A stretch of 64,000 nucleotides of DNA from an uncultured Marinilabiliaceae bacterium. Lineage in GTDB: Bacteria > Bacteroidota > Bacteroidia > Bacteroidales > Marinilabiliaceae. Both the position numbers and the translations under genes were made by a program. Each line of letters opens with the position of its first letter. Position 1 is the first letter of the stretch. This document shows positions 1 to 64,000 of the stretch, one piece after another. The stretch is taken from contig CALEUX010000014.1 of assembly GCA_937920475.1 (NCBI GenBank), forward strand, positions 1 to 64,000. Direction: 5' to 3'. The notes under the pieces are model-generated. The model saw nothing but the letters and a program-made list of their open reading frames with translations, was not told the origin of the DNA and did no database searches.

Positions 1-220
1 CATTTCTTGAAAAAGCAACAGAGGTATTAGAAACACCAATATTTTTACAATATAGATGACTTGGAGAAATACTTATTATTGCCAAAAACAACAAAATAAA
101 ACGAGAAATCACCGGATGATAACGTCTTATAAACCAAAAGCAGCATCTCTCAAAATGTAATAGCAAATTTCCATACCACTTTGTCACCTTTCTCCATAAT
201 ATATATTTTAATGCTTTCAT
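1..220 (-). CDS. N-terminal part of an unknown exported or membrane-anchored protein (cut by left edge)
   Basis: Reading the minus strand from an ATG at 220, the frame stays open to base 1, giving 73 codons that begin MKALKYILWRKVTK. A basic, aromatic-rich first 40 residues is followed by a hydrophobic run (FILLFLAIISIS) and a short polar segment ending in Cys, which looks like a late signal peptide or a signal anchor. The rest lies outside the window, so no family can be named. The open frame in AT-rich DNA and the plausible export signal support a real gene. The start could also be an internal codon. No ribosome-binding site helps to decide. Confidence 0.5.
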   Translation of the reverse strand, partial: MKALKYILWRKVTKWYGNLLLHFERCCFWFIRRYHPVISRFILLFLAIISISPSHLYCKNIGVSNTSVAFSRN

Positions 221-706
221 AGTCTTCCGATTTTAACTGCTTATTATAAATTCATTTATATTATATTTCACAGGTGGTTCAGTCTTTTATATTGACACAT
301 AATAGATTTAATATAAATTATCTCATCAATCAGTTCTATGTGTTTGTAATATGCTTACACCTGCCATTTGCTATCTCATTTTTTCAAGCAAGCAGGATTA
401 GAGCTTATGTCATTTAGCGTAATAACTGTCCATCTAAACAAAAAAACAATCTCTTCTATATATTGAACTCTTTTGCTAATACAATTTTAGAGCGATTTTA
501 TTTATTCTTTGTTTTGATAATATTGAGAAATCATTAAGTTTAAACTATTGGCTAGTTTCAATATTAAACTATGGTTAAAACATCACAATAATACGAACCT
601 TGAATGGTAAGGGATTGAAATTTTCAGATTGAAGACTTCGGTAAGTTGTTGAAGACCTTAAAGATTAGGGTTTTTAATTTAAGTCCAGTATCTATAAAAA
701 GGAATG
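221..706. other. AT-rich intergenic stretch, no gene seen
   Basis: I found no convincing open frame on either strand and no tRNA or clear hairpin here. The part next to 220 must carry the promoter of the leftward exported-protein gene. The part next to 706 borders the first copy of a 130-bp direct repeat. Confidence 0.6.
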
Positions 707-836
707 AATGTAATACTTGTCGAGCCTGGCGCTGTATAAAATATAGACAATGTACATACCACAATAAAAAAGAGAGACCATCTTCCCGACAATCTCTCTT
801 GTTTTGGTGACTCAGCTGGGATTCGAACCCAGGACC
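707..836. repeat. 130-bp direct repeat, copy A
   Basis: Matches 1061-1190 at a constant offset of 354 bp with only two differences (GG against AA after GTCGAGCCT). Read on the minus strand it holds the 3' part of a tRNA (T arm, acceptor strand, CCA), a terminator hairpin, and the first 17 or so codons of the GIY-YIG gene. In this copy the GIY-YIG start leads nowhere, so this is a remnant. Confidence 0.95.
764..800 (-). terminator. Second copy of the tRNA terminator
   Basis: The same hairpin as at 1118-1154 (AAGAGAGA pairing with TCTCTCTT, then a T run on the minus strand), carried in repeat copy A. It would end transcription coming from the GIY-YIG gene and the tRNA remnant. Confidence 0.75.
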
Positions 837-871
837 ACTCCCGATAAATCGGGATGCTCTACCAGCTGAGC
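805..871 (-). pseudogene. Truncated tRNA-like remnant downstream of the GIY-YIG gene
   Basis: On the minus strand this holds a D arm (GCTCAGCTGGTAGAGC), a stem-loop TCCCG-ATTTAT-CGGGA where the anticodon arm should be, a normal T arm (CCTGGGTTCGAATCCCAG), the acceptor 3' strand CTGAGTC and ACCA. The 5' acceptor strand is absent and the anticodon loop has six bases, so it should not be a working tRNA. Its T arm and 3' end match tRNA-Lys at 1159-1234. The central palindrome TCCCGATAAATCGGGA belongs to the element family noted elsewhere in the window. The GIY-YIG frame reads through it and stops in its acceptor stem. Confidence 0.8.
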
Positions 872-1111
872 ATGCTTTAATAAAGCTTCTATGAAATTGC
901 GCGACTTCTGATTCTTTAAATACAACTCCCTCCTGACTGCATCTTCCTTCTGCTCGTACTCTTCTTTATACACCAAATTCCAAGGAATGCCCCTGTCCGT
1001 AAATTTTCCTTTACGACGATTATGCTCCTGCAACCGTCGCTCCATATCATTGGTGTAGCCAATGTAATACTTGTCGAGCCTAACGCTGTATAAAATATAG
1101 ACAATGTACAT
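812..1111 (-). CDS. Small GIY-YIG nuclease domain protein ending in tRNA-derived sequence
   Basis: A 99-residue single-domain protein. The N-terminus MYIVYILYS and KYYIGYT form the GIY and YIG halves of the nuclease core, followed by an Arg-containing helix (MERRLQEHN) and the Glu-bearing segment EDAVRREL, as in stand-alone UvrC-like/YhbQ-like members. I start it at the ATG at 1111 rather than 1135, because 1111 gives the usual family start and 1135 lies inside the terminator of tRNA-Lys. The last 20 residues, from HAQLVEHPD on, are translated from the tRNA remnant, and the stop TGA is part of its acceptor stem. The gene sits directly behind tRNA-Lys in the same direction. Small GIY-YIG genes beside tRNAs are common in Bacteroidetes; their role is not established, and a homing-like or repair role are both open. 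Confidence 0.75.
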   Translation of the reverse strand: MYIVYILYSVRLDKYYIGYTNDMERRLQEHNRRKGKFTDRGIPWNLVYKEEYEQKEDAVRRELYLKNQKSRNFIEALLKHAQLVEHPDLSGVVLGSNPS

Positions 1112-1190
1112 ACCACAATAAAAAAGAGAGACCATCTTCCCGACAATCTCTCTTGTTTTGGTGACTCAGCTGGGATTCGAACCCAGGACC
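1061..1190. repeat. 130-bp direct repeat, copy B
   Basis: Partner of 707-836. Here the pieces are in working context: 3' part of intact tRNA-Lys, its terminator, and the true start of the GIY-YIG gene. Confidence 0.95.
1118..1154 (-). terminator. Rho-independent terminator of tRNA-Lys
   Basis: Minus-strand hairpin with an 8-bp stem (AAGAGAGA/TCTCTCTT) and a run of six T, five bases past the encoded CCA of tRNA-Lys. The GIY-YIG ATG at 1111 is just beyond the T run, so the nuclease gene would need read-through or its own promoter. Confidence 0.85.
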
Positions 1191-1234
1191 CCATCCTTAA
1201 AAGGGATGTGCTCTACCAACTGAGCTACTGAGTC
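1159..1234 (-). tRNA. tRNA-Lys (anticodon UUU), CCA encoded
   Basis: A full cloverleaf can be drawn on the minus strand. The acceptor stem is GACTCAG/CTGAGTC, the D arm GCTC..GAGC, the anticodon arm CATCC-CTTTTAA-GGATG with TTT in positions 34-36, and the T arm CTGGG-TTCGAAT-CCCAG. The discriminator is A and CCA is encoded. A promoter-like TATTTTTG lies 26 bases upstream and a strong terminator follows. Its 3' part is duplicated at 805-836. Confidence 0.97.
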
Positions 1235-1259
1235 ATCCTGTTTTGCTATTAAAGCGGTG

Positions 1260-1290
1260 CAAAAATAGGCTCTTATTTTTAAAATCACAA
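1260..1290 (-). promoter_or_regulatory. Bacteroidetes-type promoter for tRNA-Lys
   Basis: On the minus strand the -7 box TATTTTTG fits TAnnTTTG exactly, and TTG lies 20 bp upstream of it. The predicted start is about 15-20 bases before the tRNA. Confidence 0.55.
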
Positions 1291-1383
1291 CAAAACAAAA
1301 CTAAAAAAATGTTTTTTTTATTGATAAATAAAGCTTACAAGTCGTAACCAACAAGCCTTTAGAATTTTGCAGTCAATATTTTT

Positions 1384-1414
1384 TTTGATTTCCTTCAATA
1401 ATATTGTAACTTTA
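1384..1414 (+). promoter_or_regulatory. Promoter of the AmmeMemoRadiSam genes
   Basis: TTTG at 1384-1387, a 19-bp spacer, then TAACTTTA at 1407-1414, one base off TAnnTTTG. The spacing is canonical for the Bacteroidetes primary sigma factor. It would give a leader of about 35 bases before the ATG at 1455. Confidence 0.55.
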
Positions 1415-1454
1415 GAATGATGCCAAACCAAAAAACAAACCGTTTATTATTGCT

Positions 1455-2864
1455 ATGCCTGAAAACACCCGACAACCTGCCGTGGCTGGTAGTTTTTATG
1501 ATGATGACCCACAGAAACTGCAAAAACATCTGGAGACGTTATTCAGCAATGTTTCCGGCTCGTTTTCGAATCAGGTTATCTCAGCCTTGATACTTCCACA
1601 TGCAGGGTTTGTTTTTTCGGGACAAGTAGCAGCTTCGGGTGTGGCACAATTGAACTCAAACAATACCTATAAGACTATATTCCTGATTGGTGCCAGTCAT
1701 AGAATGGGATTCGATGGAGCTTCTGTTTTCAGAGGCACTTCTTTTTTAACCCCTTTAGGACCGGTGCCTGTTGATACAACTACCACCCAAATGCTTATTG
1801 CTGCCTCTCCATTCTTTGGGCATGACCCCCGTAGTCATACTGAGGAGCATTCACTAGAAGTGCAGTTGCCATTCTTGCAATACCATTTTAAAAATCCATT
1901 TCAAATTGTACCTGTTTTAATAGGAACCAGAAACGTTTCCACCTGTAAAGCTATTGCCCAAACACTGGAGCCATGGTTTACCTCCGAAAACTTGTTTATT
2001 ATAAGTACCGATTTTTCGCATTACCCGAATAACCAGGATGCCCGCCATGCTGACCAGGAAACACTTGAGGCCATTTTAAGCAATAATCCCGATAAACTGC
2101 TGGAGGTTATTGCAAAACATGAAAAAGAGAAAATTCCGGGGTTAGTTACTTCTTTGTGCGGATGGACAGCCGTACTCACAATATTGCACATTACCAGCCA
2201 TAGAAAGGATATCAGTTTTCTCCCTGTAATGTACCAAAACTCTTCTGATTCGATTTATGGAGACAGTAACCAGGTGGTTGGTTACCATTCAGTGGTTATT
2301 GCAATCAATAAAAGGGATGATTTTAAACTAACTGAAGATGAAAAGAAGTGGCTGCTTAACCATGCCCGAACGAAAATTAAATCGGCTTTTGAAAGAACTC
2401 CACCAATTACTGATAACGAAATCCCGTCAAAACTTAAAACACAAATTGGCGCTTTTGTTTCTGTTTATGTTGATGATAAGTTAAATGGTTGCATTGGTCA
2501 TATCGGTGAAGATACACCTCTTTGGAAAGTTGTGGAACAATCAGCTTTTTGTGCAGCTTTTGAAGACAGCCGGTTTGAGCCATTAAGAAAAAACGAATTG
2601 AATCAGTTTAAACTGGAAATATCGGTACTCACCCCTCTAAAAAAAGTCAAAAACATCGATGAAATTATTCCCGGCAAACATGGCATCCTAATTCGTAAAG
2701 GGCTCAATCAGGGAACTTTTTTGCCCCAAGTAGCCAGTCGCATGAACTGGAGTCATGAAGAGATGCTTGAAAAATGCTCGCGCGACAAAGCCGGACTTGG
2801 GCGTGATGGATGGAAAGATGCCGAGCTTTTTATTTACGAAGCCATTGTTTTTAAAGAGCCATAA
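1455..2864 (+). CDS. AmmeMemoRadiSam system protein B/A fusion (Memo domain + AMMECR1 domain)
   Basis: 469 residues in two domains. Residues 5-285 are a Memo-like domain (LigB dioxygenase fold): PAVAGSFYDDD at the start, LPHAGFVFSG around His49, GASH with His82, TDFSHY with His189, SLCGW with Cys235 and QVVGYHSV at the end. His49, His82 and Cys235 look equivalent to the metal ligands reported for human MEMO1. Residues 295-467 are an AMMECR1 domain with the signature LNGCIG (343-348) and FEPLRKNEL. In many bacteria these are two genes; here they are fused. The radical SAM partner follows after 9 bp, so the set is complete and probably co-transcribed. The reaction is unknown to me; the metal-site reading is by analogy. 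Confidence 0.9.
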   Translation: MPENTRQPAVAGSFYDDDPQKLQKHLETLFSNVSGSFSNQVISALILPHAGFVFSGQVAASGVAQLNSNNTYKTIFLIGASHRMGFDGASVFRGTSFLTPLGPVPVDTTTTQMLIAASPFFGHDPRSHTEEHSLEVQLPFLQYHFKNPFQIVPVLIGTRNVSTCKAIAQTLEPWFTSENLFIISTDFSHYPNNQDARHADQETLEAILSNNPDKLLEVIAKHEKEKIPGLVTSLCGWTAVLTILHITSHRKDISFLPVMYQNSSDSIYGDSNQVVGYHSVVIAINKRDDFKLTEDEKKWLLNHARTKIKSAFERTPPITDNEIPSKLKTQIGAFVSVYVDDKLNGCIGHIGEDTPLWKVVEQSAFCAAFEDSRFEPLRKNELNQFKLEISVLTPLKKVKNIDEIIPGKHGILIRKGLNQGTFLPQVASRMNWSHEEMLEKCSRDKAGLGRDGWKDAELFIYEAIVFKEP

Positions 2865-2873
2865 TCGAGAAAC

Positions 2874-3881
2874 ATGTCCTATCCTGCAAGATATTGGAAA
2901 CCAGTAAACGAATCGGTCAAATGCCTTCTTTGCCCACATAGTTGCACACTAAAACCTAGCGAATCAGGCATTTGCCATACCCGTCGGAATGAAAATGGAC
3001 AACTTGTAACATTGGCCTACGGAAATCCGGTGGCTATTAACATTGACCCCATTGAAAAAAAACCACTATACCAATTTTTACCGGGAAGTAAAACCTTCTC
3101 CTTTTCTACACGGGGATGCAACCTCAGATGTTTAAATTGTCAGAATTACTATATCTCTCAGGCAGCTCCTTCCTACGAAGAAGCCTATTTGCTAGAGCCT
3201 GCCAGTTTGGTTAAATCTGCTATGGAACAACATTGTGCATCAATTTCCTATACATACACCGATCCGGTAGCCTTTTTTGAATACGCCATCGAAACTGCTC
3301 AAAAAGCAAAAGATGCAGGATTGTTCAATGTAATTGTATCGGCTGGGTACATCATGCCAAAACCTTTGAAAGAATGGTGTTTGTACATGGATGCAGCCAA
3401 TATCGACCTAAAAGTTTTTGATGATACCATTTATCAAAAATTGAATGGTGTTAGGTTGAAACCTGTTCTGAATACACTAAATCAGCTAAAAAAGTCCAAT
3501 ATTTGGATAGAGATTACCAATTTATTGATTCCCGGATGGACCGATAGTTTCAGCACCATTGAAAAAATGTGTATTTGGCTGGTTAGTAATGGCTTTAAGG
3601 ATACGCCGCTTCACTTTAGTCGGTTCTTTCCTACCTACAATTTAAAAGATGTACCACCTACACCTGTTAGTACCATAGAAATGGCTTGCGAACTTGCAAA
3701 AGCTATTGGCATAAACTATGTTTATCCTGGCAACCTGCCCGGCCATGAAGCTGATAACACTTATTGTCCTGTCTGCAAAGAAAAAATAATAGAACGTAAT
3801 GGATTCAATTTTTCATCAATCCACCTAAATAGCAATTGTTGCAAATATTGTGGTTATACCATTGCGGGAATATTTAACTAA
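2874..3881 (+). CDS. AmmeMemoRadiSam system radical SAM enzyme
   Basis: 335 residues related to pyruvate formate-lyase activating enzymes. The [4Fe-4S]/SAM motif is C82-x3-C86-x2-C89 (GCNLRCLNCQNYY). Two further cysteine clusters flank the core: C17-x2-C20-x3-C24 with C34 near the N-terminus, and near the C-terminus two CxxC pairs (YCPVC and CKYC) that resemble a zinc knuckle. The gene follows the Memo-AMMECR1 fusion by 9 bp on the same strand and ends 14 bp from the convergent hipA-like gene. It presumably starts a radical reaction on a substrate shared with its two partners. Family assignment is firm; substrate and product are unknown. Confidence 0.92.
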   Translation: MSYPARYWKPVNESVKCLLCPHSCTLKPSESGICHTRRNENGQLVTLAYGNPVAINIDPIEKKPLYQFLPGSKTFSFSTRGCNLRCLNCQNYYISQAAPSYEEAYLLEPASLVKSAMEQHCASISYTYTDPVAFFEYAIETAQKAKDAGLFNVIVSAGYIMPKPLKEWCLYMDAANIDLKVFDDTIYQKLNGVRLKPVLNTLNQLKKSNIWIEITNLLIPGWTDSFSTIEKMCIWLVSNGFKDTPLHFSRFFPTYNLKDVPPTPVSTIEMACELAKAIGINYVYPGNLPGHEADNTYCPVCKEKIIERNGFNFSSIHLNSNCCKYCGYTIAGIFN

Positions 3882-3895
3882 AATAAAGTTGACCG

Positions 3896-5194
3896 TTATA
3901 ATTTCAAATGGGTATTTTTGATTAGTTCCATTTGCCTTAGCGGAACCTTGACTTGTTGAGCAAACTGCTCCCATTTATGAACCCCCGAAGCAACCTCATC
4001 AATAATATCGTTAAACTTTTTAATATTCATATTTTTAGCAACAGCAATAAAGTCGTTGCGGGCAATTTCACTACGCTTGCCATTAACAGCCATCTGATGC
4101 TGAAAAATCCATCTGTTTTCGGGGTTATAAGCATAAGTCACATCATAAGCAGGAGCCAACTTCCATCTACCCTGTCGGTTCATCAGAAAAGAAATGTTTT
4201 TGGTATGGTCGTCCTGATTGCGGGCAATAACATTAAACACCATTCGCCGAAAAAGCTGCTCTGCATCGGGATATGGTAACCGCAGTAACCGCATCACTTC
4301 AAAAGCATCCTCATAAGCGTACGAAAGAGGCTGGTTATAATCCAAATGAGCAATTCCGCAAAGCGTTTGCATATGATATTTGTCGCCGGTATCTGTTCGG
4401 TCGAACCGCTTAGTCATAAAATGTGCCCGGCCATTTTCTTCCATCAACCTACAATCGGCCATTTCAATACCGCAAGCTTTGGCCATCAGATAATAAGCAT
4501 ATTCAATTCTGCCATATCCTTCGGGGTCGCCCAGTTGCTTATTGGTAACGCCATCGAATTTAATCAGCCAATAGGTAAATCCCATCGAAGCCTCCACCTG
4601 TCCGGAACGCACCTCGCCGGTAGCTTCGTTGTATGCGATTACAGCTTTAGCTCTGGCGCCTCCCGCCGATGTTCCCACTCTGATTATTTCATTAAGACCT
4701 TCAATCTGTTCGTCAACCATTTTTCCTGTTAAACCAGCCTTTTCGTCAAGTACCTGGCGTGCCAACACAACCATCCGCTCAATGTCAAGTTGTGTTGTCG
4801 CATTATTCTTACCCAGTTTCAAGGCCGGGTAATACTCCAATGCCCCCATGCCCCTGTTACCAGTATAGCACAAACGCTCCACAGGGTTAACACTTTGTTT
4901 TGTTCGGCCCTGTTCGGCCAACCAAACGTCCAGCAAAGTATTGCCAAAACGGTCGGGGAGTGAGTCAGCAAGCAAGCCGGGCAAACCCGAGTAAGTTTCT
5001 CTGTTAAGCCCGGGGAATGAAAAAATTCGCCGACCCGAATTAATATCCGTTAAAGGCATAGTTACCGGTGCCACATCGAGCCCGTAACCGGAAAATCCGG
5101 GGTCGAACTCCATGGTTGCCAGTAAGCGCGATTCGTCCCAAACTACAGCCCCCACATCAATTCCCCAAAGCTGAATTTTTGCAACAGTTACCAT
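3896..5194 (-). CDS. HipA-family serine/threonine kinase toxin
   Basis: 432 residues, full length for the family. The N-terminal subdomain contains LPGLLADSLPDRFGN. The nucleotide loop is GTSAGGARAK, whose Ser lies where E. coli HipA carries the autophosphorylated Ser150. The catalytic loop reads NQDDHTKNISFL and the metal-binding segment LAPAYDVT. E. coli HipA phosphorylates glutamyl-tRNA synthetase; the target here cannot be read from sequence. The gene overlaps the hipB-like gene upstream by 7 bases (ATGGTAA), as in classic hipBA operons. Catalytic residues are intact, so the kinase should be active unless bound by the antitoxin. Confidence 0.92.
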   Translation of the reverse strand: MVTVAKIQLWGIDVGAVVWDESRLLATMEFDPGFSGYGLDVAPVTMPLTDINSGRRIFSFPGLNRETYSGLPGLLADSLPDRFGNTLLDVWLAEQGRTKQSVNPVERLCYTGNRGMGALEYYPALKLGKNNATTQLDIERMVVLARQVLDEKAGLTGKMVDEQIEGLNEIIRVGTSAGGARAKAVIAYNEATGEVRSGQVEASMGFTYWLIKFDGVTNKQLGDPEGYGRIEYAYYLMAKACGIEMADCRLMEENGRAHFMTKRFDRTDTGDKYHMQTLCGIAHLDYNQPLSYAYEDAFEVMRLLRLPYPDAEQLFRRMVFNVIARNQDDHTKNISFLMNRQGRWKLAPAYDVTYAYNPENRWIFQHQMAVNGKRSEIARNDFIAVAKNMNIKKFNDIIDEVASGVHKWEQFAQQVKVPLRQMELIKNTHLKL

Positions 5195-5535
5195 GTTGAT
5201 TCGCTGGTTTTATTGTTAGTATTGCCTTTGCGCGATGCCCGCTTACGCTTTTTCCCCTGTAGTTTTGCATACATAATAGGACTTATTTCAGGCTCCTGAA
5301 CCATGTTATTAAGTATATCAAATTTATTAAGCGCCCTTAACACCTGCACAAATGTGAGCAGCGTAGCAGGCCGCCCGTTTTCTAGCTGACTAATAGTAGC
5401 CCGGCTAATGCCTGATATACGGGCAAGTTCACTTTGCGAATAATTGCGCTGCAACCTTACCTCTTGTATCATTTTGCCAATTTCTTCCACAATGGCAACA
5501 TCGGTTAGTTTATACCATTTATTTATGATGCTCAT
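5188..5535 (-). CDS. HipB-like XRE-family antitoxin
   Basis: I take the ATG at 5535 (MSIINKWYK), giving 115 residues; the open frame continues to 5637 but the extra residues are AT-rich noise overlapping a palindrome. The helix-turn-helix covers SQSELARISGISRATISQLENG. A long basic tail (GKKRKRASRKG) ends in SESTW. A terminal Trp is also the last residue of E. coli HipB, where the tail contacts HipA and marks HipB for Lon. Here the Trp codon TGG overlaps the start codon of the toxin. It should neutralise the kinase and repress the operon. Confidence 0.9.
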   Translation of the reverse strand: MSIINKWYKLTDVAIVEEIGKMIQEVRLQRNYSQSELARISGISRATISQLENGRPATLLTFVQVLRALNKFDILNNMVQEPEISPIMYAKLQGKKRKRASRKGNTNNKTSESTW

Positions 5536-5612
5536 GCTAATTATTATTGATATAAAATGTATACAATGATGTTTATACAATTCAAATATAATTATTTTTT
5601 TCGAATATAGAA

Positions 5613-5650
5613 AATATATATAATGATTTGTTTCCAAATCAATATATATT
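5613..5650 (-). promoter_or_regulatory. Candidate operator palindrome upstream of hipB
   Basis: An imperfect 38-bp palindrome: AATATATATAATGATTTG, four bases, then CAAATCAATATATATT. It lies 78-115 bases upstream of the hipB-like ATG in the non-coding gap. HipB-type antitoxins bind palindromes before their operon, so it is a candidate operator, although AT-rich palindromes also arise by chance. Confidence 0.4.
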
Positions 5651-5660
5651 AAATATACTC

Positions 5661-5686
5661 ATAACGATTCGTATAATAATCGTTAT
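5661..5686. promoter_or_regulatory. Perfect 9-bp inverted repeat in the hipB/5862 gap
   Basis: ATAACGATT, 8 bp, AATCGTTAT. It lies between the divergently transcribed hipB-like gene and the gene at 5862. It could be a regulator site for either direction; no regulator can be assigned. Confidence 0.4.
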
Positions 5687-5861
5687 ACATATTTGTCGAT
5701 TAGTAAAAATGGAAGCAAGTCTGTTATAAGTAAGGACTCTGTTATGTGGCAAATAATCCAACCCATAAAAACCAAGATGTAAACAACTATAATATAGTCT
5801 CAAAATAAACCCTAAATTTGTAAAAAAGCAGGATTTATAAACAGTTAGCATAATTTTGTGT

Positions 5862-6959
5862 ATGAGTGCCTTTTTCAAACCCAATAAAAAAGCAAGTTAC
5901 GGATTAGACCCTGCAAAAGTATTTGTTGGCCGGGAAATTACCAGCAATTACAATATCAGTGTTGACGAGTCGGTTCACAATATGTGGAATGGGTTTATAC
6001 CAACATCTTCGTATACTGAAAACAGCGCAGAATTTGCCGGCCGATTAGGATTTCATCAAATGTTTCTGCCATACGGCTTCCTCATGAACCTTACTCTAAG
6101 TCTTGGCGTTGAGAATTACACCCATTCGAGTTTATTACACCTCGAACTAAGAGATGCCCTATATTTAAGACCAGCCTTCCCGGGCGATACATTCACCTGC
6201 TCAATTAAAATAACCGGGATACGGGAATCGGCCAACACCCAAAACTCAATAGTGGAAGCAACCCATTTATTATCCAATCAAAAAGGCGAACCCGTATTTT
6301 ACCTAACAAGGGTAACACTTTTCCCCCTTTTCGAAGTCAGGAGTACAATACCGGGTGAACTGGCTAAACCCATGCACAACCATCACTTTAAAGAGAAAAT
6401 ATTAGCACGTGTAAGGGGCATATCGCTCGACAATACATTTACCGAATTTGCCCCCTGCGACCTCCTCCTGCATCCTTATGTTCGCCCTATTGGAAAAAGT
6501 GAAAACCTGTTTTGGGCCACATATCTTAAAAACAGCCATCCCATTCATCACAACTACCAGCGTTACAAACCCGGCGAAATAGTTATATCGGGCGGAATAG
6601 TGGTTGCCATGGTATTGGGAATTGCCGGACGCGAATTCAGGCAAATACTATTACCCGAGGTGCATAAAGCATTTCACATAACACCCGTAAAAGCCGAAGA
6701 TCGCATTGGCGCCTTTAGTTTTGTAAAAGCCGTAACCCATATAATGCCCGGTTTCGAAGAAATTTCAATCATAACATACGGCCTTCGAAACGTGGATACC
6801 GAAAGAGAGCTTTCGGAACAGGCATTTCCTGAGGCACTGTTTCAGGAAATATCAAGACCATCGCAGGTTACGGCCATTCTGGAACAACATTGCCCCGAAC
6901 TTGTTAATAAATTATGTTGTTATGTTGAATGGAGTGTACTAAGAAAAAATGAAAATTGA
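5862..6959 (+). CDS. Double-hotdog MaoC-like acyl dehydratase family protein, divergent
   Basis: 365 residues, the length of two tandem MaoC-like hotdog domains. I start at the ATG at 5862 (MSAFFKPNKK). Domain 1 has the family-like run LELRDALYLRPAFPGDTF; domain 2 (from about residue 185) has NSHPIHHNYQRYKPGEIVISGG. In (R)-enoyl-CoA hydratases the active site is Asp-x4-His in the motif DFNPxH; here that position reads NSHPIH, so Asp is replaced by Asn while His stays, and domain 1 lacks the motif. Activity may be altered or lost. The last bases overlap the start of the TamA-like gene, suggesting coupling with outer-membrane assembly genes. Fold assignment is from pattern memory and moderately sure. 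Confidence 0.65.
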   Translation: MSAFFKPNKKASYGLDPAKVFVGREITSNYNISVDESVHNMWNGFIPTSSYTENSAEFAGRLGFHQMFLPYGFLMNLTLSLGVENYTHSSLLHLELRDALYLRPAFPGDTFTCSIKITGIRESANTQNSIVEATHLLSNQKGEPVFYLTRVTLFPLFEVRSTIPGELAKPMHNHHFKEKILARVRGISLDNTFTEFAPCDLLLHPYVRPIGKSENLFWATYLKNSHPIHHNYQRYKPGEIVISGGIVVAMVLGIAGREFRQILLPEVHKAFHITPVKAEDRIGAFSFVKAVTHIMPGFEEISIITYGLRNVDTERELSEQAFPEALFQEISRPSQVTAILEQHCPELVNKLCCYVEWSVLRKNEN

Positions 6960-8785
6960 GAAATCAGCCTTTAAAATATATTTGGTTCGTTGCTATTGTA
7001 TTCCTGCAAACAACTTTATGGGCGCAGGAAGAGGGAGAAATACGCAAAATTAAATTCATCGGAAACAGCCACTATTCTGACAAAGAGCTTCAAAGCCGCA
7101 TTTCGTTTACTCCAACCACCTGGATAGGTAAAAAACTTTTTAAAAAGAAGCCTTCCTTTTATTCGACCGATGGATTTGAGATGAACAAACGTGAATTGGT
7201 TCATTTTTATCAAACAGAGGGTTTTTTGAACATAGAAATTGAACAACCCATTGTAAAAATTAAAGGCCGAAAGAAAAAAATAGAACTTAAAATACCGGTA
7301 ATTGAAGGCGAACCCATACTCATCGATTCCGTTAAGCTTCGTTTTGCAAACAATGAAACATTTCAGCAATTAAGTACTGCTCATCAAACCGGCAAAATAG
7401 GACTTTTGGCTCATCCGACACAACGTTTCAGAGACGATCTGGTTTGGAACGACCGCGACCAGATTAGCCGTTTTTTAATAAACCGGGGTTATCCATACGC
7501 CACTGCCACACCTGAAATTACAGCCGACACAATTAACAAAACCGCCAACATTATTTGGGATATTAACCGTGGCCCATTGGGTTATTTTGGGCCAATTTCA
7601 GTTACAGGCAATATACGCACACCCGAAAAACTTATTCTTAAGCAACTGGCATTTAAAGAAGGAGATGTTTACAGTCGCGAAAAATTAAACCGGTCGCAAC
7701 AGCAGGTTTATCAACTTGGTACATTCAGAGTGGCATCGTTACGCGCTCAGCTTACCAGGCAGCAAAGCGATACCATTCCCGTTAACATCGTTATTAATGA
7801 AGCGCCAAGAACATCAACCCGTGTTGGGGTGGGTTATGGAAGAGAAGACCAGATAAGGGGATTTATTGATTTCCAAATATTGAATTTTACCGGTGGAGCC
7901 CGCCGTTTAAACCTTTTCTTGAAACACTCGGCACTGGAACCTTACCGTATTGAAGCCACTTTAACGCAGCCCGCCGCTTTTAGTCCCAACTCAACCCTGG
8001 CATTTTCACCGTCCATCCGCAAATTAAAAGAGCCTGGTTACGAATTGCTAACCTATGGCATCAACTTGTCTTTACTGCAAAAAATAACAAGTAAAACAAG
8101 TGGGTCGTTCAATATCTATTACGATAAGGTAAATCTTGATACCACCAGTCTCGCCCGAATTACGGAATCCTCTTTATTGGCAAAAAGCTATTCTAAAAGT
8201 GGTATTGCTGCAGGTATAATTTACGATGATGCTTTGCCACGTTTTGACCCATCGAGGGGTTGGAGCATTGCTGTAAATACTAAAATGAACAGCATGGCTT
8301 TTACAGGTAAATATCCTTTTTTAAAATATTTACTTGAAGTTAAAAACTATCAGCGTGCCACTCCGGGAATAATATTGGCGTCAAAGATAAAAATTGGAGC
8401 TATTCAGCCCATGAAAGGTGCTTTAATAGTACCGGTAGAAGAACGTTATTTTGCCGGTGGCAGCCGTTCCGTTCGCGGATGGGCACGTCAGGAGCTTGGC
8501 CCCAAAGATAATTTTGGCGTTCCTATGGGTGGGAATAGCCTCTTGGAAGCCAGTATTGAACCGCGTATTAAAATTGTGGGGCCTTTAAGCCTCATACTGT
8601 TTATGGATGCCGGCAATGTTTGGCCTACAGGCAATACGTTCAACCTCAGCGATATTCATTTTTCGGCCGGTTCGGGATTGAGATTTGCAACCCCCATTGG
8701 GCCTGTTGGAATTGATTTTGCGCGTCCGGTTTTTGATACTGAACATCAATGGCAGTTCCATATAAACATTGGTCATGCATTTTAA
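6956..8785 (+). CDS. BamA/TamA-family (Omp85) outer membrane assembly protein
   Basis: 609 residues. A signal peptide (IWFVAIVFLQTTLWAQ) is followed by POTRA-like repeats to about residue 275 (IRKIKFIGNSHYSD; FGPISVTGNIRTPEKLI) and a 16-strand-type barrel. The barrel has the Omp85 hallmark RGWARQELGP and ends in an aromatic residue (NIGHAF), the usual BAM recognition end. The only start in frame before the signal peptide is TTG at 6956, which overlaps the TGA of the previous gene. The adjacent TamB-like gene makes a TamA role more likely than BamA, which usually has five POTRA domains and is longer. Confidence 0.9.
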   Translation: MRNQPLKYIWFVAIVFLQTTLWAQEEGEIRKIKFIGNSHYSDKELQSRISFTPTTWIGKKLFKKKPSFYSTDGFEMNKRELVHFYQTEGFLNIEIEQPIVKIKGRKKKIELKIPVIEGEPILIDSVKLRFANNETFQQLSTAHQTGKIGLLAHPTQRFRDDLVWNDRDQISRFLINRGYPYATATPEITADTINKTANIIWDINRGPLGYFGPISVTGNIRTPEKLILKQLAFKEGDVYSREKLNRSQQQVYQLGTFRVASLRAQLTRQQSDTIPVNIVINEAPRTSTRVGVGYGREDQIRGFIDFQILNFTGGARRLNLFLKHSALEPYRIEATLTQPAAFSPNSTLAFSPSIRKLKEPGYELLTYGINLSLLQKITSKTSGSFNIYYDKVNLDTTSLARITESSLLAKSYSKSGIAAGIIYDDALPRFDPSRGWSIAVNTKMNSMAFTGKYPFLKYLLEVKNYQRATPGIILASKIKIGAIQPMKGALIVPVEERYFAGGSRSVRGWARQELGPKDNFGVPMGGNSLLEASIEPRIKIVGPLSLILFMDAGNVWPTGNTFNLSDIHFSAGSGLRFATPIGPVGIDFARPVFDTEHQWQFHINIGHAF

Positions 8786-8788
8786 GTG

Positions 8789-11700
8789 ATGAAGTGCGTC
8801 ATAAAAATATTAACCTGGATAATTGTATCACTATTAATACTAGTGATTCTGTCGCTTGCTTTTACTCAAACAGCCTGGTTCCATACAATTGTTAAGAAAA
8901 GAGTCATTGAAACAGTTAACGAATCAATAAACGGGCAATTAAGTATTGGTAAAATTGAAGGCAACGTCTTTACCGGGATGCAGATACATGATATTAGCCT
9001 CACCTTCGACAATGGCGATACCCTGGCAAACATTAAAGGCATAAACATACGGTACGCACCAATTTACCTACTAAAGAATGAAATAAGAATTAATCATCTG
9101 GATGTTATTAACCCTGATATACGACTGAGTTTTAACAGCGACAGCATCTGGAACTTTGAAAAGCTTCTACCGCCAAAAGATACATTAAAAGAAAAAGAAC
9201 CGGCTGCTCCATTTACTATGAATGTTTCTCTGAACCAATTCTCAATATTAAATGGAAGAGTTGCTCTGGACGATTTCAATCCACTTACCCCTGAAATTAC
9301 CGACAGTATCAATGTCGATTTATCTGTAAAGTATTCGGCTATCGGTATTTCAGCATCGTTAAAACATATGGGTTTTATAATGGATAAACCCGATTTCTAT
9401 TTAAAAACCTTCCGCGTTGACGCCAGTTTAAAAAATGACATTTGGAAAGTCAGTAACTTTTATTTGCAAACCACTTACAATCAGATTCAGGCTGAGGCAG
9501 GCTACCAAAACAACAGTAACTTTAACATTGAAGTAGACTGGCCTGCTATTCATGCTCAGGAATTTGCATTTGCACTGCCTTCCATCATAATTCCGGCTAA
9601 TCCCGATTTTGATTTTAAAGCCACTGCCGAAAATAATCAACTTGATTTATCACTTAATCTGGCTCACAACAATCAATCCATCAAACTATCAGGAAAAGTT
9701 AACCAACTCGATTATTTGCTAAGCGACTCGCTGCGCCACCTAGCCCCGGTTGACCTTACCTTGAGTGTGCGCAATTTTGTGCCGCATCAATGGGTAGAAG
9801 TTACGCCTCTACCTTTGGTTCTCAACACAGATATTTTTATAAAAGGCAATGGTTTAAAAACCTCATCGGTTCCGTTAAATATTGCCGCAACCTTACGTGA
9901 AAGCCGTTGGGAAAACTATTTATTGGAAGAGGGGAATCTTCAGTTAACATATCTGGCAGGCAAAACAGAAACCAGTTTCGATTTGGCAGGCCTGTTTGGC
10001 GAGCTACACGTTAAAGCTGCCCTTGACATCAACACCCCCAAAGGCCCTTTTACCGGAAGTATTATAACAAACAACCTGGCTTTACACCAGTTATTGCCAT
10101 CGGTTATCGACAGCACTTTTTTAACCACTGAAATTACAGCAAGTGGAACTGGTATCGGCACGGAAAATCCATCTGCCATTTTCGAGGGTTGGGTTAAACA
10201 ATCGATGGTAGAGCATGTACCCATTGACTCGCTATATTTTTCAGGAGATTATAAAAATGGCAACCTACAATTAGATACATTATTGCTTCGGAATAATTCG
10301 ATTAAGCTTAACGCAAAAGGATTGTATGGTAAAAATGGCAGCATTAGCGCGGCCATCCAATCAGAATTGACCGATACAAAAGCTTTTGCTCACTATTTTA
10401 ACAATCCTGCCACATGGCAAAATTTGCTCATTAATGCTGAGGCTTCAGGCCATATTGATTCGCTGGCGTTTAATCTGACGTTTAACGCTTTGCAATTATC
10501 CATGGATACTTTACTTACGGTAAATCAGATTAGCCTGACTGGTTCAGGAGCAATGGTTGATAAAAGATATTATGCCGATGGGCTTTTATCGCTAACCCAT
10601 TTTGAATCCTTTGGTTATAAATTGGAAACGGCTTCAATTAAAGCAGAACTAATTGACACGCTCTGGAGCACCTCTTTATCAGCCATCTTGCCCGAAAATA
10701 TGAGTATAGATATTGACGCTGATGGAAATCTTGGCGAAACCATTGAAGCCTCGCTCACCAAACTTGATTTTCAAACACCATATTCATCCATTCGCTTAAA
10801 GGAAGCGCCGGCAAAAATAACTTATCATAAGAACCTTGTCAGCCTTGAAAATTTTGCCATTACCGACAATATGGATACCACCATGGTGTTTAAAACCGAT
10901 GCCATGGCTGCCTTTCCTGATTCATTAAAATTAATTGCAACCATGCAGGCATTTAACCTTGAGTTGTTAAATAAGGCAGGTTTTATAAAGGATGATATTA
11001 AAGGAAGAGCTTTTTTAAACATTAATCTGGTTGCCAACCGGGAAAATATTGAGCTTTTGGGACAAACATCGTTAAAAGGAATTGAATCTGCCCCGCTTAG
11101 CATCTCGGAGATTCTAGCCAACATTCATTACAAAGGCGATTCAGCCATTATCAGGACAACGGTTTATAGTCCGGCTGGCGATTCCATCCTTTTAATGGCT
11201 ACCACTCCGCTTCTGGTGAAATTGCAGGACAGCCTCACCATATCGTGGCCTCAAACAGTTACAGCCCGCCTTACCACGCATAAAACCAGGCTAAATTCAT
11301 TCTTTGTTAATTTGCCTGTAGTAGACCAGCCTAATGCGCTGGTAAATATGGATGTTAGCGCCAATGGACCTATTCATGACCCACACATTAAAGGGTTTGT
11401 AGACATAACCGGAGGCGCATTACCACTGCCAAAATACGGCATCAACTACCGCGATATGCGCTTAAAATTGTCGGTTGATGGCACCTCCATTTTGCTCGAC
11501 TCCCTGTTTGCCCGCCATTTTAGCGGCACGTTGCTGGCTCGTGGAAATCTTAAAATGGATTCCACCATTACATCCGGCATCATTAAATCCAGCGATATCA
11601 ACGTAATAGCCAACCAGTTTTATTTAACCCGCCATCGAAATCACGAAATCCAGGTTGATGCCAATACCCATTTTCGCGACATAGAAAATGCTCCAAGGTT

Positions 11701-12634
11701 TGGCGGTAATATCAAAGTGCTGCGCTCAAGCTTCTATTTACCGGCATTGATGGAAATGGCCGGCGGAGATGCTCCTGTTGGCGACCCCTTGCTTGTAAAG
11801 GCTTTGCGCGAACAAGGCGAAATTCAGATTCAGGATACCATTCTCAGGCCTAAAACTGCTGAGCGCCAGTTTACCTTTATGGAGAAACTAATGGGAACTT
11901 TAAAAGTAGAAATCCCCCGAAATACATGGATTAAATCGGAAGATATGCAGATGGAGGTGTATGGCAATCTGGATGTGGTCAAAAACAGTCAGTTTTTCGA
12001 ACTTTTTGGAACAGTTGGCATTCACAGAGGCTATTATACGCTTTATGGCAAGAAACTGATTATTCAGGAAGGAGAGTTTTCCTTCTCGGGTGGCGAAACC
12101 TTTAACCCCATGCTCAATCTTAAAGCATCTTACGTTTTCAGGAGCAAAGATCGTGAGCGGCAAGAATTATTTCTGATGGTAAAAGGTACAACTTTAACTC
12201 CTGAAATAACTTTTGAACTCAACAAACAAACAATTCCCGAAGCCGATGCCATGGCCTACCTGCTTTTTGGTCAGCCATTCGACGAGCTAAGCTACGGCAA
12301 CCAGGAAGGCGTTTCAAATGCAATTCCATCACGCATGGTATCTGGATTAATTTCGTCGCAATTATCGCGAACAATCGGCAATACGCTGAATCTGGATATG
12401 ATTGAGATTGATGCCGGAGATAACTGGCAAAACACTACCTTTATGGTTGGAAAATATATTACAAATAATTTGTTTGTAACCTACCAGCGCAGCTTTGGAG
12501 AAGCCTCGGAACAGGAAATAACTCCTGAGGTTATTACACTGGAATATGAAATCAGCCGAAGATTATCTTTGCGACTGATTCAGGGCAATGTTAAAGATTC
12601 AGGGATTGATATCATTCTGAAATTTGAAAAATAA
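8789..12634 (+). CDS. TamB-like translocation and assembly protein (DUF490)
   Basis: 1281 residues from the ATG at 8789, four bases after the previous gene. An N-terminal membrane anchor (ILTWIIVSLLILVILSLAF) is followed by a long region of repetitive beta strands of the AsmA/TamB bridge type, and a C-terminal TamB domain (SFSGGETFNPMLNLKASYVF; MAYLLFGQPFDEL). In Proteobacteria TamB spans the periplasm and works with TamA; related bridge proteins move phospholipids to the outer membrane. Gene order TamA-TamB is conserved here, so the two probably form one envelope complex. Confidence 0.9.
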   Translation: MKCVIKILTWIIVSLLILVILSLAFTQTAWFHTIVKKRVIETVNESINGQLSIGKIEGNVFTGMQIHDISLTFDNGDTLANIKGINIRYAPIYLLKNEIRINHLDVINPDIRLSFNSDSIWNFEKLLPPKDTLKEKEPAAPFTMNVSLNQFSILNGRVALDDFNPLTPEITDSINVDLSVKYSAIGISASLKHMGFIMDKPDFYLKTFRVDASLKNDIWKVSNFYLQTTYNQIQAEAGYQNNSNFNIEVDWPAIHAQEFAFALPSIIIPANPDFDFKATAENNQLDLSLNLAHNNQSIKLSGKVNQLDYLLSDSLRHLAPVDLTLSVRNFVPHQWVEVTPLPLVLNTDIFIKGNGLKTSSVPLNIAATLRESRWENYLLEEGNLQLTYLAGKTETSFDLAGLFGELHVKAALDINTPKGPFTGSIITNNLALHQLLPSVIDSTFLTTEITASGTGIGTENPSAIFEGWVKQSMVEHVPIDSLYFSGDYKNGNLQLDTLLLRNNSIKLNAKGLYGKNGSISAAIQSELTDTKAFAHYFNNPATWQNLLINAEASGHIDSLAFNLTFNALQLSMDTLLTVNQISLTGSGAMVDKRYYADGLLSLTHFESFGYKLETASIKAELIDTLWSTSLSAILPENMSIDIDADGNLGETIEASLTKLDFQTPYSSIRLKEAPAKITYHKNLVSLENFAITDNMDTTMVFKTDAMAAFPDSLKLIATMQAFNLELLNKAGFIKDDIKGRAFLNINLVANRENIELLGQTSLKGIESAPLSISEILANIHYKGDSAIIRTTVYSPAGDSILLMATTPLLVKLQDSLTISWPQTVTARLTTHKTRLNSFFVNLPVVDQPNALVNMDVSANGPIHDPHIKGFVDITGGALPLPKYGINYRDMRLKLSVDGTSILLDSLFARHFSGTLLARGNLKMDSTITSGIIKSSDINVIANQFYLTRHRNHEIQVDANTHFRDIENAPRFGGNIKVLRSSFYLPALMEMAGGDAPVGDPLLVKALREQGEIQIQDTILRPKTAERQFTFMEKLMGTLKVEIPRNTWIKSEDMQMEVYGNLDVVKNSQFFELFGTVGIHRGYYTLYGKKLIIQEGEFSFSGGETFNPMLNLKASYVFRSKDRERQELFLMVKGTTLTPEITFELNKQTIPEADAMAYLLFGQPFDELSYGNQEGVSNAIPSRMVSGLISSQLSRTIGNTLNLDMIEIDAGDNWQNTTFMVGKYITNNLFVTYQRSFGEASEQEITPEVITLEYEISRRLSLRLIQGNVKDSGIDIILKFEK

Positions 12635-12639
12635 CAGGA

Positions 12640-14856
12640 ATGGATTTTAAAATAATTCAAAAAAAACAGGCAACTATTTACAGGTTGTTAACCAGTAAAA
12701 GGCTAAAAGATGCCTTAGACCTTATTGGCTCTATGGTAATTGAAACCCATAAAAGCGAACTAATTGATACACACTACAATCTTGAAATGACTTACAAAAG
12801 TTTGCTTCATTTCACTGTTGAAGGCTTTTCCGACCCGCAGCGGCAAACAATATACAATCATTTGGTAATAGACTTGTTTGAACTGGCCGACCGCGTTAAT
12901 CTGGAAATGTTAACCCGCTATGGGCAAGGATTGTATTACGAAACAGCACGAAAGTACCAGGGTGCTCAAGGCGATGTTTTTATTGAAGCACTTGCATCAT
13001 TAACCCGCTTATACGATATATGGCAGTTGAAATCGGAAGGGAGCCAAACCCTGCAACTCTTCGATGAAGAATTAACTCAGGCATACTCTTCACTGTTTGA
13101 AATTCTTTTAACCCAGCACAAAATATGGAGTCACGAACCTGAGTTGCAACAGCTATTTAACGATTCAAAGCTTGCGTGGCCACAACTATCTGTTTTTACC
13201 AGTGCCATAACCATTCAGTTGCTGCATCAATTTAATCTTAGGGGATTACATTTTCTTTTCGGTTTGTCCGCCCACTCCAACGAACAAATAAAACAACGGG
13301 CGTTAACTGGTTTATTGCTGGTTCTTTTCAAATACGACAGCCGTTTGAAGTTATATCCTGAGATTAAAGAGCGTCTCCACGTTTTAATGGATAAGCTGCC
13401 ATCGCCCAATCATATCATCTCTGTTCTGATTCAGTTAATCCGCACCCACGAAACCGAAAAGCTGGAGAAAAAACTGACCGATGAGATATTGCCTGAGGTT
13501 GCGCGCATTCATCCTAACCTACGCAACCGGCTCGATTTGGATAATATTTTGGGCGAGAGTTTTATGGAAGGGAAAAATCCCGATTGGGAAGATATCTTCT
13601 CCGACTCGCCCGGTTTAATGGATAAATTGGAAGAGTTCTCCAAGTTACAAATGGAAGGTGCCGATTTGTTTCTTTCCACCTTTAGAATGCTCAAGCATTT
13701 TCCTTATTTCCAGCGAACCGAAAACTGGTTTATGCCTTTCTTTTCCCCAAACGCATTTATTTCCGATATTCTAAAAAATGAAACCGGTGCCTTCAACAAC
13801 CCCGACCTCATTCAGGGAATGGCCGAATCGGGCGTGCTTTGTAATTCCGATAAGTATTCACTTATTTTAAGCATACCACAAATGCCTGCCGCCCAAAAAG
13901 ATTTAATGGGTCAGATGTTTATGGCTGAGTTGGGTGCCATTCGCGATATTGAAAAAAGCGACCAGCTCATTGGTCCTGAAAAAGCAGCATTAACCATTAC
14001 CAATCAATACATTCAGGATTTATATCGTTTTTATAAGGTGCATCCTTCCAAATATACTTTCGACGACCCGTTTTCGTGGAAGCTCGATTTCCATAATTGC
14101 TGGTTTATTGGCATTATGTTTCCCGATGCGACTATACTTGAAAAGCTTGGAGAGTATTTTTTTGGGAAAGACCGTTACCAGGAAGCCTTGGAAGTTTACC
14201 AGATGCTGGCCAAAAGAAGCAAGCCATCGATGCAACTGCTACAGAAAGAAGGCTTTTGTCATCAGCAACTGGGCGACTACGAGAAGGCTCTTCAACTGTA
14301 CCTTCAGGCCGACCTTTTTGAAACCAGTCAGGTTTGGAATCTGAAGAAAATAGCTTTGTGCTACCGCCATCTTAAAAACCCCGATAAGGCTGTTGAATAT
14401 TATCTTCAGGCCGAAAAGATTAAGCCCGATAATCTGCATACGCAGGTGAGTATTGGTCATTGTCTTTTAGAGATGAAAAATTATGCTGAGGCTTTAAAGT
14501 ATTATTTTAAAGTAGAATACCTCGACCCCAAAAACAAAAAAGTGTGGCGACCAATTGTTTGGTGCTCACTGGCCTTGGGCAAATTCGATCAGGCTGAAAA
14601 ATACTGCTTAAAAAATCTGGAAGAATCTCCGTCGCAACACGACTTTTTAAATATGGGACATATTAAATGGTGCCAGGGAAACCGCAAAGAAGCGCTTGCC
14701 TGGTATCAGAAATGCATAAAACATCCGGGGAACTCACTGCCTGAGTTTCTCGAATCATTTGAAAACGATAAATCCATGTTGGTAGAACATCATGTTGATG
14801 AGGCAGATATCCCCATTATGATGGACCAGCTTAGATATTATCTGCAAAACGGTTAA
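12640..14856 (+). CDS. Large tetratricopeptide-repeat protein
   Basis: 738 residues with no signal peptide, so probably cytoplasmic. Residues 1-500 are helical with no motif I recognise. From about residue 505 to 690 there are consecutive TPR units (for example YQEALEVYQMLAKRSKPSMQLLQKEG, in the order GDYEKALQLYLQA, NPDKAVEYYLQAEKIKPDN, KNYAEALKYYFKVEYLDP). It starts five bases after the TamB-like gene and ends seven bases before the DUF3859 gene, hence the same operon. TPR repeats suggest a scaffold role; no function is known to me. Confidence 0.8.
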   Translation: MDFKIIQKKQATIYRLLTSKRLKDALDLIGSMVIETHKSELIDTHYNLEMTYKSLLHFTVEGFSDPQRQTIYNHLVIDLFELADRVNLEMLTRYGQGLYYETARKYQGAQGDVFIEALASLTRLYDIWQLKSEGSQTLQLFDEELTQAYSSLFEILLTQHKIWSHEPELQQLFNDSKLAWPQLSVFTSAITIQLLHQFNLRGLHFLFGLSAHSNEQIKQRALTGLLLVLFKYDSRLKLYPEIKERLHVLMDKLPSPNHIISVLIQLIRTHETEKLEKKLTDEILPEVARIHPNLRNRLDLDNILGESFMEGKNPDWEDIFSDSPGLMDKLEEFSKLQMEGADLFLSTFRMLKHFPYFQRTENWFMPFFSPNAFISDILKNETGAFNNPDLIQGMAESGVLCNSDKYSLILSIPQMPAAQKDLMGQMFMAELGAIRDIEKSDQLIGPEKAALTITNQYIQDLYRFYKVHPSKYTFDDPFSWKLDFHNCWFIGIMFPDATILEKLGEYFFGKDRYQEALEVYQMLAKRSKPSMQLLQKEGFCHQQLGDYEKALQLYLQADLFETSQVWNLKKIALCYRHLKNPDKAVEYYLQAEKIKPDNLHTQVSIGHCLLEMKNYAEALKYYFKVEYLDPKNKKVWRPIVWCSLALGKFDQAEKYCLKNLEESPSQHDFLNMGHIKWCQGNRKEALAWYQKCIKHPGNSLPEFLESFENDKSMLVEHHVDEADIPIMMDQLRYYLQNG

Positions 14857-14863
14857 ATGGATT

Positions 14864-15250
14864 ATGCCTTCAAAAAAAGCAGATATAGAATTATATAGTT
14901 ATGGTATTTACGAACCGTGGAATCGCTCATCTAAAGAGATTCCAAAGCTTAAAACCATAACAACCCGTATTCCGGTTGTTCCGGAAGTTGAATTTGGTTA
15001 TGTGTTAAAAATTAAAAAGGCTAAAGGGAGTCTCATATCGTTTATGATTCACCATCCTCCATTTCTAAACGAAAACGGCGAACCATCACCTTCATTTACC
15101 GGAGAAGAATATATCAATTCAAACGATTGGTCGTTTTATTTGGGAGATACTGTATGGCCACCCTACGAAGATAAAGCGGGTGAATGGGAATTAATCACCT
15201 GTTTGGATGGAAAAGAAATTGCGCGTAAAAGTTTTACGCTTTTCCTGTGA
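14864..15250 (+). CDS. DUF3859 domain-containing protein
   Basis: 128 residues without signal peptide or membrane segment. The pattern ELYSYGIYE near the start, TRIPVVPEVEFGYVLKI in the middle and the end WPPYEDKAGEWELI..GKEIARKSF match what I recall of DUF3859, a small beta-sandwich-like family of unknown function. It is the last gene of the TamA/TamB operon and converges with a tiny minus-strand gene that ends one base later. Confidence 0.7.
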   Translation: MPSKKADIELYSYGIYEPWNRSSKEIPKLKTITTRIPVVPEVEFGYVLKIKKAKGSLISFMIHHPPFLNENGEPSPSFTGEEYINSNDWSFYLGDTVWPPYEDKAGEWELITCLDGKEIARKSFTLFL

Positions 15251-15251
15251 T

Positions 15252-15392
15252 TTAGGATAGGGTTATACTAAACAAAAAGGTGCCGAAAGCAATCAATACC
15301 AACACAATAACCACCTCAACAACTGAATAAATTAAAATCTTTCTTTTTAATCTTGCAATCGATTCAGTTTCCTTTTCTCCTGTTCTAAGCAT
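15252..15392 (-). CDS. Small 46-aa single-pass membrane protein
   Basis: A short frame from ATG 15392 (or GTG 15404, which adds MKIS) to TAA at 15252. It starts MLRTGEKETESIARLKRK, polar and basic, and then has one hydrophobic helix (ILIYSVVEVVIVLVLIAFGTFLF) and a stop soon after. The clear amphipathic-then-transmembrane design and tight convergent packing with the DUF3859 gene argue for a real gene. The basic part before the helix predicts the N-terminus in the cytoplasm. Function unknown. Confidence 0.55.
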   Translation of the reverse strand: MLRTGEKETESIARLKRKILIYSVVEVVIVLVLIAFGTFLFSITLS

Positions 15393-15614
15393 GCTGATTT
15401 TCACTTCAAATATCTTTTAACGATACAACTTAACGTAAACTATACACTTTGTTTAGTTTTTACAATCACAAAGAAAACGAAATATTCATTTTCGGCCAAC
15501 CAAATTATTTCAGTTTAGCATATTTTAACTATTTTTCATTTATCTGACGCATTCAAGGGTGTTCTTTTCTAACAATTCAACAAAAAAATAACGCAGAGAA
15601 TATTTATCAGAAGC

Positions 15615-15656
15615 TTAAAAAATGAAAACCAATTGCCATATAAACAATTGGTTTTC
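15615..15656 (-). terminator. Rho-independent terminator of ychF
   Basis: A perfect 12-bp stem (GAAAACCAATTG at 15624 pairing with CAATTGGTTTTC ending at 15656) around a 9-base loop, followed on the minus strand by a T-rich run. It lies 26 bases past the ychF stop. Confidence 0.9.
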
Positions 15657-15681
15657 AATTTTATTAGTTGTCTTAGAATAC

Positions 15682-16782
15682 CTATACATTAAATCTGAAG
15701 TGCATAATATCGCCATCGCAAACCACATATTCCTTGCCTTCAATGCTCATCTTCCCTGCTTCTTTGCATGCCTGTTCCGAACCATATTTAAGGTAATCGT
15801 CATATTTAATTACTTCGGCACGAATAAAACCTTTCTCAAAGTCGGTGTGAATGACTCCGGCTGCCTGTGGCGCCAATGCTCCCTCTGGGAAAGTCCATGC
15901 ACGTACTTCTTTTTCGCCGGCCGTAAAATAGGTTTTAAGATTGAGTAGTTTATAAGCCGACCGTATTAATTTGGCAACGCCCGATTCTTTTAATCCCAAA
16001 TCCTCCAAAAACATCTGACGCTCCTCAAACGATTCCAATTCAGCTATTTCAGCTTCGGTTTGTGCTGCAATAACCAAAACTTCAGCGTTCTCGTCGGCTA
16101 CGGCAGCCTTAACAGCCTCAACATGCTTATTACCCGTTACCACCGAAGCCTCATCAACATTGCAAACATACATTACCGGTTTGGCAGTAAGCAAAAACAA
16201 CTCGCGGGCAACTTTCTGCTCAGGTTCGGTAAGCTCAACTGTTCTGGCCGATTTACCCTGAAGCAAAGCGTCTTTATATTTTCGTAATACTTCTACCAAT
16301 TTCTTGGAATCATTGTCTTTCGATACAGAGGCAATCTTTTCAGCCTTAGGCAAACGACTTTCAACGGTTTCAAGGTCCTTTAACTGCAACTCTATATCAA
16401 TAACTTCCTTGTCGCGCACAGGGTCAACACTGCCATCAACATGCGTAACATTCTCGTCCTCGAAACAACGCAACACATGAATAATGGCATCTGTTTCGCG
16501 AATATTGGCTAAAAACTTATTTCCAAGCCCTTCGCCTTTGCTGGCCCCTTTTACCAGTCCTGCAATATCAACAATTTCAACAGTAGTAGGCACCACCCAC
16601 TGTGGTTTTACCAAACGCTCCAGCTCAATTAACCGATGGTCGGGAACAGTAATCACGCCCACATTGGGTTCAATGGTACAAAAAGGAAAATTTGCCGATT
16701 GCGCTCGCGCATTGGATAAACAATTAAAAAGGGTTGATTTTCCCACGTTGGGTAATCCCACAATACCGCACTGTAATGCCAT
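15682..16782 (-). CDS. ychF: Redox-regulated ribosome-associated ATPase YchF
   Basis: 366 residues, the usual length. GTPase-like motifs: G1 GLPNVGKST at 8-16, DIAGLVKGASKGEGLGNKFL (switch II region) and an NxxE-like NVDE in place of NKxD, which fits the adenine preference of this family. The TGS-like C-terminal domain ends with GDIMHFRFNV. YchF binds the ribosome and hydrolyses ATP, with roles in oxidative stress. It is monocistronic, with a promoter-like box about 110 bases upstream and a strong terminator. Confidence 0.97.
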   Translation of the reverse strand: MALQCGIVGLPNVGKSTLFNCLSNARAQSANFPFCTIEPNVGVITVPDHRLIELERLVKPQWVVPTTVEIVDIAGLVKGASKGEGLGNKFLANIRETDAIIHVLRCFEDENVTHVDGSVDPVRDKEVIDIELQLKDLETVESRLPKAEKIASVSKDNDSKKLVEVLRKYKDALLQGKSARTVELTEPEQKVARELFLLTAKPVMYVCNVDEASVVTGNKHVEAVKAAVADENAEVLVIAAQTEAEIAELESFEERQMFLEDLGLKESGVAKLIRSAYKLLNLKTYFTAGEKEVRAWTFPEGALAPQAAGVIHTDFEKGFIRAEVIKYDDYLKYGSEQACKEAGKMSIEGKEYVVCDGDIMHFRFNV

Positions 16783-16889
16783 CTCTATATTATTTAATTT
16801 AACTGCAACTTTGAAATCCTTTTACAATGCTGTAAAAAAACATCTTTCTTTAATTTTATGATGCAAAACAATATTGTTTTTTCAGGCTG

Positions 16890-16920
16890 CAAAAGTACTT
16901 AAAATTTCATCTGTTTAAAA
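16890..16920 (-). promoter_or_regulatory. Probable promoter of ychF
   Basis: The minus strand reads TACTTTTG at 16897-16890, an exact TAnnTTTG box. A TTTTA stretch lies about 19 bp upstream in the place of the -33 element. Confidence 0.5.
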
Positions 16921-16968
16921 TTTATTTTACATCGGATACATATCACTAAAAACATACTTTTTACCTCT

Positions 16969-17012
16969 GTTTAAACATTTGTTTAATTTATTTGTTTAAT
17001 ATTATTGTTTAA
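16969..17012. promoter_or_regulatory. Cluster of four TGTTTAA boxes, candidate TetR operator
   Basis: TGTTTAA starts at 16969, 16980, 16993 and 17006 (steps 11, 13, 13), and the first is part of the palindrome TGTTTAAACA. The cluster ends just before the -33 element of the TetR gene. A further copy is at 16912, and related copies occur at 17724 before the efflux genes. The spacing near one helical turn suggests protein binding on one face; autoregulation by the TetR protein is my inference. Confidence 0.5.
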
Positions 17013-17015
17013 TTT

Positions 17016-17046
17016 TTTGAAATCCTGCAATACCATACTAAATTTG
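17016..17046 (+). promoter_or_regulatory. Promoter of the TetR gene
   Basis: TTTG at 17016-17019, a 19-bp spacer and TAAATTTG at 17039-17046, which fit the Bacteroidetes consensus exactly. The predicted start (about 17053) leaves a leader of roughly 20 bases to GTG 17072, or almost none to TTG 17057. Confidence 0.8.
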
Positions 17047-17056
17047 CAACCAGATT

Positions 17057-17698
17057 TTGAAATTAAAAAAAGTGAACACAACGGGACACACACCTACGGA
17101 GGCCAAAATTAAAGAAGCCGCCACCAAAGTGTTTTTAACCAAAGGCTTTGATGGCACTACTACTCGCGCCATTGCCAACGAAGCAGGCATGAACCTGGCT
17201 CTTGTTAACTATTACTTCAGAAGCAAAGAGAAATTGTTTGCCGAAGTATTTGAAGAGATGCTAAAGTTGTTCATGGAAGGCATGCTTGAGGTATTTTATC
17301 GTCCGTTACCATTAAAGGAAAAAATAATTGCCATAATTGAACACGATTTCCAGCTCTTTAAAGAAAATCCCGATCTGGTTATTTTTGTAATCAGCGAAGT
17401 ACATCGAAACCCCGACCGTTTTTTCAGAATGGTAGATGTAAAAAAACTACGCAAGGTGCTTGGCAAGAGATCATTCATTCACCAGCAATTGCAGCAAGCA
17501 GTCGACCAGGGCATTATTAACCCAATAGGTGCAGGTAATGCCATGTTTACCATTATGTCGTCAATGCACACCATTTTTTCAACAAAAGTGCTTTTAATGC
17601 ATTTAGAAGATATGACAGAAGAGCAATTCGAGGAGTTCTCAAAGGCTCAAATGGAGATAACAAAGAGCATGGTAATCAATCATTTATTCAAAGAATAA
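17057..17698 (+). CDS. TetR/AcrR-family transcriptional regulator
   Basis: About 213 residues. The N-terminal helix-turn-helix covers ATKVFLTKGFDGTTTRAIANEAGMNLALVNYYFRSKEKL split over three helices; the rest is a helical ligand-binding domain. No ATG fits the start: the frame opens with TTG 17057 or GTG 17072, and I favour GTG because the promoter start site nearly coincides with the TTG. It stands before the TolC-HlyD-permease genes on the same strand, so it probably controls them as well as itself; TGTTTAA boxes occur before both units. Confidence 0.92.
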   Translation: MKLKKVNTTGHTPTEAKIKEAATKVFLTKGFDGTTTRAIANEAGMNLALVNYYFRSKEKLFAEVFEEMLKLFMEGMLEVFYRPLPLKEKIIAIIEHDFQLFKENPDLVIFVISEVHRNPDRFFRMVDVKKLRKVLGKRSFIHQQLQQAVDQGIINPIGAGNAMFTIMSSMHTIFSTKVLLMHLEDMTEEQFEEFSKAQMEITKSMVINHLFKE

Positions 17699-17720
17699 TT
17701 TTTTTGTTATTAAATTAATC

Positions 17721-17745
17721 GTTTGTTTAAATCGGTTGTTTTTAC
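17721..17745. promoter_or_regulatory. TTTGTTTAAA box upstream of the efflux genes
   Basis: GTTTGTTTAAATCGG followed by a looser TTGTTTTTA repeats the motif seen before the TetR gene. It is about 75 bases before the TolC-like ATG, where it could serve as the second operator of the same regulator. Confidence 0.4.
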
Positions 17746-17817
17746 CTTTTTATTCAAAATTTTTAAATCAGCAATTTTTTTGTTGATAATGCAAACAAAA
17801 AACTAATAGCAGCGAAT

Positions 17818-19371
17818 ATGACAAGGCAGCATATCCTATCATCAAAAACAAAAGTATTCGAGCTTCTGATGATTATACTCATTATTGGTATAAACATCGA
17901 AGCGCAAACAACAAATTCAGGTTCACCATTAACCTTTGATGAAGCTTTGCAAATAACACTTACCAACAGTGAAGTGGTTAAGCAGGCAACTTTTCACAAT
18001 CGGCAACTGGAAGAAGAAATCAAGTCGGTACGCAACTTGCGGCTCCCTCAGATTTCACTGAATGCCAATTATATCATGCTTTCCGACGATATTACCATCG
18101 ACATGCATGAAATCAGAGATGCCATCACTCCATTGTACGGTGCGTTATCCAGATACGGTGTGTTTAACGGCGTGCCAAATCCTGACCCTGCAACTAATGG
18201 TATGATGCCTTATTTACCTCAGGAAATTTCAACACCATTGGTTAGGGAACAATTGGCAGCCGGATTACAAAAAATTGAAAACAGCAATTGGGATAAACTG
18301 ATTCAGAAAGGCCAATTTGGAACACTTAGCGCGGGTGTTCAATGGCCACTTTTTACCGGGGGGAAGATAAATGCCGCCAATAGAGCTGCTAATATCAGGC
18401 TTAAAGAAGCTAACTTCAGCGAACGGCAGAAAAATGCTGCCCTTTACACTCAATTGGTTGAACGATATTTTGGTCTTGCTCTGGCCATTCAGGCCGAAAT
18501 GGTTCGAGAAGAGGTGCTTTTTGCAATGGAAGCTCATTTAAAAGATGCTGAGAAATTATTCAACGAAGGGCTAATTGCCCGCGCAGAGTTGTTGCATGCC
18601 CAACTGCATCATGCACAAGCCGACCGCGAATTGCGAAAAGCACGGCGCGAGCGGTCTATTGTAAGCGAAGCACTCACAAACACTATGGCCGTTGAAGCCC
18701 AGGGTGATATCCAGCCAATTACAGCACTTTTCTATAAAAAGGAAATTGAATCAGTTGACTTTTTTAAGATAAGCGCCATGAATGCCAACCCAATTCTGGC
18801 ACAGGTTGAAACAAAAAAGGAACTTGCCGGTCAGGGAACCAGAGCCGAACGCTCTGCTCTATTACCTATGGTAGCTGCTTTTGGAAATTACAACATTGCC
18901 AATATCGACTTGTCGCCCAATATTTCTGATTATATGGTTGGTTTAACGCTTAGCTGGAAACTGTTTGGAGGCCAATCGGCCAGACACAAAGTTAAATCGG
19001 CATTATTTCTTGAAGCGCAGGTTAACGAAGCACATTTAAAAGCATCGCGCGATATTGAAACCGGCATCGAAAAATACTATCAGGAGGTTTTAATGGCACT
19101 GGAACAGATGGAAGAGCTGGAAACAGCCTGGGATTTTGCCAATGAGCACTATCGAATCAGGAAACAGGCATTTAATGAAGGTCTGTCTACCAGCACGGAG
19201 GTGGTAGATGCATCCTTGGCGTTGGCTAAAGTGCGAATCGAGCGCCTTCAAACCATATATCAGTACGATGTAGCCCTGGCCAGACTTCTCGAGCTGGCAG
19301 GCATTTCAGACCAATTTTTGAGTTATAGAGTTGGGGCAATAACTTATCACGAAACAAATAATATTCAATAA
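17818..19371 (+). CDS. TolC-family outer membrane efflux protein
   Basis: 517 residues. A signal peptide (VFELLMIILIIGINIEAQ) is followed by two OEP repeats of long coiled helices (SPLTFDEALQITLTNSEVVKQA at the start of repeat 1, ending in TLSWKLFGGQSARHK and SREIETGIEKYYQEVL-like helices in repeat 2). It should form the trimeric outer-membrane duct of a tripartite exporter with the HlyD-like adaptor 71 bases downstream. The substrate is unknown. Confidence 0.93.
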   Translation: MTRQHILSSKTKVFELLMIILIIGINIEAQTTNSGSPLTFDEALQITLTNSEVVKQATFHNRQLEEEIKSVRNLRLPQISLNANYIMLSDDITIDMHEIRDAITPLYGALSRYGVFNGVPNPDPATNGMMPYLPQEISTPLVREQLAAGLQKIENSNWDKLIQKGQFGTLSAGVQWPLFTGGKINAANRAANIRLKEANFSERQKNAALYTQLVERYFGLALAIQAEMVREEVLFAMEAHLKDAEKLFNEGLIARAELLHAQLHHAQADRELRKARRERSIVSEALTNTMAVEAQGDIQPITALFYKKEIESVDFFKISAMNANPILAQVETKKELAGQGTRAERSALLPMVAAFGNYNIANIDLSPNISDYMVGLTLSWKLFGGQSARHKVKSALFLEAQVNEAHLKASRDIETGIEKYYQEVLMALEQMEELETAWDFANEHYRIRKQAFNEGLSTSTEVVDASLALAKVRIERLQTIYQYDVALARLLELAGISDQFLSYRVGAITYHETNNIQ

Positions 19372-19442
19372 GCCAACAAGTTGCTTCCAGTCAATAAAAC
19401 AATACACTTTGTTGAAAAAATGATTTTTAAAAAGCATGTTTT

Positions 19443-20441
19443 ATGAACAAGAACAGAAACATTATAGCAGGAGTTGTAATAACCGGACTGCTGATATTTA
19501 TGATTTATACAACCTGGCTGCTTAGCCAGCCTGTCCCTTTGGAAGTGCAGGGGCAGGTTGAAGCTGTTCAGGTAAAAGTATCATCAAAAGTTACCGGACG
19601 TATCGACTCATTGGCCGTTAAACGTGGCGATAAGGTTAAAAAGGGAGATTTACTTTACATCATTGAGAGTCCCGAGGTTGAAGCAAAACTGAATCAGGCC
19701 GAAGCAGCCCGGCTGGCGGCCGACGCGCAACGGTTAAAAGCTGAAAATGGAGCCCAGACGGAAGACATTCAGGCAGCCTACAACACTTATCTTAAAGCTG
19801 CGGCGGCACTCGAGTTTGCTGAAAAAAGTCACCGCCGTATTGAAAATCTGTATGCCGAAGGTGTGGTGCCGGCTCAAAAACGCGACGAAATGGAAATGCA
19901 GTTAAAAGTAGCACGCGAAACTGCTGCTGCCGCCCGTGTAATTTGGGAAAAGGCTAAAAACGGGGCTCGCATGGAAGACCGAAAAGCTGCTGCTGCCATG
20001 GTTCAAAAGGCCGATGCTGTAATTGCCGAAATTAATGCATTTGTTAACGAAACTCACGTGTATGCCAGCATCTCAGGCGAAGTGGGTAATATCCTTGCCG
20101 AACGTGGCGAACTCACACCGGCCGGGTTTCCGGTGGTTACCCTGATTGATTTAACCGATGCCTGGGTTACCTTTAACCTTCGCGAAGACCTGCTGGCAAA
20201 TATCCGCATTGGCTCAGTTATTACAGCCCGTTTCCCGGCATTGGGAATGCAGGAAATCCCACTAAAAGTTACTTACATTAATGCTTTAGGCGATTTTGCC
20301 ACCTGGAATGCGACCAAAACCACGGGCGATTTTGATATGCGAACTTTCGAAGTACATGCCCGTCCTATCGAGCATCATGAAGGATTGCGACCCGGTATGA
20401 GCGCCCTTGTTAATTGGGATAAGCAGCGTTTAACCCATTAA
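19443..20441 (+). CDS. HlyD-family periplasmic adaptor protein
   Basis: 332 residues. One N-terminal membrane segment (IIAGVVITGLLIFMIYTTWLL) anchors it in the inner membrane. A split biotinyl-lipoyl domain (VSSKVTGRIDSLAVKRGDKVKKGDLLYII and later VYASISGEVGNILAERGELT) brackets a coiled coil rich in Ala, Glu and Lys. It would connect the inner-membrane pump with the TolC-like duct. A repeat element of about 140 bp separates it from the first permease gene. Confidence 0.93.
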   Translation: MNKNRNIIAGVVITGLLIFMIYTTWLLSQPVPLEVQGQVEAVQVKVSSKVTGRIDSLAVKRGDKVKKGDLLYIIESPEVEAKLNQAEAARLAADAQRLKAENGAQTEDIQAAYNTYLKAAAALEFAEKSHRRIENLYAEGVVPAQKRDEMEMQLKVARETAAAARVIWEKAKNGARMEDRKAAAAMVQKADAVIAEINAFVNETHVYASISGEVGNILAERGELTPAGFPVVTLIDLTDAWVTFNLREDLLANIRIGSVITARFPALGMQEIPLKVTYINALGDFATWNATKTTGDFDMRTFEVHARPIEHHEGLRPGMSALVNWDKQRLTH

Positions 20442-20454
20442 TCTAAGTACCTTT

Positions 20455-20590
20455 TTAAAAAATATTTTTTTAGACGCGAAGCCCCGAGTATCGGGATAAG
20501 ATGGATAGAGAAGAGTTTTAAGTTTTTATAGATGTCTTAACATCTTTCCAGACTTATCTATCCGTCTATAAACCTTAAATCTAATCATCT
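20455..20590. repeat. Intergenic palindromic element, copy 1
   Basis: After an A/T run (AAATATTTTTTTAGACGCGAAG) comes the palindrome CCCGAGTATCGGG at 20483-20495, then GGATAAGATGGATAGAG, and about 50 bp later TCTATCCGTCTAT, its approximate inverse complement. The order of parts matches the element at 23050-23215. It may be a REP- or MITE-like unit or a processed transcript end between HlyD and the permease genes. Confidence 0.7.
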
Positions 20591-20660
20591 TAAGAATAAT
20601 TTCAATATTAAATTCAAACAGCTACTTAATGTTAGCAATATAATTTTGGCCGATAAATAA

Positions 20661-21845
20661 ATGATACATCAACTAAAAAACAGTTCCTTTTTCAAAGTTC
20701 TCGTCCGGGAAGTCAACCGTATGACCAGTAATAAAATATATTTGTTTGTTACATTAGTTGGTCCGCTGTTATCTTTTATTTTGGTTATGAACATCTTCAT
20801 TGCAGGGGTTCCTTCATCGCTGCCTGTTGCTGTTGTTGATGATGACCAATCGGCCACCTCGCGGCAATTGTTGCGCATGATTGATGCCACCCGAATTGCC
20901 GACATCAGCGTAAATGCTTCATCGCTGGATGAGGCGCGTAATTTGATGATGCGAGGTAAGTGCGATGCTGTTGTTAGCATTCCCAATGGTTTTGAAGCCG
21001 ATGTGCTGCGGGGAGCTAATTCACAGGTTTTGTTGCTGATTAACAACACCAATGTAGTAAAGGGAGGATTGTTGCAAAGTGGCATTTATAAAGTTGTTTC
21101 AACCTTCTCAACCGGTGTAAAAGTTCAAACAGCCATGAAATCAGGCGCCGTGCAAAGTCAGGCCACTGAGCAGGTGTATGCGGTGCGAATTGATTCACGG
21201 CCTCTTTTTAACCCGTTCACCAACTACTCGTACTTTATAGCATCAGCACTAATGCCATTGCTGATAGTAGTGTTTACATTGCTTGGTTCTATTTACACCA
21301 TAGGTATGGAAATACGGAAAGGAACAGGCAACGACTGGCTAAAATTGGCCGGAAACAGCATAACCACAGCATTGGCAGGGAAGTTACTTCCGTATATTTT
21401 TTTGATGCTGGTAAATGCTGCTGTAATGAATTTCATTCTGGTTCATCACTTAGGCTTTCCTTTAAAAGGATATTGGGGTGCCATTATGCTGGGGCAGCTT
21501 CTGCTCATAATTGCCTATCAAATGGTAGCAGTTATTCTGCTTGGATTAACCGGAAACACCCGCTTGTCGCTATCGCTGGCCAGTGCCTATTCCATGATGG
21601 CATTTACCTTCTCGGGGCTTACTTTCCCATTAATGGGTATGCCAATGCTGGCTAAAATATTCGCCCATCTTTTCCCATTTACTTATTGGATGGATGTTTT
21701 TATTGGACAGGGCCTTCGCAGCGAACCGCTGGTTCAAACTGTTATTCCTCTTTCGGCACTTGTGTTTTTTTCACTGTTAGGCTGGTTCATGACGGCGCGA
21801 CTAAAACAAATTGTAACCAATAAACTCTACCGTCGAAAAATATAA
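20661..21845 (+). CDS. ABC-2 type permease (YhhJ-like), first of two
   Basis: 394 residues with one N-terminal membrane helix (LFVTLVGPLLSFILVMNIF), a large periplasmic domain (residues 45-185, with LPVAVVDDDQSATSRQLLRMID) and five C-terminal helices. This is the ABC-2 permease layout of YhhJ/YbhR-type exporters. It is followed after four bases by a paralogue of the same length. No ATP-binding subunit is encoded next to it. Confidence 0.9.
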   Translation: MIHQLKNSSFFKVLVREVNRMTSNKIYLFVTLVGPLLSFILVMNIFIAGVPSSLPVAVVDDDQSATSRQLLRMIDATRIADISVNASSLDEARNLMMRGKCDAVVSIPNGFEADVLRGANSQVLLLINNTNVVKGGLLQSGIYKVVSTFSTGVKVQTAMKSGAVQSQATEQVYAVRIDSRPLFNPFTNYSYFIASALMPLLIVVFTLLGSIYTIGMEIRKGTGNDWLKLAGNSITTALAGKLLPYIFLMLVNAAVMNFILVHHLGFPLKGYWGAIMLGQLLLIIAYQMVAVILLGLTGNTRLSLSLASAYSMMAFTFSGLTFPLMGMPMLAKIFAHLFPFTYWMDVFIGQGLRSEPLVQTVIPLSALVFFSLLGWFMTARLKQIVTNKLYRRKI

Positions 21846-21849
21846 CCTT

Positions 21850-23034
21850 ATGTTTAGAAATATAACCACCGGATTTGAACTTACAGCCAGGTTTTTCACC
21901 GAAGAGCTGCAAAACATTCTGCGCGACAGGGGTGCCTTACTTATATTAATTTTTGCATTAATTATTTATCCGGTCATTTATGGCATTGCCTATAAAAATG
22001 AGGTGGTTCGCAATATTCCTGTGGCAGTTGTTGATTTAGACCAAACAACATCGAGCCGTCAACTTGTTAGAATGATTGGTGATACTGAGCAATTAGAGGT
22101 GTTAGCAACAGTTGGTTCTATGGCCGAAGCTCAAAGCTTATTTTATACCGGACAGGTTAATGGTGTGATACTTATTCCTGAATTGTTCGAAAAAGATTTG
22201 ATGACCTCGCAGCAAACATCTGTAACTGTTTACAGCGACGCCGGGTATTTCCTCATTTATAAGCAAACGCTTTCAGGTGCGTTAAGAGCATCGGCTACCT
22301 TTTCGGCAGGCGTGGAAATAAAACGTATGCTGGCTAAAGGCGCTACGATAAACCAAGCTATGGAACGACGCGATCCGGTTTCATTAAACACCGTTATGCT
22401 GTTTAACCCTTCAGGTGGTTACAACTCCTTTGTAATACCGGGTTTAATGATAATAATACTGCAACAAACCCTGCTGATTGGGATTGGCCTGTTGGGCGGT
22501 ACCCAGCGAGAAATTGGCCGAAGCAGGTTCTCTATTCCTCAGGCACTTAACCGAGGAGGTGTTATCCCCGTGGTTATGGGAAAAGCTGGGGCCTACTTCA
22601 TACTATACCTGTTTAACGTTGTTATTACACAAGTATGGGTTTACAAATGGTTTAACCTTCCTTCCAAGGGAAGTTTTTTTGCAGTAATGGCTTTAATAAT
22701 CCCATTTTTATTGGCCGTAACATTTTTGGGTTTGGCACTTTCAACATTTTTCAATAAACGCGAAAACTCAATTATTTTCATGGTATTTCTTTCACCACTG
22801 GCACTTTTTCTCTCAGGTTTATCGTGGCCTGTAGAAGCTATTCCAAATTGGTTAAATAAATTAGCATTGGTTTTCCCATCAACCATAATGGTTCCCGATT
22901 TCTTAAGAGTAAGAACAATGGGTGCAGACATCGCTCAGGTTTCCAACGGCGTATTTAGTCTGTGGACTCAGACCATTATTTATGCATTATTGGCAATGGT
23001 GCTGTTTTATTTTGCTGCCCGCCGAAAGCATTAA
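21850..23034 (+). CDS. ABC-2 type permease (YhhJ-like), second of two
   Basis: 394 residues and the same domain order as the upstream permease: helix 1 (GALLILIFALIIYPVIYGIAY), periplasmic domain with IPVAVVDLDQTTSSRQLVRMIG, and five C-terminal helices. The two probably arose by tandem duplication and pair as a heterodimer in the inner membrane. They need an ATPase supplied from elsewhere, or they work in an unusual way. Confidence 0.9.
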   Translation: MFRNITTGFELTARFFTEELQNILRDRGALLILIFALIIYPVIYGIAYKNEVVRNIPVAVVDLDQTTSSRQLVRMIGDTEQLEVLATVGSMAEAQSLFYTGQVNGVILIPELFEKDLMTSQQTSVTVYSDAGYFLIYKQTLSGALRASATFSAGVEIKRMLAKGATINQAMERRDPVSLNTVMLFNPSGGYNSFVIPGLMIIILQQTLLIGIGLLGGTQREIGRSRFSIPQALNRGGVIPVVMGKAGAYFILYLFNVVITQVWVYKWFNLPSKGSFFAVMALIIPFLLAVTFLGLALSTFFNKRENSIIFMVFLSPLALFLSGLSWPVEAIPNWLNKLALVFPSTIMVPDFLRVRTMGADIAQVSNGVFSLWTQTIIYALLAMVLFYFAARRKH

Positions 23035-23049
23035 GAAGCTGGTTAAAAA

Positions 23050-23215
23050 TATTTTTTAGACTGAAGACGCGAAGTCCCGAGTATCGGGAAAAGACTATCA
23101 GACAATAGACAAACACAACGCTCATATAATGAACGAAATAATTCAACCATCTTTTTTTGTCTAAACGTTCTATTTAGTCTAGTCTATCTGTCTATAATCT
23201 AAACTTCTATAAGTC
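23050..23215. repeat. Intergenic palindromic element, copy 2
   Basis: AAATATTTTTTAGAC and GACGCGAAG lead into TCCCGAGTATCGGGA (23075-23089), AAAAGACTATCAGACAATAGAC, and about 60 bp later an inverted region with GTCTAGTCTATCTGTCTATAATC and TCTATAAGTCTTT in succession. The first 40 bp match copy 1 at 20455. The arms could fold into a long imperfect hairpin. It follows the second permease gene directly. Confidence 0.7.
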
Positions 23216-23290
23216 TTTAGTAAATTGAGATTTTTAAGTTAAAACCGTTTCTAAGAAACTTTATTCCTAACTTTAGGAAAATCTATCATT

Positions 23291-23719
23291 ATGTACCAAA
23301 AAGATTATATCCTAAGAATGTTGGAAATGTTGGGCGATTTTATTGCTGCCATTTTTGCCCGCATGCGCCGGAAAGACTATGAAAAGGCCGAGGAATTGCT
23401 CGAAAACAGTTATCAAACGCTATTGCGAACCGAGGCATCATTCTTTTACATTATTCCTGTAGAGAAACTCACAAGCACCCTTATTGAGGAACATCATTAC
23501 ACCAATAATCATCTCGAAATTCTTTCCGAACTCTTGTTTGCTGAAGCAGAATTGCGCTTTGCAGAAGAAAAGTGGGAGCAAAGCCTTCATTGTTTTCAGA
23601 AAGCTAAGGTTTTAATGGAATTTTTAGAACAAAACTCCGGATCGATGTCGTTGCAACGTCAAAACAACCTGTCACTTATTACCAATCGAATAGCAGCCTT
23701 AACTAAAAAAAGAGAATAA
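23291..23719 (+). CDS. Conserved small helical protein, DUF6483-like
   Basis: 142 residues, no signal peptide, almost entirely helical. It opens with MYQKDYILRMLEMLGDFIAAIF and contains HYTNNHLEILSELLFAEAELRFAEEKW with a single TPR-like pair after it. I associate the DYILRMIE..IG start with DUF6483, but only from memory. It stands alone between the efflux genes and the ECF sigma operon, and its function is unknown. A weak TAACTTTAG box lies 16 bases before its ATG. Confidence 0.65.
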   Translation: MYQKDYILRMLEMLGDFIAAIFARMRRKDYEKAEELLENSYQTLLRTEASFFYIIPVEKLTSTLIEEHHYTNNHLEILSELLFAEAELRFAEEKWEQSLHCFQKAKVLMEFLEQNSGSMSLQRQNNLSLITNRIAALTKKRE

Positions 23720-23743
23720 ATCAGTCGTGCTGAAAACCTCCTT

Positions 23744-23775
23744 TTTGAGAGGCATCCGGTTTTTTTGTACCTTCG
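23744..23775 (+). promoter_or_regulatory. Promoter of the ECF sigma operon
   Basis: TTTG at 23744-23747, a 20-bp spacer and TACCTTCG at 23768-23775, one base off TAnnTTTG. The -33 element sits in the loop of a weak hairpin that may end the preceding transcript. The site looks like a primary-sigma promoter, so expression may be constitutive. Confidence 0.55.
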
Positions 23776-23796
23776 TGGCCTGATAAGAAATACAGG

Positions 23797-24348
23797 ATGC
23801 ATCCTCAAGACCAGGAAATACTTGTCATGGCGCAAATTCCCCGACAACGGGAAGAAGCCTTTTCGCTTTTGGTAAAAAAATACCAGCAGCGTTTGTACTG
23901 GCATTTGCGCAAAATGGTTATTGTTCACGAAGATGCCGACGACCTTCTCCAAAACACCCTGATAAAAGCATGGAATAACCTTGCAACCTTTCGCGGCGAA
24001 GCATCACTTTTCACCTGGCTTTATCGCATTGCCACCAACGAAGCGCTCAATCATCTGAATAAAAAACGAGCTGAGCTGACCAATTCATTCGAAGATCTTG
24101 AAATATTGATGGCCAATAGAATTGATAATGACCCACTTTTTACCGGTGATGAAATTCAGAAACGATTACAAAAAAGCATTTTAGCTTTACCCGATAAACA
24201 GAGACTGGTGTTCAACATGAAATATTACGATAACATGAAGTACGAAGAGATGGCAGAAATTCTTAACACCTCTGTTGGGGCATTAAAAGCCTCCTATTTT
24301 CACGCCGTACGAAAAATTGAGGCCATGATTGACAACGAACTTTTCTGA
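23797..24348 (+). CDS. ECF-type RNA polymerase sigma factor
   Basis: 183 residues with the two ECF domains. Region 2 carries DADDLLQNTLIKAWNNLATF and FTWLYRIATNEALNHL; region 4 carries LPDKQRLVFNMKYYDNMKYE with the helix-turn-helix MAEILNTSVGALKASYFHAVRK. There is no region 1 or 3. The next two genes encode a one-helix membrane protein and an exported helical protein, a layout expected for anti-sigma factor and envelope sensor. Confidence 0.95.
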   Translation: MHPQDQEILVMAQIPRQREEAFSLLVKKYQQRLYWHLRKMVIVHEDADDLLQNTLIKAWNNLATFRGEASLFTWLYRIATNEALNHLNKKRAELTNSFEDLEILMANRIDNDPLFTGDEIQKRLQKSILALPDKQRLVFNMKYYDNMKYEEMAEILNTSVGALKASYFHAVRKIEAMIDNELF

Positions 24349-24420
24349 CCATTTTAAACCTTTTGAAAATCAACCAATCTAAATCCAAAACCAACAACCC
24401 GAAACATTAACTTTAATAAG

Positions 24421-24840
24421 ATGAACAACGAGGATAAAAAAATATGGGGTAACGAAAATCCTTTTAGTGTTCCGGATGGTTATTTTGAAAACTTTAATAA
24501 CCAACTTCAAAATAAGATAAATCCATCAGGAAATCCAGGAGGGAAACTTCCCAAAAGGATTTCTTTGTTTGCTCCCTGGATTGGGCTGGCAGCAGCGTTT
24601 TTAATAATCGCCCTCGCTTACCGTCAATTGCCCGAACGTGTCTTCCCAAATAAGTTTAAAAGCACTCAGGTTGACACCGAAATGATTTACGAACTATCGC
24701 CCTGGTATCTGCCCGGCGATTTTGAACTAATGGAGTATATATCCAACAAAGGTGGATTTAACCCCGATATTTACCCCGACAGCATTATGTTTGAAGGTTT
24801 GAATGAAGAAGACCTTATTATGCTGACCCTGTTCCAGTAA
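24421..24840 (+). CDS. Putative single-pass anti-sigma factor
   Basis: 139 residues. The N-terminal 45 residues (NPFSVPDGYFENFNNQL) face the cytoplasm, one membrane helix follows (WIGLAAAFLIIALAY), and about 65 residues including YELSPWYLPGDFELMEYI lie outside. The start FSVPDGYFE is typical of short Bacteroidetes proteins next to ECF sigma genes. No zinc anti-sigma motif is present. The role is inferred from topology and position only. Confidence 0.65.
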   Translation: MNNEDKKIWGNENPFSVPDGYFENFNNQLQNKINPSGNPGGKLPKRISLFAPWIGLAAAFLIIALAYRQLPERVFPNKFKSTQVDTEMIYELSPWYLPGDFELMEYISNKGGFNPDIYPDSIMFEGLNEEDLIMLTLFQ

Positions 24841-24874
24841 AACAATTATGACGTTAACTTATAAATATTTCATC

Positions 24875-25396
24875 ATGAAGCCCATTCTTATTTTCTGCAC
24901 ACTTATATTGGCCAGCATCAGTTTAAAAGCTCAGGAAGGTGATCCATTGGATAAGATTAAAGCTCAGAAAGTAGCCTTTTTAACCGAAAAACTTGGATTA
25001 AATCCGGCAACTGCTCAAAAATTCTGGCCTGTTTACAACGAGTTTTCTTCGAAAAAGGATAGTATCAATAATTTGAGAAGTACCCAGCGAAAAGAAATGA
25101 AAGACAGATGGGATAAAATGTCGAACCGGCAAAAAGAAGCAGCCCTTGATTTTCAAATGCAACAAAGATTTGAAGAGGCCAAGCTGGAACAGCACTACCA
25201 CGAAAAGTTTAAGAAAATCTTAACCATCGATCAGGTTTTACGCCTTTACGAAGCCGAACATGAGTTTAAAATGCGGCTCATTCGTCAACTTAGACAAAAA
25301 GAGACCAGCCAGGGAAATAACAGCAGTCAACAAATTATATCCCAAGGCGTTCAGGAATTAGAAACAAAACCAAGCGGCATACAAACCATTAATTAA
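24875..25396 (+). CDS. Exported helical protein, 'sensor of ECF-type sigma factor' type
   Basis: I start at the ATG at 24875 because it gives a clean signal peptide (MKPILIFCTLILASISLKAQ); an upstream ATG at 24848 adds nine residues. The mature part is about 150 residues, charged and helical (KVAFLTEKLGLNPATAQKFWPVYNEF), resembling periplasmic Spy/CpxP-like or CnrX-like sensor proteins. It completes the sigma/anti-sigma/sensor set. It ends four bases from the convergent hutH stop, and no terminator is visible between them. Confidence 0.75.
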   Translation: MKPILIFCTLILASISLKAQEGDPLDKIKAQKVAFLTEKLGLNPATAQKFWPVYNEFSSKKDSINNLRSTQRKEMKDRWDKMSNRQKEAALDFQMQQRFEEAKLEQHYHEKFKKILTIDQVLRLYEAEHEFKMRLIRQLRQKETSQGNNSSQQIISQGVQELETKPSGIQTIN

Positions 25397-25400
25397 AACT

Positions 25401-26894
25401 TTATTTAAACCGCCCCTCACGCAAAAATCCAATTGATGCATCAATTTCAGGATACATGAACTTATCCTGGTCGAGGAAAGGCACTATTTTCCTGTATTCG
25501 GTAACAAAACTTTCCAAATAGGGCGATGTTTTCAATGGTCGTCTGAAATCCAATGCCTGCGCCGCGTTAAACAACTCAATGGCCAGCACTTTCTCAACGT
25601 TTTCGGCTATTTTAAGCGCCTTGGTTGCCGCATTGGCGCCCATACTCACGTGGTCTTCCTGCTCGTTCGAAGATGGAATACTATCGACCGAAGCAGGTGA
25701 AGCCAGTTGTTTATTCTGACTAACTACCGAGGCAGCAGCATATTGCGGAATCATAAAGCCTGAATTAATTCCCGGGTTGGCAACCAAAAATTCGGGCAAA
25801 CCGCGTTCTCCCGAAATTAATCGATAGGTGCGTCGCTCAGATATGCTGGCCAACTCGCTCAGAGCTATTCCCAGAAAATCGAAGGCCAGAGCCAGTGGTT
25901 CGCCATGAAAATTTCCGCCCGACAGGATTTTCTCTTCATCGGGAAAAACAATTGGATTATCGGTTACTGAATTAATCTCAGTAAGCACCACACCTGCCAC
26001 ATAATTCAAAGCATCTTTAACAGCTCCATGCACTTGCGGTATGCATCTGAATGAGTAAGGATCCTGTACGTGCTTTTTGGGTTGTGTTATCAGTTGGCTC
26101 CCTTCAAGCAGTGAGCGGATGTTCCTGGCCGTTTCCATTTGCCCTCTGTGGGGGCGTATAACATGTAGCAACTCCAGAAATGGCTCAATTAACCCGTCAA
26201 AAGCATCCAACGAAAGCGCTGCAATTATGTCGGCATATTTCACCAAGCGAAAAGCCCTGAAAAGGGTATAAACCCCATGGGCACTCATAAATTGCGTGCC
26301 ATTCAGTAATGCCAGCCCCTCTTTGGCCTCAAGACGGATGGGGTTCCAGCCCAATTCTTTAAATACTTCGCTTGTTGGTCGCTTTTTCCCTTTATAATAA
26401 ACCTCTCCGTGACCCAAAAGTGGAATAAACAAGTGAGCCAGCGGCGCCAAATCACCAGAAGCACCCAAGGAGCCTTGCTCATAAACCACCGGAATAATAT
26501 CACGATTAAAAAACTCTACCAACAATTCAACCGTTTTAAGTTGAACCCCCGATTTTCCTTTGCTTAAAGCATACACCTTCAATAACATCATCAATTTAAC
26601 TACTTCGCTGGGCACCTCATTACCCAAACCACAGGCATGGCTCAGTACCAGGTTTTCCTGCAACAGGCTTAAATCATTGTTTGAAATTGAAATGTCGTGC
26701 AAAGCCCCAAAGCCTGTATTAATGCCGTACACAGGGCCCTGATGGGTAGATAACTTTTTATCGAGCCATTCTTTGCATTGTTGAACTAAGATTTTTGATT
26801 GGTCCGACAAAGCCAGTTTATATCCTTCTTCCAGGATGGTTTCAAGCACTTCAAACGAAAGTGGTGCAGGAGTTATATAATGCATTTTCCCCAT
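25401..26894 (-). CDS. hutH: Histidine ammonia-lyase
   Basis: About 497 residues. The MIO cofactor triad Ala-Ser-Gly is present in GSLGASGDLAPL (residues 145-147), with the catalytic Tyr in VYGINTGFG and the His in LVLSHACGLG that favours histidine over tyrosine or phenylalanine. The reaction is histidine to urocanate plus ammonia. The start is ATG 26894 or 26885. No hutU, hutI or hutG lies nearby, so the rest of the pathway is elsewhere, or the enzyme serves another aromatic amino acid. Confidence 0.93.
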   Translation of the reverse strand: MGKMHYITPAPLSFEVLETILEEGYKLALSDQSKILVQQCKEWLDKKLSTHQGPVYGINTGFGALHDISISNNDLSLLQENLVLSHACGLGNEVPSEVVKLMMLLKVYALSKGKSGVQLKTVELLVEFFNRDIIPVVYEQGSLGASGDLAPLAHLFIPLLGHGEVYYKGKKRPTSEVFKELGWNPIRLEAKEGLALLNGTQFMSAHGVYTLFRAFRLVKYADIIAALSLDAFDGLIEPFLELLHVIRPHRGQMETARNIRSLLEGSQLITQPKKHVQDPYSFRCIPQVHGAVKDALNYVAGVVLTEINSVTDNPIVFPDEEKILSGGNFHGEPLALAFDFLGIALSELASISERRTYRLISGERGLPEFLVANPGINSGFMIPQYAAASVVSQNKQLASPASVDSIPSSNEQEDHVSMGANAATKALKIAENVEKVLAIELFNAAQALDFRRPLKTSPYLESFVTEYRKIVPFLDQDKFMYPEIDASIGFLREGRFK

Positions 26895-26993
26895 ATTCAA
26901 AAGCTTTATTGTTAACTTTTTGGGCTAATTCCTCTCTATTTACTCATTAGGAAAAAATCCTTTTTCGCTCTGCCTGCTTTGTTCACTTAATGA

Positions 26994-27027
26994 TAAAAAA
27001 AGCGGATAGAGCCATTACCCTATCCGC
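26994..27027 (-). terminator. Rho-independent terminator of hisS
   Basis: Minus-strand stem GCGGATAG/CTATCCGC with a 10-base loop, then seven T. It lies 22 bases past the hisS stop. Confidence 0.92.
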
Positions 27028-27048
27028 AAATAACAAAAAAAACTCTTT

Positions 27049-28410
27049 TTATTGAATGATATTAATCAACTCTTCCGGGTCAACCAATTGCTGTTCGCCC
27101 GACAGCATATTTTTTAATGTTACTTTATTCTGATTCATTTCATCTTCACCAACAATAGCCACAAAAGGAATATTTTTCTTATCGGCATATCCCATTTGTT
27201 TCTTCATTTTACCTGAATCGGGATATATTTCTGCCTTAATGCCAATTTTTCGTAATTGGACAGCTGTTTTCATGCAGTACCGGGTTTCACTCTCGCCAAA
27301 ACTTATAAACAGAATTTGAGTGGTAGCCGTAACGTCTTTCGGATATAAGTCAAGTTGGTTCATTACATCAAAAATACGATCGGCTCCAAAAGAGATTCCA
27401 ACGCCTGACACTCCCGGTAAACCAAATATGCCGGTTAAATCATCGTAGCGCCCGCCACCGGTAATGCTTCCAATTTCCACATCAAGCGCTTTTACTTCAA
27501 AAATGGCTCCGGTATAATAATTTAAACCACGCGCTAAGGTTAAATCAAGTTCGGTAACGGTTTTAAGCTGAAGTTCCTTTACCATCGATAAAACCGAAGT
27601 AAGCTCCTCCACCCCTTTGAGTCCTGTTTGCGAACTGCTTAGTATCTGACTGAGCGATTGAAGTTTCCCCTCGTTGGTGCCCGAAAGTGCTAAAATAGGT
27701 TGCAGTTTTTCAATGGCTAAATCAGATAAACCACGCTCCCTGAGTTCTTGATTAACCTTGGTTAAACCAATTTTATCAAGTTTATCAATGGCAACGGTTA
27801 TGTCAACCATACGCGACGATTCCCCTATAATTTCGGCAATACCGGCTAAAACCTTACGATTATTGATTTTAATAACAACGTTGATGTTCAGTTTCCTGTA
27901 AACCTCATCAACAATCTGAATCAGTTCCACCTCATTTAAAAGCGAGTTGCTGCCAATTACATCCACATCGCACTGAAAAAACTCGCGGTAGCGGCCTTTC
28001 TGCGGTCGATCGGCACGCCAAACCGGTTGAATTTGGTAACGCTTAAAAGGAAATGTAATTTCATTCTGGTGCTGCACCACAAAACGGGCAAAAGGCACTG
28101 TTAAATCGTATCGCAATCCCTTTTCACTAATCTGACTGGTTACTTTGTTTGAATCTTTAACTTCGAGTAATGAAGCATCAGCTTTTGAAAGAAAGTCGCC
28201 CGAATTAAGGATTTTAAAAAGCAACTTATCGCCTTCTTCGCCATATTTACCAAGCAAGGTGTCTAAATTCTCCATGGCCGGCGTTTCAATGGGCTGGTAG
28301 CCATAGAGCTGAAAAACACCTTTAATGGTATCGAAAATGTAGTTTCGTCTGACCATTTCGGCAGGCGAAAAATCGCGGGTTCCTTTTGGAATAGATGGTT
28401 TTTGAGCCAT
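27049..28410 (-). CDS. hisS: Histidyl-tRNA synthetase
   Basis: 453 residues, class II synthetase. Motif 2 is [20 protein letters not shown]; the histidine-specific signatures are [15 protein letters not shown] and GGGRYDDL; the C-terminal anticodon-binding domain starts near residue 350. It charges tRNA-His with histidine. The gene is monocistronic, with a TAACTTTG box about 45 bases upstream and a strong terminator. Its position beside hutH is probably coincidental. Confidence 0.97.
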
Positions 28411-28453
28411 TATTATATTGGTAATTAATGTACAGTTTAAAAATTTAAGCGTG

Positions 28454-28461
28454 CAAAGTTA
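28454..28461 (-). promoter_or_regulatory. -7 box of the hisS promoter
   Basis: TAACTTTG on the minus strand fits TAnnTTTG exactly. The expected -33 position has only GTTTCC, so the assignment rests on the -7 box. Confidence 0.5.
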
Positions 28462-28543
28462 ATGATTTTCTACCGAACGAAGGAAACCGCTTGGCATCAT
28501 TATCCTGAACGCTTTTAAACATCGGCATCAACACTTGTTCGCA

Positions 28544-29752
28544 TTATTTCTGATTCTGTTTCCTACGGAAATTGGCAATTTTATACCCAAAACCACACTC
28601 AACCCAGTCGGCTTTTGCACCGGCAAGCGTTTTAAGTCCCAGTTGCAGATATACTTTATTCGATAAATCAAGCTTAAATGAAGGTCTTAAAAAAAACGGG
28701 CCTTTTAGGTCGCGGTCGCGGCTGGTAAAATAAGATCCTACTTGCAGGCGAATGCTCAACAACCAGAACATATACTCGTAGCCTCCATGAAATCCATAAA
28801 CAGAGTAGTTTCCGTTCTGAACTTTGGCAATAAGACTATTATCATAAAAATAATCGACCCCGCCAGAGAAACCATTCTTCGTGTTTAAAACATATTGCAA
28901 TTCCAAAACACCTGAAAACGTTCCGTATTGTTTGGAAGTCCCCATATCGCGATCGTTTTGCACAATGCCACCTGCAGCATAGGCTAACAGGTTAAATTCA
29001 TTTTTCTTTTCGGCTTTTTTATATTGATGCAGATGTGGCCTTACATCCAGAACAGTTTGCGGGTTATATGCATTGTCGACTCGGTTTTGTTGCGAATTAA
29101 AATGGTATCGGATTCCGAGATTGGGGCCAAACATATTCAACCCCGAATTAGGTTTGTAAACACGTCCGTTACTAAAATGCGTGAAATCAAAACCATAAAC
29201 CAGATCCATTTCGCGGTTCAACCGGTAACGTGCCCCAACAGACATATTAAAATACACATTCATCCGGGAGCCAATGGCATCATTTTCCGAATTATTATTC
29301 TCATTGTATGGTTTTAAATCAAAACTAACACCACCGGCAGGCTCAATTACCATTTGGTGACGCTTGTGCTGAAACAATGGAAACGAAATAAAACCAAACA
29401 CAGCACTGGGCTTGCCCAGCATATCGGGGTTTCCAACAAAACCGCTGTACCAGCCAAACCCGTACGACGGGTACAAATACATATTCTGCCAGCTGTTTGG
29501 ATTGTGGCTTTGCCAGCCATATCGGGCCTCAATGGCCCCGTAACCACTTTTCAATGCCTCCTTAAGCGATTCGCCGGTGTACAAATGATTCCCTGAGTGG
29601 CCCTTTATTTCCAAAAAACGAAATTGACGATGGTTTAGCCTTTCCTGTGATAAAACATCTGAAAAAGCTAAAGAAAGTAACAATAAAAAAATGCTCCCCC
29701 TGCTTTTATTAGTTCCTGATTTGAACCTCATTCTTGCTTTTAACCTTTTCAA
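28544..29752 (-). CDS. Acyloxyacyl hydrolase / PagL-like lipid A deacylase family protein
   Basis: About 400 residues. A signal peptide (GSIFLLLLSLAFSDVLSQ) is followed by a beta-barrel with alternating strands. The signature FTHFSNGRVYKPNSGLN corresponds to the His-x-Ser pair and Asn-Gly motif of PagL, an outer-membrane enzyme that removes the 3-O acyl chain from lipid A. It is about twice the length of Proteobacterial PagL, as in other Bacteroidetes members. The start could also be the Met at residue 8. Substrate in this organism unproven. Confidence 0.8.
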   Translation of the reverse strand: MKRLKARMRFKSGTNKSRGSIFLLLLSLAFSDVLSQERLNHRQFRFLEIKGHSGNHLYTGESLKEALKSGYGAIEARYGWQSHNPNSWQNMYLYPSYGFGWYSGFVGNPDMLGKPSAVFGFISFPLFQHKRHQMVIEPAGGVSFDLKPYNENNNSENDAIGSRMNVYFNMSVGARYRLNREMDLVYGFDFTHFSNGRVYKPNSGLNMFGPNLGIRYHFNSQQNRVDNAYNPQTVLDVRPHLHQYKKAEKKNEFNLLAYAAGGIVQNDRDMGTSKQYGTFSGVLELQYVLNTKNGFSGGVDYFYDNSLIAKVQNGNYSVYGFHGGYEYMFWLLSIRLQVGSYFTSRDRDLKGPFFLRPSFKLDLSNKVYLQLGLKTLAGAKADWVECGFGYKIANFRRKQNQK

Positions 29753-29848
29753 TATGCTGATTATTACTATTACAATTAAGTTTTTAACGGCTCCTCAATT
29801 TTGAAACAAATTCATTAAATTAGCAAAAACATTTAAAAATATTATACT

Positions 29849-30025
29849 ATGAGCACATCTCAAACTGTTTTAGCTGCCATGAAAAAAGCCGGCAAACCAT
29901 TAAAAGCCGGCGAAATTGCCGATATTTCGGGAATTGACAAGAAAGAAGTTGAGAAAGCCATGAAAGAACTACAAAAAACCGGAGATATTGTTTCTCCAAA
30001 AAGATGCTATTGGGAGCCTAAATAA
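29849..30025 (+). CDS. 58-residue winged helix-turn-helix protein
   Basis: A short frame beginning [19 protein letters not shown] and ending KRCYWEPK. It contains [21 protein letters not shown], a helix-turn-helix, and a short beta hairpin ([11 protein letters not shown]) as the wing. It is probably a small DNA-binding protein. A 15-bp stem terminator follows at once. The frame fits the local codon use and lies alone in the gap between pagL-like and WbuC genes, which supports a real gene. Confidence 0.8.
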
Positions 30026-30032
30026 GCATTAT

Positions 30033-30073
30033 TGTGCTAAAGTAATCATTACTCAAAGGATTACTTTAGCACA
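30033..30073. terminator. Bidirectional terminator with a 15-bp stem
   Basis: TGTGCTAAAGTAATC pairs perfectly with GATTACTTTAGCACA around an 11-base loop. It lies between the convergent 58-aa winged-helix gene and the WbuC cupin gene. Short T-rich or A-rich runs on both sides allow use in either direction. Confidence 0.92.
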
Positions 30074-30082
30074 TTATTTCTT

Positions 30083-30553
30083 TTAATAACCGGCTTTTCT
30101 TAACAATTCGGCCAGATAATCCGGTGCACCCTTGTCGCCTTCTTTCGGTGCCCACTGCGCCATATTCTTGTCGGAAATAGGACTGTAAGGGCCATCTTTA
30201 ACTTCGTAAACTACAGAGCCCGACTCCAGAGATGCCAAAGAGTGCCACTGCCCCGGTTTTATTTCTACTCCAAACCGACCAGAGTCACGACTTAGCAACA
30301 CATGGTTAATCATCTCACCTTCCTCATTAAAAAAGAAAACTACCACTTTCCCCTTTAAAATAATAAAAGCTTCCCGCTTGTCAGGATTTTCATGTTTATG
30401 CGGTTGCACATATGATCCTGGCTCAATGGCATTGAGCATCCGGTTTATAGGATCGCTCAACAGTTCATGGTAGTTATAATTCTTTCTTAACCTTGCTGAA
30501 TTTCTGGCCTCGTTGGATAAACCAGTTAAACAATCATCATCAATTACAATCAT
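30083..30553 (-). CDS. WbuC-family cupin metalloprotein
   Basis: 156 residues. The cupin core has QPHKHENPDKREAFIILKGK as metal-binding motif 1 (two His, one Glu) and GQWHSLASLE as motif 2. The N-terminal LSNEARNSARLRKNYN is typical of the WbuC family, which occurs in O-antigen loci, although no polysaccharide gene is present here. Its ATG overlaps the stop of the DUF4870 gene by four bases (30550-30553), so the two are translationally coupled. Confidence 0.85.
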   Translation of the reverse strand: MIVIDDDCLTGLSNEARNSARLRKNYNYHELLSDPINRMLNAIEPGSYVQPHKHENPDKREAFIILKGKVVVFFFNEEGEMINHVLLSRDSGRFGVEIKPGQWHSLASLESGSVVYEVKDGPYSPISDKNMAQWAPKEGDKGAPDYLAELLRKAGY

Positions 30554-30888
30554 TTTATCAACCTTAAATTAAAAGGATAACGATACGGTTTACCATTGCT
30601 AACATCAACGGCTGCCAACACAATAAGTACAATATTTCCAACTCCAATGGCAATAAGCAAAGGAATACCAATTAACACAAACGATAATATACCTGCAATA
30701 GCTGCAGCAATGGTTACAGTTATCTGAAAGTTAAGAGATTCCTTTCCTTCCATATCAATTACTAACGAAGTATCCTTTTTTAGCAACCAAACAACCAAAG
30801 GACCTACAATATTTCCAAGTGGTAAAACCAGCATAGCTAATGCAGACAAATGGCATAAAAGCGCAATGTTTTTTTCTTCCGGATTCAT
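30550..30888 (-). CDS. DUF4870 (Tic20-like) small membrane protein
   Basis: 112 residues with three or four membrane helices (LLCHLSALAMLVLPLGNIVGPLVVWLL in two parts, FQITVTIAAAIAGILSFVLIG and LLIAIGVGNIVLIVLAAVDV). The pattern 'LCHLSAL..G..lGPLVVWLLKKD' and 'GKPYRYPF..RLI' at the end are family signatures. Function unknown. It is the first gene of a two-gene operon with the WbuC cupin and is divergent from the cyclase gene at 30999. Confidence 0.88.
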   Translation of the reverse strand: MNPEEKNIALLCHLSALAMLVLPLGNIVGPLVVWLLKKDTSLVIDMEGKESLNFQITVTIAAAIAGILSFVLIGIPLLIAIGVGNIVLIVLAAVDVSNGKPYRYPFNLRLIK

Positions 30889-30998
30889 AAGATTATTAGT
30901 TAAAGTTTTAGAAAAGTAAAAATAGTTTACTTTAGATAACTTTTAGCAAATAACTTGCGTACAAAAGTTAATATTTGCAAAATAATCTTTCTGATTAG

Positions 30999-32102
30999 AT
31001 GGCGGGTCCTAAAATATTAATAGCCGACGACGTGGATTATCTGGTGGAATACATGATTTCTCACCTGGATATGATGTTCACTGACCCCACCTATATCAGA
31101 GCCCGTAATGGTTACGAGGTGTTCAGGATGGCTACCAGATATAAACCCGATTTAATTCTACTCGATTGGGAAATGCCTGAAATATCAGGTATGGAAGCCC
31201 TGCAAACATTGAAAGGACAAGATGCCACTAAAGATATACCAGTAATTATGGTATCAGGGTTTACCAAACCCGATCATGTTAAAATGGCTTTGGAAGCCGG
31301 CGCCATTGATTATCTCAAAAAACCTATTGAAGCTGATGAACTACTTGCCAGAGTGCGCACTGCCATGACTTTGGCCAGCACCTTGCAGCAACTGAAGATT
31401 CAAAAGGAAAAACTTGAAGAAGAAAAGAAAAAAACCGATGTATTATTGAATGGTCTTTTACCTTCTCCAGTTCTGGAAACCATGAAAACCAATGGCGACA
31501 TTGCGCCCAAACGTTTTCGCAATGTAACTGTAATTATGGCCGACTTGGTGGATTTTACCATTAAATCGCAGAAAATGTCGCCAAAAAGGTTATTAGACGA
31601 ACTGCAAACTATTTTTTCAGCATTTGACCAAATAGCTGCACGTTACAGATGTACCCGCATCAAAACCATTGGAGATGCATACCTGGCGGTAAGTGGCATG
31701 TGGGATAATCAACATAATCATGGACTGATTGCAGCGAAAATGGCAGAAAGAATGCGTCAATATATTATCGAACACAATCAGAAACACAATATTGATTGGG
31801 AAATCAGAATCGGCATTAACTCAGGCGATATTATTGCAGGCATTATTAGCGAAACCAACCTTTCGTTCGATATTTTTGGTGATACGGTTAACACAGCATC
31901 GCGAATGCAAACTTATTGCGACCCAATGCAAATCAATGTGTCTCAATCTACCTATAACCTAATTGGTGATTACTACAACATGATTAAAAGAATATCGCGA
32001 AAGGTAAAAGGTAAGGGGGCTATTAATATGTATTATCTTCACCGTCCAATTCAATCAAGAGCTGCCAAAAACGCACTTTATCATACCGCTCAAAGAAATT
32101 AA
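30999..32102 (+). CDS. Response regulator fused to a class III adenylyl cyclase
   Basis: 367 residues. Residues 1-125 form a receiver domain with the phospho-acceptor Asp in LLDWEMPEISG, the Thr/Ser in VSGF and Lys in YLKKP. A coiled linker (QLKIQKEKLEEEKKKTDVL) leads to a class III cyclase domain: metal Asp in MADLVDFT, KTIGDAYLAVSG with the purine-binding Lys and second metal Asp, and FDIFGDTVNTASRM with Asp, Asn and Arg. Lys plus Asp at the base-specificity positions predicts ATP rather than GTP as substrate. Phosphorylation from a histidine kinase should thus set cAMP production. A hybrid kinase gene lies 3 kb downstream. Confidence 0.93.
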   Translation: MAGPKILIADDVDYLVEYMISHLDMMFTDPTYIRARNGYEVFRMATRYKPDLILLDWEMPEISGMEALQTLKGQDATKDIPVIMVSGFTKPDHVKMALEAGAIDYLKKPIEADELLARVRTAMTLASTLQQLKIQKEKLEEEKKKTDVLLNGLLPSPVLETMKTNGDIAPKRFRNVTVIMADLVDFTIKSQKMSPKRLLDELQTIFSAFDQIAARYRCTRIKTIGDAYLAVSGMWDNQHNHGLIAAKMAERMRQYIIEHNQKHNIDWEIRIGINSGDIIAGIISETNLSFDIFGDTVNTASRMQTYCDPMQINVSQSTYNLIGDYYNMIKRISRKVKGKGAINMYYLHRPIQSRAAKNALYHTAQRN

Positions 32103-32181
32103 AGTAGCATCACGACAGAGAAAAATACTTTTTTAAAACAACAGAATTTAGCTTTAAAAACCAATTACTTGCCTGTTTTTA

Positions 32182-32217
32182 TAAAAAAAGTCCTGCACAA
32201 AAAATTGTAGCAGGACT
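32182..32217 (-). terminator. Rho-independent terminator of ettA
   Basis: Minus-strand stem AGTCCTGC/GCAGGACT with a T run of seven, 24 bases past the ettA stop. It is convergent with the end of the cyclase gene. Confidence 0.9.
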
Positions 32218-32240
32218 CTGTAATTTGAAATAGTCACACT

Positions 32241-33926
32241 TTACACAATCAGTTTACGGTAGCGAATGCGCTGAGGGCCGGTATCGCCCAAACGTCGTTT
32301 TTTATTCTCTTCGTATTCCGAATAACTACCTTCAAAATAGTAAACAGTTGAGTTGCCTTCAAAAGCAAGAATGTGTGTTGCAATACGGTCGAGAAACCAT
32401 CGGTCGTGCGATATTACTACGGCGCAACCCGCAAAATCTTCAAGGCCTTCTTCAAGGGCTCTTAATGTATTTACATCAATATCGTTGGTAGGTTCATCCA
32501 GCAACAAAACATTTGCTTCCTCCTTAAGAGTCATGGCTAAATGTAAGCGGTTCTTTTCTCCACCCGATAACATTCCGCATTTCTTTTCCTGATCGGCACC
32601 CGCAAAGTTAAACCGCGATAAAAATGCCCTGGCGTTAATATCCCTGCCACCTAAGCGAATGGTATCCTGCCCGCCCGATAATACTTCGTACACACTTTTA
32701 TTAGGGTCGATAGCAGCATGGCTTTGGTCAACATAGCCCACTTTTACTGTTTCACCAACTTCAAAGGTTCCATTATTTATGGTTTCCTGTCCCATAATCA
32801 TGCGGAAAAGCGTGGTTTTACCGGCACCATTGGGTCCGATTACTCCAACAATTCCATTTCGAGGTAATGTAAATTCTAATCCTTCAAAAAGCAGCCTGTC
32901 GCCAAAAGCTTTTGAAACTTCGTGTGCTTCAATAACTTTTTCGCCCAAACGAGGACCATTGGGTATAAAAATCTCAAGTTTTTCTTCTTTCTGCTTAACA
33001 TCTTCCTTCAGTAGATTTTCGTAAGCAGCCAAACGGGCCTTCGACTTAGCATGGCGGGCCTTTGGAGCCATCCTTACCCACTCTAATTCTCGCTCAAGTG
33101 TTAAGCGACGTTTCGAAGCCTGTTTTTCTTCCTGCTCCAAACGTTTGGTTTTTTGCTCGAGCCATGAAGTGTAATTGCCTTTCCAGGGAATACCTTCTCC
33201 CCTGTCGAGTTCAAGTATCCATCCGGCCACGTTATCAAGAAAATAGCGGTCGTGTGTAATGGCAATAACAGTTCCTTTATATTGCTGAAGATGCATTTCA
33301 AGCCATTGAACCGATTCGGCATCCAAATGGTTAGTTGGTTCGTCAAGCAACAATACATCAGGTTCCTGAAGCAATAATCGACACAAAGCCACCCGACGTT
33401 TTTCTCCTCCCGAAAGGCTCGATACCAGTTGATCCTCGGGAGGACAACGCAGAGCATCCATGGCCCGCTCCAATCTGCTATCGAGATTCCAGGCGTCATA
33501 TTGGTCGATTTTTTCCTGAAGTTCAGCCTGCTCGTTCATCAGAGCCTCCATCTTGTCAGGGTCTTCGAGTACGTCAGGGTCGGCAAATTTCTCGTTAACG
33601 GCCTCATAAGCCTTCAAAACATCAACCACTTCCTGAACACCTTCCTCCACAATCTGTTTCACCGTTTTGGTGCCATCCAGGATGGGATCCTGCTCCAGAT
33701 AACCCACTGAGTACCCGGGCGAAAAAACAACTTGTCCTTGGAAATTTTTCTCAACACCGGCTATAATCTTTAAAAGCGTTGATTTTCCTGATCCGTTAAG
33801 ACCAATAATTCCAATTTTAGCCCCGTAGAAAAACGATAGGTAAATATTACTTAAAACTTTCTTTTGAGGTGGATACACTTTGCTCACCCCAACCATACTA
33901 AAAATAATCTTCTTGTCGTCCGACAT
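32241..33926 (-). CDS. ettA: Energy-dependent translational throttle protein EttA (ABC-F)
   Basis: 561 residues, close to the E. coli length. It has two ABC ATPase domains, each with a Walker A (GLNGSGKST; GPNGAGKTT), a signature (LSGGEKRRVALC; LSGGEKNRLHLA) and a Walker B (LLLDEPTNHLD; LLLDEPTNDID). The linker carries the charged P-site interaction segment (KRRLTLERELEWVRMAPKAR). EttA binds the ribosomal E site and gates elongation according to the ATP/ADP ratio. There are no membrane segments, so it is not the missing exporter ATPase. Confidence 0.97.
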   Translation of the reverse strand: MSDDKKIIFSMVGVSKVYPPQKKVLSNIYLSFFYGAKIGIIGLNGSGKSTLLKIIAGVEKNFQGQVVFSPGYSVGYLEQDPILDGTKTVKQIVEEGVQEVVDVLKAYEAVNEKFADPDVLEDPDKMEALMNEQAELQEKIDQYDAWNLDSRLERAMDALRCPPEDQLVSSLSGGEKRRVALCRLLLQEPDVLLLDEPTNHLDAESVQWLEMHLQQYKGTVIAITHDRYFLDNVAGWILELDRGEGIPWKGNYTSWLEQKTKRLEQEEKQASKRRLTLERELEWVRMAPKARHAKSKARLAAYENLLKEDVKQKEEKLEIFIPNGPRLGEKVIEAHEVSKAFGDRLLFEGLEFTLPRNGIVGVIGPNGAGKTTLFRMIMGQETINNGTFEVGETVKVGYVDQSHAAIDPNKSVYEVLSGGQDTIRLGGRDINARAFLSRFNFAGADQEKKCGMLSGGEKNRLHLAMTLKEEANVLLLDEPTNDIDVNTLRALEEGLEDFAGCAVVISHDRWFLDRIATHILAFEGNSTVYYFEGSYSEYEENKKRRLGDTGPQRIRYRKLIV

Positions 33927-33958
33927 ACAAAATCTCTGTTACAATAAATTTAACCTGT

Positions 33959-34807
33959 TTATAATTTGGCAATTTTTTTCAAATCGGCAGCCTGCAAAGC
34001 GTCGTCGCTGGCTACTTTTATCATCTGATAATCCCAATAATACAATTTTGAGTCGCCTGCCCCAACCAACAGTTTGTAAACCCTTGCACGCACCCTGGTT
34101 TTTTCGGGGCCTACCTTATGCAGAAAAACCACATCTGGATCCTGACGTGCAATAGCAGCTGCAATATCTTCGCGCGATACAATTTCAACGCTGTGCGGAT
34201 AAATGGCTTTAATTTTTTTGATATCTCTGATATCAGGAGCTAAATCTTCTTTCACCAGTAGAAGTTTCTTGTTCGACAGGCCGCCAGTCGCCTTGTTGTA
34301 TTGCTTAAATCCTTTCTCACCAATTAGCGCGGGGTTATTCAGCACCGCTTTCACGTGCGATTGAATAAAGAGAACAAAAGCTTCAAGCTTGTAGCTGTAG
34401 CTGGCATCTTCAACCTGTAAATAAGCCAATGGCAAAGAGCATAGATCGGGCATCGTACGAACATTGGCTTTGGGTTGTCCCATTAAAAGACTCAAAAAAT
34501 TGTACCGGGCTTTGGTTTTATCCTTCTCAAAAGTTACAATGGTAGTCATTAAAAATGAAAGCTCGGGATTGTCCTTAAGCTTTTCAAATTCTTTGGTGGA
34601 AATAAACTCCACAGGTGTAATGTTCCACGATCGTGTCATCACCTCTTTAATTTTCATATTAAAATCGCTCATCAAAGCGTCATCGTAAACCACCATGGTT
34701 TTGGTTTTTAAAAACCGGTTATAATCTTCCAACACAGGAATATGTAGCTGACTAACTGCCAAATGCGAAACGGCCAGCATAACCAAAAAAAATAGTTTTG
34801 TTCTCAT
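33959..34807 (-). CDS. Exported protein of unknown function
   Basis: 282 residues from the ATG at 34807; the frame stays open upstream to 35041, but 34807 gives a signal peptide (MRTKLFFLVMLAVSHLAVSQ). The mature part has mixed alpha/beta content with PVLEDYNRFLKTKTMVVYDD near the start and DPDVVFLHKVGP, GDSKLYYWDYQMI near the end. I recognise no family. It ends 32 bases before ettA on the same strand with no terminator between, so ettA may be co-transcribed. Confidence 0.75.
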   Translation of the reverse strand: MRTKLFFLVMLAVSHLAVSQLHIPVLEDYNRFLKTKTMVVYDDALMSDFNMKIKEVMTRSWNITPVEFISTKEFEKLKDNPELSFLMTTIVTFEKDKTKARYNFLSLLMGQPKANVRTMPDLCSLPLAYLQVEDASYSYKLEAFVLFIQSHVKAVLNNPALIGEKGFKQYNKATGGLSNKKLLLVKEDLAPDIRDIKKIKAIYPHSVEIVSREDIAAAIARQDPDVVFLHKVGPEKTRVRARVYKLLVGAGDSKLYYWDYQMIKVASDDALQAADLKKIAKL

Positions 34808-35107
34808 AATGTTGTTTTTAGTATTATGTAATCGTTTTACCGGATTATTCTTCAACGTGTGTTTGAGCAATGGCTGCAATTCTCTTCTGGCTATAGGTTT
34901 ATAAACGTCTAAACAATTAGCTTTCAGAAACAAGGCTCTGATTGAGCAATTATACAAAGTTATGTCAAAAAACAATCTCTTCCGACAGAACGAATATGAA
35001 TTAAATAAAGTTTCAAAAACATTGAATCTAATTGAATGCAATAATAAAAAAAATGCGTAATTTAACTTCTCAATATCTTACAATTGATCTATTCTGATTT
35101 TTAATCT
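34808..35107. other. Divergent intergenic region, no gene seen
   Basis: 300 bases between divergent genes. An open minus-strand frame continues from the exported protein gene through most of it but lacks protein-like composition. It should hold two promoters, though I see no good TAnnTTTG box. Confidence 0.5.
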
Positions 35108-36856
35108 ATGATGACCGATATACTTAACAAAATAATCAGTCTTTTCATTTCTGAACAAGATGAAAAAGCCGATATGGATACAAAAGTTAAATCTCTGTTG
35201 CTGAATCTGGCAGGATTGGTTTTTACACTGATTGTTTTGGTTGAAGGTATCTGGTCGCTCATTGATGAGCACATTGAGCTGGCAATTCCGTTTCTGGCAT
35301 TGAGTTTTGTTTTAGCAATGAATTATCTGTATTTAAAAAAGTTTACAGGAATATTTCATCAGAACTTTTTAATATTTATAATTTTTCTAACCTGCTCGTT
35401 GTTTATCATTCTGGGAGGTAATACAAAAATGGGAATTGTGTGGTCAGTTTTCTTTCCATTTTTCACTACTGCTCTTAGCGGACGTAAAACAGGAACTTAC
35501 TGGTCGTTGGGGTTGTTTGGCATGATGATTATTCACTTTTTCGTGCTTCAGAAACTGGCTCCATTAACACAAAGCTACACCTTCCCTCAAATAATTTATT
35601 ATTCTGTTATTTATATCATTGCCCTAATACTGGCTTATGCCTTTCAGTTTATCCGCTCTGAGGTTTTACTCGAAAAAGAACGAATTATTCTGGACTCACA
35701 GAATCAGAATAAAGCTCAGGAAGAATTGATTTCCCGCTTATCACACCAAATACGTACCCCATTAAGTAACATTACCGGGATTTTAGATATGCTGGAAGCA
35801 TCGCCCATGAATGATGAGCAAAGAGATTATATTAACACCATACATGCATCGGCCAACAATCTGGTAAGTGTAGTTAATAATCTGGTGATGGCGTCAAAAG
35901 CCGGCATTCCTGAACCTCAGGAAATTACCAATTTCAATCTTTACAATACAGTTAACAATGTACTACGGCTCTTTCCATACGAACACAGTAAAACGAGGTT
36001 TAATTTATCGCTTGCTGCCGATATTCCTGGGCAATTAACCGGAAATAGTATTAAATTGAAACAGATTTTACTGAATTTGATTAACAGCATCATCCGCCAT
36101 AACAAAACCGATCATAAACAAATAACCCTCGAAGTATCGCGTATTGACACTATGCCTGGAAAGATTGAACTGGTTTTCAGAATAATCAGCAATTTCGTAT
36201 ATACCTCCTCAAAAGGAGACGTCAGCAACACAGAGGATTTCTTTAACTATCAGGACTTTTTAAGATTGAATGCCGGTAAGATAATCAACTATCTCGACCT
36301 CGGCATTACCCAGAAAATCATCGAAATAGACGGGCATTCGCTCAATATTATACCACACCCCGACAAAACGGTCTTTGAGTTTGGTGCTGTTTTTACTACC
36401 GCATCCTCAAATTTTGCAAATTTTACAGCTCCTGAGAAAGTTAAGAAAGTTGAAACAGCCTTTAAGCCAAGGGTTGATATGAAAAGTGCCAGTATTTTGC
36501 TAGTGGAAGATAATTTTAGCAACCAACAAATTATTTCGCTATATATAAGAAATGAGGTAAGCAAAATTGACATTGCTTTTAATGGCAAAGAAGCCCTTGA
36601 AAAATTTGGCCTTGCAAAATACGACCTGATTCTGATGGACGTTCAGATGCCAATTATGGATGGCTTTAAAGCTACCCAAAAAATCAGAGAGATAGAAAAA
36701 AGTACCAATACGCATATACCTATAATTGCAGTAACAGCCAATGCGTTTCCAGAGGATAAAGAAAGATGTCTGGTTGCCGGAATGGATGATTATATTAGTA
36801 AACCATTCCAGCCTGAAGAGTTAATTTCAAAAATCAGGGAGCATTTGTCGAGTTAA
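35108..36856 (+). CDS. Hybrid sensor histidine kinase with degenerate ATPase domain
   Basis: 582 residues. Six membrane helices (about residues 28-190) precede an H box (SRLSHQIRTPLSNITG) and a dimerisation helix pair. The ATPase region keeps an N-box-like NLINSIIRHN but lacks the G1 motif DxGxG, and the G2 loop GxGLGL is reduced to YLDLGITQKIIEIDG. The C-terminal receiver domain is intact (VEDNFSNQQ, LILMDVQMPIMDG, TANAF, YISKPF). ATP binding is therefore doubtful. The protein may act as a phosphatase or phosphorelay acceptor. Its stop overlaps that of the convergent propeller gene (TTAA). Confidence 0.88.
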   Translation: MMTDILNKIISLFISEQDEKADMDTKVKSLLLNLAGLVFTLIVLVEGIWSLIDEHIELAIPFLALSFVLAMNYLYLKKFTGIFHQNFLIFIIFLTCSLFIILGGNTKMGIVWSVFFPFFTTALSGRKTGTYWSLGLFGMMIIHFFVLQKLAPLTQSYTFPQIIYYSVIYIIALILAYAFQFIRSEVLLEKERIILDSQNQNKAQEELISRLSHQIRTPLSNITGILDMLEASPMNDEQRDYINTIHASANNLVSVVNNLVMASKAGIPEPQEITNFNLYNTVNNVLRLFPYEHSKTRFNLSLAADIPGQLTGNSIKLKQILLNLINSIIRHNKTDHKQITLEVSRIDTMPGKIELVFRIISNFVYTSSKGDVSNTEDFFNYQDFLRLNAGKIINYLDLGITQKIIEIDGHSLNIIPHPDKTVFEFGAVFTTASSNFANFTAPEKVKKVETAFKPRVDMKSASILLVEDNFSNQQIISLYIRNEVSKIDIAFNGKEALEKFGLAKYDLILMDVQMPIMDGFKATQKIREIEKSTNTHIPIIAVTANAFPEDKERCLVAGMDDYISKPFQPEELISKIREHLSS

Positions 36857-39800
36857 GATTCTCTTGATGGGCGAAAACCCAAGATTAAAATATCATCTAC
36901 CTGTTCGTTTTCTCCTTTCCACTCTTCAAGTTTCTGATGAAGAATGGCTTTTTGGTCGTCGGTTGACAACTGGTGAATGTTCAGCAACAAGTGACGAAAA
37001 CGGCGATATTTAAACTTCTTCATATCGGGGCCGCCAAACTGGTCGACATAACCATCTGAAAATAAATAAATCATATCGGTTTTCTCCACCATAATCCTTA
37101 CAGAATCAAAAGCTGCAGCACTTTGTTCGGTAAATCTTCCCAATGGATAACGATTCCCTTTGTAAGTTAGAATTTCATTATTTCTTATCAGGTAAAGTTC
37201 ATTAACAGCACCGGCATAATCTAAAATGCCATTTTGGTGATCAATAATACAAAGCCCCATATCCATGCCATCTCTCAGTGTAACCAGGCCTTCATCATAA
37301 ACCGCAGGGTCGGAGTTTAATGTCCGCTCAAGTTCAATATTCATTATTTCCAGTATCCGGGCCGGATTCTCCTCATTTTTACCTTCAATAATACTTTTAA
37401 GCAAATCCATTCCAATAATCGACATAAATGCACCGGGAACCCCATGCCCGGTACAGTCAACAACAGCAATGTATGTTTTTACGCCATTATCAAAAACATA
37501 ATAAAAATCTCCACTTACCATATCTCTTGGCCTAAAGTAAACAAACGATTTTGGGAGAGAATCTCTCAGCCGTTTTTCCGTTGGAATCATGGCTGATTGT
37601 ATACGGGTGGCATAAGAAATACTATCAGTAAGACTCTGATTAATCCGCGATAGGGTTTCCCTTTGAGCTTCAAGCCGCTTTTTATCCTGATTTTTTTCGG
37701 TAAGAGTTCTGTTTGCCTTTCGGTAATGCCTTATGCGGTAGTTTACAAACATTTGAATAACAAAAACAATAACCAGCAAATAAAAAGCATAAGCATAACC
37801 AGTCATCCACAATGGAGGATCAATAATCAGCGGAAATTCGAGGGGTTCGGTATTCCAGGTTAAATCATTATTGGAAGCTATTATTTTTAACTTGTATTCG
37901 CCCGGCATAATATTGGAGAATGTAACCTGATTGCTTTTGGTTACCGGTCGCCAATCTATATCGTAGCCTTCAAGCATAATACGAAAATGATTTTTGCAGG
38001 GGTGAGTATATTCCAAAGCTGCAAAATTCACCTCCATCATCATTCCCGGGCGGTATTTAATCTTCGCACTCCTCATCCCATCATAAAAAACACTCTGACA
38101 ATCGCCTTTGATGCAGATTGAAATGCCGGTAATGGCAATTCGTGGGCGATGCAAATTGTAACTGATTGAATCAGGATTTATCCAGCACAAACCACTTACA
38201 CTTCCAAAAAACAGCTCTCCAGCAGGTGATTTAAAAGCACTTCCCTGGTTGAACACATGCCCGGGAATACCATCACTAACATCAAAGTTTTGAAGCGATT
38301 CATCGGGGGTTAAAAATGAAATTCCTTTCCCTGAGCTTAACCAAACCCGGTATGCTCTATCCACTAATATGCCGCTAACCATTTCATCTTTGAGCCCTTC
38401 AATGATGCGTGCTTTAAAAACTGATGCCGAATCCTCTTCCAACATAAACATACCTGATCTTGTTCCCACCCAAAGACGTGATGCCTGATCCATTTCAAGA
38501 GATAAAACCTGCTGATTCAATTCAGGTAAAGGCTTGCTCAGCGTAACCGGATTGAGCAAACCGGTACGCAAATCGTAATAACACAATCCCTCTCCCGTTC
38601 CTATCCATACTCTTTGGCCATTATCGGGCAACAAAACATTAATCTCGTCAGATAGCAAATTCCAATGATCTTCTTTAAAGAAGCTCATAACGCGGCCATT
38701 TAAATACCGGTAAAGTCCAAAATGGGTTCCAAACCAAAGAGCACCGGTTTTATCCTTAACTATGGCCATTATCTGATTGTTCTTTAAAAGGGTAGTATAT
38801 TTGGCATCATAACCATAATTAAATTCTTCAACCTCGCGCTGGTCTCCACCTATTATATAAACCCCAGAATTAGTTCCAAACCAAAACTGTCCATTGTCGT
38901 CTTTAAAAATTGAATAAACAGCATCATCTTCATTCTTGTATTGCTCCTTATTCATTGTAAAATTACGGAACGTCCGGGTTTCTCTATCAAGAACATAAAC
39001 CCCACTGGTTAGGGTTCCCATCCAAACTTTGCCATGATTATCAAAATAAACCGATTGAACATTGTAGCAACGTAATGGCCAATCCTTCGAATCGCTTTCA
39101 GCAATGGATGAGAATTTTGGAGGAGTTGTTGAAAGCTTAAACAAGCCATTAAACCTGGTGCCAATCCAAATTATTCCAGAGGCATCCTCAATGACCGAGG
39201 TCACTTCATAAGGAACAACAGAATATTCGTCTGATGGTTTTCTTCTCACTATTTCATGAACCATATTCTCGGGACGAAACTTTTCGAGCCCCTTTTTAGT
39301 TCCCACCCAAATTCGTCCTCGTTTGTCGGCATATACAGCATTAACAGCCAGTTCTGACCCCGGATAGCTTTTAGGTGCAACAGGAAGCAGGTTAATAGAG
39401 GGCTCGAATAAACGTAAGCCCGAATGGGTAGCAGCTAAAAACAATCCATCACCTACTTTAATAATATCGGAAACTAAATCGCTGCATTTAAATTTTGAGT
39501 TGCCATTAACAAATAATCGTTCAAAAGTTCCCTGATTAATTAAAAATCGGTTTATCCCATCCTTGGTACCAACTAGAAGCGACGTATCGCTCTCATAAAC
39601 AATTGGGTAACCAAATGAAACCGTTCGCTTAAAAAGGTTGGAAAAATGGCCATAATTGGTAAAATCGTCGGTATTGGAATAATATCGGCTTAAGTAATTT
39701 TCTGTTTTAATCCAAATTTCTCCTTTTGGAGAGATATAAAAACCCAACACATCGTTTTCGGGTAGCGACCTTGAGTTCCCGGGTTCATTCATGTAAGTAT

Positions 39801-40152
39801 TAAAAACACCTGTAGCTCTGCTATAAACGCTTAAACCTCCTTTGCGTGTTCCAATCCAAATATTTCCTTCTTTATCCTCGTTAATGGCTAAAATATAGTT
39901 CCCCGAAATCGAATTCAAATCTTTATTAAACCTGAAAACTTCAAATTTTGATCCATCATACCGGTTTAACCCATCCTGGGTACCAATCCATAAAAAGCCC
40001 TTACTATCCTGATATATAGCAATAACCGAATTGCTCGACAATCCATCAGATATGGTAAACTGTCGTGTAGAGTAAACCGCATCCTGACTCATTGTCGGGA
40101 AAAACTGAATAAAAAGCAATAAAACCAATACTAATCGTAAAAAATATCTCAC
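36853..40152 (-). CDS. Beta-propeller sensor with SpoIIE/PP2C-type serine phosphatase output
   Basis: 1099 residues, GTG start followed by a signal peptide (RLVLVLLLFIQFFPTMSQ). Periplasmic part: about a dozen regulator-propeller repeats (YQDSKGFLWIGTQDGLNRYD and similar with IWIGT or LWVGT), then a Y_Y_Y domain (FSNIMPGEYKLKIIASNN). One membrane helix (YAFYLLVIVFVIQMFV) leads to a coiled coil and a cytoplasmic PP2C domain with DMVSGDFYYVF, VVDCTGHGVPGAFMSIIG and FSDGYVDQFGG, the metal-binding Asp residues. It probably senses an extracellular ligand and dephosphorylates a serine on a target such as an anti-sigma antagonist. No partner is encoded beside it. Confidence 0.93.
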   Translation of the reverse strand: MRYFLRLVLVLLLFIQFFPTMSQDAVYSTRQFTISDGLSSNSVIAIYQDSKGFLWIGTQDGLNRYDGSKFEVFRFNKDLNSISGNYILAINEDKEGNIWIGTRKGGLSVYSRATGVFNTYMNEPGNSRSLPENDVLGFYISPKGEIWIKTENYLSRYYSNTDDFTNYGHFSNLFKRTVSFGYPIVYESDTSLLVGTKDGINRFLINQGTFERLFVNGNSKFKCSDLVSDIIKVGDGLFLAATHSGLRLFEPSINLLPVAPKSYPGSELAVNAVYADKRGRIWVGTKKGLEKFRPENMVHEIVRRKPSDEYSVVPYEVTSVIEDASGIIWIGTRFNGLFKLSTTPPKFSSIAESDSKDWPLRCYNVQSVYFDNHGKVWMGTLTSGVYVLDRETRTFRNFTMNKEQYKNEDDAVYSIFKDDNGQFWFGTNSGVYIIGGDQREVEEFNYGYDAKYTTLLKNNQIMAIVKDKTGALWFGTHFGLYRYLNGRVMSFFKEDHWNLLSDEINVLLPDNGQRVWIGTGEGLCYYDLRTGLLNPVTLSKPLPELNQQVLSLEMDQASRLWVGTRSGMFMLEEDSASVFKARIIEGLKDEMVSGILVDRAYRVWLSSGKGISFLTPDESLQNFDVSDGIPGHVFNQGSAFKSPAGELFFGSVSGLCWINPDSISYNLHRPRIAITGISICIKGDCQSVFYDGMRSAKIKYRPGMMMEVNFAALEYTHPCKNHFRIMLEGYDIDWRPVTKSNQVTFSNIMPGEYKLKIIASNNDLTWNTEPLEFPLIIDPPLWMTGYAYAFYLLVIVFVIQMFVNYRIRHYRKANRTLTEKNQDKKRLEAQRETLSRINQSLTDSISYATRIQSAMIPTEKRLRDSLPKSFVYFRPRDMVSGDFYYVFDNGVKTYIAVVDCTGHGVPGAFMSIIGMDLLKSIIEGKNEENPARILEIMNIELERTLNSDPAVYDEGLVTLRDGMDMGLCIIDHQNGILDYAGAVNELYLIRNNEILTYKGNRYPLGRFTEQSAAAFDSVRIMVEKTDMIYLFSDGYVDQFGGPDMKKFKYRRFRHLLLNIHQLSTDDQKAILHQKLEEWKGENEQVDDILILGFRPSRES

Positions 40153-40447
40153 CTATAAATGCTTTTTTAGTTCAAACCGCAAATATGTTCAATTTAGCAA
40201 AAAGCCACAACAAAAATTAACAATTCGCCCTTAAAGATTTCACCAAAATTCTTACAATGAACTTATTAACCTTGACATATTTAATAATAAATGGTGTATT
40301 GTGTAATTATCATTATCAATATAGCATGATTACATTTGAGTAGTTTGTTAAGATTACAGCTATCATAAACAGTATATTTAATTGATAATTAGAAACTTTA
40401 CTTAGTTAGAACAGAACTGTATACGCAAAAACCTTTAATTTGGATAT
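40153..40447. other. AT-rich intergenic region upstream of the propeller phosphatase
   Basis: Contains the promoter region of the minus-strand gene ending at 40152; CATATTTG near 40180 is one base off the -7 box. No frame, repeat or RNA structure stands out. Confidence 0.5.
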
Positions 40448-40490
40448 AAAAAAACGAAGGAAAATGCTAAATAATTAACATCTTCCTTCG
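40448..40490 (-). terminator. Rho-independent terminator of gltA
   Basis: Minus-strand stem CGAAGGAA/TTCCTTCG, extended by further pairs past one mismatch, then seven T. It is 70 bases past the gltA stop. Confidence 0.88.
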
Positions 40491-40560
40491 AATATAGATT
40501 TAATTGCACTGCTTGAGTTATATCATTTAAGAATATTGATTAACTAACAGTTGCTAATAA

Positions 40561-41886
40561 TCACTTCAAATCTTCGGGTTTTATATCGGCTTTATTAATA
40601 AACCACTCCAGCGTTTGAGAACTTGGCCTTTCAAGTGGCGAACCATACATCCTGTCCCATATTAATGACGAGAGGACTCCCAAAGCTCTGGATACACCAA
40701 ATAAAACGGTATAAATTCCATGCTCGGTAATCCCATAACTCGACAAAAGACTTCCTGAAATAGCATCAACGTTGGGATATGGATTTTTCACCTTTCCAGT
40801 GGCCAACAATACATCAGGTACTACTTCGTATATCTTTCGTACCAGTTTAATCATGGGTGCATTTGGAATATACTTATTGGCAAAATTCAATTGCTCCATA
40901 AATCTCGGGTCGGTTTTTCGCAATACAGCATGACCGTAACCAGGTATAACCCGCCCCTGCTCAATGGTATTGAGCGCGTAATCACGTATTTGTTCTTCCG
41001 ATGGGTCATTGGTTCCCAATTCTTTAATTAAGTCGTTTAACCACCTCATAACATCCTGATTGGCCATTCCATGCAGAGGCCCAGCCAAACCGTTCATACC
41101 TGCCGAGAAACTATAATAGGGATTCGACAATGCTGACCCAACGAGATGCGTTGCATGAGCTGAAACATTACCTCCTTCATGATCGGCATGTAAAACCATA
41201 TAAAGCCGCATCAACCGTTTAACCTCCTCGCTTTCGTAACCCATCATATGGGCCAGATTTCCTGCCCAATCCAACGATGGATCGGCGGGAATATATTGTT
41301 CGTTATGGTAAACTCTTCGGTAGATATAGGCTGCAATGACGGGTAACCGACTAATTAAATCCATAACGCCTTCGTACATAGGATCCCAATAGTCTTTTTT
41401 GTCCATTCCATCGGTATAGGCTTTCCTGAAATGCGATTCAGTACTCATGGCCAGAATGGCTGTATTAAACTGAATCATAGGGTGAGCGCTTTTGGGAAGA
41501 GCATTAATAACATCAAAGGCATGGTGCGGAATACCCTGGGCCCGGCGCGACCATTCAGTAGAGATAAAATCAACCTGTTGCTGGGTTGGGACTTCGCCCA
41601 CAAGCATTAAATAAAATAATCCTTCAGGTAAGGGTTCTCCATCAGGACTTATTTTTGGTAAATTCGCTCTCAGTTCAGGGATGGAATGTTCTCTGAATCG
41701 GATTCCCTCTTCGGCATCGAGTTTAGAAGTATCAGTTAAAAGGGCGTTGATTCCTTTCATTCCTGATAACACCTGGTCTAAAGTAATTTGCTGTATTACT
41801 TTATCGCCATGTTCGCGAATAAGTTTTTTGAGCATCTCAGCCTTAGGACGGCCAACCTCTAATAATCTCTGCTTAACGGGATCCAT
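40561..41886 (-). CDS. gltA: Citrate synthase, eukaryote-like (mitochondrial) type
   Basis: 441 residues. The active-site segments are LHADHEGGNVSAHATHLVGS, PGYGHAVLRKTDPRF and NPYPNVDAISG, carrying the two His and the Asp of citrate synthases. Wording such as PGYGHAVLRKTDPR, VLLATGKVKNPYPNVD and YTVLFGVSRALGVLSSLIW follows mitochondrial citrate synthase far more closely than E. coli GltA. Similar enzymes are known from Geobacter. It condenses oxaloacetate and acetyl-CoA in the TCA cycle. It lies behind eno with its own terminator; eno also has one, so it is likely transcribed alone. Confidence 0.95.
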   Translation of the reverse strand: MDPVKQRLLEVGRPKAEMLKKLIREHGDKVIQQITLDQVLSGMKGINALLTDTSKLDAEEGIRFREHSIPELRANLPKISPDGEPLPEGLFYLMLVGEVPTQQQVDFISTEWSRRAQGIPHHAFDVINALPKSAHPMIQFNTAILAMSTESHFRKAYTDGMDKKDYWDPMYEGVMDLISRLPVIAAYIYRRVYHNEQYIPADPSLDWAGNLAHMMGYESEEVKRLMRLYMVLHADHEGGNVSAHATHLVGSALSNPYYSFSAGMNGLAGPLHGMANQDVMRWLNDLIKELGTNDPSEEQIRDYALNTIEQGRVIPGYGHAVLRKTDPRFMEQLNFANKYIPNAPMIKLVRKIYEVVPDVLLATGKVKNPYPNVDAISGSLLSSYGITEHGIYTVLFGVSRALGVLSSLIWDRMYGSPLERPSSQTLEWFINKADIKPEDLK

Positions 41887-42006
41887 AGTTAATTAGTTTT
41901 TTGTTATTTATAATTAGGTCACTTAAAGATTCTTTATGTAAATAACAGATATTAAACCTTTTTGTTCTTTATTAAAGCATGCCTTCAATTTACAAAACCT
42001 TTATAA

Positions 42007-42040
42007 CAAAAAAAACTGCCCCACCAAGGCAGAGCAGTTC
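42007..42040 (-). terminator. Rho-independent terminator of eno
   Basis: Minus-strand stem AACTGC/GCAGTT followed by a T run of eight, 24 bases past the eno stop. Confidence 0.8.
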
Positions 42041-42063
42041 TTAAAACAAATAGGCAATTAAGA

Positions 42064-43395
<1,332 letters not shown>

Positions 43396-43403
43396 TTAAT
43401 CAA

Positions 43404-43438
43404 ATAAAAAAAGGATAAAGCATAACTCTTTATCCCTT
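43404..43438 (-). terminator. Terminator at the end of the ribosomal protein cluster
   Basis: Minus-strand stem GGATAAAG/CTTTATCC with a seven-base loop and a seven-T tail, 54 bases past the rplQ stop. It separates the ribosomal genes from eno. Confidence 0.9.
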
Positions 43439-43491
43439 TAAATAAGAACTTAACCTATAAGATCGAACTTATGTAGATCTGAGGTAACATA

Positions 43492-44004
43492 TTATTCTTC
43501 CGGAGCAACTTCAGGAGCAGCCTCTTCCTTAGCAGGAGCAGCTTTCTTTGCAGGAGCTTCAGTTACAGCAGCAGTAGCTTTTTTTCTTCCTCTACGGGTG
43601 GTAGATTTCTTTTTATCGCTACCGGTAGAAGCGGCCAGCATATTTTCGTTGTAATCAACCAGCTCAATATAACATATTTCGGCAGCATCGCCTAAACGGT
43701 TACCCAATTTAAGAATACGGGTGTAACCACCTGGACGGCTAGCTACTTTTTGAGATATTTCACGGAAGAGTTCAGAAACTGCCTCTTTGCTTTGTAAATA
43801 ACTAAAAACAATCCTTCTTGAATGAGTGGTATCATCTTTTGATTTGTTAATCAACGGTTCCACATACATTCTCAAGGCTTTAGCTTTGGCCACCGTGGTT
43901 TTAATCCGCTTATGCAAAATAAGCGAACTCGCCATGTTAGCAAGCATAGCTTTTCTGTGCGAGCTGGTTCTACCCAGGTGATTAATCTTTTTTTGATGTC
44001 TCAT
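43492..44004 (-). CDS. rplQ: Ribosomal protein L17
   Basis: 170 residues. The first 125 are the usual L17 core ([37 protein letters not shown]). The last 45 form a low-complexity tail of Lys, Ala, Pro and Glu that E. coli L17 lacks and that is common in Bacteroidetes. L17 lies near the exit tunnel. Last gene of the cluster, six bases after rpoA. Confidence 0.97.
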
Positions 44005-44010
44005 CGCGGT

Positions 44011-45003
44011 TTATTCCTTGTCTAATTTATACTTCATAATATCCATACCAAAATTGAGTCCAAGATTTTGAAGTAAATCATCCAGCTCGGTGAGTGATTT
44101 TTTACCAAAATTCCTGAATTTCAATAAATCGTTCCGGTTGTATTGAACCAATTCTCCTAATGTTTCCACATCAGCTGCTTTTAAGCAGTTAAGGGCACGA
44201 ACAGAAAGGTCAAGATCAACCAGTTTTGTCTTCAGAAGCTGACGCATATGCAATACTTCTTCATCAAATTCTTCATTTCCAAATTTCTCGTCCGAATCAA
44301 GGGTGATTTTCTCGTCAGAGAAAAGCATGAAGTGATAAATAAGAATTTTGGAAGCTTCTTTAAGAGCATCTTTTGGATGAATAGAACCATCGGTTGAAAT
44401 GTCGATGAGTAACTTTTCGTAGTCGGTTTTTTGTTCCACCCGGAAGTTCTCAACGGCGTATTTTACATTACGTACAGGCGTAAATATTGAGTCAATTGCA
44501 ATGGTTCCAAACTCTAACTCTGAATTACGATTCTCTTCGGCAGGAACATAACCTCTACCTTTTTGAATGGTAAGGGTCATTTGCAGATGGACTTCAGGAT
44601 TCATCCTGACAATAACCAATTCGGGGTTTAAAATCCGGAAGCTGGAAAGATACTGGTTCAAATCACCGGCAGTTAATTGCTCTTTGCCCGATACAGAAAC
44701 AGTAATTTTTTCGCCTTCACTATCGTCGGTGGTTTTCTTAAACCGAACCTGCTTCAGATTCAGTATTATTTCCGTAACATCATCCACCACTCCGGGGATG
44801 CTCGAAAACTCGTGATCAACACCTTCAATTTTGACAGTTGTAATCGCATAGCCCTCCAAAGAAGAGAGCAAGATTCTTCTTAAGGCATTTCCAACAGTAA
44901 TACCATATCCTGGCTCAAGAGGACGAAATTCGAAACGACCGAACTTGTCATCAGCATCAAGCATGATAACTTTATCAGGTTTTTGGAACGCTAATATTGC
45001 CAT
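44011..45003 (-). CDS. rpoA: RNA polymerase alpha subunit
   Basis: 330 residues. The N-terminal assembly domain contains [26 protein letters not shown]; the C-terminal domain (from about residue 255) has [23 protein letters not shown] and [15 protein letters not shown], which contact UP elements and activators. Standard place between rpsD and rplQ. Confidence 0.98.
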
Positions 45004-45012
45004 AAGAATTAA

Positions 45013-45618
45013 TTATTTAGAGTACAATTCAACGATCAACTGTTCTTTAATATTTTCAGGTATTTCTGTTCTTTCGGGAACATTCAGAAACTTACCAGTC
45101 ATGGTATGCTGATCCCACTCCAGCCAGGAATACTTGTGAACACTTGAATTTGATAATGATGTATTAATCACTTCAAGCGATTTTGATTTTTCCCTTACGG
45201 CAATAATCTGACCAGCTTTTAGTGAATAAGAAGGTATGTTAACAACAGAACCATCTACAGTGATGTGACGGTGTGATACCAACTGGCGGGCTCCGGCACG
45301 TGTTGGTGCCAATCCCATACGATAAACTACGTTATCCAAACGCGATTCAAGCAAGCCTAACAAAACCTCACCTGTAATACCTTTACTGCGGGTAGCTCTG
45401 TCAAACAGGTTGCTAAATTGTCTTTCCAGAACACCATATGTATACTTCGCTTTTTGTTTTTCACGAAGTTGCATTCCGTATTCACTGGTTTTTTTTCTAC
45501 GGTTTACACCGTGTTGTCCCGGAGGATAATTCTTCTTTTCGAGATATTTATCGGCACCGTAAATTGCTTCTCCGAATTTACGTGCAATTTTTGACTTTGG
45601 ACCTATGTATCTAGCCAT
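45013..45618 (-). CDS. rpsD: Ribosomal protein S4
   Basis: 201 residues: [17 protein letters not shown] at the start and the S4 RNA-binding domain ([29 protein letters not shown] in two helices). S4 begins 30S assembly and in E. coli represses the alpha operon. The 143-base gap before it is by far the longest within this part of the cluster and carries inverted and tandem repeats, described separately. Confidence 0.98.
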
Positions 45619-45761
45619 TCTACTAAATTTTTGATTTTAAATTTTTGATTTTAAAAATTGAATTTGACAGCCGCAAGATTATAGAAGGAAGGTTTAATTT
45701 ATAACCAACCATAATTCAAAATTATCAATCAAAAATTTATGGTTAACAACTAGTAATGTAA
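45619..45761 (-). promoter_or_regulatory. Candidate regulatory leader of rpsD with competing stems
   Basis: In the transcript, AACCATAA (45714-45707 region) and TTATGGTT close a hairpin whose arms are at 45737-45744 and 45707-45714. The segment AAATTTTTGATT (45738-45727) lies partly in its stem and loop. The complementary AATCAAAAATTT occurs twice in tandem at 45639-45652 and 45625-45638, the last only seven bases before the rpsD ATG. Pairing of these would exclude the hairpin and cover the start region. Autoregulation by S4 is an inference. AT-rich repeats of this kind also occur as neutral sequence in Bacteroidetes. Confidence 0.45.
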
Positions 45762-46151
45762 TTATACCCTTCTGCGTTTTGGAGGGCGACAACCGTTATG
45801 AGGCATTGGTGTTACATCAACAATTTCGCTCACTTCAATTCCAGTTGAATGGATTGAACGAATTGCAGATTCACGACCGTTGCCCGGTCCCTTTACATAC
45901 ACTTTTACTTTTCTCAGGCCCAGGTCGTAAGCAACCTTAGCGCAATCGGCAGCTGCTACCTGAGCAGCATAAGGAGTGTTCTTTTTTGAACCTCTGAAAC
46001 CCATTTTGCCGGCACTTGACCAGGAGATAACCTGACCGTTAGCATTGGTCAGGCAAACGATGATGTTATTGAACGATGAGTGCACATGTGCTTGTCCAAT
46101 AGCATCAACTTTTACTATTTTCTTTTTCTGTGTTCCTGCCTTTTTAGCCAT
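45762..46151 (-). CDS. rpsK: Ribosomal protein S11
   Basis: 129 residues, with [26 protein letters not shown] and the C-terminal [18 protein letters not shown] split by a short linker. S11 forms part of the 30S platform and contacts the 3' end of 16S rRNA. Ten bases after rpsM. Confidence 0.98.
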
Positions 46152-46161
46152 GTTTCAACGA

Positions 46162-46539
46162 TTATTTACTAGCTTTCTTTTTATTTGCAACGGTTTTCTT
46201 TCTCCCTTTACGGGTACGTGCATTGTTTTTGGTTGATTGTCCACGTAATGGTAAACCAACACGGTGACGAATACCTCTGTAGCAACCAATATCCATTAAG
46301 CGTTTAATGTTAAGTTGCACTTCTGAGCGTAATTCACCTTCAGTTTTAATGGTTGAACCAATGATTTCGCGAACAGCGGTAATTTGTTCATCGGTCCATT
46401 CCTTTACTTTAATGTTAACGTCCACGCCAGCCTGGTTAAGGATGTTTGTTGCCATGCTTCTACCAATACCATAAATATAGGTAAGGGCAATTTCACCTCG
46501 TTTCTGCGATGGGATGTCAACTCCTGCAATTCTTGCCAT
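46162..46539 (-). CDS. rpsM: Ribosomal protein S13
   Basis: 125 residues: [21 protein letters not shown] at the start, the helix-two-turn-helix, and the basic tail [17 protein letters not shown] that reaches toward P-site tRNA. First of the classic alpha-operon genes. Confidence 0.98.
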
Positions 46540-46550
46540 ATTCTTAAAAT

Positions 46551-46667
46551 TTATCCTTGACGTTGTTTAAACTTTGGATTCTTTTTGTTAATCACATACA
46601 AGCGACCTTTCCGTCTTACAATTTTGCAATCGGCGCTGCGCTTTTTGATTGATGCTCTAACCTTCAT
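46551..46667 (-). CDS. rpmJ: Ribosomal protein L36
   Basis: A 38-residue frame from ATG 46667, [20 protein letters not shown] to the end KFKQRQG. Only Cys14 of the four zinc ligands of classical L36 remains, so this is the zinc-free (C-minus) form, common in Bacteroidetes. It lies between infA and rpsM as usual. Confidence 0.95.
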
Positions 46668-46678
46668 TGTGTTAAGTA

Positions 46679-46897
46679 TTATTTGTACCTGTAACTAATT
46701 CTACCTTTGGTCAAATCATATGGAGACATCTCCACTTTAACTCTGTCTCCGGGAAGAATTTTAATATAATGCATGCGCATTTTTCCCGAGATGTGAGCAG
46801 TGATCACGTGGCCATTCTCCAATTCCACACGAAACATGGCATTAGAGAGCGCTTCTATGATGGTACCGTCCTGTTCTATTGAGGCTTGTTTAGCCAT
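46679..46897 (-). CDS. infA: Translation initiation factor IF-1
   Basis: 72 residues, one S1-like OB domain: [39 protein letters not shown] and [18 protein letters not shown]. It blocks the A site during initiation. It sits between map and rpmJ. Confidence 0.98.
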
Positions 46898-46918
46898 ATG
46901 TAAAACAATTTTATTTTT

Positions 46919-47698
46919 TTAAGACTGCAAAGTTAATACTTCTTCTACAAATTTGAAACTCGATAATATATCTGCTTCATTTTTCCTTATCGCAACAGTA
47001 TGTTCAAAATGAGCTGAAACACTTCTGTCGGAGGTGCGGATGGTCCATCCATCCTTTTCCTGTACAATTTGCCGTTTGCCTAAATTTATCATTGGTTCAA
47101 TGGCCAGCACCATTCCCTGGCGCAGTTTAATGCCATAGCCCCTTTTCCCATAATTAGGCACTTCGGGCGATTCATGAAGATTACGGCCTATACCGTGACC
47201 AACCATTTCACGCACAACTGAGTATCCTCGTTCTTCACAATAAGATTGAACTGCAAAACCAATATCTCCTAATCTTTGACCCTCAACAGCCATTTTTATA
47301 CCTTCGTACAAAGAGGCTTTTGTTGCATCCAGTAGTGCTTTTATTTCAGGTTTAACGATGCCCACTTCAAAAGTATAAGCTGAATCGCCAAAAAAACCAT
47401 TTAAAAGCACACCACAGTCAACCGATACAATATCGCCTTCTTTTAAGGGAACACCATTAGGAATTCCGTGAACAACCTGTTCGTTAACAGATGTGCAAAG
47501 TGTATTGGGATAGCCGTTGTAGTTCAGGAAACCGGGGATACCTTTGTGATCCCGAATAAAGGTTTCTGCGACTTTATCAAGCTCAAGGGTAGTAATTCCT
47601 GGTTTCACTATTTTGGCGATTTCGCCAAGTGTCCGTGCCACCAACAAATTACTTTCCCTTAGTAATTCTATCTCTTCGTCAGTCTTTAAATAAATCAT
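46919..47698 (-). CDS. map: Methionine aminopeptidase, type I
   Basis: 259 residues with the pita-bread fold ligands: VSVDCGVLLNGFFGDSAYTF (two Asp), MVGHGIGRNLHE (His), AIEPMINLG (Glu) and HFEHTVAI (Glu). It removes the initiator Met from new proteins. It follows secY directly; there is no adk between them, unlike many Firmicutes and other bacteria. Confidence 0.98.
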   Translation of the reverse strand: MIYLKTDEEIELLRESNLLVARTLGEIAKIVKPGITTLELDKVAETFIRDHKGIPGFLNYNGYPNTLCTSVNEQVVHGIPNGVPLKEGDIVSVDCGVLLNGFFGDSAYTFEVGIVKPEIKALLDATKASLYEGIKMAVEGQRLGDIGFAVQSYCEERGYSVVREMVGHGIGRNLHESPEVPNYGKRGYGIKLRQGMVLAIEPMINLGKRQIVQEKDGWTIRTSDRSVSAHFEHTVAIRKNEADILSSFKFVEEVLTLQS

Positions 47699-47716
47699 AT
47701 AGAAGAGTACACCGGT

Positions 47717-49054
47717 TTAATAGGCAGCAGCGCCACCTCCTGTACGTCCTTTAATTCTGCCAGACTTAAGCAACCCATCGTAATGACGCATAAGCAGATG
47801 ACTTTCAATTTGCTGTAATGTATCAAGAACAACACCAACTAAAATCAGTAGCGATGTTCCTCCGTAAAATTGAGCAAATGAATTGTCGACTCCGGCCAAC
47901 ATGGCAAATGCAGGCAAGATGGCTACCAATGCCAGAAAAACTGACCCCGGAAGCGTAATCTTCGACATAACAGAATCCAGAAACTCGGCTGTTTTCTTCC
48001 CTGGTTTAATTCCGGGAATAAATCCACCGTTACGTTTCATATCATCTGCCATTTGGGTTGGATTAATTGTAATGGCGGTATAAAAATATGTAAAAAGTAT
48101 AATGAGCAAGGCAAATGTGAGGTTATACCAGAATCCGGTAAAATTTGCAAAAATAGCTGCAAATCCTGTTGCAGTTTCACTGTCAACAAACCCGGCAAAA
48201 GTAACAGGTATAAACATAATCGCCTGAGCAAAAATGATGGGCATTACACCAGCAGCATTCACTTTTAAAGGAATATACTGACGCACTCCGCCATATTGCT
48301 TATTACCAACAATTCGTTTTGCATACTGCACAGGAACGCGACGCGTTCCCTGAACCAGTAAGATGGTTCCTGCAAATACAAAAAACAGAATTACAAATTC
48401 AATAAGTAACATTACCAAGCCACCGCCTTCTTCCAAACGCGAAACAAGTTCAGCAAACAATGAAAATGGCAATCTGGCAATAATACCTATCATAATGATT
48501 AAGGAAATACCGTTTCCAATACCCTTATCGGTAATCCGCTCACCTAACCACATTACAAACATGGTACCGGCAGTAAGGATAATTGTAGAAGTGACAGTGA
48601 AACCTAAACCGGTTGCAACAAATGCAGATGCAGGCAACTGGGCGTAAAGGTTAGCAATATAACTGGGGGCCTGGAATAACAATATACCTACGGTTAAATA
48701 CCTGGTAATCTGATTAATCTTACGACGGCCACTTTCTCCTTCCCGTTGCAACCTCTGAAAATAAGGAATTGCAATACCTAACAGCTGCACTACAATGGAA
48801 GCAGAAATGTATGGCATAATGCCCAAAGCCAGGATGGATGCATTAGAAAAGGCTCCTCCTGAAAACATATCCAACAATCCTAAAACCCCTTGACGGGTTT
48901 GGTTTTCCAAATTAGCTAACTGGTTAGGATCAATTCCTGGTAAAACCACAAACGAACCCAAACGATAGATTAATAATAATCCAAGGGTTGTAATGATTCT
49001 GGTTTTAAGTTCCTCGATCTTCCAGATGTTACGGATGGTTTCAAATAGTTTCAT
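47717..49054 (-). CDS. secY: Preprotein translocase subunit SecY
   Basis: 445 residues and ten membrane helices. Signatures: LLGIMPYISASIVVQLL-like segment (ALGIMPYISASIVVQLLG) in helix 2, the plug after helix 1, and the cytosolic loops RRVPVQYAKR and MKRNGGFIPGIKPGKKT that bind SecA and ribosomes. It forms the protein-conducting channel with SecE and SecG. Confidence 0.98.
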   Translation of the reverse strand: MKLFETIRNIWKIEELKTRIITTLGLLLIYRLGSFVVLPGIDPNQLANLENQTRQGVLGLLDMFSGGAFSNASILALGIMPYISASIVVQLLGIAIPYFQRLQREGESGRRKINQITRYLTVGILLFQAPSYIANLYAQLPASAFVATGLGFTVTSTIILTAGTMFVMWLGERITDKGIGNGISLIIMIGIIARLPFSLFAELVSRLEEGGGLVMLLIEFVILFFVFAGTILLVQGTRRVPVQYAKRIVGNKQYGGVRQYIPLKVNAAGVMPIIFAQAIMFIPVTFAGFVDSETATGFAAIFANFTGFWYNLTFALLIILFTYFYTAITINPTQMADDMKRNGGFIPGIKPGKKTAEFLDSVMSKITLPGSVFLALVAILPAFAMLAGVDNSFAQFYGGTSLLILVGVVLDTLQQIESHLLMRHYDGLLKSGRIKGRTGGGAAAY

Positions 49055-49087
49055 CTGTTATTAACTGTTTTATAGGTCAGATGTAAC

Positions 49088-49112
49088 TCGTCCCGAAAAA
49101 ATCCGGGACTCG
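49088..49112. repeat. Small palindrome between rplO and secY
   Basis: CGTCCCGAAAAAATCCGGGACTCG forms a six-pair GTCCCG/CGGGAC hairpin in a 68-base gap. The core resembles the CCCGA..TCGGG palindromes of the dispersed element family. Confidence 0.6.
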
Positions 49113-49122
49113 TTTCATCAAA

Positions 49123-49569
49123 TTACAATTTTACTACGGTTCCTTGAGCTGCTTCAATGGCTGCTTCGGCCGATTTGGAAAAAGCATGAGCTTTAACTTC
49201 CAATTTAGCAGAAATAGCTCCTTTCCCTAAAATCTTTACTTGATCGTTTTTACTGATCAATCCGGCTTCATTCAGATTATCGGGAGTGATTACAGTCCAT
49301 CCGTTTTTCTCGGCTAAGCCTTGCAAAACCTCAATATTAATGGATTTGTATTCCTTTCGGTTAATATTTTTAAAACCGAATTTTGGAACCCTTCTCTGAA
49401 GTGGCATCTGACCACCTTCAAATCCGATCTTTTTTGAATAACCCGAACGTGATTTGGCTCCTTTATGACCACGTGTGGAGGTACCTCCATGGCCGGAACC
49501 GGTACCACGACCGATTCTTTTATCGTGGTGGTTCGATCCAGTTGCAGGTTTCAATTGATTTAATTCCAT
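49123..49569 (-). CDS. rplO: Ribosomal protein L15
   Basis: 148 residues with the basic Gly-rich N-terminal extension (RIGRGTGSGHGGTSTRGHKG) that enters 23S rRNA, and a globular C-terminal half. It precedes secY, its usual neighbour. Confidence 0.98.
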   Translation of the reverse strand: MELNQLKPATGSNHHDKRIGRGTGSGHGGTSTRGHKGAKSRSGYSKKIGFEGGQMPLQRRVPKFGFKNINRKEYKSINIEVLQGLAEKNGWTVITPDNLNEAGLISKNDQVKILGKGAISAKLEVKAHAFSKSAEAAIEAAQGTVVKL

Positions 49570-49598
49570 ATCAAATTTCGATAACTTCGTTAAAACTT

Positions 49599-49775
49599 TT
49601 ATTTCTCAACACTCACAAGGTGTCTTACTTTCTCTACCATACCCAGAATCACAGGAGAATCCTCGTGCTCAACGGTGGCATTAATCCGGCGTAGTCCAAG
49701 AGCAGCCAAAGTTCTTTTTTGAGTTTCGGTGCACTTGATTTTACTGCGAACCTGTGTAACTTTTATCTTTGCCAT
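49599..49775 (-). CDS. rpmD: Ribosomal protein L30
   Basis: A 58-residue frame from ATG 49775: MAKIKVTQVRSKIKCTETQK to LVSVEK, with the family core RTLAALGLRRIN and GMVEKVRHLV. It is the expected gene between rpsE and rplO. Confidence 0.97.
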   Translation of the reverse strand: MAKIKVTQVRSKIKCTETQKRTLAALGLRRINATVEHEDSPVILGMVEKVRHLVSVEK

Positions 49776-49786
49776 AGTTCCTTTTC

Positions 49787-50305
49787 TTAACCGTTAAACA
49801 CTGTTTCAATAGTTACTCCCCTGTTATTTGCTACGGTATTGGCATCGCGCAATTCGCAAAGTGCATTAATGGTAGCTTTAACCAGGTTGTGAGGGTTCGA
49901 TGAACCTTTAGATTTAGCAAGTACGTCATGAATACCAACGCTTTCGAGCACGGCGCGCATAGCACCTCCGGCCACAAGCCCAGTACCATGAGAAGCGGGT
50001 TTCATAAATACGCGGGCACCGCCAAATTTGGCTGTTTGCTCATGAGGAATGGTTCCTTTAATTACCGGAATTTTAACCAGATTCTTTTTAGCTGCTTCCA
50101 CTCCTTTGGCAATGGCAGTGGTTACTTCATTGGCTTTACCAAGTCCCCAGCCTACAATGCCATTTTCATTTCCAACAACAACAATGGCTGAGAAGCTAAA
50201 AGTTCTACCACCTTTGGTAACTTTAGTAACCCTGTTGATAGCGACCAGTCTGTCTTTCAGTTCCAGGTCGTTTGTTGTACGAACTCTTTTATTATTTCCT
50301 GCCAT
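49787..50305 (-). CDS. rpsE: Ribosomal protein S5
   Basis: 172 residues: double-stranded RNA-binding N-terminal part ([20 protein letters not shown]) and the C-terminal S5 domain ([23 protein letters not shown] in two pieces). It acts in decoding accuracy. Twelve bases before rpmD. Confidence 0.98.
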
Positions 50306-50311
50306 AATACA

Positions 50312-50668
50312 TTAAAATTTAAGGCCTGCCTCGCGAGCAGCGTCCGCTAATTGTTTCACTCTACCATGATACAGATAACCGTTTCTGTCGAAGGTAACGG
50401 TTTGAATTCCGGCTGCAAGCGCTTTTTCAGCTATTAATTTGCCTACCATGGCAGCTTTTTCAGTTTTGGTTCCGCTTTGCGCCACAATCTCTTTAACATT
50501 TGAAGAGGCGGCGGCTAAGGTTTTACCACTAATGTCATCTATCAGCTGTACAGAAATCTGTTTGTTACTACGATATACTGACATTCTTGGTCTTTCACTG
50601 CATCCTTCAATTTTATTGCGAATGCGTCTTTTTATTTTGAGTCTTCTTTCTGTTTTCGAAAAAGCCAT
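50312..50668 (-). CDS. rplR: Ribosomal protein L18
   Basis: 118 residues, with [20 protein letters not shown], a basic N-terminal stretch, and [26 protein letters not shown] at the end. Binds 5S rRNA together with L5. Confidence 0.98.
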
Positions 50669-50689
50669 AACACAATGAATTTAATCAGA

Positions 50690-51241
50690 TTAAACTTTGG
50701 CACTCTTACCAGCCTTACGTCTGATAACCTCACCCACGAAACGAATACCTTTACCTTTATAAGGCTCGGGTTCTCTCAATGAACGAATTTTGGCACAAAC
50801 CTGCCCTAAGAGTTGTTTGTCGATCGATTCCAGTGTTATGATCGGATTGCTTTTCCGGTCGGTCACAGCCTCAACTTTAATTTCCTGAGGTAATTGTATA
50901 TGAATGGCATGTGAATAACCCAGTGATAATTCCAAAATCTGTCCGGTTGCATTGGCACGGTAACCTACACCTACAAGTTCCATTTTTTTCTGGTAACCTT
51001 GCGATACACCTACTATCATATTGTTAATAAGCGAGCGGTATAAACCATGCATTGAACGATGTTGTTTCTCATCTGTTGGACGAGCCACTGAGAGTTCACC
51101 GTCATTGATTTCAACACTGATATCGGGGTGAATGTTTTCTTGCAGTTCACCTTTGGGACCTTTTACAGTCACCATATTGTCCTTAACCGTTACGTTAACG
51201 CCGGCAGGTATTCTGATGGGTAATTTTCCTATCCTTGACAT
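50690..51241 (-). CDS. rplF: Ribosomal protein L6
   Basis: 183 residues made of two repeated domains: MSRIGKLPIRIPAGVNVTVK at the start and IRSLREPEPYKGKGIRF at the end, the RNA-binding signature. It lies near the factor-binding site of the 50S subunit. Confidence 0.98.
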   Translation of the reverse strand: MSRIGKLPIRIPAGVNVTVKDNMVTVKGPKGELQENIHPDISVEINDGELSVARPTDEKQHRSMHGLYRSLINNMIVGVSQGYQKKMELVGVGYRANATGQILELSLGYSHAIHIQLPQEIKVEAVTDRKSNPIITLESIDKQLLGQVCAKIRSLREPEPYKGKGIRFVGEVIRRKAGKSAKV

Positions 51242-51256
51242 GACTATACCTCCTTC

Positions 51257-51652
51257 TTAATAAACGTAACATAAAACTTCACCACCTACTTTTTCCATTC
51301 TGGCTTCTTTATCGGTCATAACACCTTTAGAAGTAGATAGAATGGCTACTCCAAGCCCGTTTAATACCCTGGGAACCTCGCGGTAACCGGTATACTGACG
51401 TAGACCAGGGCTTGACACCCTGCTTAACGATTTAATTGCGGGAGCTTTAGAAACCGGATCGTATTTCAGGGCTATTTTAATAATTCCCTGTTTTCCATCC
51501 TCCATAAATTTGTAATTGAGGATGTAACCTTTTTGAAAAAGGATTTTGGTCATTTCCTTTTTCAGGTTGGAGGCCGGAACCTCAACAACCTTGTGCCTCG
51601 CCATAATGGCGTTCCTGATGCGGGTCAGGAAATCTGCAATTGGATCTGTCAT
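51257..51652 (-). CDS. rpsH: Ribosomal protein S8
   Basis: 131 residues: [20 protein letters not shown] and the C-terminal [20 protein letters not shown], which binds helix 21 of 16S rRNA. In E. coli S8 represses the spc operon; no equivalent site was recognised here. Confidence 0.98.
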
Positions 51653-51673
51653 TTTACTTTAAGATTAAATTGA

Positions 51674-51689
51674 TTCCGACGGATCGGAA
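51674..51689. repeat. Small palindrome between rpsH and rpsN
   Basis: TTCCGACGGATCGGAA, a six-pair hairpin with four-base loop in a 68-base gap. It resembles the CCGA..TCGG cores found in other gaps. Confidence 0.55.
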
Positions 51690-51720
51690 CAATATTTAAA
51701 ACTTCTGCCCTTTGAATATC

Positions 51721-51990
51721 TTACCAACTGGCTTTTTTAACTCCAGGGATTAAACCTGCTGCTGCCATTTCACGGAAGCAAATACGGCTGATTCCAAACT
51801 GGCGCATGTATCCTTTAGGCCTTCCGGTAAGTTTGCAACGGTTGTGCAAACGAATTGGAGATGCATTTTTAGGAAGTTTCTGCAAACCAACAAAATCGCC
51901 TTCAGCTTTCATTTTAGCACGCTTCTCGGCATATTTGGCAATAAGCTTTGCCCGCTTAACCTCACGGGCTTTCATTGATTCCTTTGCCAT
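51721..51990 (-). CDS. rpsN: Ribosomal protein S14 (zinc-free type)
   Basis: 89 residues with [20 protein letters not shown] and [20 protein letters not shown]. The paired CxxC motifs of the short zinc form are absent; this is the longer C-minus form. Four bases after rplE. Confidence 0.98.
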
Positions 51991-51994
51991 ATAA

Positions 51995-52552
51995 TTAGTT
52001 CTTTTTTAAGTTTTTAAACGGTAATCCGAACTCGCGAAGCAATGCAAAAGCCTCTTCATCGGTTTTTCCTGAGGTCACAAAGGTAATATTCATACCCATA
52101 ATCTTACTTACATTATCGATATTTATTTCAGGAAAAATGATTTGTTCGGTAATACCAAGGGTATAATTGCCTCTTCCGTCGAGTTTGCTGTTGATACCTT
52201 TGAAGTCACGAATACGTGGTAAAGCAACTTTTACCAAGCGCTCCAGGAATTCATACATAGTATCGTGACGCAATGTAACGCGCGCTCCGATTGGCATTTT
52301 TTTCCTCAGTTTAAAGTTTGAGATATCTTTCTTTGAAAGACATGAAACAGCTTTTTGACCTGAAATAGCTGTAAGTTCTTTTAAAGACGTTTCAATCTGT
52401 TTTTTGTCAGCTACGGCTGAACCTACACCCTGATTGATTACAATTTTCTCCAACTTAGGAACCTGCATGACGCTGGTATATGCAAATTCTTTCATCAGGT
52501 TGGATACAATTTCGTCTTTGTATCTGGTTTTATAATTAGGTATGTAACTCAT
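51995..52552 (-). CDS. rplE: Ribosomal protein L5
   Basis: 185 residues: [39 protein letters not shown] and [19 protein letters not shown]. It binds 5S rRNA and the P-site tRNA. Its start overlaps the last base of rplX, so the two are coupled. Confidence 0.98.
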
Positions 52553-52872
52553 TACTTAATCTCCTCCCCTGACTTTTTAGAATAACGAACAAGTTTACCA
52601 TTGTCTGCAACCTTCCGACCAATACGGGTAGCTTTACCGGTTGATGGGTCTTTCAGGTTCAGATTGGAAATATGAATAGAGGCTTCTTTTTTAATAATGC
52701 CCCCTTGTGGGTTCTCGGCGTTGGGTTTGGTATGTTTGCTAACCATGTTAACGCCTTCAACAATAGCACGTTCTTTTGCCGGAAAAACCTCAAGGACTTT
52801 ACCTTCCATTCCTTTACTGGTTCCAGCGTTAACAATTACTATGTCGCCTTTTTTAATATGTAATTTTCCCAT
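52552..52872 (-). CDS. rplX: Ribosomal protein L24
   Basis: 106 residues with the KOW motif ([20 protein letters not shown]) and [20 protein letters not shown]. One of the first proteins to bind 23S rRNA. Confidence 0.98.
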
Positions 52873-52892
52873 TGCTGATAAATCTTAAACGA

Positions 52893-53258
52893 TTAAAGCA
52901 CTTCAGGCGCTAAAGATACAATTTTCATGTATCCTTCACGTAATTCCCTGGCTACGGGCCCGAAAATACGGGTACCGCGCATTTCTCCGGCGTTGTTAAT
53001 AAGCACACAAGCATTGTCGTCGAAGCGGATATATGAACCATCGGCTCTTCTGATTTCTTTTTTAGTGCGTACTACAACGGCTTTGCTTACAGTCCCTTTT
53101 TTCATATCAGAAGCGGGTACTGCACTTTTAATTGATACCACAATACGGTCGCCAATTGAAGCATATCTGCGTCCGGTTCCACCTAGAACACGGATACATA
53201 AAACTTCTTTAGCTCCGCTATTGTCGGCAACATTGAGTCTGGATTCCTGCTGTATCAT
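52893..53258 (-). CDS. rplN: Ribosomal protein L14
   Basis: 121 residues: [20 protein letters not shown], the L14 signature near residue 60 ([20 protein letters not shown]) and [15 protein letters not shown]. It lies at the subunit interface. Confidence 0.98.
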
Positions 53259-53260
53259 GA

Positions 53261-53518
53261 TTACTTAGCTCTTTCAATGATTTCAACTAATCTCCAACGT
53301 TTGGTTTTGCTCAGAGGGCGTGTTTCCATAATCCGCACGGTATCTCCTGCATGACCGTTGTTGTTTTCATCGTGCGCGTAGAATTTCTTGGTTTTTTTCA
53401 TGAATTTACCGTAAATCGGGTGTTTTTCACGAATAACAACGCTAACAACAATGGTTTTATCCATTTTCTCGCTCACCACAACCCCAACACGTTCTTTTCT
53501 AAGGTTTCTTGTTTCCAT
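53261..53518 (-). CDS. rpsQ: Ribosomal protein S17
   Basis: 85 residues, OB fold: [20 protein letters not shown] and the C-terminal signature [17 protein letters not shown]. Early 16S rRNA binder. Two bases before rplN. Confidence 0.98.
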
Positions 53519-53526
53519 GATGAAAA

Positions 53527-53724
53527 TTATTTTTCATTTAACTGTTTCTGACGCAAAATGGTCAGCATACGCGCTATATTCCTACGAGTTTGTCTTATCT
53601 TCATTGGATTTTCCAATGGAGAAATGTGGTGGTTGAGGACCATACGGGTTAATTCCTGCTGTTGGGCATCGATTCTTTCCTCAATCTCGCTGATGGTCAT
53701 TTCTTTTATTTCGGAAGTTTTCAT
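53527..53724 (-). CDS. rpmC: Ribosomal protein L29
   Basis: 65 residues, two helices: [20 protein letters not shown] and the signature [19 protein letters not shown]. Sits at the tunnel exit near L23. Two bases after rplP. Confidence 0.97.
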
Positions 53725-53726
53725 CC

Positions 53727-54158
53727 TTACGCATTTGAAGATTCAACAAAATCCCTACGTACAACAAACTTGGTAGTAACAGGTAACTTCTGAGCGGCAA
53801 GGCGTAAGGCCTCTTTTGCTATTTCAAAAGGTACACCGTCGCACTCAATAATGATACGTCCGGGTGTAACTGGTGCAACAAAGCCTTCGGGGCTACCTTT
53901 ACCTTTACCCATCCGAACCTCTGCAGGTTTTTTGGTTATGGGTTTATCGGGGAAGATACGAATCCATATCTGACCTTGACGTTGCATGTAACGGGTAACG
54001 GCAATCCTTGCCGCTTCTATTTGACGGCCGGTAATCCACTTACTTTGAAGTGACTTAATACCGAAAGAACCAAAGGCAAGTTCATGACCCCTCTGGGCAT
54101 TCCCTTTCATTTTTCCTTTCTGCTGCCGTCTGAATTTTACTTTTTTTGGCTGTAACAT
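53727..54158 (-). CDS. rplP: Ribosomal protein L16
   Basis: 143 residues: [20 protein letters not shown] and [20 protein letters not shown], the loop with the conserved Arg and Gly residues near the peptidyl transferase centre. Confidence 0.98.
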
Positions 54159-54190
54159 CGTTTTGCTTTCGATTATCAGTTAAAAAACGA

Positions 54191-54925
54191 TTACTTCTTT
54201 TTTTTCTTAAAACCTCCGCCTTGATGCTGAGGTCCGCTCTTACGTGGTTGATTACCACCGGTAACTTCTTTCGCACCGAAATTGGGAGAAAGATCCGGTT
54301 TTCCGTAAATCTCTCCTTTACAAATCCAGACTTTGATACCAATCAAACCTGTTTTGGTAAGAGCTTCACCTCTGGCATAGTCAATATCGGCACGGAAGGT
54401 ATGAAGCGGGGTACGACCCTCTTTATACATCTCGGAACGAGCCATTTCAGCGCCATTCAAACGACCTGAGATTTGAACTTTAATGCCTTCTGCACCCATA
54501 CGCATGGTAGATGCAATAGCCATTTTAATAGCCCTGCGGTAGGCGATACGTCCTTCCAGCTGACGGGCAATATTGTTGGCTACAATCAAGGCGTCCAATT
54601 CGGGTCTTTTTACTTCAAAGATGTTGATTTGAACTTCTTTATCGGTAATCTTCTTAAGCTCTTCTTTCAGTTTATCAACCTCCTGACCGCCTTTCCCGAT
54701 GATGATACCAGGGCGTGCAGTATAAACTGTAATGGTGATTAGCTTAAGTGTACGTTCGATGATAATGCGCGAAATACTGGCTTTAGCCAGACGAGCATTG
54801 AGGTATTTGCGGATTTTTGAATCTTCCAGCAACTTGTCGCCGTAGTTCTTTCCGCCAAACCAGTTAGAGTCCCATCCTCTGATGATTCCTAACCTATTGC
54901 TTATAGGATTAACTTTTTGTCCCAT
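54191..54925 (-). CDS. rpsC: Ribosomal protein S3
   Basis: 244 residues from the ATG at 54925 ([18 protein letters not shown]); the open frame runs further into rplV but this Met is the family start. KH domain with [16 protein letters not shown], and the C-terminal domain [20 protein letters not shown]. The end is a Lys-rich tail. It lines the mRNA entry channel. Confidence 0.98.
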
Positions 54926-54935
54926 CTGGCTCGTA

Positions 54936-55352
54936 TTAATTTTCCTTATTAACGTTTGAAACTTTACTATCCACAAGTATTGTTACGTGATTGGATCTTT
55001 TCAGAATTCGGTGCGCTCTTCCCTGTGGAGCAGGTCTTAAGCGTTTTAGAACTCTACCTGAATCAACGTAAGCCTCTTTAACAAAAAGACCGGCATCTTC
55101 GAGCCTTTGTCCTTCATTTTTTTCCTTCCAGTTGGCAACTGCGGATAACAACAGCTTTTCTACGCTACGAGAAGCCTCTTTGGTAGAAAACTTGAGGATA
55201 TCAAGCGCCAGATTAACCTCTTTGCCGCGAATAAGATCCACCACCAACCGCATTTTGCGGGGAGATGTGGGAACATTGCGCAGCCTGGCATAAGCCTTGG
55301 TTTTTTTGGCTTCTTTAAATTGTTCTGCTTTTATTTTTTTTCTTGCACCCAT
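54936..55352 (-). CDS. rplV: Ribosomal protein L22
   Basis: 138 residues: [20 protein letters not shown] at the start and the tunnel beta-hairpin [21 protein letters not shown] lysine-rich N-terminal extension ([18 protein letters not shown]) is longer than in E. coli. Confidence 0.98.
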
Positions 55353-55386
55353 TTTTTTGGCATTAAAAAATTAACACTTCAGGCAA

Positions 55387-55656
55387 TTAACGTTTTTTGT
55401 TGCCTGCATGACCGCGGAATGTACGCGTGGGGGCAAATTCACCCAATTTATGGCCTACCATATTTTCGGTAACATACACAGGAATAAATTTATTGCCATT
55501 GTGTACAGCAATGGTGTGGCCAACGAATTCAGGGGAAATCATTGATGCCCTGGCCCAGGTTTTAATAACTGATTTCTTACCGGATTCATTCATGGCTAAC
55601 ACCTTGTTCTCCAGTTTAAAGTTAATATATGGGCCTTTTTTTAACGATCTGCTCAT
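55387..55656 (-). CDS. rpsS: Ribosomal protein S19
   Basis: 89 residues: [20 protein letters not shown] and the signature [20 protein letters not shown]. Head of the 30S subunit, with S13. Confidence 0.98.
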
Positions 55657-55677
55657 AACTCAATAATAATTAACCGG

Positions 55678-56502
55678 TTACTTTTTTCTCCTTTCAAGAA
55701 TGTACTTACTGGAACCTTTCTTCGGGGCACGTGTTTTGTAGCCCTTGGCAAGTAATCCTTTTCTCGAGCGTGGATGACCTCCTGAAGCTCTACCTTCACC
55801 ACCACCCATTGGGTGATCGACGGGGTTCATGGCTACACCACGAGTACGCGGGCGGCGTCCTAACCAGCGGCTGCGACCAGCCTTACCTGATTTTTCCAGC
55901 CCGTGGTCAGAATTACCTACGGCTCCAACTGTAGCACGACAGGTTGTAAGAACCATTCTGGTTTCACCGGAAGGAAGGCGTAATACTACGTAATTACCTT
56001 CACGAGCAGCCAATTGCGCAAATGTTCCAGCACTACGGGCCATGCTTCCCCCTTGTCCGGGACGAAGTTCAATGTTATGGATGATGGTTCCCAACGGAAT
56101 TTCACCCAGAGGCAATGCATTACCTACTTCAGGAGCGATGCCGCTTCCCGAGAGTACTTCTTGTCCTGCCTTCAAGCCATTTGGTGCAAGGATGTAACGT
56201 TTTTCGCCATCTGCATAGACCAGCAAAGCAATTCGTGCACTCCTGTTTGGGTCGTACTGAATTGAATCTACCGTTGCTGGCACACCGTCTTTGTTCCGTT
56301 TGAAGTCGATTACCCGATACCTCCTTTTGTGACCGCCACCGATGTAACGCATGGTCATCTTTCCAGATGCATTACGTCCTCCGGATTTTTTTAGCGGGGT
56401 TAGTAAGGATTTTTCTGGTACACTTGAGGTAATCGCATCAAATGCACCAATAATTTTGTGTCTCTGCCCCGGTGTAGTGGGCTTTAGCTTTCTAACTGCC
56501 AT
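55678..56502 (-). CDS. rplB: Ribosomal protein L2
   Basis: 274 residues: two SH3/OB-like core domains and the C-terminal signature [20 protein letters not shown], whose His supports peptidyl transfer. Basic tail [11 protein letters not shown]. Confidence 0.98.
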
Positions 56503-56507
56503 TTCGA

Positions 56508-56798
56508 TTAAATATTGCTATAAAAATCAATCTTGTTTCCTTCTGCAAGTGTTACAACTGCTTTTTTGTAAGCATTGGTACGGCCGGTTACAACGCCACC
56601 TTTGGTATAGCGGGTTTTAACTTCACCTCCGTAACGCATTGTATTTACAGTTTCAACAGTAACATTATACATCTCTTCAACGGCTTTTTTAATCTGGAGT
56701 TTATTAACTTCCTTATTAACAATAAAGCCATATTTGTTAAGGGTATCCCCTGCTTTGGTCATCTTTTCAGTGACGATGGGCTTAATGATAACTTCCAT
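56508..56798 (-). CDS. rplW: Ribosomal protein L23
   Basis: 96 residues: [20 protein letters not shown] and [20 protein letters not shown]. It borders the tunnel exit and docks trigger factor and SRP. Confidence 0.98.
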
Positions 56799-56809
56799 GA
56801 CTTACCTCC

Positions 56810-57439
56810 TTATGCGTTAAAAAGTTTACCTAATTGTTCAACTGAACTTTCAGTAAGTACCAGCGACTGGGCTTTCATAATACTGTAAGTGTTCAGGTTG
56901 GAAGCAACAGCCACCTCTGTTCTCTGAATATTGCGTGAAGACAGGTAAACGTTTCTGTTATCCTCGTTCAAAACCAGCATTGATCTTTTTCCTTCGATCT
57001 GCAGGTTCTTGCAAATTGCAACAAATTCTTTGGTTTTGGGAGTTTCGAACGTAAAATCTTCAACAACCAGAATGGCATTGTTTTTAGCTTTATAACTTAA
57101 AGCTGATAAACGAGCCAGTTCTTTTAGTTTTTTATTCAGTTTGAAGTTGTAGTTACGTGGTCTGGGGCCGAAAATACGACCTCCACCCCGGAATACAGGA
57201 GATTTAAGGCTACCTGCCCTTGCGGTACCGGTTCCTTTTTGCTTCTTGATTTTCCGTGTGCTGCCGGCTACTTCATTCCGCTCCTTGGCTTTATGAGTCC
57301 CTTGACGATTGTTGGCCAGATATTGCTTTACATCCAAATAAATGGCGTGATCGTTGGGTTCGATTGAGAAAATTGAATCAGGTAATTCAATTTTTCTGCC
57401 GGTTTCTTTTCCTTGTATGTTTAGTATGTTCAGTTCCAT
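56810..57439 (-). CDS. rplD: Ribosomal protein L4
   Basis: 209 residues with the tunnel loop ([20 protein letters not shown] and [15 protein letters not shown]). In E. coli L4 also represses the S10 operon. Its ATG overlaps the last base of the rplC stop codon (coupled). Confidence 0.98.
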
Positions 57440-58056
57440 TACTTTTCAATAATTAGATATGAACCTTTTGCGCCCGGCACAGATCCTTTAATCAGTAACA
57501 GGTTGCTTTCGGGAATTACTTTTATCACTCTCAGGTTTTCCACTTTCACCCGGTCACCTCCGGTGCGTCCGGCCATTCTCATGCCTTTAAAAACGCGTGA
57601 AGGGAACGATGATGCGCCTACAGAACCGGGAGCACGACCGCGGTTGTGCTGACCATGTGTTTGGCCTCCAACACCACCGAATCCGTGGCGTGTAACTACG
57701 CCCTGAAAACCTTTCCCTTTAGAAATTCCGGTTATGTCTACAAAAGTGTTCTCTTCAATCAAATCAACGGTGATTACATCACCAAGTTTGAACTCGTTCT
57801 CAAATTCTTTGAATTCAACCAGCTTGGCCTTTGGAGAAATACCTGCTTTTTGAAAGTGACCTTTCAAAGGCTTGGTAGTACTTTTCTCTCTTTTTTCGTC
57901 GAACGCCAACTGAACAGCCTCATAGCTATCAGTTTCCATTTTTTTAACCTGGGTTACGACGCAAGGACCAGCTTCGATAACAGTGCATGGTATATTTTGA
58001 CCCTCGGCACTGAAAACGGAAGTCATTCCGATTTTTTTTCCAATTAATCCTGGCAT
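57439..58056 (-). CDS. rplC: Ribosomal protein L3
   Basis: 205 residues from the ATG at 58056 ([15 protein letters not shown]), the family start; the frame is open nine codons further. The central loop [20 protein letters not shown] reaches the peptidyl transferase centre. Confidence 0.98.
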
Positions 58057-58079
58057 TGCTTTGTAATTTACGATTATAA

Positions 58080-58385
58080 TCAAACTTTAATTTCTACTTC
58101 CACACCGCTGGGAAGTTCAAGTTTCATCAGAGCGTCAATAGTTTTCGCGGTTGAGCTGTAAATATCAATCAATCTTTTGTAAGATGACAATTGAAACTGC
58201 TCACGTGATTTTTTATTGACGAAGGTTGAACGCAACACAGTGAACACCCTTTTATGGGTAGGAAGCGGAATGGGACCACTAACAATGGCACCGGTGCTCT
58301 TCACTGTTTTTACGATCTTTTCGGCTGATTTATCAACCAAATTGTGATCGTATGATTTCAGTTTAATTCTTATTTTTTGATTCAT
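58080..58385 (-). CDS. rpsJ: Ribosomal protein S10
   Basis: 101 residues: [20 protein letters not shown] and [20 protein letters not shown]. First gene of the S10 set; 22 bases after fusA with no terminator, so str and S10 groups are likely one transcript. In E. coli S10 (NusE) also joins antitermination. Confidence 0.98.
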
Positions 58386-58407
58386 AGTTGTTTATGCGAA
58401 CGAGTTC

Positions 58408-60519
58408 TTACAATAATTCAACTTTACCTTTGGCTTCTTTAACCACATCCATAGCAATAGATTTTGAAACCTCCTCGTAATGAGAGAATTCCATTGACGA
58501 TGTAGCTCTACCTGATGATATGGTACGCAACGCTGTTACATATCCAAACATCTCGGCCAAAGGTACACGGGCTTTTACCACACGGGCTCCAGCTTTTGAT
58601 TCCATTCCCTCAACCTGACCACGACGTTTGTTGAAGTCGCCAATAATGTCACCCATATATTCTTCAGGAGTTACCACTTCAACTCTCATAATGGGCTCAA
58701 GTAAGGTAGGCTTTGCTTTTGCGCAGGCAGAACGGAAAGCCTGACGGGCACAAATCTCGAACGAGAGTGCGTCAGAGTCAACAGGGTGGAACGAACCGTC
58801 CAACAGTTCAACTTTGAGGTTTTCGACTGTAAAGCCTGCCAAAACACCATTTTGCATGGCATTCTCAAAACCTTTTTGAACAGATGGAATATATTCACGA
58901 GGAATGTTCCCTCCTTTTACCAGGTCAACAAACTGAAGTCCTGTTTTACCTTCATCGATGGGGCCAACTTTAACAATAATGTCGGCAAATTTACCACGAC
59001 CACCAGTTTGCTTTTTGAATACTTCTCGATGCTCAACAGTTTGGGTAATAGCTTCTTTATAGTTAACCTGAGGACGACCCTGGTTACATTCAACTTTAAA
59101 CTCGCGTCGTAAGCGGTCGATGATAATCTCGAGGTGCAACTCACCCATACCACTGATAACAGTTTGTCCGCTATCCTGGTCAGTGTGAACACGGAAAGTT
59201 GGATCTTCTTCAGCTAATTTGCTTAGTCCATTTGAAAGTTTGTCAATATCTTTCTGGCTCTTTGGTTCAACAGAAATACCGATAACAGGATCGGGAAAAT
59301 CCATTGATTCAAGAACAATAGGATGTTTTTCTTCGCACAAAGTATCTCCTGTACGGATATCTTTGAAACCAACACCTGCACAGATATCACCTGCTGAAAT
59401 AACATCGCGGGGTAACTGCTTGTTGGATTTCATTTGGAACAGGCGAGAAATACGTTCCTTTTTCTCAGTACGGGAGTTCCAAACATAAGAACCAGCTTCA
59501 ATTTTGCCTGAATAAACCCTCATAAAAGCCAAACGTCCAACAAATGGATCGGTTGCAATTTTAAAGGCCAAGGCTGTAAAAGGAGCGCTATCGTCGTGGT
59601 CACGGGTTTCTTCATTTCCGGTTTCAGGGTTGATTCCTACAACAGCAGGAATATCAGCCGGTGAAGGCAAGAAACGAATTACGCCATCCAACAGACGTTG
59701 AATTCCTTTGTTTTTGAAGGCAGAACCGCACATCATAGGAACTACTTTCATATCAATGGTAGCCTTCCTGATAACATCGATAAGATGTTCAATGGTGATA
59801 GAATCCGGATCTTCGAAAAACTTCTCCATCAACTCATCATCGTATTCGGCTACTGCTTCAATAAGTTTTCCTCTCCACTCGGTCACCTCTTCAACCATAT
59901 CGGCAGGAACTTCTTCAAGTTCGTAGCGAACACCCATCACATCGTCTTCGTACCAAATAACGGCTTTGTTTTCGATTAGGTCAACTACTCCGCGAAAGGT
60001 TTCCTCAGCACCAATTGGTATGGTAACAGGTACCGGATTGGCACCTAAAACTTCCCTAATTTGACGTAGCACTTCGTAATAGTTGGCACCTGAGCGGTCC
60101 ATTTTATTAACGAAACCCAAACGCGGCACACCGTATTTATTAGCTTGACGCCAAACGGTTTCAGACTGGGGTTCTACACCACCAACAGCACAAAACAGCG
60201 CAACGGCACCATCGAGAATTCGGAGCGAACGCTCCACCTCAACGGTAAAGTCAACGTGTCCAGGGGTGTCGATAATATTAATTTTATACTCTTCGTTATT
60301 ATATTTCCATTGGGTAGAAACGGCTGCCGAGGTAATGGTAATACCTCTTTCCTGCTCCTGCTCCATCCAGTCCATAGTGGCCGCTCCATCGTGTACTTCA
60401 CCAATTTTATGAGTGATACCGGTATAATACAAAATCCTTTCGGAAGTTGTTGTTTTTCCGGCATCAATGTGAGCCATAATACCTATGTTCCTTGTATATT
60501 TTAAATCTGCTTTTCCCAT
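58408..60519 (-). CDS. fusA: Elongation factor G
   Basis: 703 residues. G1 [16 protein letters not shown]2 region [15 protein letters not shown]3 DTPGHVDF, G4 NKMDRSGA; domains II-V follow, with the tip loop GGRGKFADI of domain IV. It drives translocation. No tuf gene follows, unlike the classical str operon. Confidence 0.98.
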
Positions 60520-60546
60520 TCTAATCTATCTGTCAAAAGGATTTTA

Positions 60547-61023
60547 TTAAAACCTGAAGTGAGCAAAGGCACGGTTAGCTTCAGCCATCTTGTGCATATC
60601 TTCTTTTTTCTTGTAGGCACCACCTTCTTGGTTGTATGCTGCGAGAATCTCGGAGGCAAGTTTTTCAGCCATAGATTTTCCGTTTCTTTTGCGTGCAAAA
60701 AGAATTAGGTTCTTCATACTGTAAGAAACTTTACGCTCGGAACGAATTTCGGTAGGAACCTGAAATGTAGCACCACCTACACGGCGGCTTTTTACTTCAA
60801 CAGAGGGAGTTACATTTTCGAGTGCTTTTTTCCACACTTCCAATGGAGATTTTCCTTCTTTCTCGGCCTTGTCGTTTACGATGTCAAGGGCGTTGTAAAA
60901 AATGTTATAAGCGATGGATTTTTTTCCATCAAACATAAGATTGTTTACAAATTGTGTTACCAAAGTATCGTTAAACTTTGGGTCGGGTAGGATTACCCGC
61001 TTTTTTGGTTTACTCTTTCTCAT
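60547..61023 (-). CDS. rpsG: Ribosomal protein S7
   Basis: 158 residues: [20 protein letters not shown] and the signature [20 protein letters not shown]. It starts assembly of the 30S head. 27 bases before fusA. Confidence 0.98.
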
Positions 61024-61142
61024 TTCTTTTTTTGTTTATCAGTCTTCAACTTTACTGGCTGTATTTGACTCTTCAACGGAACTTTTTCCCATTTACTCAA
61101 CCGAAACACAAACCAATAAACAAAAACTTCGACCTAAAAAAA

Positions 61143-61523
61143 TTACTTCTTAGCTTTTGGACGTTTGGTTCCGTATTTGGAGCGACGCTGGGTACGACCA
61201 TCAACACCAGATGCATCAAGCGCTCCACGTACCAGGTGGTAACGAACACCAGGAAGGTCTTTAACACGACCACCGCGCACCAATACGATTGAGTGCTCCT
61301 GCAAATTGTGACCTTCGCCCGGAATGTAGGCGTTTACCTCTTTTCCATTGGTAAGACGAACCCTTGCTACTTTACGCATAGCAGAGTTAGGCTTCTTTGG
61401 AGTAGTGGTATAAACCCTTACACAAACTCCTCGTCTTTGAGGACAAGAATCCAGCGCAGGTGATTTGCTCTTGTCTACCAGCTTGTTGCGTCCTTTTCTA
61501 ACTAATTGCTGAATTGTTGGCAT
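61143..61523 (-). CDS. rpsL: Ribosomal protein S12
   Basis: 126 residues. [20 protein letters not shown] carries the Lys equivalent to E. coli K43 and [15 protein letters not shown] the K88 equivalent with the Asp that is often methylthiolated. Both positions have the streptomycin-sensitive residues. First gene of the cluster; a 119-base gap separates it from rpsG. Confidence 0.98.
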
Positions 61524-61568
61524 ATAAACTATTGTTTAAAACTTAAATTACTATCGGCAAACGGGTTG

Positions 61569-61649
61569 CAAAGGTATGCTTTTCAATTTAAAAATCATAC
61601 TGATTTTCAAATATTTTCACACCTTTCTATAAAAAGCGGGGCAAAAGTA
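61569..61649 (-). promoter_or_regulatory. Promoter region of the str-S10-spc-alpha cluster
   Basis: Two exact TAnnTTTG boxes on the minus strand: TACCTTTG (61576-61569) and TACTTTTG (61649-61642). The nearer one would start RNA about 40 bases before rpsL. No clear TTTG lies at the right distance upstream of either. Confidence 0.5.
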
Positions 61650-61759
61650 CTAATTTTCAATAGAAAAATGAAATAGTTGGAACTCTTTTTAATAGATATT
61701 TTTTCTTTCGACGAGTAACAGCCTTTTTTTGTGTTATTGGCTAAGTAGCTGTTTATTTT

Positions 61760-61885
61760 TTTTAGAGTATCGGGAAAAGACTATTAGACGCAAGTAGTTA
61801 GCTCCTAGGTGTTAGCTGCTAAGAGCTAGGAACTAAAAACTTTCCGATAAATCGAAACTTCTCGTTGCTGCGTCTGCCTTTTTAC
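61760..61885. repeat. Intergenic palindromic element, copy 3 (degenerate)
   Basis: Begins TTTAGAGTATCGGGAAAAGACTATTAGACG in two overlapping parts, sharing GAGTATCGGGAAAAGACTAT with the element at 23050. It then has inverted arms GTTAGCTCCTAG and CTAGGAACTA around TAGCTGCTAAGAGC, a core TTTCCGATAAATCGAAA at 61841, and an outer pair AGACGCA/TGCGTCT. It lies in the 649-base gap before the M28 peptidase gene. Confidence 0.6.
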
Positions 61886-62172
61886 TGATGGCTTGTCAGG
61901 AATAGTATTAAAAAACCAGAAAACTAAATTTATACTGATTCTTCTAAATGTATTTTTGCGGTTTCAGTTAAATAAAGATTGAGTTCATAGATTTATTGGT
62001 TTATCACGTTCCTTATTTCGGAAAATTTTTATGCATGTGATTTGTTTCATCTCATAATTGACCATTTTTTATTAAATCGCAATCGGTAATTTGAATAAAC
62101 GCAACAACGATTCATTAAACCTTTATCTGTTTATGTTTATCTAATGTACCAAACTACTTGTTGAACATTAAA
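61886..62172. other. AT-rich region upstream of the M28 peptidase, no gene seen
   Basis: No credible frame. It must contain the promoter of the M28 gene, for which no clear -33/-7 pair was found. Confidence 0.5.
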
Positions 62173-63762
62173 ATGACAATTCAAATGTTTTATCATTCAA
62201 TCAAATCTAAATTCCAGAGCACTTTTCTCACTCTTTTTGCAATTCTAGGTGCCATTAGTGCCCAAACCAAAAACGATGCATTTGAAAAGGGATTGAAAAC
62301 CATTTCGGAACAATCGCTTAAGGCTCAAACTGAGTTTCTATCCTCAGACTGGTTCTCGGGGAGAGAAACAGCTACCGCCGGAGCTTTTATGGCAGCTGAT
62401 TATATAGCCAGCCAATTTAAGCAATTCGGATTGGGCAATTATCATTCAAACAATCTTAATGGGTTTTCGGGTTATTTGCAGCCAGTTAAACTAATTGCTT
62501 CAGAAGTTGTTTCGTCGCAAATAACCATAACCAAAACAGAAAATAATAACCTTGCAAAAGAAACCTTTAATCATTTGGCCGATTTTTATCTTTCGGCCTA
62601 TTCGAAAGATATTGAATTGGAAGGAGAGGTATTCTTTGGCCATTTTGGATTAAATCAAATGCCTTTTGATTATCTGAAAGGAGCAACAAAAGGTCAAATT
62701 TTGTTGAGAATAGCAGGTTTTCCGGGGATGATGGATACCACTTCGGCAGGCTTCAAAGAATTTGGGAAAATGAGTGAGATGCAACGACAGGCAACAAAAA
62801 ATCGACAGGCGCGTGAAGCCGGATTTATTGCCATACTTGAGTACGACCCGGCCAACCCCTCTCCGGTTAACATGAGCCACCCAAATGCTTATCGTACACC
62901 TGCTGAAAAACCATTACATAAAAGATCGTCGGGGATTTACAAAAAACAGGTAAGACTCATCAATGAAAACAACGACCAAATTCCTGTAATTGCTATTTCG
63001 GAAGATATTATTAATGCGCTGTATCCTAACTGGAAAGACCTTTTAAATGCTCCACGACCAACTAAGGCCATAGCCCATAAAAACGCAAGGGTTAACATTA
63101 AAATTAATACCGAACGTAAATTAATTGAATGTCAGAATGTATTGGCAGTTATTGAAGGTGAGAATAAAAATGAGATAATTGTTGCCGGAGCTCATTACGA
63201 CCATTTGGGTGAATACGATGGGTATATATGGAATGGCGCCGACGACAATGCTTCCGGTACAGTTGGCATTATAGCTTTGGCCAGAGCTTTTGCCGAAAGT
63301 GGTATAAAACCTAAAAAAACAATTGTATTTGCAGCCTGGACAGCAGAAGAAAGAGGACTGCACGGTTCAACGCACTTTGTAAAAACGCATCCCAATCCGG
63401 CATTAATAAAGTATTATCTGAATTACGATATGATTGGACGCGAAGCCGACCCTGAGAACCCCAATATGAATGTATCGTTTATTTACACCAAATGGTGGCA
63501 GGCTGCTCCTGAACTCATCCAAACTGCCAATGAGCAGTTAAATCTGGGATTAAATGTACGTTACTTTCCATCAGAAAACCCAACTGGAGGCAGCGACCAG
63601 GCCCCTTTTGCCCAGAAAAACATTCCCATTATGTGGTTTTATACCGGAAATCATAGCGACTATCACGGCCCATTTGACCATGCCGATAAAATCAACTATA
63701 AAAAAATGACTTCCATTGTAAGAGCGAGTTTTAGCGCTTTGTGGAAACTGGCAAACGAATAA
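62173..63762 (+). CDS. Exported M28-family zinc aminopeptidase
   Basis: About 530 residues from the ATG at 62173 (MTIQMFYHSIK); TTG codons upstream are less likely, and ATG 62185 is also possible. Signal peptide (STFLTLFAILGAISAQ). The di-zinc site of M28 is complete: HYDHLGEYDGYIWNGADDN (His, Asp), AWTAEERGLHG (catalytic Glu and ligand Glu), LNYDMIGRE (Asp) and DYHGPFDHADKI (His). A PA-like insert lies around residues 110-270. It probably cleaves N-terminal residues from peptides in the periplasm or outside. It stands alone on the plus strand. Confidence 0.93.
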   Translation: MTIQMFYHSIKSKFQSTFLTLFAILGAISAQTKNDAFEKGLKTISEQSLKAQTEFLSSDWFSGRETATAGAFMAADYIASQFKQFGLGNYHSNNLNGFSGYLQPVKLIASEVVSSQITITKTENNNLAKETFNHLADFYLSAYSKDIELEGEVFFGHFGLNQMPFDYLKGATKGQILLRIAGFPGMMDTTSAGFKEFGKMSEMQRQATKNRQAREAGFIAILEYDPANPSPVNMSHPNAYRTPAEKPLHKRSSGIYKKQVRLINENNDQIPVIAISEDIINALYPNWKDLLNAPRPTKAIAHKNARVNIKINTERKLIECQNVLAVIEGENKNEIIVAGAHYDHLGEYDGYIWNGADDNASGTVGIIALARAFAESGIKPKKTIVFAAWTAEERGLHGSTHFVKTHPNPALIKYYLNYDMIGREADPENPNMNVSFIYTKWWQAAPELIQTANEQLNLGLNVRYFPSENPTGGSDQAPFAQKNIPIMWFYTGNHSDYHGPFDHADKINYKKMTSIVRASFSALWKLANE

Positions 63763-63783
63763 GTTTGTTTAATGAATAATACC

Positions 63784-63791
63784 TATATTTG
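63784..63791 (+). promoter_or_regulatory. -7 box of the fabD promoter
   Basis: TATATTTG fits TAnnTTTG exactly. TTTG at 63764 is 16 bp upstream, somewhat short of the usual spacing. The leader to the fabD ATG would be about 75 bases. Confidence 0.55.
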
Positions 63792-63873
63792 CCATCCAAA
63801 ATCAAATCAACAAGTAACACGATAATGCTTATAATAAGCAATTTATGTCGGTTTTAACTAAAACAACTATTAC

Positions 63874-64000
63874 ATGAGAGCTTATGTATTTCCGGGTCAG
63901 GGCGCCCAATATCCAGGGATGGGAAAAGATTTATATGAGAATTCCCCCATGGCAAAAGAAATGTTTGAAAAAGCCAATGAAATTCTTGGCTTTCGTATTA
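63874..64000 (+). CDS. fabD: Malonyl-CoA:ACP transacylase, N-terminal part (cut by right edge)
   Basis: The first 42 codons from ATG 63874 read MRAYVFPGQGAQYPGMGKDL and on, the oxyanion-hole motif FPGQGAQ..GMG of FabD. The catalytic Ser (GHSLGE) lies beyond the window. FabD loads malonyl groups on ACP for fatty acid synthesis. A standalone FabD is more likely than the acyltransferase domain of a polyketide synthase because the protein starts here. Confidence 0.9.
   Translation, partial: MRAYVFPGQGAQYPGMGKDLYENSPMAKEMFEKANEILGFRI

Follow-up and report, generated by a model that had tools for sequence, protein, structure and literature searches.

The window, i.e., the whole stretch of DNA that was analyzed, corresponds to the first 64 kb of one contig in a draft genome of 188 contigs. 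At the locus considered here, an intact tRNA-Lys(TTT) gene on the minus strand is followed by a terminator, a GIY-YIG open reading frame (ORF), a tRNA-Lys remnant, a second copy of that terminator and the beginning of a second GIY-YIG gene (Table 1). No RNA family besides tRNA was returned by the Rfam scan of the window. The first-pass annotation had described two 130-bp direct repeats with two mismatches, and these mismatches were indeed located at adjacent bases (728/1082 and 729/1083); beyond this core, the likeness between the two copies reaches 165 nt at about 92% (707-871 and 1061-1225, offset 354).

Table 1. Features of the tRNA-Lys locus, in window coordinates.
Feature	Position	Strand	Basis
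Intact tRNA-Lys, anticodon TTT	1159-1234	minus	ARAGORN; Rfam RF00005 75.5 bits
Terminator-like hairpin and T-run, between intact tRNA and nuclease gene	1119-1154	minus	sequence
GIY-YIG nuclease ORF, 107 aa as listed	812-1135	minus	Pfam GIY-YIG E 5.5e-17
GIY-YIG catalytic domain, catalytic residues present	899-1111	minus	profile match and alignment
tRNA-Lys remnant, D-arm through 3' end	805-871	minus	alignment with intact tRNA
Palindrome TCCCGATTTATCGGGA, in place of the remnant's anticodon arm	839-854 (16 bp)	strandless	sequence
Second terminator copy, beyond the remnant	765-800	minus	sequence, repeat comparison
Second GIY-YIG copy, start only	704-781	minus	92% to residues 1-26
Direct repeat copy 2	707-836	strandless	self-comparison
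Direct repeat copy 1	1061-1190	strandless	self-comparison

The only complete GIY-YIG frame of the locus begins inside one repeat, and its final 20 residues (HAQLVEHPDLSGVVLGSNPS) and TGA stop are made of tRNA-Lys remnant sequence, as had been noticed before. Such a tRNA-derived C-terminus is true of the window but incidental, because relatives normally stop at the remnant's edge or close to it. Likewise, the remnant had been read as the 3' part of a tRNA, and its 3' end is present, but D-arm sequence is kept as well, no 5' acceptor strand is left and the palindrome stands in place of the anticodon arm. Because the listed ATG (1135) falls within the terminator hairpin and homologues begin at the next Met (1111), the protein probably starts at the latter and would comprise 99 aa. 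As judged from its relatives, the tRNA-Lys gene has probably been occupied at least twice; the copy adjoining the intact tRNA would be the newest, the older one having been trimmed to its first codons. Since the window begins at a contig end, a collapsed or longer array could lie beyond base 1. This position in a fragmented metagenome draft, shared by many relatives found likewise at contig ends, is what would be expected of an assembly artefact, which the first-pass annotation had mentioned as a possible refutation. However, the same architecture was found in three single-contig genomes (G019, G133 and G135) and in dozens of independent assemblies, which makes such an artefact extremely improbable.

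Relatives of the window protein were detected in 41 of 71 genomes of the host family, and a profile built from 14 diverse members was positive in 72 of 118 genomes drawn from across the phylum, the carriers including Saprospiraceae, Paludibacter, Chitinophagaceae, Flavobacterium and Crocinitomicaceae. Among 145 full domains from the fetched loci, which were chosen by protein similarity and not by tRNA context and over-represent the best hits, 74 had a tRNA on the same strand within 400 bp upstream, 33 stood in tandem behind another copy, 12 lay at a sequence edge and 26 had neither a tRNA nor a tandem neighbor; an opposite-strand tRNA within 400 bp was observed for none of the 145. Several of these 26 belong to the mirror-image, tmRNA or RNase P loci described below. 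The upstream tRNAs covered 21 anticodons and 16 isotypes. The units measure about 350-530 bp and recur about every 350-560 bp in tandem arrays, the copy number reaching 22 in one genome, with eight of these in tandem (period of about 364 bp). Broken nuclease copies occur at many loci, and arrays often end in a copy truncated within its first codons. Two arrays show further particularities. One locus (L181, G123:C34:5500-11500) holds eight GIY-YIG copies that repeat about every 364 bp, and a second palindrome lies in the 3' part of one of its remnants; neither an intact tRNA nor a tmRNA was found by ARAGORN in this 6-kb stretch. At another locus (L044, 3090-3785), an 84-bp direct repeat of about eight copies lies immediately upstream of the tRNA-Met that precedes the GIY-YIG array. 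Phages or plasmids as main carriers are without support, because the full window protein found no relative among viral contigs, a separate search gave five weak phage matches and none was obtained in plasmids.

The search for GIY-YIG units abutting tRNA remnants of the same isotype, which had been proposed as a check, was successful across Bacteroidota. In most loci for which downstream sequence was available, and in nearly all of those with a remnant, the stretch downstream of the nuclease gene aligned with the same isotype as the intact upstream tRNA, well above shuffled controls, and the 3' part of the remnant together with the following terminator region was usually near identical to the front copy. 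The homology break fell in the T loop for Trp, Phe, Leu and Ala, in the T stem for one Met type, in the anticodon loop for Asn, Tyr and another Met-annotated type, and in the D loop for Arg, while no remnant was detectable at four loci (L033, L034, L041 and L057). The reverse arrangement was also found. Mirror-image loci exist for Leu-CAG, Arg-CCG, Arg-CCT and several Ser and Pro tRNAs: they begin with the upstream region and a 5' tRNA part bearing a palindrome, continue with the nuclease gene and end with a repeat of the upstream region that leads into the intact tRNA; in the Leu-CAG and Arg cases this palindrome sits in the D loop. Besides many kinds of tRNA, the units apparently insert into the gene for RNase P RNA. 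Of six congeners, two (L177 in G135, 1190-1500, and L199 in G124) carry a GIY-YIG ORF within the P3 helix, where a perfect stem (24 or 19 bp) holds it in its loop, as part of an insert of roughly 300 nt, and the P3 helix is short in three other congeners (G096, G108 and G170). Finally, two tandem GIY-YIG copies were found directly behind a tmRNA (L211 in G101, 1100-2236, minus strand).

Occupied and empty sites with precise junctions, also proposed as a check, were found in two sister species, G013 and G012, whose flanks are 89% identical. At tRNA-Trp, the empty G012 locus reads tRNA, terminator ATAATCCTGACTTCGGTCGGGA and flank. In the occupied G013 locus, the tRNA is followed by a different terminator (AGAAAGCTCAACCTTATTGGTTGGGC), the nuclease gene and the palindrome CTGGCGTTAGCCAG, then by the 3' part of the tRNA from TTCGAGTC onward and by the G012-type terminator and flank. 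The insert corresponds to an offset of 439 bp, and the GIY-YIG gene is the sole ORF within it. Hence, the tRNA now has a 3' end and terminator supplied by the element, and its former ones were displaced downstream: the tRNA gene was inserted into and regenerated. The restoration of the tRNA end upon insertion, which the first-pass annotation had surmised, is thereby seen directly. The empty Trp state is the older one, because more distant congeners carry G012-like terminators. At tRNA-Tyr, a 534-bp insertion in G013 relative to G012 is joined at the anticodon loop. Presence and absence also vary within one genus at tRNA-Phe, with three copies in G018, one in G009, at least partial copies in G006 and G007 and none in nine congeners, as well as at the RNase P RNA gene among congeners. 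For the Arg-CCT mirror-image locus, no empty site was found in congeners, because its tRNA sat on a flank that is not common to them, and the search with the Met flank of G042 gave weak matches in its congener only.

These pairs bear on a simpler scenario, in which replication slippage duplicates a tRNA and its downstream gene in tandem and the extra tRNAs decay, without any mobility. Such slippage would account for the window, tRNA-Phe and several other loci, where both terminators are alike and the last nuclease copy is truncated. On the contrary, it does not fit the unlike front and rear terminators at Trp and at two other loci (L056 and L046), the mirror-image form with its duplicated promoter, or the empty Trp and Tyr sites of the sister species. 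Slippage was considered very unlikely.

In the occupied loci, the remnant is interrupted by a palindrome while the intact tRNA copy remains, and this palindrome is usually located at the homology break. A strict palindrome, defined as a perfect stem of at least 6 with a loop of at most 6 and 4 G or C, was present in 20 of 35 remnants, vs. a mean of 0.85 in dinucleotide shuffles. It was also present in 9 of 57 intact tRNAs up to the T loop and in 21 of 70 upstream DNA regions, the latter warning that inverted repeats are common near such genes. In its simple form, the palindrome as a unique signature of the element was rejected, because the same palindromes are scattered genome-wide, many of them inside an IS-like repeat. 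Indeed, the window pattern had 41 sites in the genome (none for the backwards control), 26 of which belonged to one repeat family; the scattered palindromes are partly those of unrelated repeats. Over the phylum, at least two sites of CCTGCCT..AGGCAGG were found in 21 of 72 nuclease-bearing genomes vs. 0 of 46 that lack it (Fisher p 1e-5, uncorrected for phylogeny). In about 26 of the loci L097-L136 of genome G000, TCCCGATTCATCGGGA lies within a near-identical repeat found at many contig ends, which probably represents an insertion-sequence end. Another dispersed repeat, likewise not that of the element and imperfect in sequence (L097, L098, L101, L102, L106, L107, L110 and L131) carries palindromes at varying positions, as if insertion into it had been repeated.

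The nucleases themselves belong to the GIY-YIG superfamily, Pfam PF01541 being matched by 14 of 14 members, with the catalytic Tyr, Tyr, Arg, His/Tyr and Glu. All six key residues were present in 138 of 142 domains and the median dN/dS was 0.14 (22 pairs); the enzymes are therefore maintained as nucleases. Their tree groups by tRNA isotype, with 31 changes vs. a shuffled mean of 67.7 (0 of 200 shuffles as low), although it is weakly resolved (93 columns) and near copies inflate this grouping; the isotype groups mix host families. A retained catalytic site, purifying selection and the lasting attachment of each clade to a single isotype would also be expected of a nuclease with a host function, such as the repair of tRNA genes, tRNA surveillance or defence, that remains linked to the tRNA genes because it serves them and forms arrays through ordinary unequal recombination. 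We regard this possibility as unlikely, since presence at orthologous tRNA genes is patchy within a genus, many loci hold broken copies, the units also insert into RNase P RNA, and a foreign terminator together with the original remnant denotes insertion beyond simple gene linkage.

Taken together, the units are likely minimal, homing-like selfish elements aimed at structural RNA genes, each composed of one short GIY-YIG gene of the URI/UPF0213 type, a copy of one side of the target tRNA and a junction palindrome. This reading follows from the same-isotype remnants, the association with same-strand tRNAs, the empty sites at Trp and Tyr, the variation at Phe and RNase P RNA, the nuclease clades that follow isotype, the conserved key residues, the low dN/dS and the existence of the mirror-image form. 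The minimal selfish unit put forward in the first-pass annotation is thus supported in both its architecture and its mobility. In the proposed mechanism, the nuclease would cut, at an internal loop, a tRNA gene that belongs to its own isotype and is still unoccupied. Repair would then copy the donor, from the tRNA half through the terminator and the nuclease gene, into the break, a step visible only through its product. The tRNA would be rebuilt from the host 5' half, the donor 3' half and the donor terminator, the old 3' half and terminator becoming the remnant; in the single sister-species pair, this product was observed at Trp and the Tyr locus is consistent with it. The junction palindrome may render the remnant uncuttable or mark the end of the element, and repeated insertion, or a break-induced duplication as reported for phage SegB, could yield the tandem arrays. 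Against this homing-like reading, the host's intact tRNA should also be cut, and the sequence offers no explanation of its protection; some members lack a remnant, 26 of 145 domains have neither a tRNA nor a tandem neighbor, and the window copy lies at a contig end.

If true, few known self-promoting DNA elements would be as small as these, which would target the most conserved genes of the cell yet leave them functional. This would explain why, in Bacteroidota, tRNA loci break assemblies and bear arrays of small nucleases. It would also provide many compact nucleases whose natural targets are isotype-specific, and how an 80-residue enzyme recognizes a tRNA gene and spares its host would become testable. 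A broader and more tentative possibility is a phylum-wide class of minimal mobile elements, each made of a single 80-105 aa nuclease gene and a palindrome, with specialised lineages for most tRNA isotypes, invasion of RNase P RNA and a location behind tmRNA, in which the host RNA gene is always rebuilt and the nucleases may also spread the short interspersed palindromes of Bacteroidota.

The open-access literature searched yielded no account of chromosomal GIY-YIG units residing in tRNA genes, and judged from these papers the element would be unusual for a homing type in its breadth of targets and minimal size. Its occupied and empty alleles with precise junctions (G013 vs. G012) are as expected of a homing element. 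SegB of phages T4/T6 is a free-standing GIY-YIG homing endonuclease located between tRNA genes; it has been implicated in breaks within tRNA-containing DNA and is required for the tandem amplification of tRNA-Tyr and segB (PMC13096335). The units resemble this system, as described there, in their GIY-YIG domain, tRNA-gene neighborhood and tandem amplification with tRNA. However, SegB is phage-borne and 221 aa long with a long C-terminal region, and neither insertion inside a tRNA gene nor a leftover remnant is reported for it in the passages of PMC13096335 consulted. Against the profile of the units, SegB gave 2.0 bits (E 0.015 for one sequence), the match being confined to the first 26 residues; SegB is not a close relative, and membership in its family was rejected. 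By sequence, the closest solved relatives are standalone UPF0213/URI-type GIY-YIG proteins (1ZG2, E 7e-15; 1YWL, 1e-11) and Slx1 (5e-7); the solved proteins carry no annotation of mobility or of a tRNA target. Group I or II intron homing was discarded, as no Rfam intron match was obtained in the window or in 20 loci. The units are not insertion sequences either: they encode no transposase, the sole ORF being GIY-YIG, and the duplicated part is a piece of tRNA of tens of bases. Intervening sequences with small ORFs occur in 23S rRNA and resemble the RNase P form in that a long stem within a structural RNA carries an ORF in its loop; here, however, the ORF encodes a GIY-YIG nuclease, the host RNA is RNase P RNA and the tRNA forms are flanking, not internal. 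Integrative islands use tRNA 3' ends as attachment sites, restore the 3' end and leave a 3' fragment at the far side. The units share with them the insertion in a tRNA gene, the restored 3' end and the distal 3' fragment. The Trp insert (about 439 bp) encodes the GIY-YIG ORF alone and no integrase, and the units differ from such islands in measuring about 350-530 bp, in having junctions in the T, anticodon or D loops and in occurring also in a 5' form.
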